From the NCBI GenBank assembly GCA_009691785.1, contig SIAM01000015.1:1-46915 (forward strand): a stretch of DNA of 46,915 bases, in the 5' to 3' direction. Below the pieces are notes generated by a model. The model was not told the DNA's origin and ran no database searches. It saw only the letters and a list, made by a program, of their open reading frames with translations. Shown piece after piece: positions 1-46,915 of this stretch. The stretch's first letter is position 1; each line of letters begins with the position of its first letter. The translations under genes and the position numbers were made by a program. The DNA comes from Phycisphaerales bacterium (GTDB lineage: Bacteria; Planctomycetota; Phycisphaerae; Phycisphaerales; SM1A02).

Positions 1-597
1 CAAGGCGAGTGGGTTGCCATACTTGGCTCATCTGGCAGCGGAAAAAGCACGCTTTTGCACTTGCTTGGCTTGCTTGACGAGTGCGACGCGGACTCCGGCG
101 GCGTGTGGTTTGATGGCAATCCAGTGGCCGACTTGAAGTTTTCCGCGCGCAACGCCTATCGAAATCAAAGCGTGGGATTTGTATTTCAGTTTTATCACTT
201 GCTACCGGAACTGTCCGTGTTGGAGAACGCGCTTTTACCCAACATGGTCAACGCCGGCATACATTGGTGGTTTGGACAGCGCGCGCCAGCGCAACAGCAC
301 GCCACTGAATTGCTCGACGCGTTTGGCTTGTCGCATCGACTTTTGCATAAGCCAGCGGAACTTTCTGGTGGCGAGCGCCAACGCGTGGCCATCGCGCGCG
401 CGCTGGCCAATCAACCGCGCGTGCTTCTGGCCGATGAGCCAACCGGAAATCTTGATACAAAAACCGGCTGCGAAATTCTTGACTTGATCGCCGCCAAGCA
501 CCGCAAAGGTTTATCCATTGCCATGGTCACGCATGATCCCGCCGTTGCCGCGCGCGCCGACCGCATTGTGAAATTGGTCGATGGCTGCGTGGCGTAA
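1..597 (+). CDS. ABC transporter ATP-binding protein, LolD/MacB family (5' partial)
   Basis: ATPase subunit of an ABC transporter of the LolD/MacB/FtsE group, which powers lipoprotein release or efflux from the inner membrane. The frame is open from base 1, so the start lies outside the window. Visible motifs are Walker A GSSGSGKST (bases 25-51), a Q-loop region FVFQFYHLLPELSVLENALLP-like stretch typical of LolD, the ABC signature LSGGERQRVAIARAL, Walker B VLLADEPTGNLD and the switch histidine in VTHD. The gene ends with TAA TAA. The permease partner would lie upstream and is not visible, so LolD cannot be separated from a MacB-type efflux ATPase. It converges with the next gene; no terminator hairpin was seen in the 58-bp gap. 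Confidence 0.93.
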   Translation, partial: QGEWVAILGSSGSGKSTLLHLLGLLDECDADSGGVWFDGNPVADLKFSARNAYRNQSVGFVFQFYHLLPELSVLENALLPNMVNAGIHWWFGQRAPAQQHATELLDAFGLSHRLLHKPAELSGGERQRVAIARALANQPRVLLADEPTGNLDTKTGCEILDLIAAKHRKGLSIAMVTHDPAVAARADRIVKLVDGCVA

Positions 598-655
598 TAA
601 TTCACAATTATTTTTGAACGCCGAAAAAATAAAATTCACCGCGCGTCAAACCAAT

Positions 656-2053
656 TCAATCACGCGCTCTGTACCGCGACTTGACAACCCGTCCCAGCTG
701 CGCGCTGTTCCAGCCAAATCGTTTTACGAGCGCTTCTTCCCATGGAATTCCCGATTTGACATCCTTCACCCACTCTCCAAACCCCACACGATTGGTTTGC
801 ATTAAAAGATCCACCGTGAGATATCCAATCGCATAGCCAATGGCGTTGTCTCCGGGCCAAGAACCATTCTCATAATTCATTTCAAGCACGGTTGCCACAT
901 TATTGGTTCCACTTCGAATCCATTGCAAACCTTGCGGTTTGCGATCGCCCTTGGTTGTGGAGTTTGGAAAACTTTCGGCGGCCACATATTCCGCGTAGCC
1001 CTCGTCGGCCCACGAGGGAAGACGCGCGGGCGAACCATACCGATGCATGAATCCATGCGATGCCTCATGAACCAAGGTCGCCATGAAACGATTGGCGTCC
1101 TCGCATTTATACGCCGATACAACAACTTTGGGACCGACCATGTGGCACAAACCAATCGCGCCGGGCGGCGGCATGGAATTGAACGCCGCCATTTCAATGG
1201 CGCGGTAATGCGCCTCCGTGGCGGAAATAATCACCACTGCTTTGCCGTGGAAAATATTCAGGCCAACTGGAAGCGCGAACATCTTGGCCACGGTTTCATA
1301 CATGTCGTCCATGCGTTGCGCCAAATCTTTGGTCTCAGCAAGTGGTAAATCAGCGTATAAAACCCAGTACTTTGCCTCCACAATCGAGTAGCGCAAATTG
1401 ACTTGCTTCAACCACAGATCCGCATCCGCCTTCATGGCGGTCAAGGCTTCCGCGCGCTGCGCGTCGGTGGCCACGCTCCAAGGCTGCGCGGGGGGTGCGT
1501 CGGGCGCAACACTTTTAGGCTGGGCGTCGGTGGCCACGCTTGCAGGCTTCGCGCTGGGCGCCGGATCTTTTTTCGTCGGCGCGTTGGCGCCAACCGTCTT
1601 GGCTTGAAAATCTTTTTCCGCGGCCATGCGGCGATCTTCAATCACCTTGCGTCTAGATTCGGCGACTTCCGCGCGCAGAGCCACCACCTCCGGGGCCAGC
1701 GCTCTATCTCGACGAATTGCGTCGCGAATTGCGGCCTCGGCTAATTTGTCGGCGCCTTGCAAAGTGAACAACATGCGCGCCAACTGGATGTACTGCGAAC
1801 CTTGTTTCCAATCCATTAATTTTCGGCACAGGCGATTGGCGTCGTCAGGTTTGAAATTGCTCCACGGCGCTTGCCCGAATGATCCCTCAATGCCGGCGAA
1901 ATCCCATTTGGAAATTGTTCCCTTGAGTGCCTCGCCCGTGATTAACTTCACCTTCCACGGAAGTGGTGGCTCCACTACGCCTTGGGCATGCGCTGAAGTC
2001 CATGAAACTGCTGCAAATACCAACAAAATCAAGAATAGTTCAAATCTGCTCAT
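656..2053 (-). CDS. Secreted gluzincin-like metallopeptidase domain protein
   Basis: Protein of 465 aa with an N-terminal signal peptide (hydrophobic residues about 4-20, then AHAQG) and therefore probably periplasmic or exported. The C-terminal half carries HEASH (the HExxH zinc site) followed about 20 residues later by WADEGYAEY, whose Glu fits the third zinc ligand of gluzincins such as the DUF1570/peptidase-MA-like families common in planctomycetes. The N-terminal part (about 25-60) resembles a small beta domain. The middle is an Ala/Pro-rich linker containing SVATDAQ twice, encoded by a 17-bp DNA direct repeat (1461-1477 and 1524-1540). No substrate can be assigned. The ATG has no ribosome-binding site but a TACTTT hexamer ends 8 nt upstream, suggesting a leaderless message. 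Confidence 0.8.
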   Translation of the reverse strand: MSRFELFLILLVFAAVSWTSAHAQGVVEPPLPWKVKLITGEALKGTISKWDFAGIEGSFGQAPWSNFKPDDANRLCRKLMDWKQGSQYIQLARMLFTLQGADKLAEAAIRDAIRRDRALAPEVVALRAEVAESRRKVIEDRRMAAEKDFQAKTVGANAPTKKDPAPSAKPASVATDAQPKSVAPDAPPAQPWSVATDAQRAEALTAMKADADLWLKQVNLRYSIVEAKYWVLYADLPLAETKDLAQRMDDMYETVAKMFALPVGLNIFHGKAVVIISATEAHYRAIEMAAFNSMPPPGAIGLCHMVGPKVVVSAYKCEDANRFMATLVHEASHGFMHRYGSPARLPSWADEGYAEYVAAESFPNSTTKGDRKPQGLQWIRSGTNNVATVLEMNYENGSWPGDNAIGYAIGYLTVDLLMQTNRVGFGEWVKDVKSGIPWEEALVKRFGWNSAQLGRVVKSRYRARD

Positions 2054-2061
2054 CCACCACC

Positions 2062-2067
2062 AAAGTA
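2062..2067 (-). promoter_or_regulatory. Putative -10 box, leaderless start of 656-2053 gene
   Basis: TACTTT on the minus strand, 8 nt before the ATG at 2053. It fits the TANNNT -10 pattern found at the same distance before several other genes here. Transcription would begin at or next to the start codon. No clear -35 box. Confidence 0.45.
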
Positions 2068-2132
2068 CTCGGCTACCATCGCCGATGGAAGGTCAATTCC
2101 GCTTTCTGTAGACCATTTTTTAGGAGACTTCG

Positions 2133-4661
2133 ATGTTTGAACGCTTGACGGATCGTGCTCGCAAAGTGATGGCTCTCGCAAATCAAGAGGCCCAACGCTT
2201 CAACCATGAATACATTGGCACCGAGCACATTCTGCTTGGCCTTGTCAAAGAAGGTTCGGGAGTGGGCGCGAATGTTCTGAAGAATCTTGGAATTGATTTG
2301 CGCAAGGTTCGTCTTGAAGTTGAGAAATTGGTCAAGAGTGGACCAGAAATGGTGACCATGGGCAAACTTCCGCAAACTCCGCGCGCCAAGAAAGTGATTG
2401 AGTACGCGATTGAAGAGGCGCGCAATCTCAACCACAATTATGTCGGAACCGAGCATCTGCTGCTTGGCCTATTGCGCGAGCAAGATGGCGTGGCCGCGCA
2501 AGTGTTGTTGAATCTTGGCATGAAACTGGAAGAAGTCCGCGAAGAAGTGCTGAATTTGCTTGGCGCGGGCGGTGACAGCGAGCAGGAAAATCCGCAGCAA
2601 GCAGAGGCGGCGGCGGAGCCTGGTTCCGGCGATGCGCCGGCGGCAACTGGTCGCCGTGGCAAAAGCAAGACCCCCGCTCTTGATTCATTCGGCCGCGATC
2701 TCACCGAGCTCGCGCGCGCTGGCGAACTTGATCCGGTCATAGGTCGTTTCAGTGAAATTGAAAGATTGGTTCAGGTGTTGTGTCGACGCACCAAGAACAA
2801 TCCCGTGCTTCTTGGCGAGGCTGGCGTTGGCAAGACGGCGATTGTTGAAGGTCTTGCGCAGCAAATTATTTCGCAAGAAGTTCCAGACCTCTTGCATGAC
2901 AAGCGACTTGTCGTGCTGGACTTGGCCATGATGGTGGCGGGAACCAAGTACCGCGGTCAATTTGAGGAGCGCATCAAGGCCGTGATGAACGAAGTGCGAC
3001 GCGCCAAGAACATTATTTTGTTCATCGACGAGTTGCACACGCTGGTTGGCGCCGGCGGCGCGGAAGGTGCGATTGACGCCAGCAACGTGCTCAAGCCAGC
3101 GCTTTCGCGCGGAGAAATTCAGTGCATTGGAGCGACCACCTTCGATGAATATCGCAAATACATCGAGAAAGACGCGGCTCTTGAACGCCGCTTCCAATCG
3201 ATCGTCGTGGAGCCGCCAGCACCAGAACAGGCCTACGAAATTCTCAAGGGCTTGCAGGAAAAATACGCCACGCATCACCGCGTGAAGTATACCGATCAAG
3301 CGCTGCGCGCCGCGGTGGAATTGTCGGGCCGCTACATTCCTGGCCGCGTTCAACCAGATAAAAGCATCGACGTGATTGACGAAGCTGGCGCGCGTCTGCG
3401 TTTGAAGACCATGGCCAAGCCGCCTGATCTTGCGGATTTGGAAACGCGCATCGAGCGCTTGAGCGTTGACAAGGATGACGCCGTGAAGAACGCGGACTAT
3501 GAAAAGGCCGCGGACTTGCGCGATCAAGCCGAGAAACTTCGCAAGGAAAAAGAGAAGTTGCAACAAGGCTGGCGCGACCGCATGAACGAGACCACGGGAA
3601 CCGTGGATGAGGAAATGATCGCGGAAGTTGTGAGCAAGATGACGGGTGTGCCATTGACGCGCTTGGCCAAGGAAGAAAGCAAGCGATTGCTTCAACTGGA
3701 GGCGGAACTTCACAAGACTGTTGTTGGTCAAGAAGAAGCCGTCAAGACCGTGGCCCGCGCCATTCGCAAGAGTCGCTCTGGTTTGAAAGATCCAAAGCGT
3801 CCAATGGGTTCGTTCTTGTTCCTTGGTCCAACTGGCGTTGGCAAAACGCTTTTGGCCAAAGCCATCGCCGACTTTATGTTTGGCGATCAAGACGCGCTGT
3901 TCACTTTGGACATGAGCGAATACATGGAGAAACACAACGTTTCTCGCTTAATTGGCGCGCCTCCAGGATATGTGGGCTTTGAGGAAGGCGGTCAACTGAC
4001 GGAGCGAATTCGCCGCCGTCCATACGCGGTTGTGTTGCTTGACGAAGTTGAGAAGGCGCATCCAGATGTGTTCAACATGCTTCTGCAAATCATGGAGGAA
4101 GGCCGTCTCACGGATTCATTCGGCCGCCATGTGGACTTCCGCAATTGCATCATCATCATGACCAGCAATCTAGGCGCCGATGTGATCAAGGGCGGCTCCG
4201 CGTTTGGTTTCACCAAGCGCGCCGAAGTGCAGGACTATGAGAAGATGAAGAAGTCGCTCACTAGCGAAGTGGAGCGCTTCTTCCGTCCTGAGTTCGTAAA
4301 TCGTTTGGATGACATGATTGTGTTCCGTCCGCTCATCAAGGACGACTTGAACCAGATCATTGAGTTTGAGTTGAGCAAGTTGCGCAAGCGACTCACCGAG
4401 AAGGGCATGGTGCTGGAGATTGATCAGTTGGCCAAGGACTTCTTGATTGACAAAGGCTACAACCCCGACTTTGGCGCGCGTCCACTGCGTCGCTCTCTGT
4501 CACAATTTGTTGAGGATCCGCTCGCGGAAAATCTGCTCAGCGGCGAGTTCGCTAGCGGCGATGTGATCTTTGTCACCCGAGAGGGCGAGAAGGAGCACTT
4601 GGCATTCAGGGCGCAAAAGCCGACGGAAGTTCCGCCGCCAGTCACGCCCGCCACTGCGTAA
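2133..4661 (+). CDS. clpC: ATP-dependent Clp protease ATP-binding subunit ClpC
   Basis: HSP100 AAA+ unfoldase that feeds substrates to ClpP; in Firmicutes it degrades arginine-phosphorylated proteins delivered by McsB. At 842 aa it is the normal ClpC length. Two N-terminal Clp repeats ([15 protein letters not shown] and [15 protein letters not shown]) are followed by AAA-1 with Walker A GEAGVGKT and IDELHT, a middle domain with a UVR-like segment ([21 protein letters not shown]-like), and AAA-2 with Walker A GPTGVGKT and [11 protein letters not shown]. An AGGAG ribosome-binding site (2122-2126) sits 6 nt before the ATG, so this gene is leadered, unlike many neighbours. mcsA/mcsB are 12 kb away rather than in the Firmicutes-style ctsR-mcsA-mcsB-clpC operon. 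A strong terminator follows. Confidence 0.98.
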
Positions 4662-4684
4662 ATCACGGTATTTGTTGCTATTTC

Positions 4685-4720
4685 AAACCGCGCTTCCTTC
4701 ACACGAAGCGCGGTTTTTCT
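4685..4720. terminator. Rho-independent terminator after clpC
   Basis: A perfect 12-bp inverted repeat, AAACCGCGCTTC (4685-4696) and GAAGCGCGGTTT (4705-4716), with an 8-nt loop is followed on the plus strand by TTCTTT. It lies just past the clpC stop and just before the 3' end of the convergent gene at 4722, so it may serve both strands, although the minus-strand U-tract is weaker. Confidence 0.9.
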
Positions 4721-4721
4721 T

Positions 4722-5369
4722 TCAGCGAATGCTGCCCAACTTCATGCCCGTCGGAGTGGCCTCAAAGTCAATCACAGTGAATCGGTAACTTCTTCGAAGT
4801 GAGGAATCAAGTTGGGCGGTGAGATGCGTGTCGTCACGTTTACGAATCGTGACATGGCCGTTCTTCATATTGATCTTCATGCAATTCAAAGTGGCCATGA
4901 CTTCTTTGCGGTTGGTCTCGCAGAAGGTCTTAAAATACTTCATGCCGCCACGTGGTTCCAGATCTTTTTTGGCTTGCGTGGAAACAAGTTGGTTCCACAT
5001 CAAATCGTATTCCTCATTTCGGACGCACTCCAGCATGTGATCCACGACCTGTTCTGGAAATGTCGCTTGCAAGACCACATCACCATTGGCTTTTTTTTCA
5101 CGCAAGTCAATCATGGGTTGCGCAGGATCTATTTGAGCGGAGGTGTCGGAAGCATGTGCCTCATCCTTGTCCCGGCGCTTTGATGAGTAAATCACTTTGG
5201 TTCCATCCGGCTTGATGTATGTTTCGTCAACTGGTCTCCTAATCGAGTCCGCCTCGGACTGCGAGCGGTAGTGATACTCGGTTCGTTCTTGGGCGCATCC
5301 ACATTGAATAATGTTCGCACCGCTGACAATTACAAACCTGAATAAAAACAAGCTGAATTTCATGTTCAT
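4722..5369 (-). CDS. Unknown exported, possibly lipid-anchored protein
   Basis: Unrecognised protein of about 215 aa. It starts with a short hydrophobic segment (FSLFLFRFVIVSGANII) followed by QCGC, which looks like an export signal with a possible though non-canonical lipobox. The rest is soluble and charged, with no motif I recognise; the C-terminal part (about 110-215) could be an NTF2-like or SnoaL-like small domain, but this is a guess. The start at 5369 is chosen because its ATG overlaps the nadB stop as ATGA, giving translational coupling; a longer open frame upstream to 5441 would lie inside nadB. It is the last gene of the TolB-like/nadB operon. Confidence 0.65.
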   Translation of the reverse strand: MNMKFSLFLFRFVIVSGANIIQCGCAQERTEYHYRSQSEADSIRRPVDETYIKPDGTKVIYSSKRRDKDEAHASDTSAQIDPAQPMIDLREKKANGDVVLQATFPEQVVDHMLECVRNEEYDLMWNQLVSTQAKKDLEPRGGMKYFKTFCETNRKEVMATLNCMKINMKNGHVTIRKRDDTHLTAQLDSSLRRSYRFTVIDFEATPTGMKLGSIR

Positions 5370-7036
5370 ACTTTTGTGGCTTGGGTATGCGCCACCGCCC
5401 CAAGCGCTTTCCAATGAAAGTCCTCGCGAGTCTTGTTCCAAGTAAAATGCCCCTCAAGTTCGCTATCCAACTTTGGTCGATCAATACGCGTGTGCGTACC
5501 GCGACTTTCATTGCGCGCAAGGGCGGCCATCACCATCAAGCGCGCGCTGGTCAGCATGTTCTGCGTTTCCCAACCCATTGGATCATCAAAGACACTATCA
5601 AATGCGTAGCGTCCCCAAAACGAAAACATTTCCAGCATGTCGCTTAATTTTGTCGAGTTGCGTTCAATACCAACATTGCGCCACATGGCACTGCGCAAAC
5701 TACTGCGCACATCCGCCAAGTCCAACTCGCCACGCTCAGGACGCTCCACTTCGTGCGTCAAGGGAACAGGCATTGCCGGTTGGAGTGCGTCCATGTGGAT
5801 GGCCTGCGACGTGCGGCGACCAAAGACAAGTCCCTCCAGCAAACTGTTGCTAGCCAATCGATTGGCGCCATGCACGCCAGTCGCCGCGCATTCGCCGCAG
5901 GCATACAACGCGGCAACGCTGGTGCGCCCATGCAAATCTGTTTCAACGCCGCCAATGGAATAATGCGCGGCTGGATGAACGGGAATAAGACTGCGTCCGC
6001 CGTCCAAACCAAACCCAGCCAACATGTGCGAAAGCCCTGGAAAACGCTTGGAAAACCCAGTGGACCCCATGCACCGCGCGTCCAACCACACATGGGACTC
6101 GCCGCTCTTGGCCAAGTGCCGCACGATGGCGCGGCTTACAACGTCGCGCGGCGCAAGGTCGGCAAGTTCATGCAAATTTTGCATGATCGATTCGCCTTCT
6201 CGATCGACCAACTTTGCGCCCTCACCTCGAACCGCCTCGCTGATCAAGTGGCGCGGCGCACCAGCGACATACAGCGTTGTTGGATGGAATTGCATGAACT
6301 CCAGATCGGTCACGGTGGCTCCGGCTCGCCACGCCATGGACACGCCATCGCCTGTTGCAACTTTTGGATTGCTGGTCTCGCGAAAAATTTGTCCACAGCC
6401 CCCGCTGGCCAATACCGTGGCCTTAGCCCAAATAATTTGCAAGCCATGACGCGGATGCCACGTCAGCACACCTGTGGCGCGGCGTTGACCTTTGCGTTGA
6501 TCCATTAAAATATCGATTGCAAAGCAGCGATCAAACACGCGCACGCGACGCTGCTGGCGAACTTTCTCAACAAGGCAACGCGCCAATTCGACACCAGTCG
6601 CGTCACCATCGCTGTGAATAATTCTGTGACAATGATGACCGCCTTCAAGACCCAGCTCGGGCTGGCCTCTGTCGTCGCGGTCCACGCGCATTCCCCATCT
6701 GAGAAGTTGCGCAATTTCTAAAGGGCCTTCCTCCACCAACGCGCGCACCGCGTTGGATTCACACAAACCGGCGCCCGCTTCTAAAGTGTCTTGAATGTGG
6801 TCATTTATGCTGTCTTTTTCGTTCATGACGGCGGCTATTCCGCCTTGGGCCCACGAGGTGTTTGATACATCAATTGACTCCTTGGCCAACACAATCACAT
6901 CACTGTGTTGCGCGGCTTCAATGGCGGCGCGCAAACCCGCTACGCCCGCGCCCACAATCACAATATCGGTGAATATTTGCGGCAATAACGCCGAGCGAAA
7001 TGGAATCAACATTTCTCGTTCGTGATAGGAATTCAT
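5366..7036 (-). CDS. nadB: L-aspartate oxidase NadB
   Basis: FAD enzyme that oxidises L-aspartate to iminoaspartate, the first step of bacterial de novo NAD synthesis. Length is 556 aa (normal is about 530-550). The N-terminal dinucleotide fold DIVIVGAGVAGLRAA binds FAD; SWAQGGIAAV, HCHRIIHSDGD, HPAAHYSIGGV and GECAATGVHGANRLASNSL are the conserved blocks of the fumarate reductase/NadB family, including the active-site His region. The usual partners nadA and nadC are not in the window. Both ends are translationally coupled by ATGA overlaps, upstream to a TolB-like propeller protein and downstream to an exported protein, an unusual neighbourhood for nadB. Confidence 0.96.
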   Translation of the reverse strand: MNSYHEREMLIPFRSALLPQIFTDIVIVGAGVAGLRAAIEAAQHSDVIVLAKESIDVSNTSWAQGGIAAVMNEKDSINDHIQDTLEAGAGLCESNAVRALVEEGPLEIAQLLRWGMRVDRDDRGQPELGLEGGHHCHRIIHSDGDATGVELARCLVEKVRQQRRVRVFDRCFAIDILMDQRKGQRRATGVLTWHPRHGLQIIWAKATVLASGGCGQIFRETSNPKVATGDGVSMAWRAGATVTDLEFMQFHPTTLYVAGAPRHLISEAVRGEGAKLVDREGESIMQNLHELADLAPRDVVSRAIVRHLAKSGESHVWLDARCMGSTGFSKRFPGLSHMLAGFGLDGGRSLIPVHPAAHYSIGGVETDLHGRTSVAALYACGECAATGVHGANRLASNSLLEGLVFGRRTSQAIHMDALQPAMPVPLTHEVERPERGELDLADVRSSLRSAMWRNVGIERNSTKLSDMLEMFSFWGRYAFDSVFDDPMGWETQNMLTSARLMVMAALARNESRGTHTRIDRPKLDSELEGHFTWNKTREDFHWKALGAVAHTQATKV

Positions 7037-8331
7037 TTGGGTTGCGTGCTGGGGGTTGTCGGGACTGGAATTGTTTTTGAAGTTGTGGTTGATGCTGGCG
7101 TCGAAGCTGTGTCGCTCACAGGCGGAACAATTTCACCAGACAGTAAATCATCCTGCGACATGTTGGCCAGCCAAAGTTGGCTTGAGCGATTAGATCCGCG
7201 TTGGCTTGTCCACATTAATAATTTTCCATTGGGACTCATCGCCGGCAAAAGATCGGCACCCGCCCCATGCGTCACCCGGCGCGGTTGAGCAAGTGGCGCC
7301 GTGCGATCGGTGGGAACAGGCACGGCCAAAATTTCATAATTGTCATGGCCCACGCGGCTTGACGCGTAGACAATCACCTTGCCATTGGGTGAAAAATACG
7401 GAGCCCAATTCACGGCGCCATCATTGGTCACGGCCAATGGTTCGCCAATTCCAACCACCGCTCCCGCAGCATCAAACACCACTTCTGCAATGAAAATTTG
7501 AAGTAAATTGTCGGCATTTCTGTCAGCTCGCCACACAATTTTCTTTCCATCTGGGCTAAAAAAACCGCCGCCGTCATAGCCGGGCAACGCAGTGAGCCGC
7601 GTTATTTTTTTCGTGGCAAGATCCATGGCGTACAAATCGCCGTCGCCACTTACAAGAGTTGTGTAAAGCAGCGTGCGCCCATCTGGGCTTGTGGAACATT
7701 CGGCGGTGTATGCCTTGCCATCACCCACAAGTGGTTTGAAACTGTCTGCTGTGATGTCTTTGGCGCTTAAATCCAATTCCACCACGCGCATCTCAGGCGG
7801 AAAACTCCAGCGGTAATTTCGTGTGCCGCGTTGATAGCCCGGCGTCTCTTGCTTTGCGGGCGGAGTGATGGTGCTCGCAAAAATCAACTTGTTGGGATCG
7901 GTCGGATGAAACCAACCACATGTGTTGGCGCTCCCAATTGGACTGATGCGGCGAATGTGTTTCAAGCGATAGCGTCGTTGATCCGAACCAAATGATTGCC
8001 CCTTACCCTCATCGCGCAATTGCGCCACATACATGCTGTAATACTCGCTTTCAGGATTGCCTTGCGCGTCGCACTCTATGGCTTGAAAAACAATTTGCGT
8101 TGCGTCCGAATTAAAGTAGGCCTCTCCCGCTTTGACAAAGCGCTCGGCAAGCGTGAGTTGCATCTGATGCGACAACAATCCCTCATACTTGCGCCAATCG
8201 AGAGATTCTTTCTGTTGGGGTGTCGACTCACCTTTGGAAACTTGGGTGGGCGGCGCCACGGCTTCGCCCTTGGGGTCGGTGGTGGAAAGCGTTTGCGCCA
8301 AGGCGCACATGAGAAGAATGAACATTGCCAT
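7033..8331 (-). CDS. TolB-like beta-propeller (PD40) secreted protein
   Basis: Secreted protein of about 432 aa with a signal peptide at the N-terminus (MAMFILLMCALAQTLS). It contains at least four PD40/WD40-like blades recognisable by SPDGR, SPDGKKIVW, SPNGKVIVYAS and SPNGKLLMW, as in TolB and DPP-like propellers. It probably forms a periplasmic propeller for protein interaction; no catalytic domain is visible. I prefer the ATG at 8331 over the TTG at 8340 because a TACACT hexamer ends 8 nt upstream, matching the leaderless pattern of other first genes. It leads the operon with nadB (ATGA overlap). The C-terminus is Thr/Ser/Pro-rich. Confidence 0.8.
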   Translation of the reverse strand: MAMFILLMCALAQTLSTTDPKGEAVAPPTQVSKGESTPQQKESLDWRKYEGLLSHQMQLTLAERFVKAGEAYFNSDATQIVFQAIECDAQGNPESEYYSMYVAQLRDEGKGQSFGSDQRRYRLKHIRRISPIGSANTCGWFHPTDPNKLIFASTITPPAKQETPGYQRGTRNYRWSFPPEMRVVELDLSAKDITADSFKPLVGDGKAYTAECSTSPDGRTLLYTTLVSGDGDLYAMDLATKKITRLTALPGYDGGGFFSPDGKKIVWRADRNADNLLQIFIAEVVFDAAGAVVGIGEPLAVTNDGAVNWAPYFSPNGKVIVYASSRVGHDNYEILAVPVPTDRTAPLAQPRRVTHGAGADLLPAMSPNGKLLMWTSQRGSNRSSQLWLANMSQDDLLSGEIVPPVSDTASTPASTTTSKTIPVPTTPSTQPK

Positions 8332-8339
8332 AATCTTCA

Positions 8340-8345
8340 AGTGTA
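8340..8345 (-). promoter_or_regulatory. Putative -10 box of the TolB-like/nadB operon
   Basis: TACACT on the minus strand with an 8-nt gap to the ATG at 8331; no ribosome-binding site is present. This argues that the mRNA is leaderless and that the TTG at 8340 is not the start. Confidence 0.45.
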
Positions 8346-8422
8346 CGCATTGCCACTTTGCATTTCTGTTGAAGTTTCTGTCGCTTCATTGCGCTTATTC
8401 CCCGCGTCTTTCAGCAATCACC

Positions 8423-9094
8423 ATGAATCAACCCAGCATTTTTAAAGATGGCTTTCGAGTGGTCCACGCACAAGACGATTTTGTGGTGGTGGAAAAAGCT
8501 TCAGGATTGCTTTCGGTTCCAGGCATTGGCGCGCACAACGCGGATTGCTTGGCCACGCGCGTGGCCGCGGTCTTTCCAGGCGCGCGCAATGTGCATCGGT
8601 TGGATCAACACACCAGCGGACTGATTGTCATGGCACTCAATGCGCAAAGTCATCGCGCGCTCAGCATGTTGTTTGAGGCGCGGCGCGTGACCAAGTCCTA
8701 CCACGCCATTGCGTTTGGGCACCCAGAGCAAGACGCCGGTGAAATCAACTTGCCACTGCGCAAAGAGGCCCTTGGAAGCGCGCGCCAAATGGTGTGCCAT
8801 GAACTTGGCAAAGCCAGCGTGACGCGCTGGAAAGTTGAGGCGTTGCTGGATCATGTTCCAACTTCGGTTGCCACCTCAAGCCAACCCTGCCGCTGCACGC
8901 GGTTTCGTTTGCAACCATTGACGGGCCGCAGCCATCAGTTGCGTGTGCATTTGTTGGCGCTTGGCCAACCAATTCTTGGCGATGATTTGTACGCGCCAGA
9001 TGAAGTAAAAACATTCGCGACAAGATTATGTTTGCACGCTAGCGAACTGGCATGGGACAACTACGCGTTCACCGCGGCGCATCCATTTCACTGA
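8423..9094 (+). CDS. RluA-family pseudouridine synthase
   Basis: Isomerises uridine to pseudouridine in 23S rRNA and/or tRNA. The 223-aa protein has no S4 domain, as in RluA/TruC-type members. Motifs are DFVVVEKASGLLSVPG, the catalytic block NVHRLDQHTSGL (Asp in RLD), VTKSYHAI, and GRSHQLRVHLLALGQPILGDDLY near the C-terminus. The start at 8423 (MNQPSIFKDG) is chosen because upstream sequence in the same frame runs into the divergent TolB-like gene and lacks family similarity. Neither a good ribosome-binding site nor a close -10 hexamer is evident. It converges tightly with the squalene-hopene cyclase gene (12-bp gap). Confidence 0.9.
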   Translation: MNQPSIFKDGFRVVHAQDDFVVVEKASGLLSVPGIGAHNADCLATRVAAVFPGARNVHRLDQHTSGLIVMALNAQSHRALSMLFEARRVTKSYHAIAFGHPEQDAGEINLPLRKEALGSARQMVCHELGKASVTRWKVEALLDHVPTSVATSSQPCRCTRFRLQPLTGRSHQLRVHLLALGQPILGDDLYAPDEVKTFATRLCLHASELAWDNYAFTAAHPFH

Positions 9095-9106
9095 TGCAAT
9101 GCCACA

Positions 9107-11161
9107 TCACTGGCCACGCGCAGGCGCGTTGGCCTGTGGACTTGCCACATCCACGCCATGCGCTTGCAAATATCTGCCCAGGGCCATGAGCGGAAAATAA
9201 AGTCGGTACAAGTGGTAGCGCAAATAAAATACTTTTGGAAAGCCCGTGCCTGTGAATTCAGTTTCACGCCAAGATCCTGCGGGGTCGCCATCAGGGTTTT
9301 TCATTGGGTTTTTAGCATCATTTTCACTTAATTGAGTGCGCGCCAACCAAGCCAACGCGCGCACCAAGTCGCCGTCATGCGCGCCATAAATCTCCTGCAA
9401 GATCATGGCGGCCCACGCGGTTTGACTGGCCGTGCTGACACCTTGGCCTTTGAGCGAGGGATCAACATAGCTATTGGGGCTCTCGCCAAAACTGCCGTCT
9501 GGCTTTTGAACCGACTTCACCCACGCGCCGGCTTTGGCAATCCACGGTTCGTTGCGGGGCACGCCACAGCGAATTGGCCCAATCACAGCTTGCCATGTTC
9601 CGTAAATATAATTCACGCCCCAGCGACCAAAGAAACATCCTTCAGGTTCCTGCCTTGACTTGATGTACTGCACCGCGCTTCGCACCGCCAGATGGTCAAT
9701 GTGAATTCCATGCCAACTTAAACATTCAAGCACCCGCCCCGTAATGTCGGGGCAACTTGGATCTTGAATTGCGTTGTGATCGGCGCATGGAACATACTCA
9801 TAAATTTTTCTGTCCTGCGTTCGATCAAACGCCGCCCAACCTCCATCATCATTTTGTATGGCCAACATCCATTGCACGCCGCGCATGGCCGCCGATTCAT
9901 TGGCTGGTCCGCCAATGCGCTTCAAGGACATGGCCACCATGGCGGTGTCATCCACATCTGGATACCACGCGTTGGCGTACTCAAAAAACCATCCCGCGGG
10001 CGCGGTGCCTGGCTTTGTATTTTCAGCCCAATCGCCAATAAATCTGCACTCTTTTGCGCGTAGCCAATCGCCGGCGTTCTCGACGGCCGTGTCGGCCGCG
10101 GTGAATCCGCAATCCGCCAGGGCGTACAACGCAATGCCCGTGTCCCACACTGGACTAAAGCACGGTTGAATGCGAATGCGGTCGTCCTGCTCAATAAAAA
10201 ATTCGTCCAGTTCTTTTTCCGCGCGAACCACCATGGCGTCACCCCGACGAATACCTAAATTTTGAAAAACAATTTGGATATACACCATTGGCGGAAAGAT
10301 GGCGCCAAGGCCGCTGGTGGGCGCTGGCAAATCCTGACCGCAGCGAATGGCGATCCAACGAAAGGCCGCGGCGATGGCGCGTTTGCGCCAGGAAGTTCCA
10401 AGCACCGAGTGCGCCAATTTCATGGCGCGATCCGTGGCGTGAAAAAAAATCCGCCAAACCAGCGGCACATCGTGGCGCATCTTCAACCTGTGGCGCGCGC
10501 CTTCATTCACAAACAACTCATCAATACCTTGCTCCGCGCGCAACTTTCGCGTTGGCCGCAGCGTGGCCACAATGGCCAGCGGCAACAACATGACGCGGCT
10601 CCACGCGCTCATTTTACTTAAGTGAAAATAAAACCACTTGGGTGCCCACACCAGTTCTGGTGGAATTGCGGGCACGGCGTTCCACGAAATCTGCCCCAGA
10701 CACGCCAGATAAAAATTGGAAAAACTATTGCAAGTCTCGGCCCCGCCCAAGGCGCGCACCACATCGCGGGCCTTCTTCATGTGGGGCGCATCAGGCGAAT
10801 CTCCAAACAATTTCAGGCAAAAATAGGCTTTCACCGTGGCGCTGACATCAACATCGGAGCCGGGATATTGCCCCCAACCACCGTCGTCGCGCTGTTGGTC
10901 GCGAAGCTGGCGCACCAATTTCAACAACGTGTCCGCGGGGCGGCCGTCCACCATGGGCGATGCCTCTTGCGACAAAATCCATTTCATCAGCAGATATTCG
11001 CTTTGCAAAATGGAATCGCCCTGCAGTTCCGCGCACCAATGTCCATCTAGTTTCTGCAACGAGCGAAGCGCGCGGTTGGCGGCCTGGGCGCAGGTGCGCA
11101 GCGTTTGCATGGTCGATGGATCGGCGCTTGTCTTTGCCGTAAGTGTTGTTGGCGAATGCAT
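9107..11161 (-). CDS. shc: Squalene-hopene cyclase
   Basis: Membrane-associated triterpene cyclase turning squalene into hopene/diplopterol for hopanoid membrane lipids. The 684-aa protein carries the catalytic acid motif as PDVDDTAM (DxDD) in the middle, and multiple QW repeats such as QNDDGGWAAFD, EPEGCFFGRWG and PDGSFGESPNSY. The length is slightly above the bacterial norm (about 630-660), mainly through an N-terminal extension. Squalene synthesis genes (hpnCDE) are not next to it, so they must lie elsewhere. A promoter-like TTGGTG/17 bp/TATACT lies just upstream, with the ATG 11 nt from the -10 box and no ribosome-binding site. Confidence 0.95.
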   Translation of the reverse strand: MHSPTTLTAKTSADPSTMQTLRTCAQAANRALRSLQKLDGHWCAELQGDSILQSEYLLMKWILSQEASPMVDGRPADTLLKLVRQLRDQQRDDGGWGQYPGSDVDVSATVKAYFCLKLFGDSPDAPHMKKARDVVRALGGAETCNSFSNFYLACLGQISWNAVPAIPPELVWAPKWFYFHLSKMSAWSRVMLLPLAIVATLRPTRKLRAEQGIDELFVNEGARHRLKMRHDVPLVWRIFFHATDRAMKLAHSVLGTSWRKRAIAAAFRWIAIRCGQDLPAPTSGLGAIFPPMVYIQIVFQNLGIRRGDAMVVRAEKELDEFFIEQDDRIRIQPCFSPVWDTGIALYALADCGFTAADTAVENAGDWLRAKECRFIGDWAENTKPGTAPAGWFFEYANAWYPDVDDTAMVAMSLKRIGGPANESAAMRGVQWMLAIQNDDGGWAAFDRTQDRKIYEYVPCADHNAIQDPSCPDITGRVLECLSWHGIHIDHLAVRSAVQYIKSRQEPEGCFFGRWGVNYIYGTWQAVIGPIRCGVPRNEPWIAKAGAWVKSVQKPDGSFGESPNSYVDPSLKGQGVSTASQTAWAAMILQEIYGAHDGDLVRALAWLARTQLSENDAKNPMKNPDGDPAGSWRETEFTGTGFPKVFYLRYHLYRLYFPLMALGRYLQAHGVDVASPQANAPARGQ

Positions 11162-11172
11162 GAGAGTTGAAA

Positions 11173-11201
11173 AGTATAACCAACGCCAAGTCGTCCACCA
11201 A
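11173..11201 (-). promoter_or_regulatory. Promoter of squalene-hopene cyclase gene
   Basis: On the minus strand TTGGTG (11196-11201), a 17-bp spacer and TATACT (11173-11178) form a good sigma70-type promoter. The ATG follows 11 nt after the -10 box, leaving at most a few nucleotides of leader. Confidence 0.6.
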
Positions 11202-11203
11202 CT

Positions 11204-12433
11204 CTACAGCGCGTCGGTTTGCATCCAGCAGCGCTCGCGCGCGCTGATGATGGCGGCTTCCAAAACTTGCTGCGTTCTATACGCGTCCACAAAATCAGCC
11301 AGCGGTTGCGCGGGCTCGCCCCCCGCCAACACCGCGCAGATATCCGCGGCCATGCTTATAAATTGATGCTCGTAGCCATGCACATGTCCGGGTGGCCAAA
11401 AATGTCCGACATACGGATGCGATGGTTCCGTGCACAAAATTTTGCTCCAACCTTGCTCGCGCGCGGGCAGCGTGTCGTCCCACCATTGCAATTCATTCAT
11501 GCGCTCAAAATCGAATTTCACGCTGCCCAATTCGCCATTGATCTCCATGCAATTTGCATTTTTATTTCCCGTGGCCATTCGACTGGCCTCAAAGCTGGCC
11601 ACCGCGCCGTTACGCATGCGCGCAAGAAACAAAAAAGCATCATCCACAGTGCTGGCTTGACGCTTGGCGCCTCGCTTACTTTTTTGCGCGCCCAAACCCA
11701 AATTTTTTGAACTGGCTGTCACCACCGCGCGCTCATGAATAAATTGCGCCTCCATGGCGCCGCACACTTGCACAATTTCATCGCCTGTCACAAACCGCGC
11801 CATGTCAACAATGTGCGAGTTCAAATCTCCGTGCGCGCCGCTGCCAGCAAGTTTTGAATCAAAGCGCCACGAGTGCGCCGTGCTGGCGCGCCCCCAATCT
11901 TGCAAATAGTGCGCGCGAATATGGCGGATGCGTCCCAGACGACCTTCGTGAATCAACTCGCGCATCAGCGACACCGCGGGACAGCGTCGATAGTTGAACC
12001 ACACAAAAGTGCGCGCCCCGTTCTTGGCTTCAAGCGCGGCCATAGCCATGTCGCGCGCCTCTGTGATTGTGGTGCCCAACGGCTTTTCACACGCCACATG
12101 CTTGCCCGCCTTCAACGCGGCGATGGAAACCTGGGCGTGCATATAATTTGGAACGCACACATCAACCAAGGCAACTTTGGGGTCCTTGATCAAGCGATCC
12201 CAACTGGAAGCGGCCTTTAAAACGCCCCATTTTACCGCAAAATTACTTGATGTACGGGGGTGGCCGCTAGCCACCACGGCCAAGGCTGGCCGACACGCAA
12301 AGTCAAAAAAAAGCTGGGCCTGCCGCCACGCATTAGCGTGAATGCGCCCCATAAATCCCGCTCCCACAAGACCAATTCCAACTTCACGCGGCGATGTGGC
12401 TTTGAGACGTTTTCTGGATTTTGTTTTTTTCAT
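11204..12433 (-). CDS. Gfo/Idh/MocA-family oxidoreductase
   Basis: NAD(P)-dependent dehydrogenase of the glucose-fructose oxidoreductase/inositol dehydrogenase family, 409 aa. The N-terminal Rossmann motif GLVGAGFMGRIHANAW and the family signature CEKPLGTT (Lys of the EKP motif) are clear; ALKAGKHVACEKP precedes it as expected. The C-terminal alpha/beta domain includes GSGAHGDLNSHIVDMARF, typical of members acting on sugars or inositol derivatives. The substrate cannot be deduced. It lies 42 bp upstream of shc on the same strand, but shc has its own promoter-like element. The N-terminus begins with a Lys-rich stretch (MKKTKSRKRLK), which is unusual for the family. Confidence 0.92.
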   Translation of the reverse strand: MKKTKSRKRLKATSPREVGIGLVGAGFMGRIHANAWRQAQLFFDFACRPALAVVASGHPRTSSNFAVKWGVLKAASSWDRLIKDPKVALVDVCVPNYMHAQVSIAALKAGKHVACEKPLGTTITEARDMAMAALEAKNGARTFVWFNYRRCPAVSLMRELIHEGRLGRIRHIRAHYLQDWGRASTAHSWRFDSKLAGSGAHGDLNSHIVDMARFVTGDEIVQVCGAMEAQFIHERAVVTASSKNLGLGAQKSKRGAKRQASTVDDAFLFLARMRNGAVASFEASRMATGNKNANCMEINGELGSVKFDFERMNELQWWDDTLPAREQGWSKILCTEPSHPYVGHFWPPGHVHGYEHQFISMAADICAVLAGGEPAQPLADFVDAYRTQQVLEAAIISARERCWMQTDAL

Positions 12434-12529
12434 TGTGCAACATCTTCAAGTAAGTGAGCCATTGAATCATGATTGAGCACACCGCGAACCGTGTCCACCG
12501 TATGCTAACGGCAACCTTAGGAGATTTCT

Positions 12530-13693
12530 ATGACACCAATCGAAACCCGTCTTGAACAACTCGAACAACAACTTCAACAAATCAAAAATCAAAGCCGCCG
12601 CGAGCGCCGCATTGGCTTGGCGTGCGCCATGATGCTTGGCGTCGCCGCCCTTGTTGGTTTCACGCGCGCGCCTAAGCCTGAAGTTATTCAGGCCAGCCGC
12701 CTTGAAATTTTAGATGCCAACGGAAAAATTGCCTGCCTACTTTCAAGCACTCCCACTGGTGGGCAACTTGATGTGTGGGCCAAGGGCGGCGCCAATATCG
12801 CGCGCCTTTCCTCCAGCGAATCTGGCGGCGACTTGGCGCTTTGGAATTCCGCTGGCAAACCAGTGGCGGGAATCTTTGCCAACAGCACTGGCGGCCGCGT
12901 TGAAGTGACGCACGGCAATGGACAAATCGCGGCTTTCCTTGAAGCCACCAAAGATGGTTCGGACTTTGTGTTGACGCGCAGTGGATCCGAGGAGCCCTCC
13001 ATGCAATTCACTGTGAATGCCGAGGGATCCGAGGGTCTTCTCAATCGGCCCAATGGAAAGCCGGCGCTGCGATTTGGTGTCAATCAAAAAGGATCAGCCT
13101 TTAGCGTTGTGGGTGTTTCAGAAAAAGAAGTCGCGTATCTGGGTTGCGACGCTAAACAAGCGGGCATGTTCCGCATTGCCAGCGGCGATGGCTCCACCGC
13201 GCTTGAGGGCGGTGTTGGTGATGGTGGCGGCGAACTGGCCGTGCGCGAAACCAACGGCGCTGGCGGTTGCATTCTTGGCAACACCGCGGCGCGTGGTGGC
13301 TATAGCGAAATTCGAAACCATGATGGCAAGGCCGCTGTCTCATTTGAAGTGCAGGAAAATATGGGCGGCCGCGCCACCGTTCGTACCGCCATGGGACAAA
13401 TCGCGGCGCTGCTGGATCAAGGAAAAGAAGAAAGCGGAACGGTTCAAATTTACGCAGGAGCCACCCGTGTCGCGGCACTTGGAGGTGGTCCCAATGGCGG
13501 ACTTCTGAACCTGTTCAATATGAAGGGTAAAGCTGTGGTTGTCACGGGCGCCGCATCCGACTCGGATGGTGGCTTGTTCAGTTTGCGTAACAGCAGCGGT
13601 CAACAAACCGTGCGCGCCGCGGCGCAACCCAATGGTGAAGTTGCCAGTTATTCCAGCGATGGCGCCCATAAACGCGTTTTAATGGCGCCCTGA
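12530..13693 (+). CDS. Unknown membrane-anchored repetitive (beta-rich) protein
   Basis: Protein of 387 aa with no recognised enzyme motif. Residues 5-25 are a Gln-rich coiled-coil-like segment, about 28-44 are one membrane segment, and the remainder is built from irregular repeats of about 22-28 residues with a core like DANGKIACLLSSTPTGGQLDVW / NSAGKPVAGIFANSTGGRVEV, each ending in G-G/A-x-hydrophobic-x-hydrophobic. This pattern fits a repetitive beta structure, perhaps a beta-helix or beta-roll outside the membrane. An AGGAG ribosome-binding site (12519-12523) precedes the ATG by 6 nt, and TATGCT (12501-12506) could be its -10 box. No partner gene is obvious. Confidence 0.75.
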   Translation: MTPIETRLEQLEQQLQQIKNQSRRERRIGLACAMMLGVAALVGFTRAPKPEVIQASRLEILDANGKIACLLSSTPTGGQLDVWAKGGANIARLSSSESGGDLALWNSAGKPVAGIFANSTGGRVEVTHGNGQIAAFLEATKDGSDFVLTRSGSEEPSMQFTVNAEGSEGLLNRPNGKPALRFGVNQKGSAFSVVGVSEKEVAYLGCDAKQAGMFRIASGDGSTALEGGVGDGGGELAVRETNGAGGCILGNTAARGGYSEIRNHDGKAAVSFEVQENMGGRATVRTAMGQIAALLDQGKEESGTVQIYAGATRVAALGGGPNGGLLNLFNMKGKAVVVTGAASDSDGGLFSLRNSSGQQTVRAAAQPNGEVASYSSDGAHKRVLMAP

Positions 13694-13786
13694 TTCTTTG
13701 CTTGTGCAAAAAGCAAGGCGAACTCAATCCAAAGGCTTTGCGGCCAAGTGCGAAGTTGATGGGATGACTTTGTGAGTTTGGATGCT

Positions 13787-14191
13787 CTAAACAACTGGCG
13801 TGAATGTCGCGCCGGATTGCGCGTAGAAGTTCACCATGTCGCCAACGTTAAAATCCACCGCGCTCTGACCATCAAATGGTTCCACCCACATGGGAACAAT
13901 TACTTCGCACAATAAACGATTCTGCTCAAGATGAATGGCGACCACGCGCCCCTGCACAACTCGCGGATGTCCGTAAATTGGTTCAATAAATGAACCGCCC
14001 GCATTGGCCTTGTGCATGCGCAACGCCTTCACATGAATCACGCCTTGAATTCGCTTGCCAATCTGTACGGCGGTCTTTCCATTGCACACCAAGTGAATTT
14101 GATAATCACTGGCGGGAATGGCCAGGATAATTTTGTCGCCATCCATTTGTTGAAGAACGGCCCGGGTGATGTCGCTCACTGTGCTTTGCAT
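13787..14191 (-). CDS. Unknown small protein, possible PilZ-like beta-barrel
   Basis: Protein of 134 aa that I do not recognise with certainty. The middle shows a beta-rich pattern (GKRIQGVIHVKAL...VVQGRVVAIHLEQNRLLCEVIV) that recalls PilZ-type or translation-barrel folds, but the RxxxR and DxSxxG motifs of c-di-GMP-binding PilZ are absent. There is no signal peptide, so it should be cytoplasmic. I chose the ATG at 14191 over the in-frame TTG at 14197 because TAAACT ends 8 nt upstream. It lies directly downstream of trpG on the same strand, and its -10 box overlaps the trpG stop codon. Confidence 0.6.
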   Translation of the reverse strand: MQSTVSDITRAVLQQMDGDKIILAIPASDYQIHLVCNGKTAVQIGKRIQGVIHVKALRMHKANAGGSFIEPIYGHPRVVQGRVVAIHLEQNRLLCEVIVPMWVEPFDGQSAVDFNVGDMVNFYAQSGATFTPVV

Positions 14192-14199
14192 AGTCAAAC

Positions 14200-14205
14200 A
14201 GTTTA
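14200..14205 (-). promoter_or_regulatory. Putative -10 box overlapping trpG stop
   Basis: TAAACT on the minus strand, 8 nt before the ATG at 14191; the TAA of this hexamer is also the trpG stop codon. It suggests an independent leaderless transcript for the small downstream gene. Confidence 0.4.
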
Positions 14206-14811
14206 GCGCCCCGCCTTTGACATGGCTAAAAAATTTGACAATAACTTTGGACCGTCAGGCGTTAAAAAACTTTCTGGATGAAACTGCACGCCTTCCAGTG
14301 GCGCCTGGTTTTCCTGATTTTTCAAGCTGTATTTTAAGCGAATTCCCATGATGGTCCCATCATCTGTTTTGGCGGTGACCTCGAACTCATCCGACAGCGT
14401 CGCAGGATCAATCACCAAAGAGTGATAGCGCGTGGCTTGAAACGGCTGAGGCAAATCCAGAAAAACTCCACGCCCATCGTGATAAATCAAACTGGTCTTG
14501 CCATGCATGGGTTTGTCGGCGCGGCGAACCGTCATGCCGTGGCAATCGCCTATGGTTTGATGACCAAGGCACACGCCAAGAATTGGAATTCGCCCACGAA
14601 AAAATTTGATCAACTCCGCGCTCACTCCAGCTTCTTTGGGAGTGCACGGTCCAGGCGAAATGACGAGATGCGTCGGCTGCAAAGCCGCCGCGCGCGCGCG
14701 ATCAATGGCGTCATTGCGAACAACTTCCACTTGCAAACCAGGGCGCACCTCTTGCATACGGTGCGCCAAATTCCAAGTGAAGGAATCGTAATTATCGATC
14801 AGCAGAACCAC
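14203..14811 (-). CDS. trpG: Anthranilate/aminodeoxychorismate synthase glutamine amidotransferase subunit (TrpG/PabA)
   Basis: Class I glutamine amidotransferase that supplies ammonia to TrpE or PabB for anthranilate or aminodeoxychorismate. The 202-aa length is standard. Landmarks are LIDNYDSFTWNLA, VISPGPCTPKEAG, the nucleophile elbow GVCLGHQ, RYHSLVID and the His-Glu pair in GVQFHPESFLT. The start is a GTG at 14811. The synthase partner is not in the window, so tryptophan and folate roles cannot be separated; a single amidotransferase may serve both. The neighbour upstream is a DUF1444-like gene with a 27-bp gap. Confidence 0.93.
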   Translation of the reverse strand: MVLLIDNYDSFTWNLAHRMQEVRPGLQVEVVRNDAIDRARAAALQPTHLVISPGPCTPKEAGVSAELIKFFRGRIPILGVCLGHQTIGDCHGMTVRRADKPMHGKTSLIYHDGRGVFLDLPQPFQATRYHSLVIDPATLSDEFEVTAKTDDGTIMGIRLKYSLKNQENQAPLEGVQFHPESFLTPDGPKLLSNFLAMSKAGR

Positions 14812-14838
14812 GCCGCAATGCTAGCCACGCGGAAATAT

Positions 14839-15636
14839 TTAGGCGGCTTCCTCGGCGGTTCCAGCCACGCCATCGCGTGTCACCAAGAACAGCGAACTTG
14901 TGATTGGATATGGAAGTCGTTGATAATCTCGGCCAATACGCTGCGAAATGCGCTCGACAAAATTGGGCGGATTGCATGTTATGGCCACAAACATGTCGCG
15001 CGCCGGCGTGGCCACAAAGAAATCGCCACCAAGTTGCGGCGCAAGTTTGACATGCAGCGAATCAAGCAACAAGCGCGCAGCGTCGTAGCCATCTTGCAAA
15101 GCCACAATCGCAGCCTTGCCGCCGTCCTCTGTTTCAATAATGCGCACCTTCAACTCTGGCGCGTATTGCGCCAAATTTACCCGCGCCAAGGTTTCCAAAT
15201 CATCCACTTGAACACCCCATCGCACCATTTGCTCCACCGTAACGCTTACAGTGACATGCGGCATGTCAATCACAAACACAATAACCGTTTCATTTACAAA
15301 CGGAATGTGCGCCACTTGCTCACGGTCTAGGTGCGTGAAAATACTTTCTGGCTGAATGCGCGGCATAATGCGATTGCGCACCAGCGAAAACGGCATGGGT
15401 AATCCACCTATGGAATCTCCCTCCATTAATTTGTCTATATAGCTCTCAACAATCTCCTCGGCGCGTTTGGGATCCTGTTTGGATATGCGCCAAAGGTTTT
15501 CAAGCCCAAGATGACGGCCATCAATGACCAAATCCATTGGTCCAGCGATCTCAAACTTGTGATCAGACCATTGCCGAAGAAATAGCCGCTTCACAAACTC
15601 GGCAAATTCCTCGGGATTCTTAGGTAATTCCTTCAT
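14839..15636 (-). CDS. DUF1444 (YtpQ)-like protein
   Basis: Cytoplasmic 265-aa protein. I assign it to the YtpQ/UPF0354 (DUF1444) family from the overall pattern: a central MPRIQPESIF block, then repeated hydrophobic strands with VNLAQYAPELKVRI and a C-terminal GDFFVATPARDMFVAIT segment. No catalytic function is established for this family. No signal peptide or membrane segment is present. A weak GGGAAGGG purine stretch precedes the ATG. It is divergent from kdsA across 129 bp and probably leads the trpG transcript. Confidence 0.7.
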   Translation of the reverse strand: MKELPKNPEEFAEFVKRLFLRQWSDHKFEIAGPMDLVIDGRHLGLENLWRISKQDPKRAEEIVESYIDKLMEGDSIGGLPMPFSLVRNRIMPRIQPESIFTHLDREQVAHIPFVNETVIVFVIDMPHVTVSVTVEQMVRWGVQVDDLETLARVNLAQYAPELKVRIIETEDGGKAAIVALQDGYDAARLLLDSLHVKLAPQLGGDFFVATPARDMFVAITCNPPNFVERISQRIGRDYQRLPYPITSSLFLVTRDGVAGTAEEAA

Positions 15637-15751
15637 GCGTACACCCTTCCCAATATGGTCCGAATCAACACACAGCCGATACGTTCGGCTTGCGCCTCAC
15701 ATACGGTCTATTACAGGTTTTATACTGTCGGGTGAATTTCTCAAAAAACCC

Positions 15752-15757
15752 TAAAAT
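15752..15757 (+). promoter_or_regulatory. Putative -10 box of kdsA
   Basis: TAAAAT with an 8-nt gap to the ATG at 15766. A second candidate, TATACT at 15721-15726, would give a leader of about 30 nt. No ribosome-binding site is present, which favours the proximal box and a leaderless start. Confidence 0.4.
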
Positions 15758-15765
15758 TAATGGCC

Positions 15766-16593
15766 ATGGCACACCAAATAGAGGTTCTTGAATCGTTTTT
15801 CGCCCATCCGCACCAACGCCTGCTGGTCATTGGGGGGCCTTGCGTTCTAGAGTCCGACGCAATCAATAAACAGATTGGAGAAACACTTCGCGATGCGTGC
15901 CAAGAATTGGGATTAAGTTTTGTCTTTAAGGCCAGCTATGACAAAGCAAATCGGTCCAGCGTAAATAGTCCGCGTGGTCCCGGAATGAAGTCTGGCTTGG
16001 AACGCTTGGCGAAATTGCGTGACTCGCTGAATGTTCCAGTGACCACGGATATTCACGACGCGAGTCAATGTGAGTTGGTTGCCAAGACCGTGGACATGTT
16101 GCAAGTGCCCGCGTTTCTGTGTCGACAAACTGATTTACTTTTAGCGGCGGCCGACACTGGTAAGCCAGTAAATGTAAAGAAGGGTCAGTTCATGAGCCCC
16201 GCTGAAATGGGCCATGTTGTGACCAAGGTGCGTGAAGGTGGTGGTCGAAAGATTATGCTTACCGAACGCGGAACAACTTTTGGTTACAACCGCTTGGTCA
16301 ACGACTTCATGGGCATTGGCGATCTGATGGACTTGGAAGTGCCAATTTGTTTTGACGCAACCCACAGCACGCAACTTCCTGGTGGCGAAGGCGAGCGCAC
16401 TGGCGGCCGCCCAGAGCGCGCGCCATTGCTGGCAAAAGCCGCTATTGCCGCTGGGGTTTCCTCCATTTTCATTGAGTGCCACCCCGACCCATCCCAAGCG
16501 CTGAGCGATGGCAGCACCATGTTGACTCTCAGTAGCGTGCCCAAACTTTTAAAGACACTAGATGCCATTCGGCGTGCGGCAATGGCTGGCTAA
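15766..16593 (+). CDS. kdsA: 3-deoxy-8-phosphooctulonate (KDO8P) synthase
   Basis: Condenses arabinose-5-phosphate with phosphoenolpyruvate to KDO-8-phosphate for the inner core of lipopolysaccharide, so its presence argues for an LPS-bearing diderm. About 275 aa. Motifs include VIGGPCVLES, FKASYDKANRSS, RGPGM, TDIHD, FLCRQTDLL and FDATHSTQLPGG. The Cys in GGPCVLES sits where metal-dependent (Aquifex-type) enzymes have their metal-ligand Cys, whereas the E. coli type has Asn, so this should be the metal-dependent class. Two in-frame ATGs are possible (15760 and 15766); the second is favoured by the TAAAAT box 8 nt upstream. Other KDO genes are not nearby. Confidence 0.95.
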   Translation: MAHQIEVLESFFAHPHQRLLVIGGPCVLESDAINKQIGETLRDACQELGLSFVFKASYDKANRSSVNSPRGPGMKSGLERLAKLRDSLNVPVTTDIHDASQCELVAKTVDMLQVPAFLCRQTDLLLAAADTGKPVNVKKGQFMSPAEMGHVVTKVREGGGRKIMLTERGTTFGYNRLVNDFMGIGDLMDLEVPICFDATHSTQLPGGEGERTGGRPERAPLLAKAAIAAGVSSIFIECHPDPSQALSDGSTMLTLSSVPKLLKTLDAIRRAAMAG

Positions 16594-16644
16594 GACTTTC
16601 CAAATTGCTCACGGCAGCAAGCACTATTTTTTTAACATCTTGCC

Positions 16645-16650
16645 TATAAT
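16645..16650 (+). promoter_or_regulatory. Consensus -10 box of mcsAB
   Basis: A perfect TATAAT directly abuts the first in-frame ATG (16651) and lies 9 nt before the second ATG (16660). A promoter here makes 16651 too close to be translated, so the mRNA should begin at or within a few bases of 16660. A weak hairpin (TTGCT/AGCAA, 16605-16620) with T7 a little downstream may end the kdsA transcript. Confidence 0.6.
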
Positions 16651-16659
16651 ATGGCGCAA

Positions 16660-17172
16660 ATGAAATGCGATCAATGCGACAAGCCTGCGATGGTTCACGA
16701 AGTCGTCATTCAAAATGGAAACAAGGTTGAAATGCATTTATGCGCCGAACATGCGGCAGCCAGGGGTTACATTTTGCCCACGGTTCCAGTGACGCAAATT
16801 TTGCAACAGTTCGCGGCCGCTGGAAAATCACTCAAAGCTCAGAAAGCGGCGGCGCGGCGTTGTGATGCATGCGACCTCACCTTTGCGGAGTTCCGTCAAA
16901 CTGGTCGATTTGGTTGCGCCTCTTGCTACGACTCATTCATGCCCTCGGTCGCCGCGATTATTGAACGCGCGCAATCAGGCGCGGTGAGTCATCGCGGTCG
17001 CACACCAAAAAGAATCGAAGGCCAAGCCGATCGCGCCGCCATTCGTCGGCAACTGATTAAAGAAATTGAAGCCGCAGTGGCCGCGGAACAATATGAGCGC
17101 GCCGCCTCGCTGCAAGGCCGTCTGCATCAACTAGGAATGGATACAAAACCATCAACAGATCAGGCTAGTTGA
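16660..17172 (+). CDS. mcsA: McsA, activator of the protein arginine kinase
   Basis: Zinc-binding cofactor that activates McsB and helps deliver substrates to ClpC. From the ATG at 16660 the protein is 170 aa and starts with MKCDQCDKPA, the usual CxxC start of McsA. Two zinc-finger pairs are visible (CDQC with LCAEH; CDAC with CASC), then a C-terminal UVR segment (EIEAAVAAEQYERAASL) like the one in ClpC. The upstream ATG at 16651 is discounted because a perfect TATAAT ends at 16650. mcsB follows 2 bp after the stop. Confidence 0.93.
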   Translation: MKCDQCDKPAMVHEVVIQNGNKVEMHLCAEHAAARGYILPTVPVTQILQQFAAAGKSLKAQKAAARRCDACDLTFAEFRQTGRFGCASCYDSFMPSVAAIIERAQSGAVSHRGRTPKRIEGQADRAAIRRQLIKEIEAAVAAEQYERAASLQGRLHQLGMDTKPSTDQAS

Positions 17173-17174
17173 GC

Positions 17175-18227
17175 ATGAGTGAGCAGATTCCAATTTATTC
17201 AAGCCCTGACGCTGATGTGGTGGTGAGCGTGCGTATTCGTGTGGCGCGAAATCTGGCGGGATTTCCCTTCACTGGACGCGCTTCGGACTCGCAACGCCAA
17301 GAAGTTTTACAAATGGTCACTCATGCCCCGCTTGGTGGCTCGTTTCCAGATGGCTTGGCGTGGGTGAACATGAATCAGGCATCGATGCAAGAGCGCCAAC
17401 TTTTGGTCGAGCGCCACTTGGTGTCCAAAAATTTCGCCGAAAGTCCATTGCCGCGCGCGCTTGGTCTTGGCCGCAGTGAATCGCTTGGCGTTATGGTGAA
17501 TGAGGAAGATCATCTTCGCATTCAAAGTATTTTGCCGGGGTTTCAAATGAACGAGGCCTTTGAGCTGGCGCATTCGTTTGATCAAGCGCTGGAGGAAACC
17601 GTTGACTTCGCATTTCATCAACGCTGGGGATACTTGACCGCGTGTCCAACCAATGTTGGATGTGGAATTCGTCTAGGCGCAATGTTGCATTTGCCGGCGT
17701 TGCGTTATTCCGGCGAGCTCGAGCGCGTGAAGCGCGCCGCGAAAGATTTGCATTTGGCGGTGCGCGGCTATTACGGCGAGGGCACCCACGCCATTGGAAA
17801 CTTTTACCAAGTAAGCAACCAAGTCACGCTGGGCGCGTCCGAGGAGGAGTTGCTGCAGCATTTCCGTGATGAAGTGATTCCAAAGTTGGTGGACTACGAG
17901 CGCACTGCGCGCCAAATGTTGCTTGAAAAAAATCGTCCACTGATAGAGGACAAGGTCTACCGCGCCCGCGCCACGCTGAAAGTCGCGCGTTTACTTGGCG
18001 CGGAGGAGGCCACAAAGTTGCTCTCCACATTACGCTTTGGAATTTGCACGGGGATGTTGCACAATCTCAACATTGAGTGCGTGGAACAACTGTTGCTGCA
18101 AGTGCAACCGGCGCACCTGGCGCAATTGGATCCGTTCGCTGTGAAAGAAGAAATGGGACGTCTCAGCCGCGCCAACTTGGTTCGTCGGTCCTTGGGCGAT
18201 TACTCCGAAGACAGCCCGGAAATTTGA
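17175..18227 (+). CDS. mcsB: Protein-arginine kinase McsB
   Basis: Phosphagen-kinase-fold enzyme that phosphorylates arginines on proteins, tagging them for ClpCP. The 350-aa length matches the family. Recognisable blocks are VSVRIRVARNLAGFPF, the NEEDHLRIQ substrate-loop region and YLTACPTNVGCGIR, where the usual G-T-G after NV is G-C-G. The C-terminal part, in which Firmicutes McsB has an RDxxRA phosphoarginine-receptor motif, reads GRLSRA, so that allosteric site may be altered; this alignment is from memory. The ATG at 17175 is preferred to an in-frame TTG at 17169. Its 3' end overlaps the convergent pterin dehydratase gene by 28 bp. Confidence 0.95.
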   Translation: MSEQIPIYSSPDADVVVSVRIRVARNLAGFPFTGRASDSQRQEVLQMVTHAPLGGSFPDGLAWVNMNQASMQERQLLVERHLVSKNFAESPLPRALGLGRSESLGVMVNEEDHLRIQSILPGFQMNEAFELAHSFDQALEETVDFAFHQRWGYLTACPTNVGCGIRLGAMLHLPALRYSGELERVKRAAKDLHLAVRGYYGEGTHAIGNFYQVSNQVTLGASEEELLQHFRDEVIPKLVDYERTARQMLLEKNRPLIEDKVYRARATLKVARLLGAEEATKLLSTLRFGICTGMLHNLNIECVEQLLLQVQPAHLAQLDPFAVKEEMGRLSRANLVRRSLGDYSEDSPEI

Positions 18228-18493
18228 TCGGCGTTGGTGGCAAATGCCATGTCCTTCTCCGTAATTCCGCCGGCGTCATGTGTGGACAGCGTCAATGTGA
18301 CCTTGTTCCATCGAACTAAAATATCTGGATGATGCTGAACGCGTTCAGCGGCTTCGGCGACGGCGTTTAAAAAACGCATGCTGCCCACGAAATTTTCAAA
18401 TTGAAATGTGCGTTGAATGGCGTCGCCGTTTTGACTCCATTGAACAAGTTTTGCCAAGCGGGTATCGACTTGACGCTGAGAAAGTTTTTTCAT
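18200..18493 (-). CDS. 4a-hydroxytetrahydrobiopterin dehydratase (pterin-4a-carbinolamine dehydratase)
   Basis: Small enzyme (97 aa) that dehydrates 4a-hydroxytetrahydropterin, and in some bacteria assists molybdopterin or aromatic hydroxylase metabolism. The family signature is HHPDILVRWNKVTLTLSTHD, with the two His and the Asp of the active site, followed by GGITEKDMAFA. I start at the ATG at 18493 (MKKLSQRQVD), which gives the normal family length; the open frame extends further upstream without similarity. TAAAAT ends 10 nt before this ATG. No aromatic amino acid hydroxylase gene is present in the window. Tail-to-tail overlap with mcsB. Confidence 0.9.
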   Translation of the reverse strand: MKKLSQRQVDTRLAKLVQWSQNGDAIQRTFQFENFVGSMRFLNAVAEAAERVQHHPDILVRWNKVTLTLSTHDAGGITEKDMAFATNADQISGLSSE

Positions 18494-18503
18494 GCCGTGG
18501 GTT

Positions 18504-18509
18504 ATTTTA
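18504..18509 (-). promoter_or_regulatory. Putative -10 box of the pterin dehydratase gene
   Basis: TAAAAT on the minus strand, 10 nt before the ATG at 18493; back-to-back with the proposed -10 box of the divergent phosphatase gene at 18562. Confidence 0.35.
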
Positions 18510-18561
18510 CTCATTCCTACGGCGTGCATGTGGCTTAAAACAAGCCAAAAATAATCGCCGC

Positions 18562-18567
18562 TAAACT
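18562..18567 (+). promoter_or_regulatory. Putative -10 box of the RsbU-like gene
   Basis: TAAACT, 8 nt before the ATG at 18576; no ribosome-binding site is visible, fitting a leaderless start. Confidence 0.4.
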
Positions 18568-18575
18568 TACCAGTC

Positions 18576-19817
18576 ATGTTGGACCAAGACGACGCCCCTG
18601 CCGCGCACCAATCACTTCGAGTTCTTTTTGTGGTGGGTGATTCTGGCACAGCGCAGGCGACTGCTCTGACAAACGCATTGAGTGGCCTTCTTCATGGCCG
18701 CGCCACATTTGAGCGCGTGTCTATCCGCAACGCATCCTCCATGTTGAACTCGCATATTCACGCGGTCGTGATTTGTTTAAGCCGCCACGATAATTCATCG
18801 GGGCTTACCGACCTGCTTGATGCCGTGGAGAAGCGAAACATTCCCATTTTAATGTTGACCGACGCCCAATCGGCGCCCGCATCGCAGCGCAACTCGTGGA
18901 ACTTGTTGCCAATAAGTGAGCCTCCAGAAATCATTGCGGCAATGCTGCGGGGTTTACTTTCGCGGCAATCGGAAGTTGACGCGCTTCGAAATGCCAGCCT
19001 TGGCGCGGCAAAGCAAACGGATAAGTTGTTGGGCGAAGTCACGCGTATGCAAGACGAACTGCATCTCGCGGGTCAAGTGCAGCGCGAGTTTCTGCCCAAG
19101 AAATTACCTAGTTTTTCCGGCGGCACGGTCGCCGCTTTGTGGCGCCCCATGAACTATGTCAGTGGCGATATTTACGATGTGCGCCGCTTGGATGAGCATC
19201 ATGTTGGATTATTCATTGCCGACGCGGTTGGCCACGGCGTGCCCGCGGCGTTGTTGACCATGGTCATTGCCCGCGGGCTTCCAACCAAGGAAATAACGGG
19301 GAAAACCTATCGAATTATCCAACCCAGCGAGGCGTTGGCATGCGTGAACCGTGAACTCTTGGCGCGCCAAGGCAACACCACGCGCTTCGCCTCTGCCATT
19401 TACGGCATCATTGATTTGCGCACGCGCATCATGCGCTTGTCCATAGCGGGTCATCCCGCTGCCATCATCATGCGGGGAAATAAATCCATGGAAATAGTCC
19501 ACAGTTCGGGCGGTTTGATTGGAGTGTTTGAGGGCGTGGAATGGTCCGAGCAAGAAGTTCAACTGCATGCTGGCGACCGCGTGCTTCTGTATTCAGATGG
19601 ATTTGAGTTTGCGTTTTCCGATCCACCAAAAAAACAAAGTTCGCCAAACGAAATTCCGCCGCGCTATATGCAGGAGTTTAAAGCGTTGCTTTCCATGAAT
19701 GAACCCGTGGCCATCATTCAGCACATGGAACGGCGGCTTGATCAACAAGCCCTTGGCGCAAAAAACGCGGACGCTCCCGCCGATGACTTGACCATGATTG
19801 TGTTCAAAGTTTCGTAG
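18576..19817 (+). CDS. SpoIIE/RsbU-type PP2C serine phosphatase with degenerate receiver-like N-terminus
   Basis: Cytoplasmic 413-aa protein. Residues about 14-130 look like a receiver-type fold (LRVLFVVGDSG..., AVVICLSRHD, IPILMLTDAQ), but the acidic phosphorylation pocket is not convincing. A short coiled-coil linker (about 145-170, DELHLAGQVQREFLPKKLP) leads to a PP2C/SpoIIE domain with the metal-binding motifs SGDIYD, IADAVGHGVPAAL, AGHPAAII and DDLTMIVFKV. Such proteins usually dephosphorylate an anti-anti-sigma factor (partner switching). No STAS or kinase partner gene is adjacent, so its target is not known from context. Confidence 0.9.
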   Translation: MLDQDDAPAAHQSLRVLFVVGDSGTAQATALTNALSGLLHGRATFERVSIRNASSMLNSHIHAVVICLSRHDNSSGLTDLLDAVEKRNIPILMLTDAQSAPASQRNSWNLLPISEPPEIIAAMLRGLLSRQSEVDALRNASLGAAKQTDKLLGEVTRMQDELHLAGQVQREFLPKKLPSFSGGTVAALWRPMNYVSGDIYDVRRLDEHHVGLFIADAVGHGVPAALLTMVIARGLPTKEITGKTYRIIQPSEALACVNRELLARQGNTTRFASAIYGIIDLRTRIMRLSIAGHPAAIIMRGNKSMEIVHSSGGLIGVFEGVEWSEQEVQLHAGDRVLLYSDGFEFAFSDPPKKQSSPNEIPPRYMQEFKALLSMNEPVAIIQHMERRLDQQALGAKNADAPADDLTMIVFKVS

Positions 19818-19893
19818 GCGCGCCAACATTCAAAATATTATTTTGGCTGGCGTATTCAAATCACTGTGATTTCTGCATTGAATCAGCGGATAT

Positions 19894-20496
19894 TCACAGT
19901 CTTTGCATTTGCCGCGCAACCTCCGCGGCGACGGCCTTGGCCATGGAATCCGCCTCCACATTCACCCGCGAGCCTTGCAAGCGCCGCGCCAATGTTGTCT
20001 TGGAAAGAGTCTCTGGAATCAACGCGACTTCAAACCAGCCGGCGCCTTTGGTGGCAATGGTCAAACTCACGCCGTCCACGGCCACGCTGCCACGCTCATG
20101 CAAAAAATGGTCGATTGACACAGGAGCCTCTATGCGCGTGCGCCATTGTCCATTGGCGCGGTCCACTTCAAGAATCTTGGCGGTCGTGTCCACATGACCT
20201 TGAACAAAATGTCCACCCACCAACGAGTCCGCGCGCATGGCCCGCTCCACATTCACCATGTCGCCCGCGCGTAATTCACCAATGGTGGTGTGCTGCAATG
20301 TTTGCGCGACCACGTCGAATGCAAGTTCTCCGCGAGCCGAGTCCACCACCGTCAAACAACATCCGTCCACGCAAATACTTTCGCCCACGGTTGCATTGCC
20401 TGGCCACTCACCCGCGCTCAACACCAATCTTTTTCCGTGCGCGCACGTCTCCAAGTTTTTCACGGCCACCATATGTTGAACAAGTCCTGTGAACAC
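19894..20496 (-). CDS. ribE: Riboflavin synthase, alpha subunit
   Basis: Dismutates two molecules of 6,7-dimethyl-8-ribityllumazine to riboflavin. The 200-aa protein has the typical duplicated lumazine-binding barrel: first half FTGLVQ...GESICVDGCCLTVV, second half GGHFVQGHVDTTAKI...VAVDGVSLTIA. The start is a GTG at 20496 so that the protein begins (M)FTGLVQ as in the family, with AAGGA 9 nt upstream; a longer open frame to 20694 lies inside the upstream gene and has no family similarity. It is co-directional with the SpoIID-like gene (19-bp gap) and probably co-transcribed. No other rib genes are nearby. Confidence 0.95.
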   Translation of the reverse strand: MFTGLVQHMVAVKNLETCAHGKRLVLSAGEWPGNATVGESICVDGCCLTVVDSARGELAFDVVAQTLQHTTIGELRAGDMVNVERAMRADSLVGGHFVQGHVDTTAKILEVDRANGQWRTRIEAPVSIDHFLHERGSVAVDGVSLTIATKGAGWFEVALIPETLSKTTLARRLQGSRVNVEADSMAKAVAAEVARQMQRL

Positions 20497-20515
20497 GGTT
20501 GAATCCTTATGTGCT

Positions 20516-22021
20516 TTATGGTTTGGGCGAGGGCACCAACGCCGCGCTTGAAACGTTTTCGCTGGATATTTCTGGCATGGTGACAAGAGTTGCGCTTGGG
20601 TAATAGCGCTCCAAAATGGATTGCGCCGATTTACCATTTTTAGACATGAATTCGGCGCCATATTGACACATTCCAGCGCCATGCCCGTGGCCACGTCCGT
20701 CGAAAATCAAGCGGCCGCTGTCCATGCGTGGAACAAGCGCGGATGATTTCAAAGAATCGCGTGAACTGTCGGCGCCGGCATTCATTGCCACGCGAAAATC
20801 CCCTGCGTCCCAAATGAAACGCTTTCCATTTCGATCGGTGATAAAAAAAGACATTGAGCGCCCAACGGAATTTCGATCGCCCACGACAAAGGTTTTAATG
20901 CCATTCATTGGGCCCAAATCTTTTCGACCGTTTTGTTTGGCCCACTCGTTCATGCGCTCCGCCGTTTCTGAAATTGCAAATGACACTTGCCAATTCGCGG
21001 TTGGCGCCTTCTCACAACATTGGGTACGGCGGCCCCTCTCCGTCACATTCAATGGAGCAATTTGCGTCCATGTTCCATCGCGTATGGAGTCAACCGCGGA
21101 TGAAGGCAAGCCCCCGCAACAACTGGAGTAGTACGCGGGCACAACGCGTCCATCAAACACAAGATATTCTCCGCGCGTGCTGGCCACCGCGTCCAAACTT
21201 TTGGCGTCACTTGTGGCGCCAACCCACGCTTGACTGGCTTGACCAGCGACCACGTCATAGTGACGGCGATTTCTCCACCACTCCATTTCACAGACGGCAT
21301 AACTGCGCGCGGCAATGGCTTGCGCTTGATACGTATTGGCTTGCCACCCCTTGAACAATTCTTTGGCCAATACGCCAGGCAAATACTGTTCCAGCGGCAC
21401 AATAAACACCAAATCCGAGGCGTTTTCATCCACATCCGCGCGCCGCACAATGTTGACATTGCCCACATACGAATTGCCGTCAAACTGAATTTCACCGCGC
21501 GCATTTTGTAGAGCCTGCACTTGCAGCGCGCCGGTCTCCTTCAGTCGAAAGTTGCTGGCTTGCGTGGTGCCGTTGGCCTCCACAATTCTCCAACCATCAG
21601 TCGTCGGGTATACGGCAATTGGCGCGCGAAAGGTTCTGCCCAATTGCATGCTCTCGCCTTTAAGCCAAAGCCAACCAGTTGAATGCGTCAGTTGCACCGG
21701 CTCGCCACGCAACGCCGCAACGCGCACGCGAATGTTGAGCTGGCCCGTTGGTGGAAACGGACGCTCTTGCGGCGGTGGCGTCGTTGGTTTTTCAATAATG
21801 TCGCTGACGGTGCGTGGTGTGTCCGCGCCAACCACGCTTATACCGTCAGATTTTTTTTCCAGCGGACTTCCTGGCAACACAGTGCGCGATCGAGAAGCGC
21901 TTGGCGTTTCACAACCGCTTGGAATAGTCATGTATCCCCACGCAACAAGCACAACCGCCGCAAGCGTGGCAAAAAAACGAGCGGCGTTTGTTGGTGCTTG
22001 CCATCCAGAGTTCACCGCCAT
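20516..22021 (-). CDS. SpoIID/LytB-domain protein (peptidoglycan amidase enhancer-like)
   Basis: Protein of 501 aa with one N-terminal membrane segment (about 14-32) followed by a Ser/Pro-rich linker. The C-terminal 300 residues are a SpoIID domain: VPLEQYLPGVLAKEL, QAQAIAARSYAV, VVPAYYSSCCGG and near the end GRGHGHGAGMCQYGAEFM. SpoIID is a lytic transglycosylase in spore formers; homologues in non-sporulating bacteria probably act on cell-wall glycan. Its presence fits a lineage with a peptidoglycan wall. AAGGAG precedes the ATG. It lies between the TPR/alpha-CTD gene and ribE on the same strand. Confidence 0.92.
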   Translation of the reverse strand: MAVNSGWQAPTNAARFFATLAAVVLVAWGYMTIPSGCETPSASRSRTVLPGSPLEKKSDGISVVGADTPRTVSDIIEKPTTPPPQERPFPPTGQLNIRVRVAALRGEPVQLTHSTGWLWLKGESMQLGRTFRAPIAVYPTTDGWRIVEANGTTQASNFRLKETGALQVQALQNARGEIQFDGNSYVGNVNIVRRADVDENASDLVFIVPLEQYLPGVLAKELFKGWQANTYQAQAIAARSYAVCEMEWWRNRRHYDVVAGQASQAWVGATSDAKSLDAVASTRGEYLVFDGRVVPAYYSSCCGGLPSSAVDSIRDGTWTQIAPLNVTERGRRTQCCEKAPTANWQVSFAISETAERMNEWAKQNGRKDLGPMNGIKTFVVGDRNSVGRSMSFFITDRNGKRFIWDAGDFRVAMNAGADSSRDSLKSSALVPRMDSGRLIFDGRGHGHGAGMCQYGAEFMSKNGKSAQSILERYYPSATLVTMPEISSENVSSAALVPSPKP

Positions 22022-22054
22022 TGAGGCTCCTTCGCCGCCTCAAGCGGCCCGACC

Positions 22055-22978
22055 TCACTCAAGTGTTCGCAAGGCGAGACCGTGTTCAGCAAGACGCTCA
22101 TGAATTTCAACCAAGCTTGTGGCGCCAAAATTCTTCACGCCCATCAACTCGGCTTCGGTTCGCGCGGCCAGGTCGCCCACAGTTTGAATGCCTAGCAATT
22201 GCAAGGCTTTTCGACTGCGAATTCCCAAATTCAGCGTGCCAACGGTGAGACCCAACACGCCATCGGCAACGGTGCCCTTCATCTTCTCAAGAACTTCGCC
22301 GCGCACCTTGTCATAGTGGCCGCGATCAAGTTGTTGACCCAAACGCAGACCGCGTGCGGTGAGCATTTGCTTGATCTCTACCAAACTGGTCTCGCCAAAA
22401 TTTTTGTACGAAAGCAACTCAGCCTCGCCAATGCGAAGCAAATCGCCAAGCGTGCGAATGTTCATCTTCTTCAAACAATTGCGCGCGCGGATGGAAAGCT
22501 CAAACTCCGCGACTGGCAATTCAAACATGGCTTCTTCGCGGCCCTTCAAGCGCGCAAGTTCCTCGTCGTACAACATGTTCTTGCTGGCTTGCACATCGCG
22601 GATGAACAACTTGGCGCGCGGATGATTTGGATTGGCCTCAAGCACCTTCAGGATCAACTTGCTGGCGCGCGTGAATTGCGCCGCGTCCTCCAATAAAACT
22701 GAAAGATTTAGAAACGCATTGACCGGAGGATTTGGCATGCGCGTGCACTCCTCGTAACTGCGCATGGCGTCATCGTCGTAACCCAAGTGGTCTTGCATGC
22801 GCGCCACATTGAACAGCGTGGTGGCGGTGCGATTGGCCTTGACGGCGTTCTTGTAGGCCTCTAGCGCCTCAAAGAATTTGGCGTCGGCTTCGAAAGCCTT
22901 GGCCTGCTTCATAAAAACTTGTGAAGCGGCGGGATCGGTGGTGGCGGCGAGAACGGTATCAAGGCCTGTGTTTAACAT
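22055..22978 (-). CDS. TPR protein with two tandem RNA polymerase alpha-CTD domains
   Basis: Protein of 307 aa. Residues about 20-130 are TPR-like helical repeats (EALEAYKNAVKANRTATTLF, FTRASKLILKVLEANPNHPRA). Two alpha-subunit C-terminal domains follow: residues about 153-212 (ELSIRARNCLKKMNIRTLGD ... NFGETSLVEI) and 242-305 (LNLGIRSRKALQLLGIQTVGD ... NFGATSLVEI). Each has the helix-hairpin-helix core; the Arg that contacts DNA in E. coli alpha (R265, in VRSANCLK) is kept in both, and the nearby Asn is kept only in the first. There is no alpha N-terminal domain, so it is not RpoA. It may bind UP-element-like DNA or activators and connect them to a TPR partner; this is inference. GGAG ribosome-binding site upstream. 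Confidence 0.9.
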   Translation of the reverse strand: MLNTGLDTVLAATTDPAASQVFMKQAKAFEADAKFFEALEAYKNAVKANRTATTLFNVARMQDHLGYDDDAMRSYEECTRMPNPPVNAFLNLSVLLEDAAQFTRASKLILKVLEANPNHPRAKLFIRDVQASKNMLYDEELARLKGREEAMFELPVAEFELSIRARNCLKKMNIRTLGDLLRIGEAELLSYKNFGETSLVEIKQMLTARGLRLGQQLDRGHYDKVRGEVLEKMKGTVADGVLGLTVGTLNLGIRSRKALQLLGIQTVGDLAARTEAELMGVKNFGATSLVEIHERLAEHGLALRTLE

Positions 22979-23022
22979 ACATCTCCAGTTGTAAAAGTAG
23001 TGATAAAAGGTGGTCGGGCAGT

Positions 23023-24438
23023 CTACCCATGAATGGGGTTTGTTTCCAAGAGGCGAATTCGCTTCCAGCTCCCAGCTTCAAAGCGCTTGGTGAGAAACAC
23101 GCTCAACACAATAATATAAATAGCCGAGGCAATCCAAGGGCCCAGACTCTCCAATGCCGGCCATAAGACAACAAAGAGCCATCCGCCAAGCACAATAAAT
23201 ATCCAGTTGAAGGCAATGGTGTACAGACCCGGCACCACCGTGTCGCCCGCGCCGCGCAAGGCGCCGTTGTAGACAATTCCAATGGCGTCGAAGGTTTGAA
23301 ACACAGCCGCGCAGATCATGAGCATGGAACCAATGCGAATAATTTCGGCGGTGTTGGCGGCATCCGTGGTGGAAGTAAAAAGTGAAATAAGCGGCGCGCG
23401 AAAGATGGCCATGGCCAATCCGCACAGCGTCATATAGATGGTGGCCATCAACAACGCCCAGTGCGCGCGATTGGACGCAAGGTCTGCCCGCCCCGCTCCC
23501 ATATATTTTCCAACCAGCGCCGTGGTGGCCACGCTGAAACCAACCGCTGGCATGAATGACAAATGCATGAAACGCAAAGTGGCCCAACCCGCGGTGAGAT
23601 GGATCTCGCCAAACTTTCCAACCAACACCGTCATGAAAATCGCCCAACAGACAATCTCATTTCCAAATTGAATTCCAACGGGCCAGCCAACTCTTAAAAG
23701 TTTTTTGCAGTCACCAAGCGATGGCCGCCAAGATTGCCAGACGCCGTGGTCCTTGGCAAAGCGCGCCGAGAAAAACAGTGCCAGCGGAATGGCGACCTCG
23801 GCGATCGTGCCGCACACCGTGGAAATGGCCGCGCCCAACACGCCAAGCGCGGGCACGCCGGCAACGCCCGGCAACCCCATGGAAGGCAAGCCATTTTCCC
23901 CGTAAATAAGCACATAATTCAGCACAATATTCACCACGTTGCCTGCCAGCGCCGCCACGGCGATCACCCTTGGCCGTTGCAACCCAAAATAGAAATTGCT
24001 CATGCACTTGCCCGTGAGCGCGAAGAGCGAACCCAACACAAGCGTGACCGCGTATTGAGTTTCAAGCGTGAGCAGTTTTTGCGAGTGCCCGGAATATTGA
24101 AACACCATGGGCAAGCACGCCGCCCACGGCAACATGATCACCACCCACACCACAAGTGAAAACCAAAAACCAGTCCACGCGAAGCGCGCAATTTCTTCGC
24201 GCCGACTAGCGCCAACATTTTGCGCGGTGAATGTGTTCACCATGCTCAACACGCCAAACAAAAACGCCAGCGGAACAAAACTCCAGATGCCGCCGTTGCC
24301 TTGCGCCGCCATTTCAACTGGTCCCACTTGCGCCACCATGAGCGAATCCACAAACTGCATCATGGTGTAGCTGACCATGGTCAGAACACTTGGCCACGCC
24401 TGCGCCCACACTTCGCGAATTGGATGTCGCTCAACCAC
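23023..24438 (-). CDS. MATE-family multidrug/Na+ antiporter
   Basis: Inner-membrane exporter of the MATE/NorM family, 471 aa, with the expected pattern of about 12 hydrophobic segments in two halves. Early motifs are IREVWAQAWPSVLTMVSYTM and SLMVAQVGPVEMAAQGNGG; FSVATTALVGKYMGAG is the matching second-half motif. Substrate unknown. The start is a GTG at 24438, the only start upstream of the first membrane helix; no ribosome-binding site is evident. It lies 26 bp downstream of nuoG and 44 bp upstream of the TPR/alpha-CTD gene, all on the minus strand. Confidence 0.93.
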   Translation of the reverse strand: MVERHPIREVWAQAWPSVLTMVSYTMMQFVDSLMVAQVGPVEMAAQGNGGIWSFVPLAFLFGVLSMVNTFTAQNVGASRREEIARFAWTGFWFSLVVWVVIMLPWAACLPMVFQYSGHSQKLLTLETQYAVTLVLGSLFALTGKCMSNFYFGLQRPRVIAVAALAGNVVNIVLNYVLIYGENGLPSMGLPGVAGVPALGVLGAAISTVCGTIAEVAIPLALFFSARFAKDHGVWQSWRPSLGDCKKLLRVGWPVGIQFGNEIVCWAIFMTVLVGKFGEIHLTAGWATLRFMHLSFMPAVGFSVATTALVGKYMGAGRADLASNRAHWALLMATIYMTLCGLAMAIFRAPLISLFTSTTDAANTAEIIRIGSMLMICAAVFQTFDAIGIVYNGALRGAGDTVVPGLYTIAFNWIFIVLGGWLFVVLWPALESLGPWIASAIYIIVLSVFLTKRFEAGSWKRIRLLETNPIHG

Positions 24439-24464
24439 GTGCGTTCGATTCGCCCGGTGGGAAT

Positions 24465-26120
24465 TTAGATTTCAATCAGCACCATGTCGCCCGCAACCTT
24501 GGCAGGTTTTGGCGGCGCATGAAGATCCGTGGTGAATCGCTCCAAGCCAGCCACGCGCGCCATGTCGACGCGGGTGGTGGCGGCGTCAAATGCCTTGGAC
24601 TTCACGCCCGCGCGCGCGGCCTGCAGGTCCAGCGCGATTTGGCTTTCGCCCTTGGCAAAATCAACCGTGGAAATGGCTCGTTCAAAGCCTTGCAGACGAT
24701 TTTTAGCGTTCTCAAAGGTGCCGGCTTTTTCAGTCCATGTCGCGCCAGGCAACACAACTTCCGCCTTGTCCGTCAACGCGCTTGGCATGGTGTCAATCAC
24801 GATCAACTTCACATTGCTCAGCGCGCTGTGCAGCGACGGCAGAACCCATTCGCTTGGATAATTTCCGGTGACCACCGCGGCGGCAATGGCCTTGGACTTT
24901 GCGGCGCTTTCAAAACTGGCGGCGTCATGAACCTTGCGACCCTTGGCAAGCGCCTCCAACACGCGGCGAACTCCGCGCGCGTTGGGCGCCTTCTCGGCGT
25001 ACATGGTGAAGCCACCTGGGAATGTTTTGTCTTGACCTAAAACAGGAATTGGACCAACGGCAAGTTCCGCTTGCGCATCAATGGAAAGAATTGTTGTTGC
25101 CAACAAGTACGCGTCCTCGCACGTCAACATTGGACTGACCATTAAACCAAGGCGGCCACCATTCTTGGCGGCGCTTTCAAGCGTGTTCATGGTGGCGCTC
25201 AACGCGTCGCTCCATGCGACGGCGGCGTCATCGGCTACAAAGGCGGCGCGACCCTTGATCGCGGGCAACTTCAAACGGTTCTCGCTGTGCACAAACTTCC
25301 AGCCGTAGCGAACCTCGTCGGTAATCCACCACTTATTTACTTCAATGTTGTCGCGCGGCTTCACGCGGTAGATCACGCCTTCATTGTGCTCCACACTGAT
25401 GTTGTCGCCGCTTGCGGTAATGCCATCAATGCTTGGGGTTTTCTTCAAGAACCACACGCGTTGTTGAAACAGAAAATCTTTGTCAAGCAGCGCGCCCACG
25501 GGGCAAATATCAACCACATTGCCGCTGAGTTCATTGTCCAGCGCGATGCCGGGGAAAACATCAATCTCTTCACTGCTGCCGCGGCCATCCACAAGCAACT
25601 CGCCGGTGCCTGTGACCTCGCGCGTAAAGCGAACACAACGCGTGCACATGATGCAACGATCGCTGTACAAAAGAACGTGCGGGCCAACATCTTTCTTGGG
25701 GCGCTTGTTCTTGGCCTCCTTGAAGCGGCTCTCGCCACGGCCATATTGATAACTGTAATCCTGCAAATGGCACTCGCCCGCTTGGTCGCACACTGGGCAA
25801 TCCACCGGATGATTGATGAGCAAAAATTCCATGATGGCTTTTTGATTGCCCACCGCTTTAGGCGAATCGGTGTACACCACTTGGCCTTCAACCGCCGGCG
25901 TTTGGCACGTTGGAAATAATTTGTTGCCCGCGCGCAATGCGCCAGTCTTTGGATCGGGGCTCCACACTTCCGCCAAACAAATGCGGCAGTTGGCCACGAT
26001 GGAAAGTCCGGGGTGGTAGCAGTAATGCGGAATCTCCTCGTCGTGTCGAAGCGCCGCTTGCAAAATGGTTTCGCCCTTTTCAAAGAAGCATGTCTTGCCG
26101 TTAATGGTGAGCTGTGGCAT
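24465..26120 (-). CDS. nuoG: NADH-quinone oxidoreductase subunit G (NuoG), short form
   Basis: Iron-sulfur subunit of complex I carrying electrons from NADH toward quinone. The N-terminal third is complete: the ferredoxin-like 2Fe-2S Cys set (CYHPGLSIVANCRICLAEV and a later CQTPA), the His-ligated cluster motif HPVDCPVCDQAGEC, and the 4Fe-4S set CIMCTRC with a distant DICPVGAL. The extra N7 cluster cysteines after WFLKKTPS are absent. At 551 aa the molybdopterin-oxidoreductase-like part is much shorter than in E. coli NuoG (about 900 aa), as in other short forms. No other nuo gene is adjacent, so it is separated from the rest of complex I. A candidate attenuator and a possible TAGACT promoter lie upstream. 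Confidence 0.93.
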   Translation of the reverse strand: MPQLTINGKTCFFEKGETILQAALRHDEEIPHYCYHPGLSIVANCRICLAEVWSPDPKTGALRAGNKLFPTCQTPAVEGQVVYTDSPKAVGNQKAIMEFLLINHPVDCPVCDQAGECHLQDYSYQYGRGESRFKEAKNKRPKKDVGPHVLLYSDRCIMCTRCVRFTREVTGTGELLVDGRGSSEEIDVFPGIALDNELSGNVVDICPVGALLDKDFLFQQRVWFLKKTPSIDGITASGDNISVEHNEGVIYRVKPRDNIEVNKWWITDEVRYGWKFVHSENRLKLPAIKGRAAFVADDAAVAWSDALSATMNTLESAAKNGGRLGLMVSPMLTCEDAYLLATTILSIDAQAELAVGPIPVLGQDKTFPGGFTMYAEKAPNARGVRRVLEALAKGRKVHDAASFESAAKSKAIAAAVVTGNYPSEWVLPSLHSALSNVKLIVIDTMPSALTDKAEVVLPGATWTEKAGTFENAKNRLQGFERAISTVDFAKGESQIALDLQAARAGVKSKAFDAATTRVDMARVAGLERFTTDLHAPPKPAKVAGDMVLIEI

Positions 26121-26153
26121 ATGTTGAATTTCTGTGGGACTTGCGGAGGTGAG

Positions 26154-26159
26154 AGTCTA
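26154..26159 (-). promoter_or_regulatory. Possible local -10 box of nuoG
   Basis: TAGACT on the minus strand, 33 nt before the nuoG ATG and just after the U-tract of the upstream terminator. If real, nuoG would have its own promoter and the upstream structured RNA could be a separate transcript rather than a leader. Confidence 0.3.
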
Positions 26160-26165
26160 GTAAAC

Positions 26166-26202
26166 AAAAAAAAACGCGTCCGCGGGTTTAGCCACGGATA
26201 CG
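26166..26202 (-). terminator. Rho-independent terminator ahead of nuoG
   Basis: On the minus strand UCCGUGG (26198-26192) pairs with CCGCGGA (26185-26179) around a 6-nt loop, extended outward by three more pairs after one mismatch (26202-26200 with 26177-26175), and is followed directly by nine U (26174-26166). It ends 45 nt before the nuoG start codon. Confidence 0.85.
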
Positions 26203-26501
26203 TCGACGGGGGAGTGACTAGTTGCAGTTTTCTGAAGCCAAGTTGCCTGCGAATGGCTTGCATTGTCGGGCTAGCGACCAATGCGGCGCCAAACCATGGG
26301 ACAACTCAAACCTGCTCATGGCGTTTCCTTTCCCCTCAAATCCCTGCAATATTTGTTCCCAATTCCCACAATCGGCTCGCGCCAGACATGGCGATCGCCC
26401 TCTCTTTTCCCTCACCTCAATGTCGGATTCACTTGTTGGTGTTTCCAAGGACATATCCGCAGAAGAGCTGTAAGTGGTTGCATGCACGGCAACTAAAATT
26501 A
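26166..26501 (-). ncRNA. Candidate structured leader/attenuator RNA or sRNA upstream of nuoG
   Basis: No convincing gene fills 26121-26728. On the minus strand, 26462-26450 can pair over 13 contiguous bases (three G-U) with 26204-26192, closing an approximately 245-nt domain. The 3' strand of this helix contains the whole 5' arm of the terminator at 26166-26202, so the two are mutually exclusive. Inside the domain are a CGCCA/UGGCG hairpin with a 4-nt loop (26380-26393), a 9-bp hairpin with one bulged G (26260-26284) and an AAGCCA/UGGCUU stem (26235-26259). A possible -10 TAATTT lies at 26496-26501. I recognise no known riboswitch, 6S, SRP, RNase P or tmRNA core motif. Confidence 0.5.
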
Positions 26502-26540
26502 GTTATTTGTAGTTATCCGATCTTGCCCATGAAATGATTA

Positions 26541-26722
26541 GTTTGAAAGCCCAGTTCGAAAGCCCAGTTTGAAAGCCCAGTTCGAAAGCCCAGTTCGAAA
26601 GCCCAGTTCGAAAGCCCAGTTCGAAAGCCCAGTTCGAAAGCCCAGTTCGAAAGCCCAGTTTGACAGTCCAGTTTGACAGTCCAGTTTGAAAGCCCAGTTT
26701 GAAAGCCCAGTTTGAAAGTTTT
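26541..26722. repeat. 13-bp tandem repeat array, 13 full copies plus a degenerate copy
   Basis: Unit GTTCGAAAGCCCA or GTTTGAAAGCCCA on the plus strand repeats head to tail without spacers from 26541 to 26709; copies 10 and 11 read GTTTGACAGTCCA, and 26710-26722 is a decayed fourteenth copy. Copies 2 and 4-9 contain the palindrome TTCGAA. It starts 7 bp past the stop of the gene at 26729 and ends about 40 bp before the proposed nuoG leader. Because 13 is not a multiple of 3, the open frame that crosses it repeats in three phases and is unlikely to be coding. Confidence 0.95.
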
Positions 26723-26728
26723 CAAAGC

Positions 26729-27397
26729 CTAATTTTTGGCGGGCGATGTTTCCAGTTGCATGCGGATTTCTCCGGGCAACACTTCAATATCTTTCACCTG
26801 CACGCGGCGGCCGTCGGCAAGGCGAAACTGGGAACTGTTCAGCGATTCAAAGATGTCCGTGGGGACAAATGTGGAAATAATAAATGTTGGAATGGGCATG
26901 CAACCAATGGCAGCGGATGTGGGCGCAACATTCAATGTTTCAACAGTGCTGTTGTCTTTGGTGGTGGATTGCATCTTTGGCGTGAACTCAAGCACTCCCA
27001 CCGACCAGGAATTTTCCGCCGCTATGTCCATGTGATCCTCGCGGCAGCGCACTTGCACTTTACGGTTGCATTCTTGATCGCTTTTGCCTTGATGCTCCAG
27101 CCACTTGGGCAGGCGCGAGGTCAGCCATTCGTTCATGTCTTTTTCTGGAATACGAATAGACCACGCGGAATCTTGCCCGCGCACCTTGGTGAATTGCGCG
27201 GCAAGACCTTGCTCAAAATCCGCGCTGCGGCTTTCCATTTGCGCGTCGCTGGTGAATTGATGGTTGAACCATGAAGGCGAGCGCTTTGACAATACAAAAA
27301 CCGTCGCAAGAAAGCACAACAGCAAGGTGAATTTTACAATCCATCTGCGTCGACGAAGCGGCTTTGGAAATACTTCACTCTCGATCATGTTTGTCAT
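26729..27397 (-). CDS. Unknown single-span membrane-anchored protein
   Basis: Protein of 222 aa that I do not recognise. An Arg-rich N-terminus (PKPLRRRRW) precedes one membrane segment (about residues 21-36), giving a likely N-in topology with a periplasmic domain. The domain contains IRIPEKDMNEWLTSRLPKWL, a pattern seen in unassigned envelope proteins that fold on lipid-binding-type scaffolds, and ends with an IEVLPGEIRMQLE strand pair; the comparison is only an impression. It follows the FabF-like gene by 19 bp, so it is probably in the same transcript as the ketosynthase pair. The 13-bp repeat array lies immediately 3'. Confidence 0.7.
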   Translation of the reverse strand: MTNMIESEVFPKPLRRRRWIVKFTLLLCFLATVFVLSKRSPSWFNHQFTSDAQMESRSADFEQGLAAQFTKVRGQDSAWSIRIPEKDMNEWLTSRLPKWLEHQGKSDQECNRKVQVRCREDHMDIAAENSWSVGVLEFTPKMQSTTKDNSTVETLNVAPTSAAIGCMPIPTFIISTFVPTDIFESLNSSQFRLADGRRVQVKDIEVLPGEIRMQLETSPAKN

Positions 27398-27416
27398 GCA
27401 TCAACCCAGAAACAAC

Positions 27417-28742
27417 CTAACCAGCTTTGTAACGCGTGACCACAAGAGTATCATTTTGCCCGCCAAAGCCAAATGAATTGCTAATGCAAGTATCAACCGC
27501 GCATTTGCGCGCGACATTTGGAACATAGTCAAGGTCCAGTGCGGGATCTGGATCATTGTGATTGCGCGTGGGCGGCAACATTCCGTGCTGAATCGCAAGA
27601 ATGCATGTCATGAATTCCACCGCGCCCGCGGCGGCGATCAAGTGGCCCATCATGCTCTTAATGCTGCTCATTGGAATGTGCTTGGCGCGCTCGCCAAAAA
27701 CCACTTTCACGGCGCGCGTTTCAATGGAATCATTTTCCTTGGTGCCCGTGCCGTGCGCGCTGATGTAATGAATAAGCGGGCGCCCATCTGCACCAACGGC
27801 GGCGGGATCAATTTGGGCTTGTTGCAAAGCGGCGTTGATGGCGGCCGCGGCGCCGCGACCCTCGGGCTGAATGTCGGTGATGCGAAACGCGTCGGCGCTG
27901 GAACCGTAGCCAATCACTTCCGCAAGCGGCGTGGCGCCACGCGCAATTGCGTGCTCAAGTTTTTCAAGTATCACCATGCCGCTGCCCTCGCCCATGACAA
28001 AGCCGTCGCGGCTCATGCAAAATGGACGGCTTGCCATTGTTGGATCGCCTTTGAAAGTGCTCAACGCGGTCAGTCGATTGAAACCCGTCACGCCCAGCGG
28101 ATGAATCATGGTGTGTGTTCCACCCGACATCATGATGTCGGCGTCGCCGCGGCGGATCATGCTGAAGGCTTCGCCAATGGCCTGCGTGCTGGCGGCGCAG
28201 GCGGTTAAACAATTGGACGCGGGTCCGCGAATTCCAAACTCGCGCGCCAAGTGCGCCAGCGACATGTTTGGCTCTTGCTCTATTTCTTTCAAGGGCTCAA
28301 GACGCGCAAGCGCGGCCTTGGCCCAGCGCACACCGTCCACTTTTTGCGTGGTGGCGTCCCACGCGGAGATCAACGCGCCGGCGTAATTATCAAAGTCAAG
28401 AACGCCTTCACCGGCGCCCAAATACAGGCCAACGCGCCGCGGGTCCTTGGGCGGATGTGTGTGAAAACCAGCTTGATTCCAAGCTTGTCGCGCGGCGCCC
28501 AAGGCAAACTGCGCGTTCAGGGCCGTGGTGGCGTGGACCTTTGGATCGTTCAAGAATGTGCGGTAATCAAAGTCAGGTTTCACCTCGGCGGCGAATGAAG
28601 TTGGAAATGTGGCGGCCTTGAAATGCGTGATGGGCGCCATGCCGCTTTCAGAATTCATAAGGCGCTTCCACACACCGTCGACCGTGTGGCCAAGGCTGGT
28701 GACCCAACCCATGCCCGTGACAACCACGCGTGGCTCGCTCAT
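27417..28742 (-). CDS. Beta-ketoacyl-ACP synthase, FabF type (active)
   Basis: Decarboxylating Claisen condensing enzyme of the KAS II fold, 441 aa. The catalytic triad is intact: nucleophile Cys in NCLTACAASTQAIG, His in ISAHGTGTKENDSIE, and His in MMGHLIAAAGAVEF; the thiolase-fold glycine motif GFGGQNDTLVV is at the C-terminus. The start overlaps the stop of the upstream ketosynthase-like gene by 4 bp (ATGA), so the two subunits are translationally coupled and probably form a heterodimer. No acyl carrier protein, ketoreductase or malonyl transferase gene is adjacent, so whether it acts in fatty acid or specialised lipid/polyketide synthesis is open. Confidence 0.93.
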   Translation of the reverse strand: MSEPRVVVTGMGWVTSLGHTVDGVWKRLMNSESGMAPITHFKAATFPTSFAAEVKPDFDYRTFLNDPKVHATTALNAQFALGAARQAWNQAGFHTHPPKDPRRVGLYLGAGEGVLDFDNYAGALISAWDATTQKVDGVRWAKAALARLEPLKEIEQEPNMSLAHLAREFGIRGPASNCLTACAASTQAIGEAFSMIRRGDADIMMSGGTHTMIHPLGVTGFNRLTALSTFKGDPTMASRPFCMSRDGFVMGEGSGMVILEKLEHAIARGATPLAEVIGYGSSADAFRITDIQPEGRGAAAAINAALQQAQIDPAAVGADGRPLIHYISAHGTGTKENDSIETRAVKVVFGERAKHIPMSSIKSMMGHLIAAAGAVEFMTCILAIQHGMLPPTRNHNDPDPALDLDYVPNVARKCAVDTCISNSFGFGGQNDTLVVTRYKAG

Positions 28743-30085
28743 GAAATCCTCCGCAGAACAATGGCGGCATTTTGTCCGCCCAAACTTGTGGTGGTGACAA
28801 CGATGGTGTTCAACACCGCGTCGCGCGCGCCAATGCTGGCGCCGTCAACGCCGCCAACACTTTCGCCGCTCTTGCCACCTTGAATGCGCGCCGGCAATTG
28901 TTGCGCGCGCAAACATTGCACCGCAACGCTGGCGGCGATTGCGCCAAAACCAGCGCCGCAATTTCCAGTGACCGTTGAAATGGTGACCAATGGAATTTTT
29001 GAAACGCGCTCGCCAAAAACTTTCCGCAAGCCCGCGGCTTCGCTGGCGTCAATGTCCGGCACTCCGCAACCAAAGGGAACAATCGCGTCCACATCGGCGG
29101 GCTTCACGCCGGCCTCTTGCAGCGCGCACTCAATGGCCTGCGCAATTCCAGCGCCATCCGCCTCGACGCCAATGCCAACGGTGTCTTGGCAAAAACTTTG
29201 ACTGGCGCCAAAACCAGCCAATTCAACCTGAATTTTGGCGCCACGGGCGCGCGCGCTTTCCAATTCTTCAAGCACCAAAATGGCGCCGCCCTCGCCAGCC
29301 ATGCCACCAGTCGCGCTGGGATGAAATGGACGAATAATGGTCGATGGATCGTCGCCAAGCGACGCCGTGGCCAAGCGCTTGGAATAAAATTGGCGCAGCA
29401 CGCCCATCAAGTTCACTTTGCTTTCAACGCCACCCGACAAGCAGCAGTCGGCGGCAGCGCGACCAATCACGCGCATGCTTTCGCCAATGGACAACAAGGC
29501 GCTGGCCTCGCCGCAGGTGATGGTGTTGGATGGACCTTGGCAATCATGAATAATGGAGACATGCGACGCCAACATGTTGGGCAAATATTTCAACATCCAC
29601 AGCGGCGTGATATTGTTCATTCCGCCGGAACCCCAGGCACTCAAATCAATTTCTCCATCGGCGGTTTGACTGGACGCGAACGCCACGGTCAATTCATTTT
29701 CCTCCGCAGCAATTGAACCCGCGCCAATCTGACAACCCATTCGATTGGCAGGCAGTGTGATTTTGCCATCGGCGGCTTCATGCGACTTGGTGACAAGTCC
29801 CGAGTCATTCACGGCTTCATGCGCCGCGGCAACAGCAAGTTCAATGTCGCGCGCCATGACCTTGGTGGCTTTGCGGTAACTCTTGGGAACAAATTGCTTA
29901 ATGTCCAACTGATCCGCGGCCAACTGCGCCACGAACGGACAGGAAAAACCGCTCATGTCGAATGTGTGGCACAACTTGGCGCCAGATTGCCCAGAAATCA
30001 GGGCATTCCATATAGATTCCGTGCCAACGCCCACCGCGGAAGTGGTGCCAATTCCAGTGATGACAACGCGGCGTTTTTGGGGCAT
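28739..30085 (-). CDS. Ketosynthase-like protein lacking the catalytic triad (chain-length-factor-like)
   Basis: Thiolase-fold protein of 448 aa, clearly homologous to FabF (RRVVITGIGTTSAVGVG, GPSNTIT, MAGEGGAILVLEELESA, TTTSLGGQNAAIVL). Aligning GPSNTITCGEASALLSIG with the FabF GPSISIATACTSGVHNIG block places Glu193 where the nucleophile Cys should be; the first catalytic His is replaced by Phe338 (PFGCGVPDID) and the second by Asn375 (TGNCGAGFG). This resembles KS-beta/chain-length factors of type II polyketide systems, which have Gln at the Cys site. The ATG at 30085 is supported by a consensus TATAAT 10 nt upstream and family length; the frame runs to 30148 without similarity. Coupled to the active FabF by ATGA. 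Confidence 0.9.
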   Translation of the reverse strand: MPQKRRVVITGIGTTSAVGVGTESIWNALISGQSGAKLCHTFDMSGFSCPFVAQLAADQLDIKQFVPKSYRKATKVMARDIELAVAAAHEAVNDSGLVTKSHEAADGKITLPANRMGCQIGAGSIAAEENELTVAFASSQTADGEIDLSAWGSGGMNNITPLWMLKYLPNMLASHVSIIHDCQGPSNTITCGEASALLSIGESMRVIGRAAADCCLSGGVESKVNLMGVLRQFYSKRLATASLGDDPSTIIRPFHPSATGGMAGEGGAILVLEELESARARGAKIQVELAGFGASQSFCQDTVGIGVEADGAGIAQAIECALQEAGVKPADVDAIVPFGCGVPDIDASEAAGLRKVFGERVSKIPLVTISTVTGNCGAGFGAIAASVAVQCLRAQQLPARIQGGKSGESVGGVDGASIGARDAVLNTIVVTTTSLGGQNAAIVLRRIS

Positions 30086-30095
30086 GAAGTGGCGG

Positions 30096-30101
30096 ATTAT
30101 A
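30096..30101 (-). promoter_or_regulatory. Consensus -10 box of the ketosynthase operon
   Basis: A perfect TATAAT on the minus strand, 10 nt before the ATG at 30085; little or no leader and no ribosome-binding site. No clear -35 box at 17 bp. Confidence 0.55.
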
Positions 30102-30169
30102 ACCGAATTGCGCAATGAGGGTTGGTGCTTGCGTTGAATGTGGAGCAAATCTATGGAGAAGTGGACCAG

Positions 30170-31543
30170 TTAGTGGTCTAGTCGGCGCGCCACCAACATG
30201 GCCATCTCCAACGATTGCTCGTAATTCAAACGCGGATCCACTCGGCTGCGATAGGTCTGCATCAATTGATTGTCGCTTAAACCGCGCGCTCCACCAGTGC
30301 ACTCGGTGACATTCTCGCCGGTCAATTCAAAGTGCACTCCACCAAGCACGCTTGATTTCTGTTTGTGAATTTCAAACGATTGCTCAATCTCTGTCAGAAT
30401 GTGCGCGAACTTTCGTGTCTTCACTTTGGCGCCGGCTTGCGGACCGCTGTTCAGTGTGACGGTCTGCGTGTTGCCATGCATTGGATCGCATACCCACAGA
30501 ACGCGCGCCTTACTTTTGGCCACGGCGTCAATAAGCGCGGGCAAACATTTTGCAATTTCATGCGTGCCAAATCTATGAATAAGCGTAAGCCGACCAGGTT
30601 CATTGGTTGGATTCAACGCGTGAATAATTTCAAGCAGCGTGCTTTCCTTGGTGCCCGAACCAACTTTCACGCCGATTGGATTTTGTATGCCACGGAAAAA
30701 TTCAATGTGCGCGTTGCCAGGCACCGCGGTGCGATAGCCAATCCAAGGCATGTGCGCGGAAAGATCCCACCAACCTTGGCGATGGGGAACTTGCCGCGTC
30801 TGCGCCTGTTCATATGGAAGCACCAGACCTTCGTGGCTGGTGAAAAAATCCACGCGGCGCATTTCATGCACGGGCGCGCCGGCGAGCGTTTCCATAAATC
30901 GCAGGCTTTGCCCTATTTCCCGCGTCATTTTCTGATATTCGTCGCGCAAAGGACTGTGCTTCACAAAATCCAAATCCCAATATTCCGGATGGTGCAAATC
31001 AGCGAAGCCACCGTCCACAAGCGAGCGGATGAAATTTAGCGTGAGCGCGGAGCGGCTATAGGCGTCGATCAAACGGTGCGGATCTGGCGTGCGTGAGTGC
31101 TCATGAAACTCCAGGCCGTTGACCAGGTCGCCGCGGTAGGAATCCAATTTCAAATCGCCGCGGGTTTCAAAGTCATCGCTGCGCGGCTTGGCGTATTGAC
31201 CCGCGAAGCGCCCCACGCGAATCACGGGGCGGCCGCCACCATGCGTCAACACCAAACTCATCTGCAACAGAATTTTTAGTTTGGCCGCAATGATGGAACT
31301 GCGGCACTCGTCGAACATTTCCGCGCAGTCGCCCCCCTGCAATAAAAATCGCTTGCCCTCCGCGGCGTCGGCAATTTGCGACTTCAACGATTCAATTTCC
31401 CAACTGGTCACCAGTGGCGGTAACTGCGACAACTCCGTCAACGCGTGTTCAAGAGCCCTGTCATTGGTGTAGCGCGGCTGCTGATCGGCGGGAAAGTTTT
31501 TCCAACTCTCTGGCTTCCAAGAATTGTTGTGGGCGGTAGCCAT
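30170..31543 (-). CDS. 3-deoxy-7-phosphoheptulonate (DAHP) synthase, class II
   Basis: First enzyme of the shikimate pathway, joining phosphoenolpyruvate and erythrose-4-phosphate. The 457-aa protein is of the plant/Mycobacterium type II family: LLQGGDCAEMFDE holds the metal-ligand Cys, and RVGRFAGQYAKPRS, LIHRFGTHEIA, VLWVCDPMHGNT and LGGVHFELTGENVTEC are its other hallmarks. The usual type II N-terminal extension that mediates feedback regulation in mycobacteria is short. It starts 28 bp downstream of tRNA-Leu on the same strand with no terminator between them, so it may be processed from a tRNA-DAHP synthase transcript. No ribosome-binding site is seen. Confidence 0.96.
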   Translation of the reverse strand: MATAHNNSWKPESWKNFPADQQPRYTNDRALEHALTELSQLPPLVTSWEIESLKSQIADAAEGKRFLLQGGDCAEMFDECRSSIIAAKLKILLQMSLVLTHGGGRPVIRVGRFAGQYAKPRSDDFETRGDLKLDSYRGDLVNGLEFHEHSRTPDPHRLIDAYSRSALTLNFIRSLVDGGFADLHHPEYWDLDFVKHSPLRDEYQKMTREIGQSLRFMETLAGAPVHEMRRVDFFTSHEGLVLPYEQAQTRQVPHRQGWWDLSAHMPWIGYRTAVPGNAHIEFFRGIQNPIGVKVGSGTKESTLLEIIHALNPTNEPGRLTLIHRFGTHEIAKCLPALIDAVAKSKARVLWVCDPMHGNTQTVTLNSGPQAGAKVKTRKFAHILTEIEQSFEIHKQKSSVLGGVHFELTGENVTECTGGARGLSDNQLMQTYRSRVDPRLNYEQSLEMAMLVARRLDH

Positions 31544-31571
31544 GTTTTTATTTCAGCAACCATTCATTCAA

Positions 31572-31655
<84 letters not shown>

Positions 31656-31671
31656 GGCGAATGAGTTTCGA

Positions 31672-31680
31672 ATCCTATCA
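31672..31680 (-). promoter_or_regulatory. Putative extended -10 promoter of tRNA-Leu
   Basis: Minus-strand TGATAGGAT fits the extended -10 pattern TGnTANNNT; its 3' end is 16 nt from the mature 5' end of the tRNA, leaving room for a short RNase P-removed leader. Confidence 0.45.
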
Positions 31681-31777
31681 CCGCTTCTTGCCGCCGCTTA
31701 ATGCCAATCTTGACGATAGCATTGATATTGTGTTTGCTTCGCACAACTACAGCCCCTTTCATCGGCAGAATTAATCT

Positions 31778-32416
31778 ATGAGCCTAAGTCATAATGCGTC
31801 GCTTCAACTCGCCCCGCTCTTCGAAAGAATTGTTTTAGCGGTAATTGTTCTTCCCTTGGGTTATGTCTCTATTTTTCGCACCTCTCCTTTCACCAACGAG
31901 GAAGTAGCGCGCATTGAGTCCATGGGCACGCCCGTGAAGATGATGGAAAATTCCGTGGAGAAAATAAAGTCCGTCGCATGGCGTGTGGAATCTCCCAGCG
32001 CCGCGGCAAATGAAGATGGCGACAAAAAGGATGCCTCAGAGAAATCATGCACGGACGGCACCGAAATGCGCAACCTGAATCAGTTCATTCTGCGGCTGGA
32101 TGATTCTAAAGTGCCACAACCGCTGATCGTTGGCTGGGTCTGCGCCATCGCAGAATTGGTTGGTGGAATTATTTTGCTGGCTGGTTTGTTCACGCGTTGG
32201 TTTGCCCTGTTACTTTTTATAGCTAGTGGCTTGCATATTTGGCTTATGACATGGCCGCAACTGCGCGCCGCCTTGCCTTGGGATTGGCGCGTGGAGACAA
32301 TGCACGAATTCTCCACCGCTTTGACGGCGGTATTGTTGTCCCTCAGTTTGTTATTGACTGGCGCGGGTCGCTTCTCGCTTGACCGACTTCTTTTCGCCAA
32401 GCACGACGCGGATTGA
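31778..32416 (+). CDS. DoxX-like membrane protein
   Basis: Integral membrane protein of 212 aa with four predicted helices: one near residues 14-32, then a charged 80-residue insert (about 40-110), and three in the C-terminal half. The segment AELVGGIILLAGLFTRWFALLLF matches the DoxX/SURF4-like core. DoxX proteins are linked to redox or thiosulfate metabolism and to membrane sulfur handling, but no function follows from this context. The large hydrophilic insert after the first helix is atypical. It heads the plus-strand operon; the VWA gene begins 4 bp after its stop. An imperfect CAGAAT box lies 6 nt before the ATG. Confidence 0.75.
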   Translation: MSLSHNASLQLAPLFERIVLAVIVLPLGYVSIFRTSPFTNEEVARIESMGTPVKMMENSVEKIKSVAWRVESPSAAANEDGDKKDASEKSCTDGTEMRNLNQFILRLDDSKVPQPLIVGWVCAIAELVGGIILLAGLFTRWFALLLFIASGLHIWLMTWPQLRAALPWDWRVETMHEFSTALTAVLLSLSLLLTGAGRFSLDRLLFAKHDAD

Positions 32417-32420
32417 ACAC

Positions 32421-33482
32421 ATGGAAACACCGATTGCGAATCACGACCTCAACAAGGGCGGCACAAACTCCCTAAGCATGGCGCAAGCAATTCGAAAGTT
32501 TGGGGGCCGGCCGCTTGAAAGCCCTTCATTTTACAGTATTTTAGCGTGGATAGCTTCATTAAGCGCGCATGGAATTGTGGCGGGATTGGTCATTGCCGCA
32601 GCCGCAACCGCGGTTGAATTTGCGCGCAAGCCGGTGGTGCCACCAACGCTTGTTCTTGATTTTGAGCGTCCGGTGTACGCGCCTACGGTTGATCTTGTGG
32701 CTGAATCCCTAGCCAGCGGCGCAACTGATTTCCGCCATGCGGCCAAACTTCCTTCGACTTCGGAGGCGAGCGACACATCCCTGACACAATCGCAAACATT
32801 GAAAAGCTCCGCCGAACAGGCGTTGATTGCCGTGCGACAATTACAAGCGCCGCGGTCGTTGGCGGCGTACGAGTTTGGAAAATTCAGCGACAACCCAACC
32901 TCCGTCACAATTAATTTTGCGGGACTGAAAGCCAGCAACGCACGGCGCGTGGTGTATGTGGTGGACGCTAGTGGAAGTTTGGTTGGAACGTTTCCGCTGA
33001 TCATTGAGGAACTTCGGAAAAGTTTGCGGCGACTAGATCCGCGCCAAAGCTTTGGCGTTATTTTTTTCCAGCGCGGCGAGGCGATCACTGTTCCCCCTGG
33101 CGGCAATTTGCAATCCGCCACACCTGAACGAGTGAGCGAGACCATGAAATGGATCGAGTCCAAAATGATTCCGTCAGGACGATCCAATCCCATTGTGGCC
33201 TTTGAGGCGGCTATGGCCATGCACCCGGAAATTATTTTCCTGCTGTCTTCGGACATCACTGGCGCGGGCGAATTTGAAATGTCAGAGTTGGCTCTTCTTG
33301 CGGCACTTGAGCGCTTAAATCCTGTTGATTCCGCAACCGGTCGGCGCCTGACTCGCGTGCAATGCATTCAATTTCTTGATCCCGATCCACTTGGAACGTT
33401 GCAACGAATTGCTAAGGACCATGGTGGCGAAAATGGTTTCATTAACATCACACGACAGGACCTTGGTCTTGATAACCGTTAG
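32421..33482 (+). CDS. Membrane-anchored VWA-domain protein with TonB-like N-terminus
   Basis: Protein of 353 aa. A cytoplasmic N-terminal stretch (about 35 residues) precedes one membrane helix (about 40-62), then a Pro/Ala-rich segment resembling the start of the TonB periplasmic region, and a von Willebrand factor A domain from about residue 170. Its MIDAS motif is intact as VVDASGS (D182, S184, S186). Later landmarks are SNPIVAFEAAMAMHPEIIFLLSSDITGAG. The ATG at 32421 is chosen by position 4 bp after the DoxX-like stop; the frame is open further upstream within that gene. It precedes ExbB/ExbD-like genes, so it may be the load-bearing or ligand-binding component of their complex (inference). 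Confidence 0.85.
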   Translation: METPIANHDLNKGGTNSLSMAQAIRKFGGRPLESPSFYSILAWIASLSAHGIVAGLVIAAAATAVEFARKPVVPPTLVLDFERPVYAPTVDLVAESLASGATDFRHAAKLPSTSEASDTSLTQSQTLKSSAEQALIAVRQLQAPRSLAAYEFGKFSDNPTSVTINFAGLKASNARRVVYVVDASGSLVGTFPLIIEELRKSLRRLDPRQSFGVIFFQRGEAITVPPGGNLQSATPERVSETMKWIESKMIPSGRSNPIVAFEAAMAMHPEIIFLLSSDITGAGEFEMSELALLAALERLNPVDSATGRRLTRVQCIQFLDPDPLGTLQRIAKDHGGENGFINITRQDLGLDNR

Positions 33483-33491
33483 GAACTTATT

Positions 33492-34268
33492 ATGAAAAAA
33501 AATCTGGCCATATTCGTTCTAGCACCGCTTGTTCCAACAACCCATACATTGGCGGAGGGCTATGGAAATATTTTCTTTGTGACCATGGAAACCTCGGTGA
33601 ATGGCACAAGCCACATTGAGTGGATTGGAAGCAGCATGATTTGGCTTTTAATTTTGCTGAGCGTGGTGAATGTGTCCTTGATTTCAACTTTGTGGACGCG
33701 CAATCAGCGACGACGTATTCTGCCAGAGCAATTCGCGGAGGAGATGGAGCGATTGCTTGAAGGTGGCGAGCATTTAGAAGTGGTTGAATTGTCTGCAGTC
33801 GAAGCTAGCGACTACAGTAAAATTTTAAGCGCCGCATTGCGTCAAGCGCATGCGGGACATTCCAGTATGTTGCGCGCCGCCGAACAAACGGGTGAAGAGG
33901 TTGCGGTGAAAAGATTTCGCACTTTGGAAACCTTGAATGTGCTTGGTCAAGTCAGTCCAATGATTGGTCTATTTGGCACTGTTTATGGCATGATTGTGGC
34001 ATTTCAGGCCATTGCCCACACTGGCGGAACCGCTGACCCCGTGACATTGGCTTCTGGAATTGGCACGGCGTTGGTCACCACATTTTGGGGACTGCTCATT
34101 GCTATTCCCGCATTGACGGCGTACGCCGCCATACGCAACAATGTGGACGCCGCCACGCTTGAATCCGTGCGCCGCGTTGAAACTTCTATCAGTCGATTTG
34201 CCACGCCGCACGCGCGCGGCAACTCAAGCATGGGTCAACGCGCCGCGCACTTGGAGTCGGCCACATGA
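33492..34268 (+). CDS. ExbB/TolQ/MotA-family proton channel subunit
   Basis: Inner-membrane stator-type subunit of 258 aa that conducts protons with ExbD/TolR. It has an N-terminal hydrophobic segment that may be a cleavable signal, a helix at about 48-68, and the conserved pair of helices SPMIGLFGTVYGMIVAF and SGIGTALVTTFWGLLIAIPALTAYA, including the pore Thr residues in the second. The cytoplasmic loop (about 72-150) between them is typical. It overlaps the next ExbD gene by ATGA. Context with a VWA protein, two ExbD proteins and a TPR protein sets it apart from classical exbBD-tonB and tolQR operons. Confidence 0.93.
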   Translation: MKKNLAIFVLAPLVPTTHTLAEGYGNIFFVTMETSVNGTSHIEWIGSSMIWLLILLSVVNVSLISTLWTRNQRRRILPEQFAEEMERLLEGGEHLEVVELSAVEASDYSKILSAALRQAHAGHSSMLRAAEQTGEEVAVKRFRTLETLNVLGQVSPMIGLFGTVYGMIVAFQAIAHTGGTADPVTLASGIGTALVTTFWGLLIAIPALTAYAAIRNNVDAATLESVRRVETSISRFATPHARGNSSMGQRAAHLESAT

Positions 34269-34738
34269 AAAGCGTGTTCGCGCGTGGGCCAGCGAGACTT
34301 GAGGCGGCTATCACGCCGCTGATTGACATGTCCATGTTGCTGATTGTTTTTTTTGCGCTGGTGTCCCAAATTGGAATATCTGATTTTGTAAAAATGAATT
34401 TGCCTGCCCCAGCGCCAAGCGCCGCCGCGCCGCCGCGCAATGAACCGCGGCTTGTCATGAACGCCATTACTAATGACAAGGGCATTGTCACTGCTTGGAG
34501 ATTCTCTAGCATGGACTTCAACCCCGACTCCGCTGGTATTGCAAGTTTAAGCGCCGCGGTGGCCGCGGCTATTCGTGAAACACCAACTATTGAGGTGCAT
34601 TTGCGCGCCGACGCCAATGTGCCATTTGCTGATATTTCCCCTGTTTTAGAGCAGGTTGGAAAGGCGGCAACCGACGCTGTCCCGGGGTACTCCGTGAAGT
34701 TGCGCTTGGCGGTTCAACCGGAGCATACTGATGGCTGA
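34265..34738 (+). CDS. ExbD/TolR-family protein (first copy)
   Basis: Biopolymer-transport protein of 157 aa with one N-terminal membrane helix carrying the essential proton-accepting Asp (Asp21 in AAITPLIDMSMLLIVFFAL) and a periplasmic domain of about 110 residues. The periplasmic region has the beta-alpha pattern of ExbD (VEVHLRADANVPFADISPVLEQVGKAA). It starts at an ATGA overlap with the ExbB-like gene and ends inside the start of the second ExbD gene (8-bp overlap). The intact Asp suggests a working proton path. Confidence 0.92.
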   Translation: MKSVFARGPARLEAAITPLIDMSMLLIVFFALVSQIGISDFVKMNLPAPAPSAAAPPRNEPRLVMNAITNDKGIVTAWRFSSMDFNPDSAGIASLSAAVAAAIRETPTIEVHLRADANVPFADISPVLEQVGKAATDAVPGYSVKLRLAVQPEHTDG

Positions 34739-35291
34739 ATCGGTTTCCATTGCGGCGTCACTGGATCTTTTAGCGCGTGGCGCTGGACCTGTGGATTTAT
34801 TTCAACCGACATCGGATGACGCCCCCGTGGCTAAACGTGCCGCGCGACGCGCGCGCCGGGGGATAGCGCTGAATTTAACCCCAATGATTGATGTGACATT
34901 TCTACTACTGGTATTTTTTGTGTGCACCACTAAAACGCTTGACCGTGAAGAATTATTGCGGACAAACTTAAGTCAACGCGGCGGCGCGGTTGTGAATCCA
35001 ACCGCCCTCGCATTGGATGAGCCACCACTTCGAATTGAATTGCTGCGCAAGGACAACCATACTGTGATCAAAGTGCTCGCACCAATGTCTCAGCCCGATT
35101 CATTCGAGCAACTCACCGTGCTCTTCAATGCCAAACGCTATTCAAATGAGAATCCAAGCGGATTGTTTCCCAGCGACCATCCAATTGAATTGGCGCCCGG
35201 CAAGGATGTGCCTTGGAATGACGCCGTGGCTGCGTTTAACGGATTGGTTCGCGCGGGATACCACCAAATTCACTTCGCGGGGCCGCAATGA
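34731..35291 (+). CDS. ExbD/TolR-family protein (second copy)
   Basis: Second ExbD-like protein, 186 aa, with a longer cytoplasmic N-terminus (about 45 residues, Arg/Ala-rich RAARRARRG just before the helix) and the essential Asp at residue 54 (LNLTPMIDVTFLLLVFFV). The periplasmic part differs from the first copy and contains APGKDVPWNDAVAAFNGLVRAG. The two unlike copies would permit an ExbD heterodimer in the channel. It overlaps the first copy upstream by 8 bp and the downstream TPR gene by ATGA, so all these genes are translationally coupled. Confidence 0.92.
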   Translation: MAESVSIAASLDLLARGAGPVDLFQPTSDDAPVAKRAARRARRGIALNLTPMIDVTFLLLVFFVCTTKTLDREELLRTNLSQRGGAVVNPTALALDEPPLRIELLRKDNHTVIKVLAPMSQPDSFEQLTVLFNAKRYSNENPSGLFPSDHPIELAPGKDVPWNDAVAAFNGLVRAGYHQIHFAGPQ

Positions 35292-37615
35292 AATGTGTAA
35301 AATACGCATTTACGGCTTTTTTTATAGTGATTCTAGCTCATCCCAGCCCGCAAGATACCGCCGCGCAGAATTCGGATTTGCCCTCGCAAACCGCTAGCGA
35401 TTCATCCGCGACGGCTCTTGAGAGCATTGCAAATTTAAAACAGCGGGTGAAACTTGCGCCGACAGTGCCCACGCAACGCAACGCTGCTGATGAGCTTCTT
35501 TCCGTACGCCGCGGTCTTCTTGCCGCCAACAAAAATGATTGTCGATGGCCAATCTGGTTGGCGGATCATGCGGAAGATTGCTTCACAGTTGCGCTTCCGG
35601 CTGGCGATGATGTGGATTGCGCGCTCTTTGGAGTGGCTGGACCGGAAACTCGCCGCCGAGTTCGTGAGCTCTCACGCGAAATGTTGCTTGCCGCGGAGGA
35701 CGCCGAAGCCTCCGCAATTATAGTCATCGCACGCAAGGGACCTGACCGACCAACGCCACAATTGGTGGCGCAACTTGAGCAAGTGGAACGTGCCCGCCGA
35801 ATTCCATTGTTGAGATCGCTGGCGGAAATATTGAACACTGAAACCGCTGAGTTCGACGCGCAAAAGCGTCGAGCCATGGCCGAAGCGGCTCTCGCGCGGC
35901 TAGACGCGCTTGTCACAGAACTTGACGACCGCACTACAAGCATTGTCAGTCGCTACGGTGGTTTGGCCGCGGCTCGTCTTGGCGATGATCAGCGGGCCAA
36001 TCAATACCTATCGCTTTCACGGCAAAAAGCTGGAAATGATGAGGCTTTGATTACGCTCGCGGATTTGGCGTCCCTGCGCGCCGCTGGCCTACTTCGCGGT
36101 CCCACTCAAGCCGCCGATGCGGCAATTGTCTTAGAAGGTTCCGGATCCATCACTCGGCAACTTGCCGTTGCGGAATTGCTGTGTCGTTTGCGCAAGCAAG
36201 CCTTAAGTGATTTGGGTGACGATGTTCAAATTACGCAACGCGCATGGACGGCGCCACTGACGGATATGATTCGCCGCAGCCCGACAAAAGATATTTCGTT
36301 GACGCGCGATGCCGTGCTTGCCAAACTCGCTTTAATCGAGCGCGACGGTACGCCCCTACCAGAGCGCGATCCAACGTGCGTGATCGCTTCGGTGGATCAA
36401 TCGGTTGATCGTGGCGAATCTCCCAAAGATAAAATTTCTATTCTAGTGGCTCTGACCACCGATCCCACCGTGATGAGCACGATTCAAGCGGCGGCTCTGC
36501 GAACATTAACGCGCATGGATCTGGCCGCTGATCACTGGAGTGACGCCGCCGACCATTCCATTCGCCTAGCCAATGAACATGCCAGCGACGCCTCCAGTCC
36601 CGCAGCAATTGCGCTTGCTATTCGCGTGAGTCGCGAACTGGACAAGGGAGCCGATGGGCAAGACAGAATGGCTCGAAATCGCTTGGAAACTGCTGTGCAA
36701 TTGGGTTCTAGCCAATTTCCAGATCATCCGGAATTTGGCGCATGGCAACTGGAGCGACAAGTCCTAGCCACCGAAGCATTGGCCGATCAACGAACTTGTG
36801 TGCTTGAAAATATCGCGCCGACAATCTTGGTCATCCAAGACTCCGACACTGTCAAGGAGTTGCGCGATCGCTTGAACGCCGCACAAGCGTGGATTGAATC
36901 CGAGAAAGGTAATTCCCAAGCGGCGCTTGATTGCTTGGCGCGCAGCAATGGCGACTCGCTTGGTCCAACAGCCATGGCTCGACGATTGTCGGCAAAAATT
37001 TCCGCAACCGCTGCGCTTGCCAAAGATATTTCAACAGATTCTGAAATCATCTCCGCCAATCAAAAAAAACCAGAGTTGGTCGCTGGCCTGACAGCACGAC
37101 GCTTGCGCGCCTTGATGAAGGGTGATCGCTGGCCCGCTTCCCTACCTTCGCTCAACGCAACTCTTTGCGCCTCGGCGTTGTCACTTTTGAAGACGCTCTC
37201 CATGAGCAACTCATCCGACGCCGTCGCCTGGCTTGACATGGCGGATTTACTGCGTTTTTCAGGCGAATTTCAGAAATCACAAACCGCATACGAGAAGTCA
37301 CTGGCCTTGAAACCAAATTCCAAAGAAGCATTATTGGGAAAAGCGGAATGTTTATTTGCCAAGCACAATGACGCGTCGCTTGGTGAGGCCATGTCCATTT
37401 ATAAACAATTGCTCGCGGGGCAAGAGTATGAACCCAACCCCGCGCAACGCGACCAAGCGTGGTGGCTTTGCCAGTTGCGCCAACTGGAAATTTTACGCGT
37501 CGCCAATCGCTGGGATGAACGCGCCACCATGCGTTTGGCGCGCTTGAAAGCGCTTGATGAATCGCTGAGCTCGCAAGAATTTGCAAGCGCCTTCACCAAG
37601 GCCGCCAATCCCTAA
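35288..37615 (+). CDS. Large exported TPR-type protein
   Basis: Protein of 775 aa with an N-terminal signal-like hydrophobic stretch (AFTAFFIVILAHPS) and an otherwise alpha-helical, Ala-rich sequence. TPR repeats are clear near the C-terminus (WLDMADLLRFSGEFQKSQTA, SLALKPNSKEALLGKAECLF); earlier segments look like degenerate helical repeats. No enzymatic motif is visible. Its start overlaps the second ExbD stop as ATGA, making it the last member of the VWA/ExbB/ExbD operon. A role as periplasmic scaffold coupling the proton-driven complex to the outer membrane or cell wall is a reasonable inference. It converges with hisS across 31 bp. Confidence 0.82.
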   Translation: MKCVKYAFTAFFIVILAHPSPQDTAAQNSDLPSQTASDSSATALESIANLKQRVKLAPTVPTQRNAADELLSVRRGLLAANKNDCRWPIWLADHAEDCFTVALPAGDDVDCALFGVAGPETRRRVRELSREMLLAAEDAEASAIIVIARKGPDRPTPQLVAQLEQVERARRIPLLRSLAEILNTETAEFDAQKRRAMAEAALARLDALVTELDDRTTSIVSRYGGLAAARLGDDQRANQYLSLSRQKAGNDEALITLADLASLRAAGLLRGPTQAADAAIVLEGSGSITRQLAVAELLCRLRKQALSDLGDDVQITQRAWTAPLTDMIRRSPTKDISLTRDAVLAKLALIERDGTPLPERDPTCVIASVDQSVDRGESPKDKISILVALTTDPTVMSTIQAAALRTLTRMDLAADHWSDAADHSIRLANEHASDASSPAAIALAIRVSRELDKGADGQDRMARNRLETAVQLGSSQFPDHPEFGAWQLERQVLATEALADQRTCVLENIAPTILVIQDSDTVKELRDRLNAAQAWIESEKGNSQAALDCLARSNGDSLGPTAMARRLSAKISATAALAKDISTDSEIISANQKKPELVAGLTARRLRALMKGDRWPASLPSLNATLCASALSLLKTLSMSNSSDAVAWLDMADLLRFSGEFQKSQTAYEKSLALKPNSKEALLGKAECLFAKHNDASLGEAMSIYKQLLAGQEYEPNPAQRDQAWWLCQLRQLEILRVANRWDERATMRLARLKALDESLSSQEFASAFTKAANP

Positions 37616-37646
37616 GCAAGCGCGGGCGCATTGCATCAACCTTGGG

Positions 37647-38987
37647 TTACACCGTGGATGTGTTCGCGGCCATCATGGCAACCAATGTCGCCACCACATC
37701 GGCAAGCGGCACGACGCGTTGTCCGCCTCCATCAAGGTCCTTGATGGCCACGGCGCCATCGGCCATTTCCGCGCCCAGAATTAAGGCCGCGCGCGAACGA
37801 TACTTGCCAGCCTCGCTGAGCAATTTACCCACGTTTTTGGTGGCTTTCCACGAGTGGCGGGCGTGCAAACCCGCGCGCCGAATTTGCATGACCAACTTTG
37901 GCAATTCCTTTTCTGCGGCGTCGCTTCCATCGGAAATTAAAAACACATCGGGCCGCGGCAAAAGTTCCCCGCCATCTTTTGGCAGCAATCCTTTGTCCGC
38001 CAACACAAGCCCCAGCACAACATCGCCCATTCCAAAACCAATCGCCGGCATTTTTGGTCCACCAAACAATTCAACAAGCCCGTCATAGCGCCCGCCACCA
38101 GCGATGGCGCGCTCCTTGCCAGCGCACTCGTGCACTTCAAAGACAGTGCCGGTGTAGTAGGCAAGTCCGCGCACAATTCCAAAATCCCATTGGCACCAAT
38201 CTGACAGACCAAGCGAATTTAATTTCTCAGACAACTCGACAAGCGGCGCAAGCACATCCGCGCCCACGCCAAGCGACGCGGCGACATCAATCATGCTTGT
38301 CGAAACTGGAAGCTTGGTTCCAGCAATGGCGGCGAATCTTTTCTGCGCCGCATCATCAAGTCCAAGCTTCAGCGCGCGTGTTTGAAACTCCTCGGGCGGC
38401 AATTTGTCGCGGCGATCAAGCAATTCAAAGGCTTCGCCAATGTGATCCACCGCCACGCCCGCGGCGGTCAACACGGCCGCGGAAGCGCCACGATGAGCCA
38501 AGCGAAAACGCACATCCGTGGGCTTTAAACCCAAGCGTTCAAGTGCAAGCGCCGCGCACGCAATCACATCGCAATCGGCCGCCGCGCCTTCGCTGCCAAG
38601 CAAGTCCACATTCCACTGCACAAACTCGCGCAACCTTCCACGCTGCGGACGCTCCGCGCGAAAGTGCAGCGGAATAGCGAACCACTTTGTGGGCACGGAC
38701 AATGTTCCCGCGCGGGCCGCGGCCATGCGCGCCAATGTGGGCGTGAACTCCGGGCGCAACGCGTAATCATCACTGCCACCAGCGCGGCGAAAAGAAAAAA
38801 GTTCGCTGACAATTCCTGGCCCACTCTTGGCGGTGAACAAGGACAAATGTTCAAAGGTGGGACCTTCGATCTCATCAAAGCCGCAATCCACGCTGGCCTT
38901 GCGCCAAATATTTTCAACATGGCGACGCAGCGCCATTTGATCTGGATAGAAGTCGCGCGTTCCCTTTGGACTTTGAAAGGCTGCCAT
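37647..38987 (-). CDS. hisS: Histidyl-tRNA synthetase
   Basis: Class II aminoacyl-tRNA synthetase charging tRNA-His. The 446-aa protein has the normal bacterial/archaeal layout: motif 1 region after SPKGTRDFYPDQM, motif 2 ALRPEFTPTLAR with FRAERPQRGRLREFVQWN, the His-specific LAYYTGTVFEVH and GGGRYDGL, motif 3 MPAIGFGMGDVVL, and a C-terminal anticodon-binding domain ending HARHSWKATKNVGKLLSEA. The start at 38987 (MAAFQSPKG) is chosen over an upstream one at 39041 because TACTAT ends 8 nt before it and it matches family length. Confidence 0.96.
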   Translation of the reverse strand: MAAFQSPKGTRDFYPDQMALRRHVENIWRKASVDCGFDEIEGPTFEHLSLFTAKSGPGIVSELFSFRRAGGSDDYALRPEFTPTLARMAAARAGTLSVPTKWFAIPLHFRAERPQRGRLREFVQWNVDLLGSEGAAADCDVIACAALALERLGLKPTDVRFRLAHRGASAAVLTAAGVAVDHIGEAFELLDRRDKLPPEEFQTRALKLGLDDAAQKRFAAIAGTKLPVSTSMIDVAASLGVGADVLAPLVELSEKLNSLGLSDWCQWDFGIVRGLAYYTGTVFEVHECAGKERAIAGGGRYDGLVELFGGPKMPAIGFGMGDVVLGLVLADKGLLPKDGGELLPRPDVFLISDGSDAAEKELPKLVMQIRRAGLHARHSWKATKNVGKLLSEAGKYRSRAALILGAEMADGAVAIKDLDGGGQRVVPLADVVATLVAMMAANTSTV

Positions 38988-38995
38988 AGTTTGAG

Positions 38996-39001
38996 ATAGT
39001 A
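38996..39001 (-). promoter_or_regulatory. Putative -10 box of hisS
   Basis: TACTAT on the minus strand, 8 nt before the hisS ATG at 38987, with no ribosome-binding site; same geometry as other proposed leaderless starts in the window. Confidence 0.45.
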
Positions 39002-39056
39002 GGGAATCCGCAACGACAGTGAGTTGCCTTCTTTGCGACACACCCGCGCCAACACA

Positions 39057-40349
39057 TCAGCGCGTGGAATTCACTTCAACCAATGACTGGCGATGCGTTT
39101 CAGGCAGTGTGAAGAGCGTCCAAAGGCTCACCAATAAGCCAACCATTAAATAGGTCACGGGCCCCCACTGCCACTTCAGTGACTCCGTGAACCATGTGGC
39201 AATCAGCGGCGAAGTGCCTGCAAATAGGGCGATGGCCAGCGAATATGCCACGCTAAAAAGACTGCAGCGAATGGCGGCGGGCGTGATTTCCACAATCAGG
39301 GCCCCCTGCAAGCCAAACAAGATTGAAACTGGAATTCCCACCAGCAGTTGCCCTATCGCAAACTCGCTCTTGATTCCAGATTGACACAAGTGCATTGCGG
39401 GCACGGACACAATCAGCAACATCACAATGCTGATAATGCTAATCAAGCGTCGACCAAATCGATCGCTCAACCAACCGCCCAGCAAGACCAAAGGAATTTG
39501 ATACGCCATTGACATTGTGTTGAAGCCTTGCACCCATGGCTCATTGTTGGCAGCACCCGGCTTCAATAAATCCGGCACCCACACAAAGAACAAATAAAAC
39601 GCAATGTTCACTCCAGTGACAATGGAAATAATTTCAAACGCCTTGCGATAATTGCGCGTGATGTCCGTGAAGACCTTGCCCACGCTTAAATCTTCTTTCG
39701 CCCCTTGAGTCTGCGTCTCCGGCAAACTCGATCGCAGCCAAATAGCGAGAGCGCAGATTGGTAATCCAAGCAAGAACGGAACGCGCCATGCCCACGCGCT
39801 GACCGCGGCGGCGCCAAACTGCTCCTTTAAAATCCAATCCGTTGCGGAGCCCAGCAAGAACCCCGTCAAGCAACCCACTGTGGCAAAACTGCTCAATGTG
39901 CCGCGCCAACGAATTGGGGCTATTTCCGCGGAATACGTCATACTTCCGGTGTATTCGCCGCCAACACTCATGCCTTGACCCATGCGGCACAACACCATCA
40001 ACACGGGCGCGGCCAAACCAATTTGCGCGAAAGTTGGCAGCAATCCCATGACCAAACTTGAAAGCCCCATCATGAGAACGGTGATCACAAGCATGGCGCG
40101 GCGACCAAAGCGATCACCAATAGGTCCAAGCACCATGGCGCCAACTGGCCGCATGAGATAGCCCACCGCGAACACTGCGAATGCGGAAAGTGTTTGCGCC
40201 GTCTGGCTTTCATTGGGAAAGAAAAGTGGCCCAAGTGTGGTGGCTAAATATCCATAGACCGCGAAGTCATACCACTCCAGCACATTTCCAATTGTGGCCG
40301 CAAGCATGACGCGTGCGATACCTTCTTTGGAGTGTTGAGTCTGTTGCAT
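39057..40349 (-). CDS. MFS transporter, metabolite:H+ symporter (MHS/ProP-like) family
   Basis: Inner-membrane secondary transporter of 430 aa with about 12 hydrophobic segments. The MHS-type N-terminus ATIGNVLEWYDFAVYGYLA is diagnostic, followed by VGYLMRPVGAMVLGPIGDRFGRR (the MFS loop 2-3 motif), CRMGQGMSVGGEYTGSM and ERAP-like EIAPIRWRGTLSS. Family members import proline/betaine, citrate, alpha-ketoglutarate or shikimate by proton symport; the substrate here is not defined. It lies 69 bp upstream of hisS and 28 bp downstream of a four-helix membrane protein, all on the minus strand. Confidence 0.94.
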   Translation of the reverse strand: MQQTQHSKEGIARVMLAATIGNVLEWYDFAVYGYLATTLGPLFFPNESQTAQTLSAFAVFAVGYLMRPVGAMVLGPIGDRFGRRAMLVITVLMMGLSSLVMGLLPTFAQIGLAAPVLMVLCRMGQGMSVGGEYTGSMTYSAEIAPIRWRGTLSSFATVGCLTGFLLGSATDWILKEQFGAAAVSAWAWRVPFLLGLPICALAIWLRSSLPETQTQGAKEDLSVGKVFTDITRNYRKAFEIISIVTGVNIAFYLFFVWVPDLLKPGAANNEPWVQGFNTMSMAYQIPLVLLGGWLSDRFGRRLISIISIVMLLIVSVPAMHLCQSGIKSEFAIGQLLVGIPVSILFGLQGALIVEITPAAIRCSLFSVAYSLAIALFAGTSPLIATWFTESLKWQWGPVTYLMVGLLVSLWTLFTLPETHRQSLVEVNSTR

Positions 40350-40377
40350 AAAATAATTGCACCCACGCGCGGTTCAT

Positions 40378-40992
40378 TCAAGTCGTCTTGAATTCTTTAG
40401 GCGTATCGCCTTCGCGCATTGATCTTAAAAAAATCACCGCGGGCACACCAGCCAGCGTCCAAGTGACCGCGCCATCAATGATCATGGCCCACGTCCAATC
40501 AATCGGCACATACATAAAGTTCCACGCCACCAAATGCACTCCCATGTTCATAAATACAACGGCGGCCAGCAACACCATGAATCTTCGAAATGGTCCGTGG
40601 CCTGATCCACCCAAACCAATCAGCGCAACCAGCGCCGCCGTGGCGAACAATTCAATCAGAAAACCCCGCACAAACACGCGTGGATCGCTCATGTCGGCGC
40701 CGTCCTTATGAAACAGAACCGTGAACACCGGACCTTTTTTATACGCCGCAAAGGTGGCATCTTCGCTGGCTTTTTTTTCCGCGGCCGTTGCCGTGGCTGG
40801 CAACACAGGAAATCCTGGATACAACAGCGCGCCGCTGTCGCTCATGTTCATTTCCACCGCGCTGAGCAATTCAACTGGCGCGGCGGCTGGCTTCATGGCC
40901 CATGACCACAAATTATTTCCCCACGCAATGCCGCCCCATGTGAATGCAAGCATGGCGCCAACAACGCATGTCAAAAGATATCGAATCACCAT
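40378..40992 (-). CDS. Unknown four-helix membrane protein
   Basis: Integral membrane protein of 204 aa: helix 1 at about residues 4-24, a hydrophilic, probably periplasmic loop (about 28-105), then three helices to the C-terminus (FLIELFATAALVALIGLGG; LLAAVVFMNMGVHLVAWNF; AMIIDGAVTWTLAGVPAVIF). I recognise no family. Its first codons overlap the end of the mutase gene by 7 bp, so it is co-translated with an acyl-CoA mutase, a pairing with no obvious biochemical meaning. Confidence 0.72.
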   Translation of the reverse strand: MVIRYLLTCVVGAMLAFTWGGIAWGNNLWSWAMKPAAAPVELLSAVEMNMSDSGALLYPGFPVLPATATAAEKKASEDATFAAYKKGPVFTVLFHKDGADMSDPRVFVRGFLIELFATAALVALIGLGGSGHGPFRRFMVLLAAVVFMNMGVHLVAWNFMYVPIDWTWAMIIDGAVTWTLAGVPAVIFLRSMREGDTPKEFKTT

Positions 40993-42680
40993 TCAGGGCC
41001 ACCCGCGTAGCGACCGTATACATCAGCCATGGCTTGCACCATTTCACCAAGCGTGCAGCGATCAAGCGCTGCTTCAACAAGCGCGGGCATAACATTCTCG
41101 CCGGCACGCGCCGCCACACGAATTCCATCAAGACCTTTCTTGGCCAAGTCAGCGTCGCGCTCACTTCGGAATTTTTCAAGACGCTCATTCTGCTGCGACT
41201 CCACCTCATGCGGAATTTGCAGGATCTCCATTTGGCGATCCTCGTTGCCTTCTGGATACGCGTTCACGCCAACAATCACGCGGTCGCCGGCCTCCATTTC
41301 CTGGCCAAAGCGGTAACTGGCTTCCGCGATTTGCCTGCGGAAATAGCCCTTATGAATGCCGGCCACCACGCCGCCCATGTCGTCAATTACCTTGATGAAT
41401 TCATTGGCGTCGGTTTCCATGCGATCAGTGAGCGCCTCCACAAACCAACTTCCGCCAAGCGGATCCACCGTGCGATGCACGCCGGTTTCATGCGCCAGAA
41501 TTTGTTGCGTGCGCAGCGCCACGCGAACCGCGGCCTCCGTTGGTAGGCCAAGAGTTTCATCCATGCTGTCGGTGTGCAAACTTTGGCAACCGCCAAGCAC
41601 GCCAGCAAGCGCTTGATAGGCCACGCGCACAATGTTGTTCATGGGCTGTTGCTCAGTCAGCGAGCAACCCGCTGTCTGAACATGCGTGCGCATAAGCCAA
41701 CTTCGTTCTTGCTTGGCGCCAAAACGGAAGCGCATGGCGTTGGCCCAAATGCGCCGCGCCGCGCGCAGTTTGCAAATTTCCTCAAAGAACTCATTATGGC
41801 TATTGAAGAAGAAACTTAATCGGGGCGCGAATGAATCCACATCAAGGCCGCGCTTCATGCAGGCCTCCACATATTCCATTCCGTCGCGCAGCGTGAACGC
41901 CAACTCTTGCGTGGCCGTGGAGCCAGACTCGCGAATGTGATAGCCGCTAATTGAAACGGAGTTCCACTTGGGCGTGTTCACCGCCGCGAATTCAATTGTG
42001 TCCACCACCAACTTCACGCTGGCCTCGGGTGGGTAAATGAATTCGTTCTGGCTGTGGAACTCCTTCAAAATGTCATTTTGCAGCGTGCCGCCAAGCGAAT
42101 CCCATGAAATGCCGCGCTGTTTGGCCATGGCCAAATACATGGCCCAAATCACGCACGCTGGACCATTTATAGTTTGGCTTACGGTGACTTCGCCCACGGG
42201 AATGTCGGCGTACAAACGGTGCATGTCGTCAATGGTGCAAATGGCAACGCCGCAGCGGCCCACTTCACCAGCCGCCAACGGATCATCGGAATCGCGACCC
42301 ATGAGCGTTGGCAAATCAAACGCGGTGGACAAACCGGTGTTGGCTTTGGTGCCTTTGGCATTATCCAGTAAGTACTTAAATCTTTTATTGGTGTCGTCGG
42401 CGCTGCCAAAGCCGGCGAACTGGCGCATGGTCCACAAACGATTTCGGTACATGGTCTGATGCACGCCGCGCGTGAATGGAAATTGTCCAGGTTGTCCAAT
42501 ACGCGCGTGCGGCTTGGTTGCATCCTTGGCGTCGGTGGTGGAAATGCTCGGACCGTATTGCTGCTCAACTTCATAACCAGACAGCGTGACCGCTTCTGGG
42601 TTCACGGCGCGCGCCGCGGTTGCGGGCGGCTGCGCGGAAGCGTTTGTTTGATCAGAAGTGTTTGATTTCACTGAAGACAT
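40986..42680 (-). CDS. B12-dependent acyl-CoA mutase large subunit, isobutyryl-CoA mutase-like (IcmA-type)
   Basis: Adenosylcobalamin-dependent carbon-skeleton mutase catalytic barrel, 564 aa, matching the about 566 aa of IcmA. The B12-binding domain is absent and must be a separate small subunit, not seen here. Two specificity residues are informative: in RLWTMRQFAGFG, Phe88 occupies the site of methylmalonyl-CoA mutase Tyr89, and in KEFHSQNEFIYPP, Gln211 occupies the site of Arg207. Phe plus Gln is the isobutyryl-CoA mutase combination. His248 in ISGYHI is the conserved substrate His. The alignments are from memory of these families, so hydroxyisobutyryl- or pivalyl-type mutases remain possible. 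A Ser/Ala-rich N-terminal extension (about 30 aa) is present. AGGA ribosome-binding site. Confidence 0.88.
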   Translation of the reverse strand: MSSVKSNTSDQTNASAQPPATAARAVNPEAVTLSGYEVEQQYGPSISTTDAKDATKPHARIGQPGQFPFTRGVHQTMYRNRLWTMRQFAGFGSADDTNKRFKYLLDNAKGTKANTGLSTAFDLPTLMGRDSDDPLAAGEVGRCGVAICTIDDMHRLYADIPVGEVTVSQTINGPACVIWAMYLAMAKQRGISWDSLGGTLQNDILKEFHSQNEFIYPPEASVKLVVDTIEFAAVNTPKWNSVSISGYHIRESGSTATQELAFTLRDGMEYVEACMKRGLDVDSFAPRLSFFFNSHNEFFEEICKLRAARRIWANAMRFRFGAKQERSWLMRTHVQTAGCSLTEQQPMNNIVRVAYQALAGVLGGCQSLHTDSMDETLGLPTEAAVRVALRTQQILAHETGVHRTVDPLGGSWFVEALTDRMETDANEFIKVIDDMGGVVAGIHKGYFRRQIAEASYRFGQEMEAGDRVIVGVNAYPEGNEDRQMEILQIPHEVESQQNERLEKFRSERDADLAKKGLDGIRVAARAGENVMPALVEAALDRCTLGEMVQAMADVYGRYAGGPEW

Positions 42681-42861
42681 TGGATCCTTTCAAGCATGAA
42701 CACAACCATAGGCGGCAATCCGCCTTCACCCATCATAGGGAATTTTGCATCAAGATCGAAGTCATCGCTACCATGGAATTCAGAATGAACGCGCGCGCGC
42801 ATAGCCCTGACCAATCCGCTCAAGCGCGCACCAAATACGCTTTATTTTGCGGGGCTTGCAG

Positions 42862-43842
42862 GTGAATTCAAAATCTTCATCGCATGTCGCCATGACTATT
42901 ACTTGCTTCGGGTTGGTATATGTGATTTGGGGCAGCACATATTTAGGAATGAAGATCGCCGTCACAAAAATTCCCCCGCTGTTTGTGGGCGGCTCACGAT
43001 TTTTTCTAGCCGGCACAACGCTCATGCTCATCTTGGCGGCGCTGGAAAAATTTAATTTCAACTGGCTGGGCAAACCCGCATATTGGCGCGGCGCATTTGT
43101 GGTGGGCGCGTTCATGATGCTTGGCGCAAACGGATTGTTGTGCATGAGCCTGGGGCGCGCGGGCCTGCCATCTGGACTTGCGGCGCTCATCGTGGCAACA
43201 ACTCCGCTGTGGATGTTGCTGCTGGATCGCTGGCAAACTGGCGTTGGAAAGTTCACACCACAAATTGTGGTGGGCCTGGTTGTTGGCTTGCTTGGCGTGG
43301 GCGTGTTGATGAGCGGAAAACTTTTCACAACCAGCGATAGCGCGCCGGTTGATGTGGTTGGTTGCTTTATGGTGCTAGCCAGTTGTATTTTGTGGAGCGT
43401 GGGCGGCATTGTGGGCCGGCGCGTTTCGCAACCGCCGCATCCGCTGGCTTCAAGCGCGTTTCAAATGATCGCCGGCGGCGTGCTGTTGCTGGCTTTCAGC
43501 GCGTGCTTTGAAGCATGGAAACCCATTGGTGAAATTCCATGGAATGATTCCGCGTGGATCGCGTGGCTGTATTTGGCTGTGTTTGGCTCTTTGATTGGCT
43601 TCAGCGCGTTTGTCTGGCTGCTGCACCATGTCAGCGCGGCGTCGGTTTCAACATACGCCTATGTGAACCCGTTGGTCGCCATTGTGCTTGGCTGGTTTTT
43701 TCTGAACGAGCAACCAGGTGCGCGCACCGCGGTGGCCACGGTGTTCATTCTTGGCGGCGTTGTGGTTATTCAACTTGCGCGCCGACACGCGGACCGCGCG
43801 AGCGTGACCACGGTTGCGCAAAGCGATTCGCGTGCTGAGTAA
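42862..43842 (+). CDS. EamA/DMT-superfamily transporter (YedA-like)
   Basis: Inner-membrane drug/metabolite exporter with ten hydrophobic helices arranged as two EamA repeats: GLVYVIWGSTYLGMKIAV at the start of the first and ILWSVGGIVGRR of the second; the end ASVSTYAYVNPLVAIVLGWFFLNE is typical of YedA/RhaT-like members. About 326 aa. The substrate is unknown. The start is uncertain: TTG 42847, GTG 42862 or ATG 42892; I choose the GTG because GGGG lies 10 nt upstream and TACGCT (42836-42841) could be its -10 box. It is divergent from the mutase gene. Confidence 0.9.
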   Translation: MNSKSSSHVAMTITCFGLVYVIWGSTYLGMKIAVTKIPPLFVGGSRFFLAGTTLMLILAALEKFNFNWLGKPAYWRGAFVVGAFMMLGANGLLCMSLGRAGLPSGLAALIVATTPLWMLLLDRWQTGVGKFTPQIVVGLVVGLLGVGVLMSGKLFTTSDSAPVDVVGCFMVLASCILWSVGGIVGRRVSQPPHPLASSAFQMIAGGVLLLAFSACFEAWKPIGEIPWNDSAWIAWLYLAVFGSLIGFSAFVWLLHHVSAASVSTYAYVNPLVAIVLGWFFLNEQPGARTAVATVFILGGVVVIQLARRHADRASVTTVAQSDSRAE

Positions 43843-43857
43843 ATCTACTGCACGCGT

Positions 43858-43863
43858 TAGAAT
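43858..43863 (+). promoter_or_regulatory. Putative -10 box of the TlpA-like gene
   Basis: TAGAAT directly abuts an ATG at 43864 and is 6 nt before an in-frame ATG at 43870; the latter is the likelier start of a leaderless message. Confidence 0.4.
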
Positions 43864-43869
43864 ATGAAC

Positions 43870-45018
43870 ATGAACACCGCACCCAAGCGAGTACATATTG
43901 GCTTGATCATGCTGGCGCTTTGTGGCGCGTTGCAAATCGCTGGCGACCAAGACCAGAAGTCCGAGCAGACCCCGACCCCGCCGCTACTTTCTCTGCCAGC
44001 CGATGATGGCAGCGCGAATATTCTTTGGCTGGACAAAATCGACGCGGCTGAACGCACGGTCCTAAACAGCAAAGTAAACGAATTCATTGTCGCGCCACCA
44101 AAAACCGTGCAATGGTTTGGCGGTGTGGCCCCCACAAATTTTAAAAAGTGCGTGACCGTGATTCAAAGCGCGTCTGACAAATCAAACGGTATCAACGCCG
44201 CACTAAAAATAAAAAAGAAACTGCCCGTCGATACCAAATTCGTCGTCGTGTATGTACCTCAAAATATCGAAAAATCAAAAACCCAATTCGAGAAAAAGCC
44301 TCCCTGCCAAATTGCACTTGATCCCGATGGAGCTTGGACGGCACTCCTTGGCTTGCCAAAAAAACCGACCAACATTGTGGTGGACAAAAACGGCATCGTT
44401 CGCTTTGTGGGCCTGAATGCTGAAGGATTGAAATACGCCAGTGATTTTTTACTTGCAGAACCTGCAGAAGAAACCGAGCCCGTCACTGCGCCTGTGGTGG
44501 GCAAACCAGTTGCGACATCTGCAACTGCCACTATGTTTCCAACATTCACCAACGCGCTGAGTGGTTGCAAAGATCAACGCGGTAAAAAAATGCCGCCATT
44601 TACCGTGCAAACTTGGCTTACCAAACAACCCAAGATGGACAAAAAACTTTTGGTGATTGACTTCTGGGCGACATGGTGTGGGCTATGCCGCGCATCCATT
44701 CCCCACATGAATGACATTGCAAAAGAGTTTGCCGCCGATGTGGTGTGTGTTGGCATTAGCGACGAAAACAAAAGCGCCTTTGACGCCGGCATGACCAAAA
44801 CTAACCTGAAGTTAAGTTCATTCAATTATTCGCTAGCCATTGATCCAAATCACACGTTATATAGTTTCTTTGAAGTCAAAGGCATTCCAAGCTGCGCAAT
44901 TATTTCAAGCGACGGCATTGTGCGTTGGCAAGGTCACCCCATGAGCCTAGATGACGCAACCATGACGCAACTAGTCGCGGCGCAGAAGGCGCTCAACGCC
45001 CCCGCGAAGAAGAAGTGA
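43870..45018 (+). CDS. TlpA/ResA-like thioredoxin with an additional Cys-less thioredoxin-like domain
   Basis: Exported protein of about 382 aa with an N-terminal signal (IGLIMLALCGALQIAG). The C-terminal 130 residues form a TlpA/ResA-type thioredoxin domain with VIDFWATWCGLCRASIP (active-site CGLC) and cis-Pro region VKGIPSCAII, acting in periplasmic disulfide reduction. Residues about 90-195 look like a second thioredoxin fold (VVVYVPQN, PTNIVVDKNGIVRFVG) without a CxxC pair, so it may be structural or peptide-binding. The in-frame ATG at 43864 is possible but directly abuts a TAGAAT box. The stop overlaps the next gene's GTG start (GTGA). Confidence 0.87.
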   Translation: MNTAPKRVHIGLIMLALCGALQIAGDQDQKSEQTPTPPLLSLPADDGSANILWLDKIDAAERTVLNSKVNEFIVAPPKTVQWFGGVAPTNFKKCVTVIQSASDKSNGINAALKIKKKLPVDTKFVVVYVPQNIEKSKTQFEKKPPCQIALDPDGAWTALLGLPKKPTNIVVDKNGIVRFVGLNAEGLKYASDFLLAEPAEETEPVTAPVVGKPVATSATATMFPTFTNALSGCKDQRGKKMPPFTVQTWLTKQPKMDKKLLVIDFWATWCGLCRASIPHMNDIAKEFAADVVCVGISDENKSAFDAGMTKTNLKLSSFNYSLAIDPNHTLYSFFEVKGIPSCAIISSDGIVRWQGHPMSLDDATMTQLVAAQKALNAPAKKK

Positions 45019-46277
45019 ATTGGATTTCTAAAATATCTCAATCGCTACCACAATCGCTTGCCACATTATTCATTCTTGGGGCGCTCGCCACCATTCCATA
45101 CGCCGCACCTGTCGCCAGTTGGTACATGGGTTCACTGACCATTCTTGCGGTTACATGCGTGCTAAGCGCGAGATTTGACCGCCACAATCGCTGGCAAAGC
45201 GTGATCATTTGGCCCATTCTTGCGCTGCTTGGTGCGTGGGCCATTGCTATTGCCGCAAGCACATCACCACAAGTTTCTTTCGCTCGTTCGGCAAGCATGG
45301 CGCTGTTCTCCATGCTGTTCATAGCCGTTCAAGTTGCGGCGTGGAACGCGCGCGCACTGCGCATTGTGCTTGTTGCCGTTACCGCAACAGTTCTGGCAAC
45401 CGTGGCGGATGTTGCGTGGCAACAGTGGACTGGCAAATCGCTCATTCTTGGAATAGAAGGCAATGCTTCTGCGAACGCCGGCAGCCAAGGCAATCGCAAC
45501 GACCTTGCACTCATCAGCATCTTGCTTCCACTGTGCTCAACATTGCTCAGCGGCACAAGCGCCATCATTCTCTACACCATACTTGCCTCAGTGGCTTCAC
45601 TAGGTTGGATACTCAGCGCGTCGCGCCAAACTGCAATCGGTTGGGTGATTGCATTCATCGGGCCATTTATTGCGCGCGTGTCACGCAAAACCGCGTTACT
45701 CACAATCACAACTGCATTGATTGCAAGTGGCGCCATGGTGTACGCCGTTGCGCCCCTGCGTGCGCGCGCAAAAGAAACTTGGAACAATGGCTTGAACGAC
45801 CGCCAAGAAATTGCCGCGTTCGGGCTGTATTTATTCTGGCAATCGCCGCTGACTGGAGTTGGTCCTGGCATGTACGGCACGTACTACAGAAGCGCCGCCA
45901 TGAAAGAGTGGAGTTTTAACGGCCGCAAACTTCCGCAGTCTGGAATGCCGTGGGTGCATTCACTGCCAGTGGAAGTGCTGTGCGAAACGGGCGCGGTCGG
46001 CGCGGCCGCCGTGACCGTCATTGTGGTGGCCACATTTCGCAGGTTGCGCCGTAGCTTTGCATCAACTGGCGCCACGCGCGACTTGGCCGTAGCGGTGGCA
46101 ACAAGTTTTGTGGCGCTTGCGGTGATTGGGTTGGTCGACCTGACCCTGATCAAAGACTGGGTTCGCTGCGTGTGGTGGTTGCTGCTGGGATTGGCATTTG
46201 TGAGCCCAATACAAGTGTTTCAAGCCAAAATACAACACAAAGCCAGTTCAAAATTCAAATCACATACACAAATTTAA
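45015..46277 (+). CDS. O-antigen ligase/polymerase-like (Wzy/WaaL) membrane protein
   Basis: Polytopic membrane protein of 420 aa with about 10-12 hydrophobic segments and a large loop containing LTGVGPGMYGTYYRS and GMPWVHSLPVEVLCETG, the pattern of the O-antigen ligase (Wzy_C/WaaL) family, where the conserved His and Arg/Gly motifs lie. Such enzymes join or polymerise glycans on the periplasmic face. The start is a GTG overlapping the TlpA-like stop (GTGA). No glycosyltransferase genes are adjacent, which is unusual for a polysaccharide locus; a role in a different cell-surface glycosylation cannot be excluded. Confidence 0.83.
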   Translation: MNWISKISQSLPQSLATLFILGALATIPYAAPVASWYMGSLTILAVTCVLSARFDRHNRWQSVIIWPILALLGAWAIAIAASTSPQVSFARSASMALFSMLFIAVQVAAWNARALRIVLVAVTATVLATVADVAWQQWTGKSLILGIEGNASANAGSQGNRNDLALISILLPLCSTLLSGTSAIILYTILASVASLGWILSASRQTAIGWVIAFIGPFIARVSRKTALLTITTALIASGAMVYAVAPLRARAKETWNNGLNDRQEIAAFGLYLFWQSPLTGVGPGMYGTYYRSAAMKEWSFNGRKLPQSGMPWVHSLPVEVLCETGAVGAAAVTVIVVATFRRLRRSFASTGATRDLAVAVATSFVALAVIGLVDLTLIKDWVRCVWWLLLGLAFVSPIQVFQAKIQHKASSKFKSHTQI

Positions 46278-46368
46278 ATCTGCATTTTTGCTTTAAAATT
46301 TGATTATTTAATGGCAATTGCAGAAATTCAGACCACATTATCCCTGTGTCAAACAAGCCTTTAAAGCC

Positions 46369-46393
46369 TTGCATTTCGGGGTGCAATTTTTTT
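46369..46393 (+). terminator. Possible terminator after the O-antigen-ligase-like gene
   Basis: TTGCA (46369-46373) and TGCAA (46382-46386) form a short stem, extendable by G-U pairs, followed immediately by T7 (46387-46393). The stem is weak, so this is tentative. Confidence 0.4.
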
Positions 46394-46424
46394 CGGGACT
46401 TCAACACCTCTTAGGACTTAGACC

Positions 46425-46915
46425 ATGAAACATTCATTGAGCGCTTCTTCTCGCATTGTTGACTTCACATTGTTCATTCTCATTGTCTTGGTCTCTTCCT
46501 TCTCACTGTCGTATTCCTCCACAGGCGGCAACCAACCTTGGTACTACATGAGTGGCGGTTCCGGCTACGGAATCCCTACAACCAATGTGTGGGGCAATAA
46601 TTCTCAAGACCAATGCAATGCACCTACTTCTGTCAAAGGCGATCCCGCATGGAGCATGAGCAACATTACTGGCGGTGAATTTCATTCTATGGCTTTAATA
46701 AATAGCACCGGCTACGGCGCCGCATTTGGCAATGTGGTTGCATGGGGTGACAACACTTCTGGTCAATGTTTAGGCACCGATGCAACTGGAACCGCGATTG
46801 TTTCACCAACCGCCGATGGAACTATGCCCGTGCAAATTCTTGGCACAACTCTGTCTGGCATCAACACAATTCGCTCGGGATACAAACACAACTTGGCTCT
46901 TGCCGGCGACACTGG
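46425..46915 (+). CDS. RCC1-repeat secreted protein (3' partial)
   Basis: Open frame running off the window end, 163 codons seen. A signal peptide (hydrophobic about 14-30, ending SYSST) is followed by RCC1-type propeller motifs: VWGNNSQDQCN, ITGGEFHSMAL, VVAWGDNTSGQC and IRSGYKHNLAL, the alternating W-G-x-N and G-x-x-H-x-x-A-L signature. Bacterial RCC1 proteins are typically large exported beta-propellers of unknown function. An AGGA sequence lies 8 nt before the ATG. The coding is richer in Asn, Ser, Thr and Gly and less GC-rich than its neighbours. The A+T-rich 147-bp gap upstream contains only the tentative hairpin listed separately. Confidence 0.85.
   Translation, partial: MKHSLSASSRIVDFTLFILIVLVSSFSLSYSSTGGNQPWYYMSGGSGYGIPTTNVWGNNSQDQCNAPTSVKGDPAWSMSNITGGEFHSMALINSTGYGAAFGNVVAWGDNTSGQCLGTDATGTAIVSPTADGTMPVQILGTTLSGINTIRSGYKHNLALAGDT

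Follow-up and report, generated by a model that had tools for sequence, protein, structure and literature searches.

One general kind of bacterial small RNA has its own promoter and an intrinsic terminator. The element that we describe here lies on the minus strand upstream of nuoG in a contig of a Phycisphaerales bacterium (the window, meaning the whole stretch of 46,915 nucleotides that was analysed), and it resembles such RNAs in possessing a promoter-like element, a predicted structured body and an intrinsic terminator, and in containing no ORF. It differs from them in being confined to part of one genus and in that it appears to share ancestry with an mRNA leader.

Among the structured RNAs already described, the nuoG RNA motif (RF01748) of Enterobacteriales, an entry in the list of PMC2864571, is also a candidate structured RNA and takes its name from its association with nuoG. 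However, it gave no match in the window or in eight homologous loci at permissive thresholds, the phylum is another one, and here an independent promoter of nuoG is predicted after the terminator. The Rhodopirellula-1 motif is tabulated in PMC2864571 for Proteobacteria and Planctomycetes without an Rfam accession; the likeness, which concerns its table entry alone, is that it too is a candidate motif from Planctomycetes. 6S RNA (RF00013) has a long irregular hairpin, as has the predicted 3' domain of our unit, but no RF00013 match was found in the homologous loci. It should be noted that, at the threshold of the tool, RF00013 matched none of the 16 genomes of the genus, in which 6S RNA may be missing or diverged, and 14 of 61 relatives, a comparison in which strict filters can lose weak matches. 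None of the ten 6S loci inspected among those 14 relatives had the neighbours seen in the window, and identity with 6S RNA was discarded.

A further system becomes relevant through the sister species. Passages of PMC1569441 describe the PEP-CTERM signal as Pro-Glu-Pro, a transmembrane stretch and a basic cluster, and report that most PEP-CTERM genes form units of one gene, preceded by long non-coding regions and regulatory motifs; the upstream motif given there is a sigma-54 site, in Proteobacteria. The sister species of our organism have a comparably long leader, while the clade of the window lacks the ORF.

The first-pass annotation had recognised no known riboswitch core at this place, and the Rfam comparison agrees: at the gathering threshold, over the whole window, nothing matched at the RNA unit, and at permissive thresholds (positions 26050-26800 and loci L002-L009, L084 and L134-L137) only chance-level matches appeared, namely isrK at E 3.4, IRES_Bip at E 3.7, and mir-9215 and ROSE_3 at E 0.19, which we rejected. 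No description of this element was found in the literature searched. From the comparisons reported below, it is most likely a small RNA specific to the genus and related by descent to the mRNA leader of an exported protein.

Terminator, long-range helix and predicted promoters upstream of nuoG

The features of the locus are the following, the 222-aa gene and nuoG bordering what we call the slot.

24465-26120, minus strand: nuoG, 551 aa, with the Pfam NuoG iron-sulphur and molybdopterin domains above cut-off
26154-26159, minus strand: -10-like box TAGACT of nuoG, invariant in 9/9 genus sequences, with TANNNT upstream in 27/28 family loci
26166-26174, minus strand: T9 tract of the terminator, T8 plus one A in L005-L007
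26173-26204, minus strand: intrinsic terminator hairpin, whose single A.C mismatch is confined to the window
26166-26450, minus strand: putative non-coding RNA of about 280 nt, its 5' end placed from the promoter-like element
26205-26373, minus strand: predicted long irregular 3' hairpin domain of the consensus fold, pairs mostly invariant
26375-26398, minus strand: hairpin H2, two pairs with changes on both sides, paired in 8/8 sequences
26398-26418, minus strand: purine-rich tract between H1 and H2, seen in the alignment; sister-species leaders have a similar tract
26425-26446, minus strand: hairpin H1 (GGA AA CAC CAACAA GUG AA UCC), six invariant pairs
26450-26462, minus strand: 5' arm of the helix proposed earlier, overlapping the -10-like box of the promoter-like element and probably outside the RNA
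26455-26481, minus strand: promoter-like element GCAACC-N16-CGGAT (GCAACC at 26481-26476, CGGAT at 26459-26455), putative promoter of the unit
26729-27397, minus strand: 222-aa protein of unknown family without a Pfam match, upstream border of the slot, with homologues in the same place in sister species

The first-pass annotation read this region as a candidate ON-type attenuator or riboswitch, in which a long-range helix sequesters an arm of the terminator and lets transcription continue into nuoG. The sequence features on which it built are present. Positions 26462-26450 of the minus strand are complementary to 26204-26192 over 13 bases, three of them G-U; the 3' strand of this helix doubles as the 5' arm of a terminator hairpin that has a single A.C mismatch. 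T9 comes next, at 26174-26166, and from the end of T9 to the ATG of nuoG (26120) there are 45 nt. In a test made after the helix had been picked out, helices of at least 13 bases arose anywhere in the 327-nt sequence in 24 of 300 dinucleotide shuffles, and those spanning at least 200 nt in 2 of 300. The 13-base pairing is thus somewhat unusual compared with shuffles, although the test came after its selection. The fold of the whole 336-nt region has no excess stability (z -0.55, with 31 of 100 shuffles as stable).

In the window the helix is complete and, at -18.1 kcal/mol, stronger than the terminator (-16.6), and L005-L007 keep 12 of its 13 pairs; both points favour a switch. The relatives argue against it. 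The terminator arm starts with GACGCG in all seven aligned full-length homologues (L003 having one further change) and with GACGTA in the window; G014 (L009), an eighth homologue that stands outside these counts of seven, also has GACGCG. The stem is unbroken in 7/7 full-length relatives, at -21.1 to -24.0 kcal/mol, while the helix falls to between -3.1 and -13.8 kcal/mol, so that the terminator is far stronger than the helix in every relative measured. Where the window keeps 13 of 13 helix pairs, L002 to L008 keep 11, 11, 10, 12, 12, 12 and 9, respectively. None of the 13 pairs between 26450-26462 and 26192-26204 shows a compensatory change on both sides, 500 of 500 shuffles do at least as well, and one pair is broken in seven of eight sequences. 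Since the relatives combine a stronger terminator with a weaker helix, the complete competing helix is, as far as the aligned homologues indicate, a private change of the window and not a property of the locus.

The call of the terminator itself rests on conservation, with a perfect stem and a T tract in 7/7 full-length relatives, and not on the generic scan, since the latter reported terminator-like sites at the expected rate (8 in 5 kb versus 8.9 expected).

The two promoter-like elements bear on the same question. GCAACC, which served as the search anchor, is followed by CGRA after exactly 16 nt in 13/13 genus sequences, and the spacers between the two boxes are unlike in the two clades described below. 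Its downstream box, CGGAT at 26459-26455, falls inside the 5' arm of the helix; should this be a -10 box, the arm would lie mostly or wholly outside the RNA, and 26462-26450 would probably not be transcribed as part of it. The generic promoter scan did not report GCAACC-N16-CGGAT. Its AAC-containing -35 presumably resembles those of ECF-type sigma factors. A regulon sharing the motif was considered and rejected, as the exact motif at spacing 16 does not recur elsewhere in the own genome (1 of 19 matches, spacings 12-20).

Concerning nuoG, the box TAGACT at 26159-26154, downstream of the terminator, is invariant in 9/9 genus sequences. The gene was found in 55 of 61 family genomes and 30 loci were taken, of which 28 were scanned, leaving out the own locus and one with too little upstream sequence. 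Of these 28, 27 have TANNNT in the 100 nt preceding nuoG, where 300 shuffles gave a mean of 8.3 (sd 2.1) and at most 14; the more restrictive TANN[AC]T is seen in 24, versus a shuffle mean of 4.7. As the box recurs in 27/28 loci and lies after the terminator, transcription of nuoG most likely starts downstream of the terminator, from its own promoter; and because the RNA would end before that promoter, it is probably no switch for nuoG. The consensus fold of the full-length sequences, moreover, does not need the long-range helix. Taking together the far stronger terminator of the relatives, the missing double-sided changes, the overlap of the 5' arm with the promoter-like box and the nuoG box after the terminator, we regard the ON-type attenuator or riboswitch as very unlikely. 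What the first-pass annotation had offered as its second choice, a free small RNA with TAGACT driving nuoG, fits the comparative evidence and stands as a proposal made from sequence.

For this group of genomes, TANNNT upstream of nuoG (loci L083-L111) can serve as a -10 consensus. The window's purine tract at 26398-26418 (GAGGTGAG) has 8 bases of complementarity with the beginning of the nuoG leader at 26147-26155 (CTCACCTC); a pairing between the tract and the nuoG 5' end was dropped as a candidate, being absent by eye from L006 and L008.

Distribution, conservation and predicted structure of the putative RNA

A DNA search of 61 genomes recovered the region in nine, the own genome included, all belonging to one genus; in eight the match spans almost all of the region, and in G014 it falls into two pieces. 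Of 181 family genomes, 32 gave matches at E 0.1 or better; those in the same nine are strong, and those in the 23 other genomes cover only 18-44 nt (E 0.002-0.1) and were treated as noise. A covariance model, R1, built from 26465-26330, detected the same nine of the 181 family genomes, in one of 45 genera. Applied to 400 genomes of the order, it retrieved eight from the genus; three more, at E 0.016-0.030, were taken as noise, as were short matches of 19-29 nt found when relatives of the RNA or of the leader were looked for outside the genus. The RNA was therefore found in 9 of the 16 genus genomes, and no other genome searched gave a credible match. The slot could be read in 13 of the 16, because the contig of G009 ends at nuoG and G013 and G015 have no nuoG match; nine of these genomes are RNA-type and four are ORF-type, having an ORF in the same place.

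The aligned sequences delimit a conserved separate unit of about 280 nt with a sharp 5' edge near 26525. Across eight sequences, mean identity is 0.31 and 0.27 in two intervals above 26526, 0.59 at 26530-26511, and rises to 0.99 at 26441-26422. In all 21 pairs among seven genomes the RNA region is more conserved (identity 0.80-0.98) than the 4-fold sites of nuoG (0.59-0.89). Between the 222-aa gene and the unit the window carries a tandem array (26540-26718; 13-bp unit, 13.8 copies, 95% matches), and no similar stretch is visible in the aligned relatives.

A short translated ORF (around ETPTSESDIEVRKKRGRSP) instead of an RNA was also considered, and a frame contained in the 89-aa frame of the window does stay open over 28-39 codons in L002-L007. 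However, no start, stop or frame is shared across the RNA homologues: the possible start codons are ATG, ATA or TTG, the ends differ, and in L002-L007 a stop cuts the 89-aa frame to no more than 39 codons. In L008 no frame of 25 codons is listed in that region, and L009 has a stop in mid-frame. The variable columns divide by phase into 8, 8 and 4 (columns 30-109 of alignment A1), a weak skew that is readable either way, and the third-base changes include those of the H2 pairs. We therefore hold translation to be highly improbable.

The consensus fold of eight sequences comprises 92 pairs, five with a change on both sides, and 96.2% of the alignment cells pair under it. None of 500 shuffles, which ignore relatedness, reaches its paired percentage, its number of doubly changed pairs or its covariation score, although 377 of 500 match its number of pair types; six slid versions of the fold give at most three doubly changed pairs. 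With 60 column-shuffled alignments as reference, the fold energy of the alignment has a z of -5.0. The covariation term amounts to only -0.07, and most pairs never vary in these eight related sequences.

Within the consensus fold the clearest structural support would be provided by H2, where pair 94/105 occurs as GC, AU and GU and pair 96/103 as CG and UA, all eight sequences being paired; L009 breaks three of the five inner pairs of H2. Of the other three doubly changed pairs, two are unpaired in three of eight sequences. The six pairs of H1 are invariant in 8/8 and 9/9 sequences, and invariance alone is no proof of pairing. L009, from G014, lacks about 85 nt of the 3' domain, and its own predicted fold still keeps a stem at the base of that domain.

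After seeing the sequence, we also considered that the RNA could be a sponge for CsrA, its GGA-containing purine stretches binding the protein. The CsrA family was found in 16/16 genomes of the genus. In six of eight sequences AGGA or GGGA exceeds most shuffles (7 to 35 of 300 as high). GGA itself, on the other hand, is enriched in none of the eight (72 to 182 of 300 shuffles as high), AGGA/GGGA is not enriched in L003 (142 of 300) or L008 (72), and a hypothesis picked in this manner counts for less; we give it little credence.

A PEP-CTERM-like ORF in the same slot of the sister species

In the slot of the four ORF-type genomes, flanked by the 222-aa gene and nuoG, there is an ORF of 228 aa (G001), 232 (G004), 106 (G007) and 232 (G011). 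The proteins end in VPxPSA...FLRRRR(T/V), and from this C-terminal pattern we name them PEP-CTERM-like; they differ from the PEP-CTERM signal in having G or S in place of Glu. Pfam and NCBIfam name neither of the two proteins tested of the four, DUF7137 remaining below cut-off at E 0.002. The ORF of G007 (L084:2249-2566), with 106 aa, is without about 120 middle residues of the other three and keeps their start and C-terminal end.

After the ORF, all four have the series that the RNA-type genomes also show: CACTCCCCGT, GACGC, a terminator-like hairpin and TAGACT. Concerning the leader before the ORF, those of G004 and G011 (L135, L136) were compared with five of the nine RNA-type sequences: of the ten comparisons, seven had 0 of 300 shuffles scoring as high, and the other three had 2, 6 and 9. 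The leader of G001 gave 4-12 of 300, with its best match near the start codon and not in the collinear place in one pair; it is collinearly alike that of G011 in one alignment, made without shuffle control. The leader of G007 gave 3 of 300 once and otherwise 47-176 of 300, and is not clearly similar; on the whole, the likeness of the L137 and L084 leaders to the RNA is weak. R1 does not detect the sister leaders (best E 0.66). These comparisons suggest that the RNA unit shares with the mRNA of the sister species its slot, its promoter-like element, part of the leader and the terminator context.

The protein itself seems to have no counterpart in the RNA-type genomes. A profile of the sister proteins found no match in eight of the nine and, in G014, one weak match (E 9.9e-4) about 177 kb away; no ORF follows the leader in any RNA-type genome. 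Remnants of the ORF within the RNA were searched for and rejected both at the DNA level (32 comparisons, the lowest with 1 of 200 shuffles as high and the rest with at least 6) and at the protein level (at least 26 of 100 shuffles as high in 8/8). A tree was built from the first 200 nuoG codons of eight of the nine RNA-type genomes (G003 left out), the four ORF-type genomes and five outgroups; in it the two types form sister groups, with support of 100/98 and 100/100 for DNA and 94/87 and 100/99 for protein. As they are sister clades, the ORF may equally have been gained.

A possible reading of these data is that what we see is a decaying remnant of the transcription unit of a PEP-CTERM-like gene, whose promoter, leader and terminator persist with no present function. 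The presence of the ORF in four sister genomes, shortened to 106 aa in one, would agree with decay, as would the missing strong match to the sister protein in RNA-type genomes and an RNA about 85 nt shorter in G014. A functionless relic is nevertheless hard to reconcile with conservation above that of 4-fold sites in 21/21 pairs, with the compensatory pairs of H2 and with the lack of any detectable ORF remnant in the RNA, and a gain of the ORF is equally compatible with sister clades. We consider this explanation unlikely.

A probable separate unit and its possible origin

We judge it probable, on these comparative grounds, that the locus forms an independent transcription unit giving rise to a structured non-coding RNA, having its own promoter and terminator, insulating nuoG and sharing ancestry with the mRNA leader of the sister species. 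Transcription, the exact ends, the use of the promoter and a role in trans are all inferred from the comparative facts. The RNA would start at the promoter marked by GCAACC-N16-CGGAT and fold into two 5' hairpins around the purine-rich tract, followed by the 3' hairpin domain. It would end at the strong intrinsic terminator, which would both finish the RNA and insulate nuoG, with no switching involved, nuoG starting from its own TAGACT promoter just downstream. In the clade of the window, where there is no ORF, the RNA alone would be kept under selection and might act in trans as a small RNA.

As to its origin, we put forward more tentatively a two-way scenario: the mRNA of an exported PEP-CTERM-like protein may have lost its frame in one clade, selection keeping the promoter, leader and terminator as an independent regulatory RNA, or else an RNA gene may have gained an ORF in the sister clade. 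If this is true, a change between mRNA and small RNA, in one direction or the other, has been caught within one genus.

In place of a switch call that is probably false, the analysis offers a unit that can be tested: a predicted structured RNA of uncultured planctomycetes that has no match in Rfam and whose sister-species counterpart is predicted to lead into the gene of an exported protein. If the RNA works, the 13 readable genomes would offer a direct comparison of the exchange between mRNA and small RNA at one locus.

Two other features of the window may be recorded. An ORF of 307 aa lies at 22055-22978; by eye, we take it to be repeat-containing, with two stretches like the C-terminal part of RNA polymerase alpha. 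The only tRNA gene of the window, for tRNA-Leu, is located at 31572-31655 on the minus strand.
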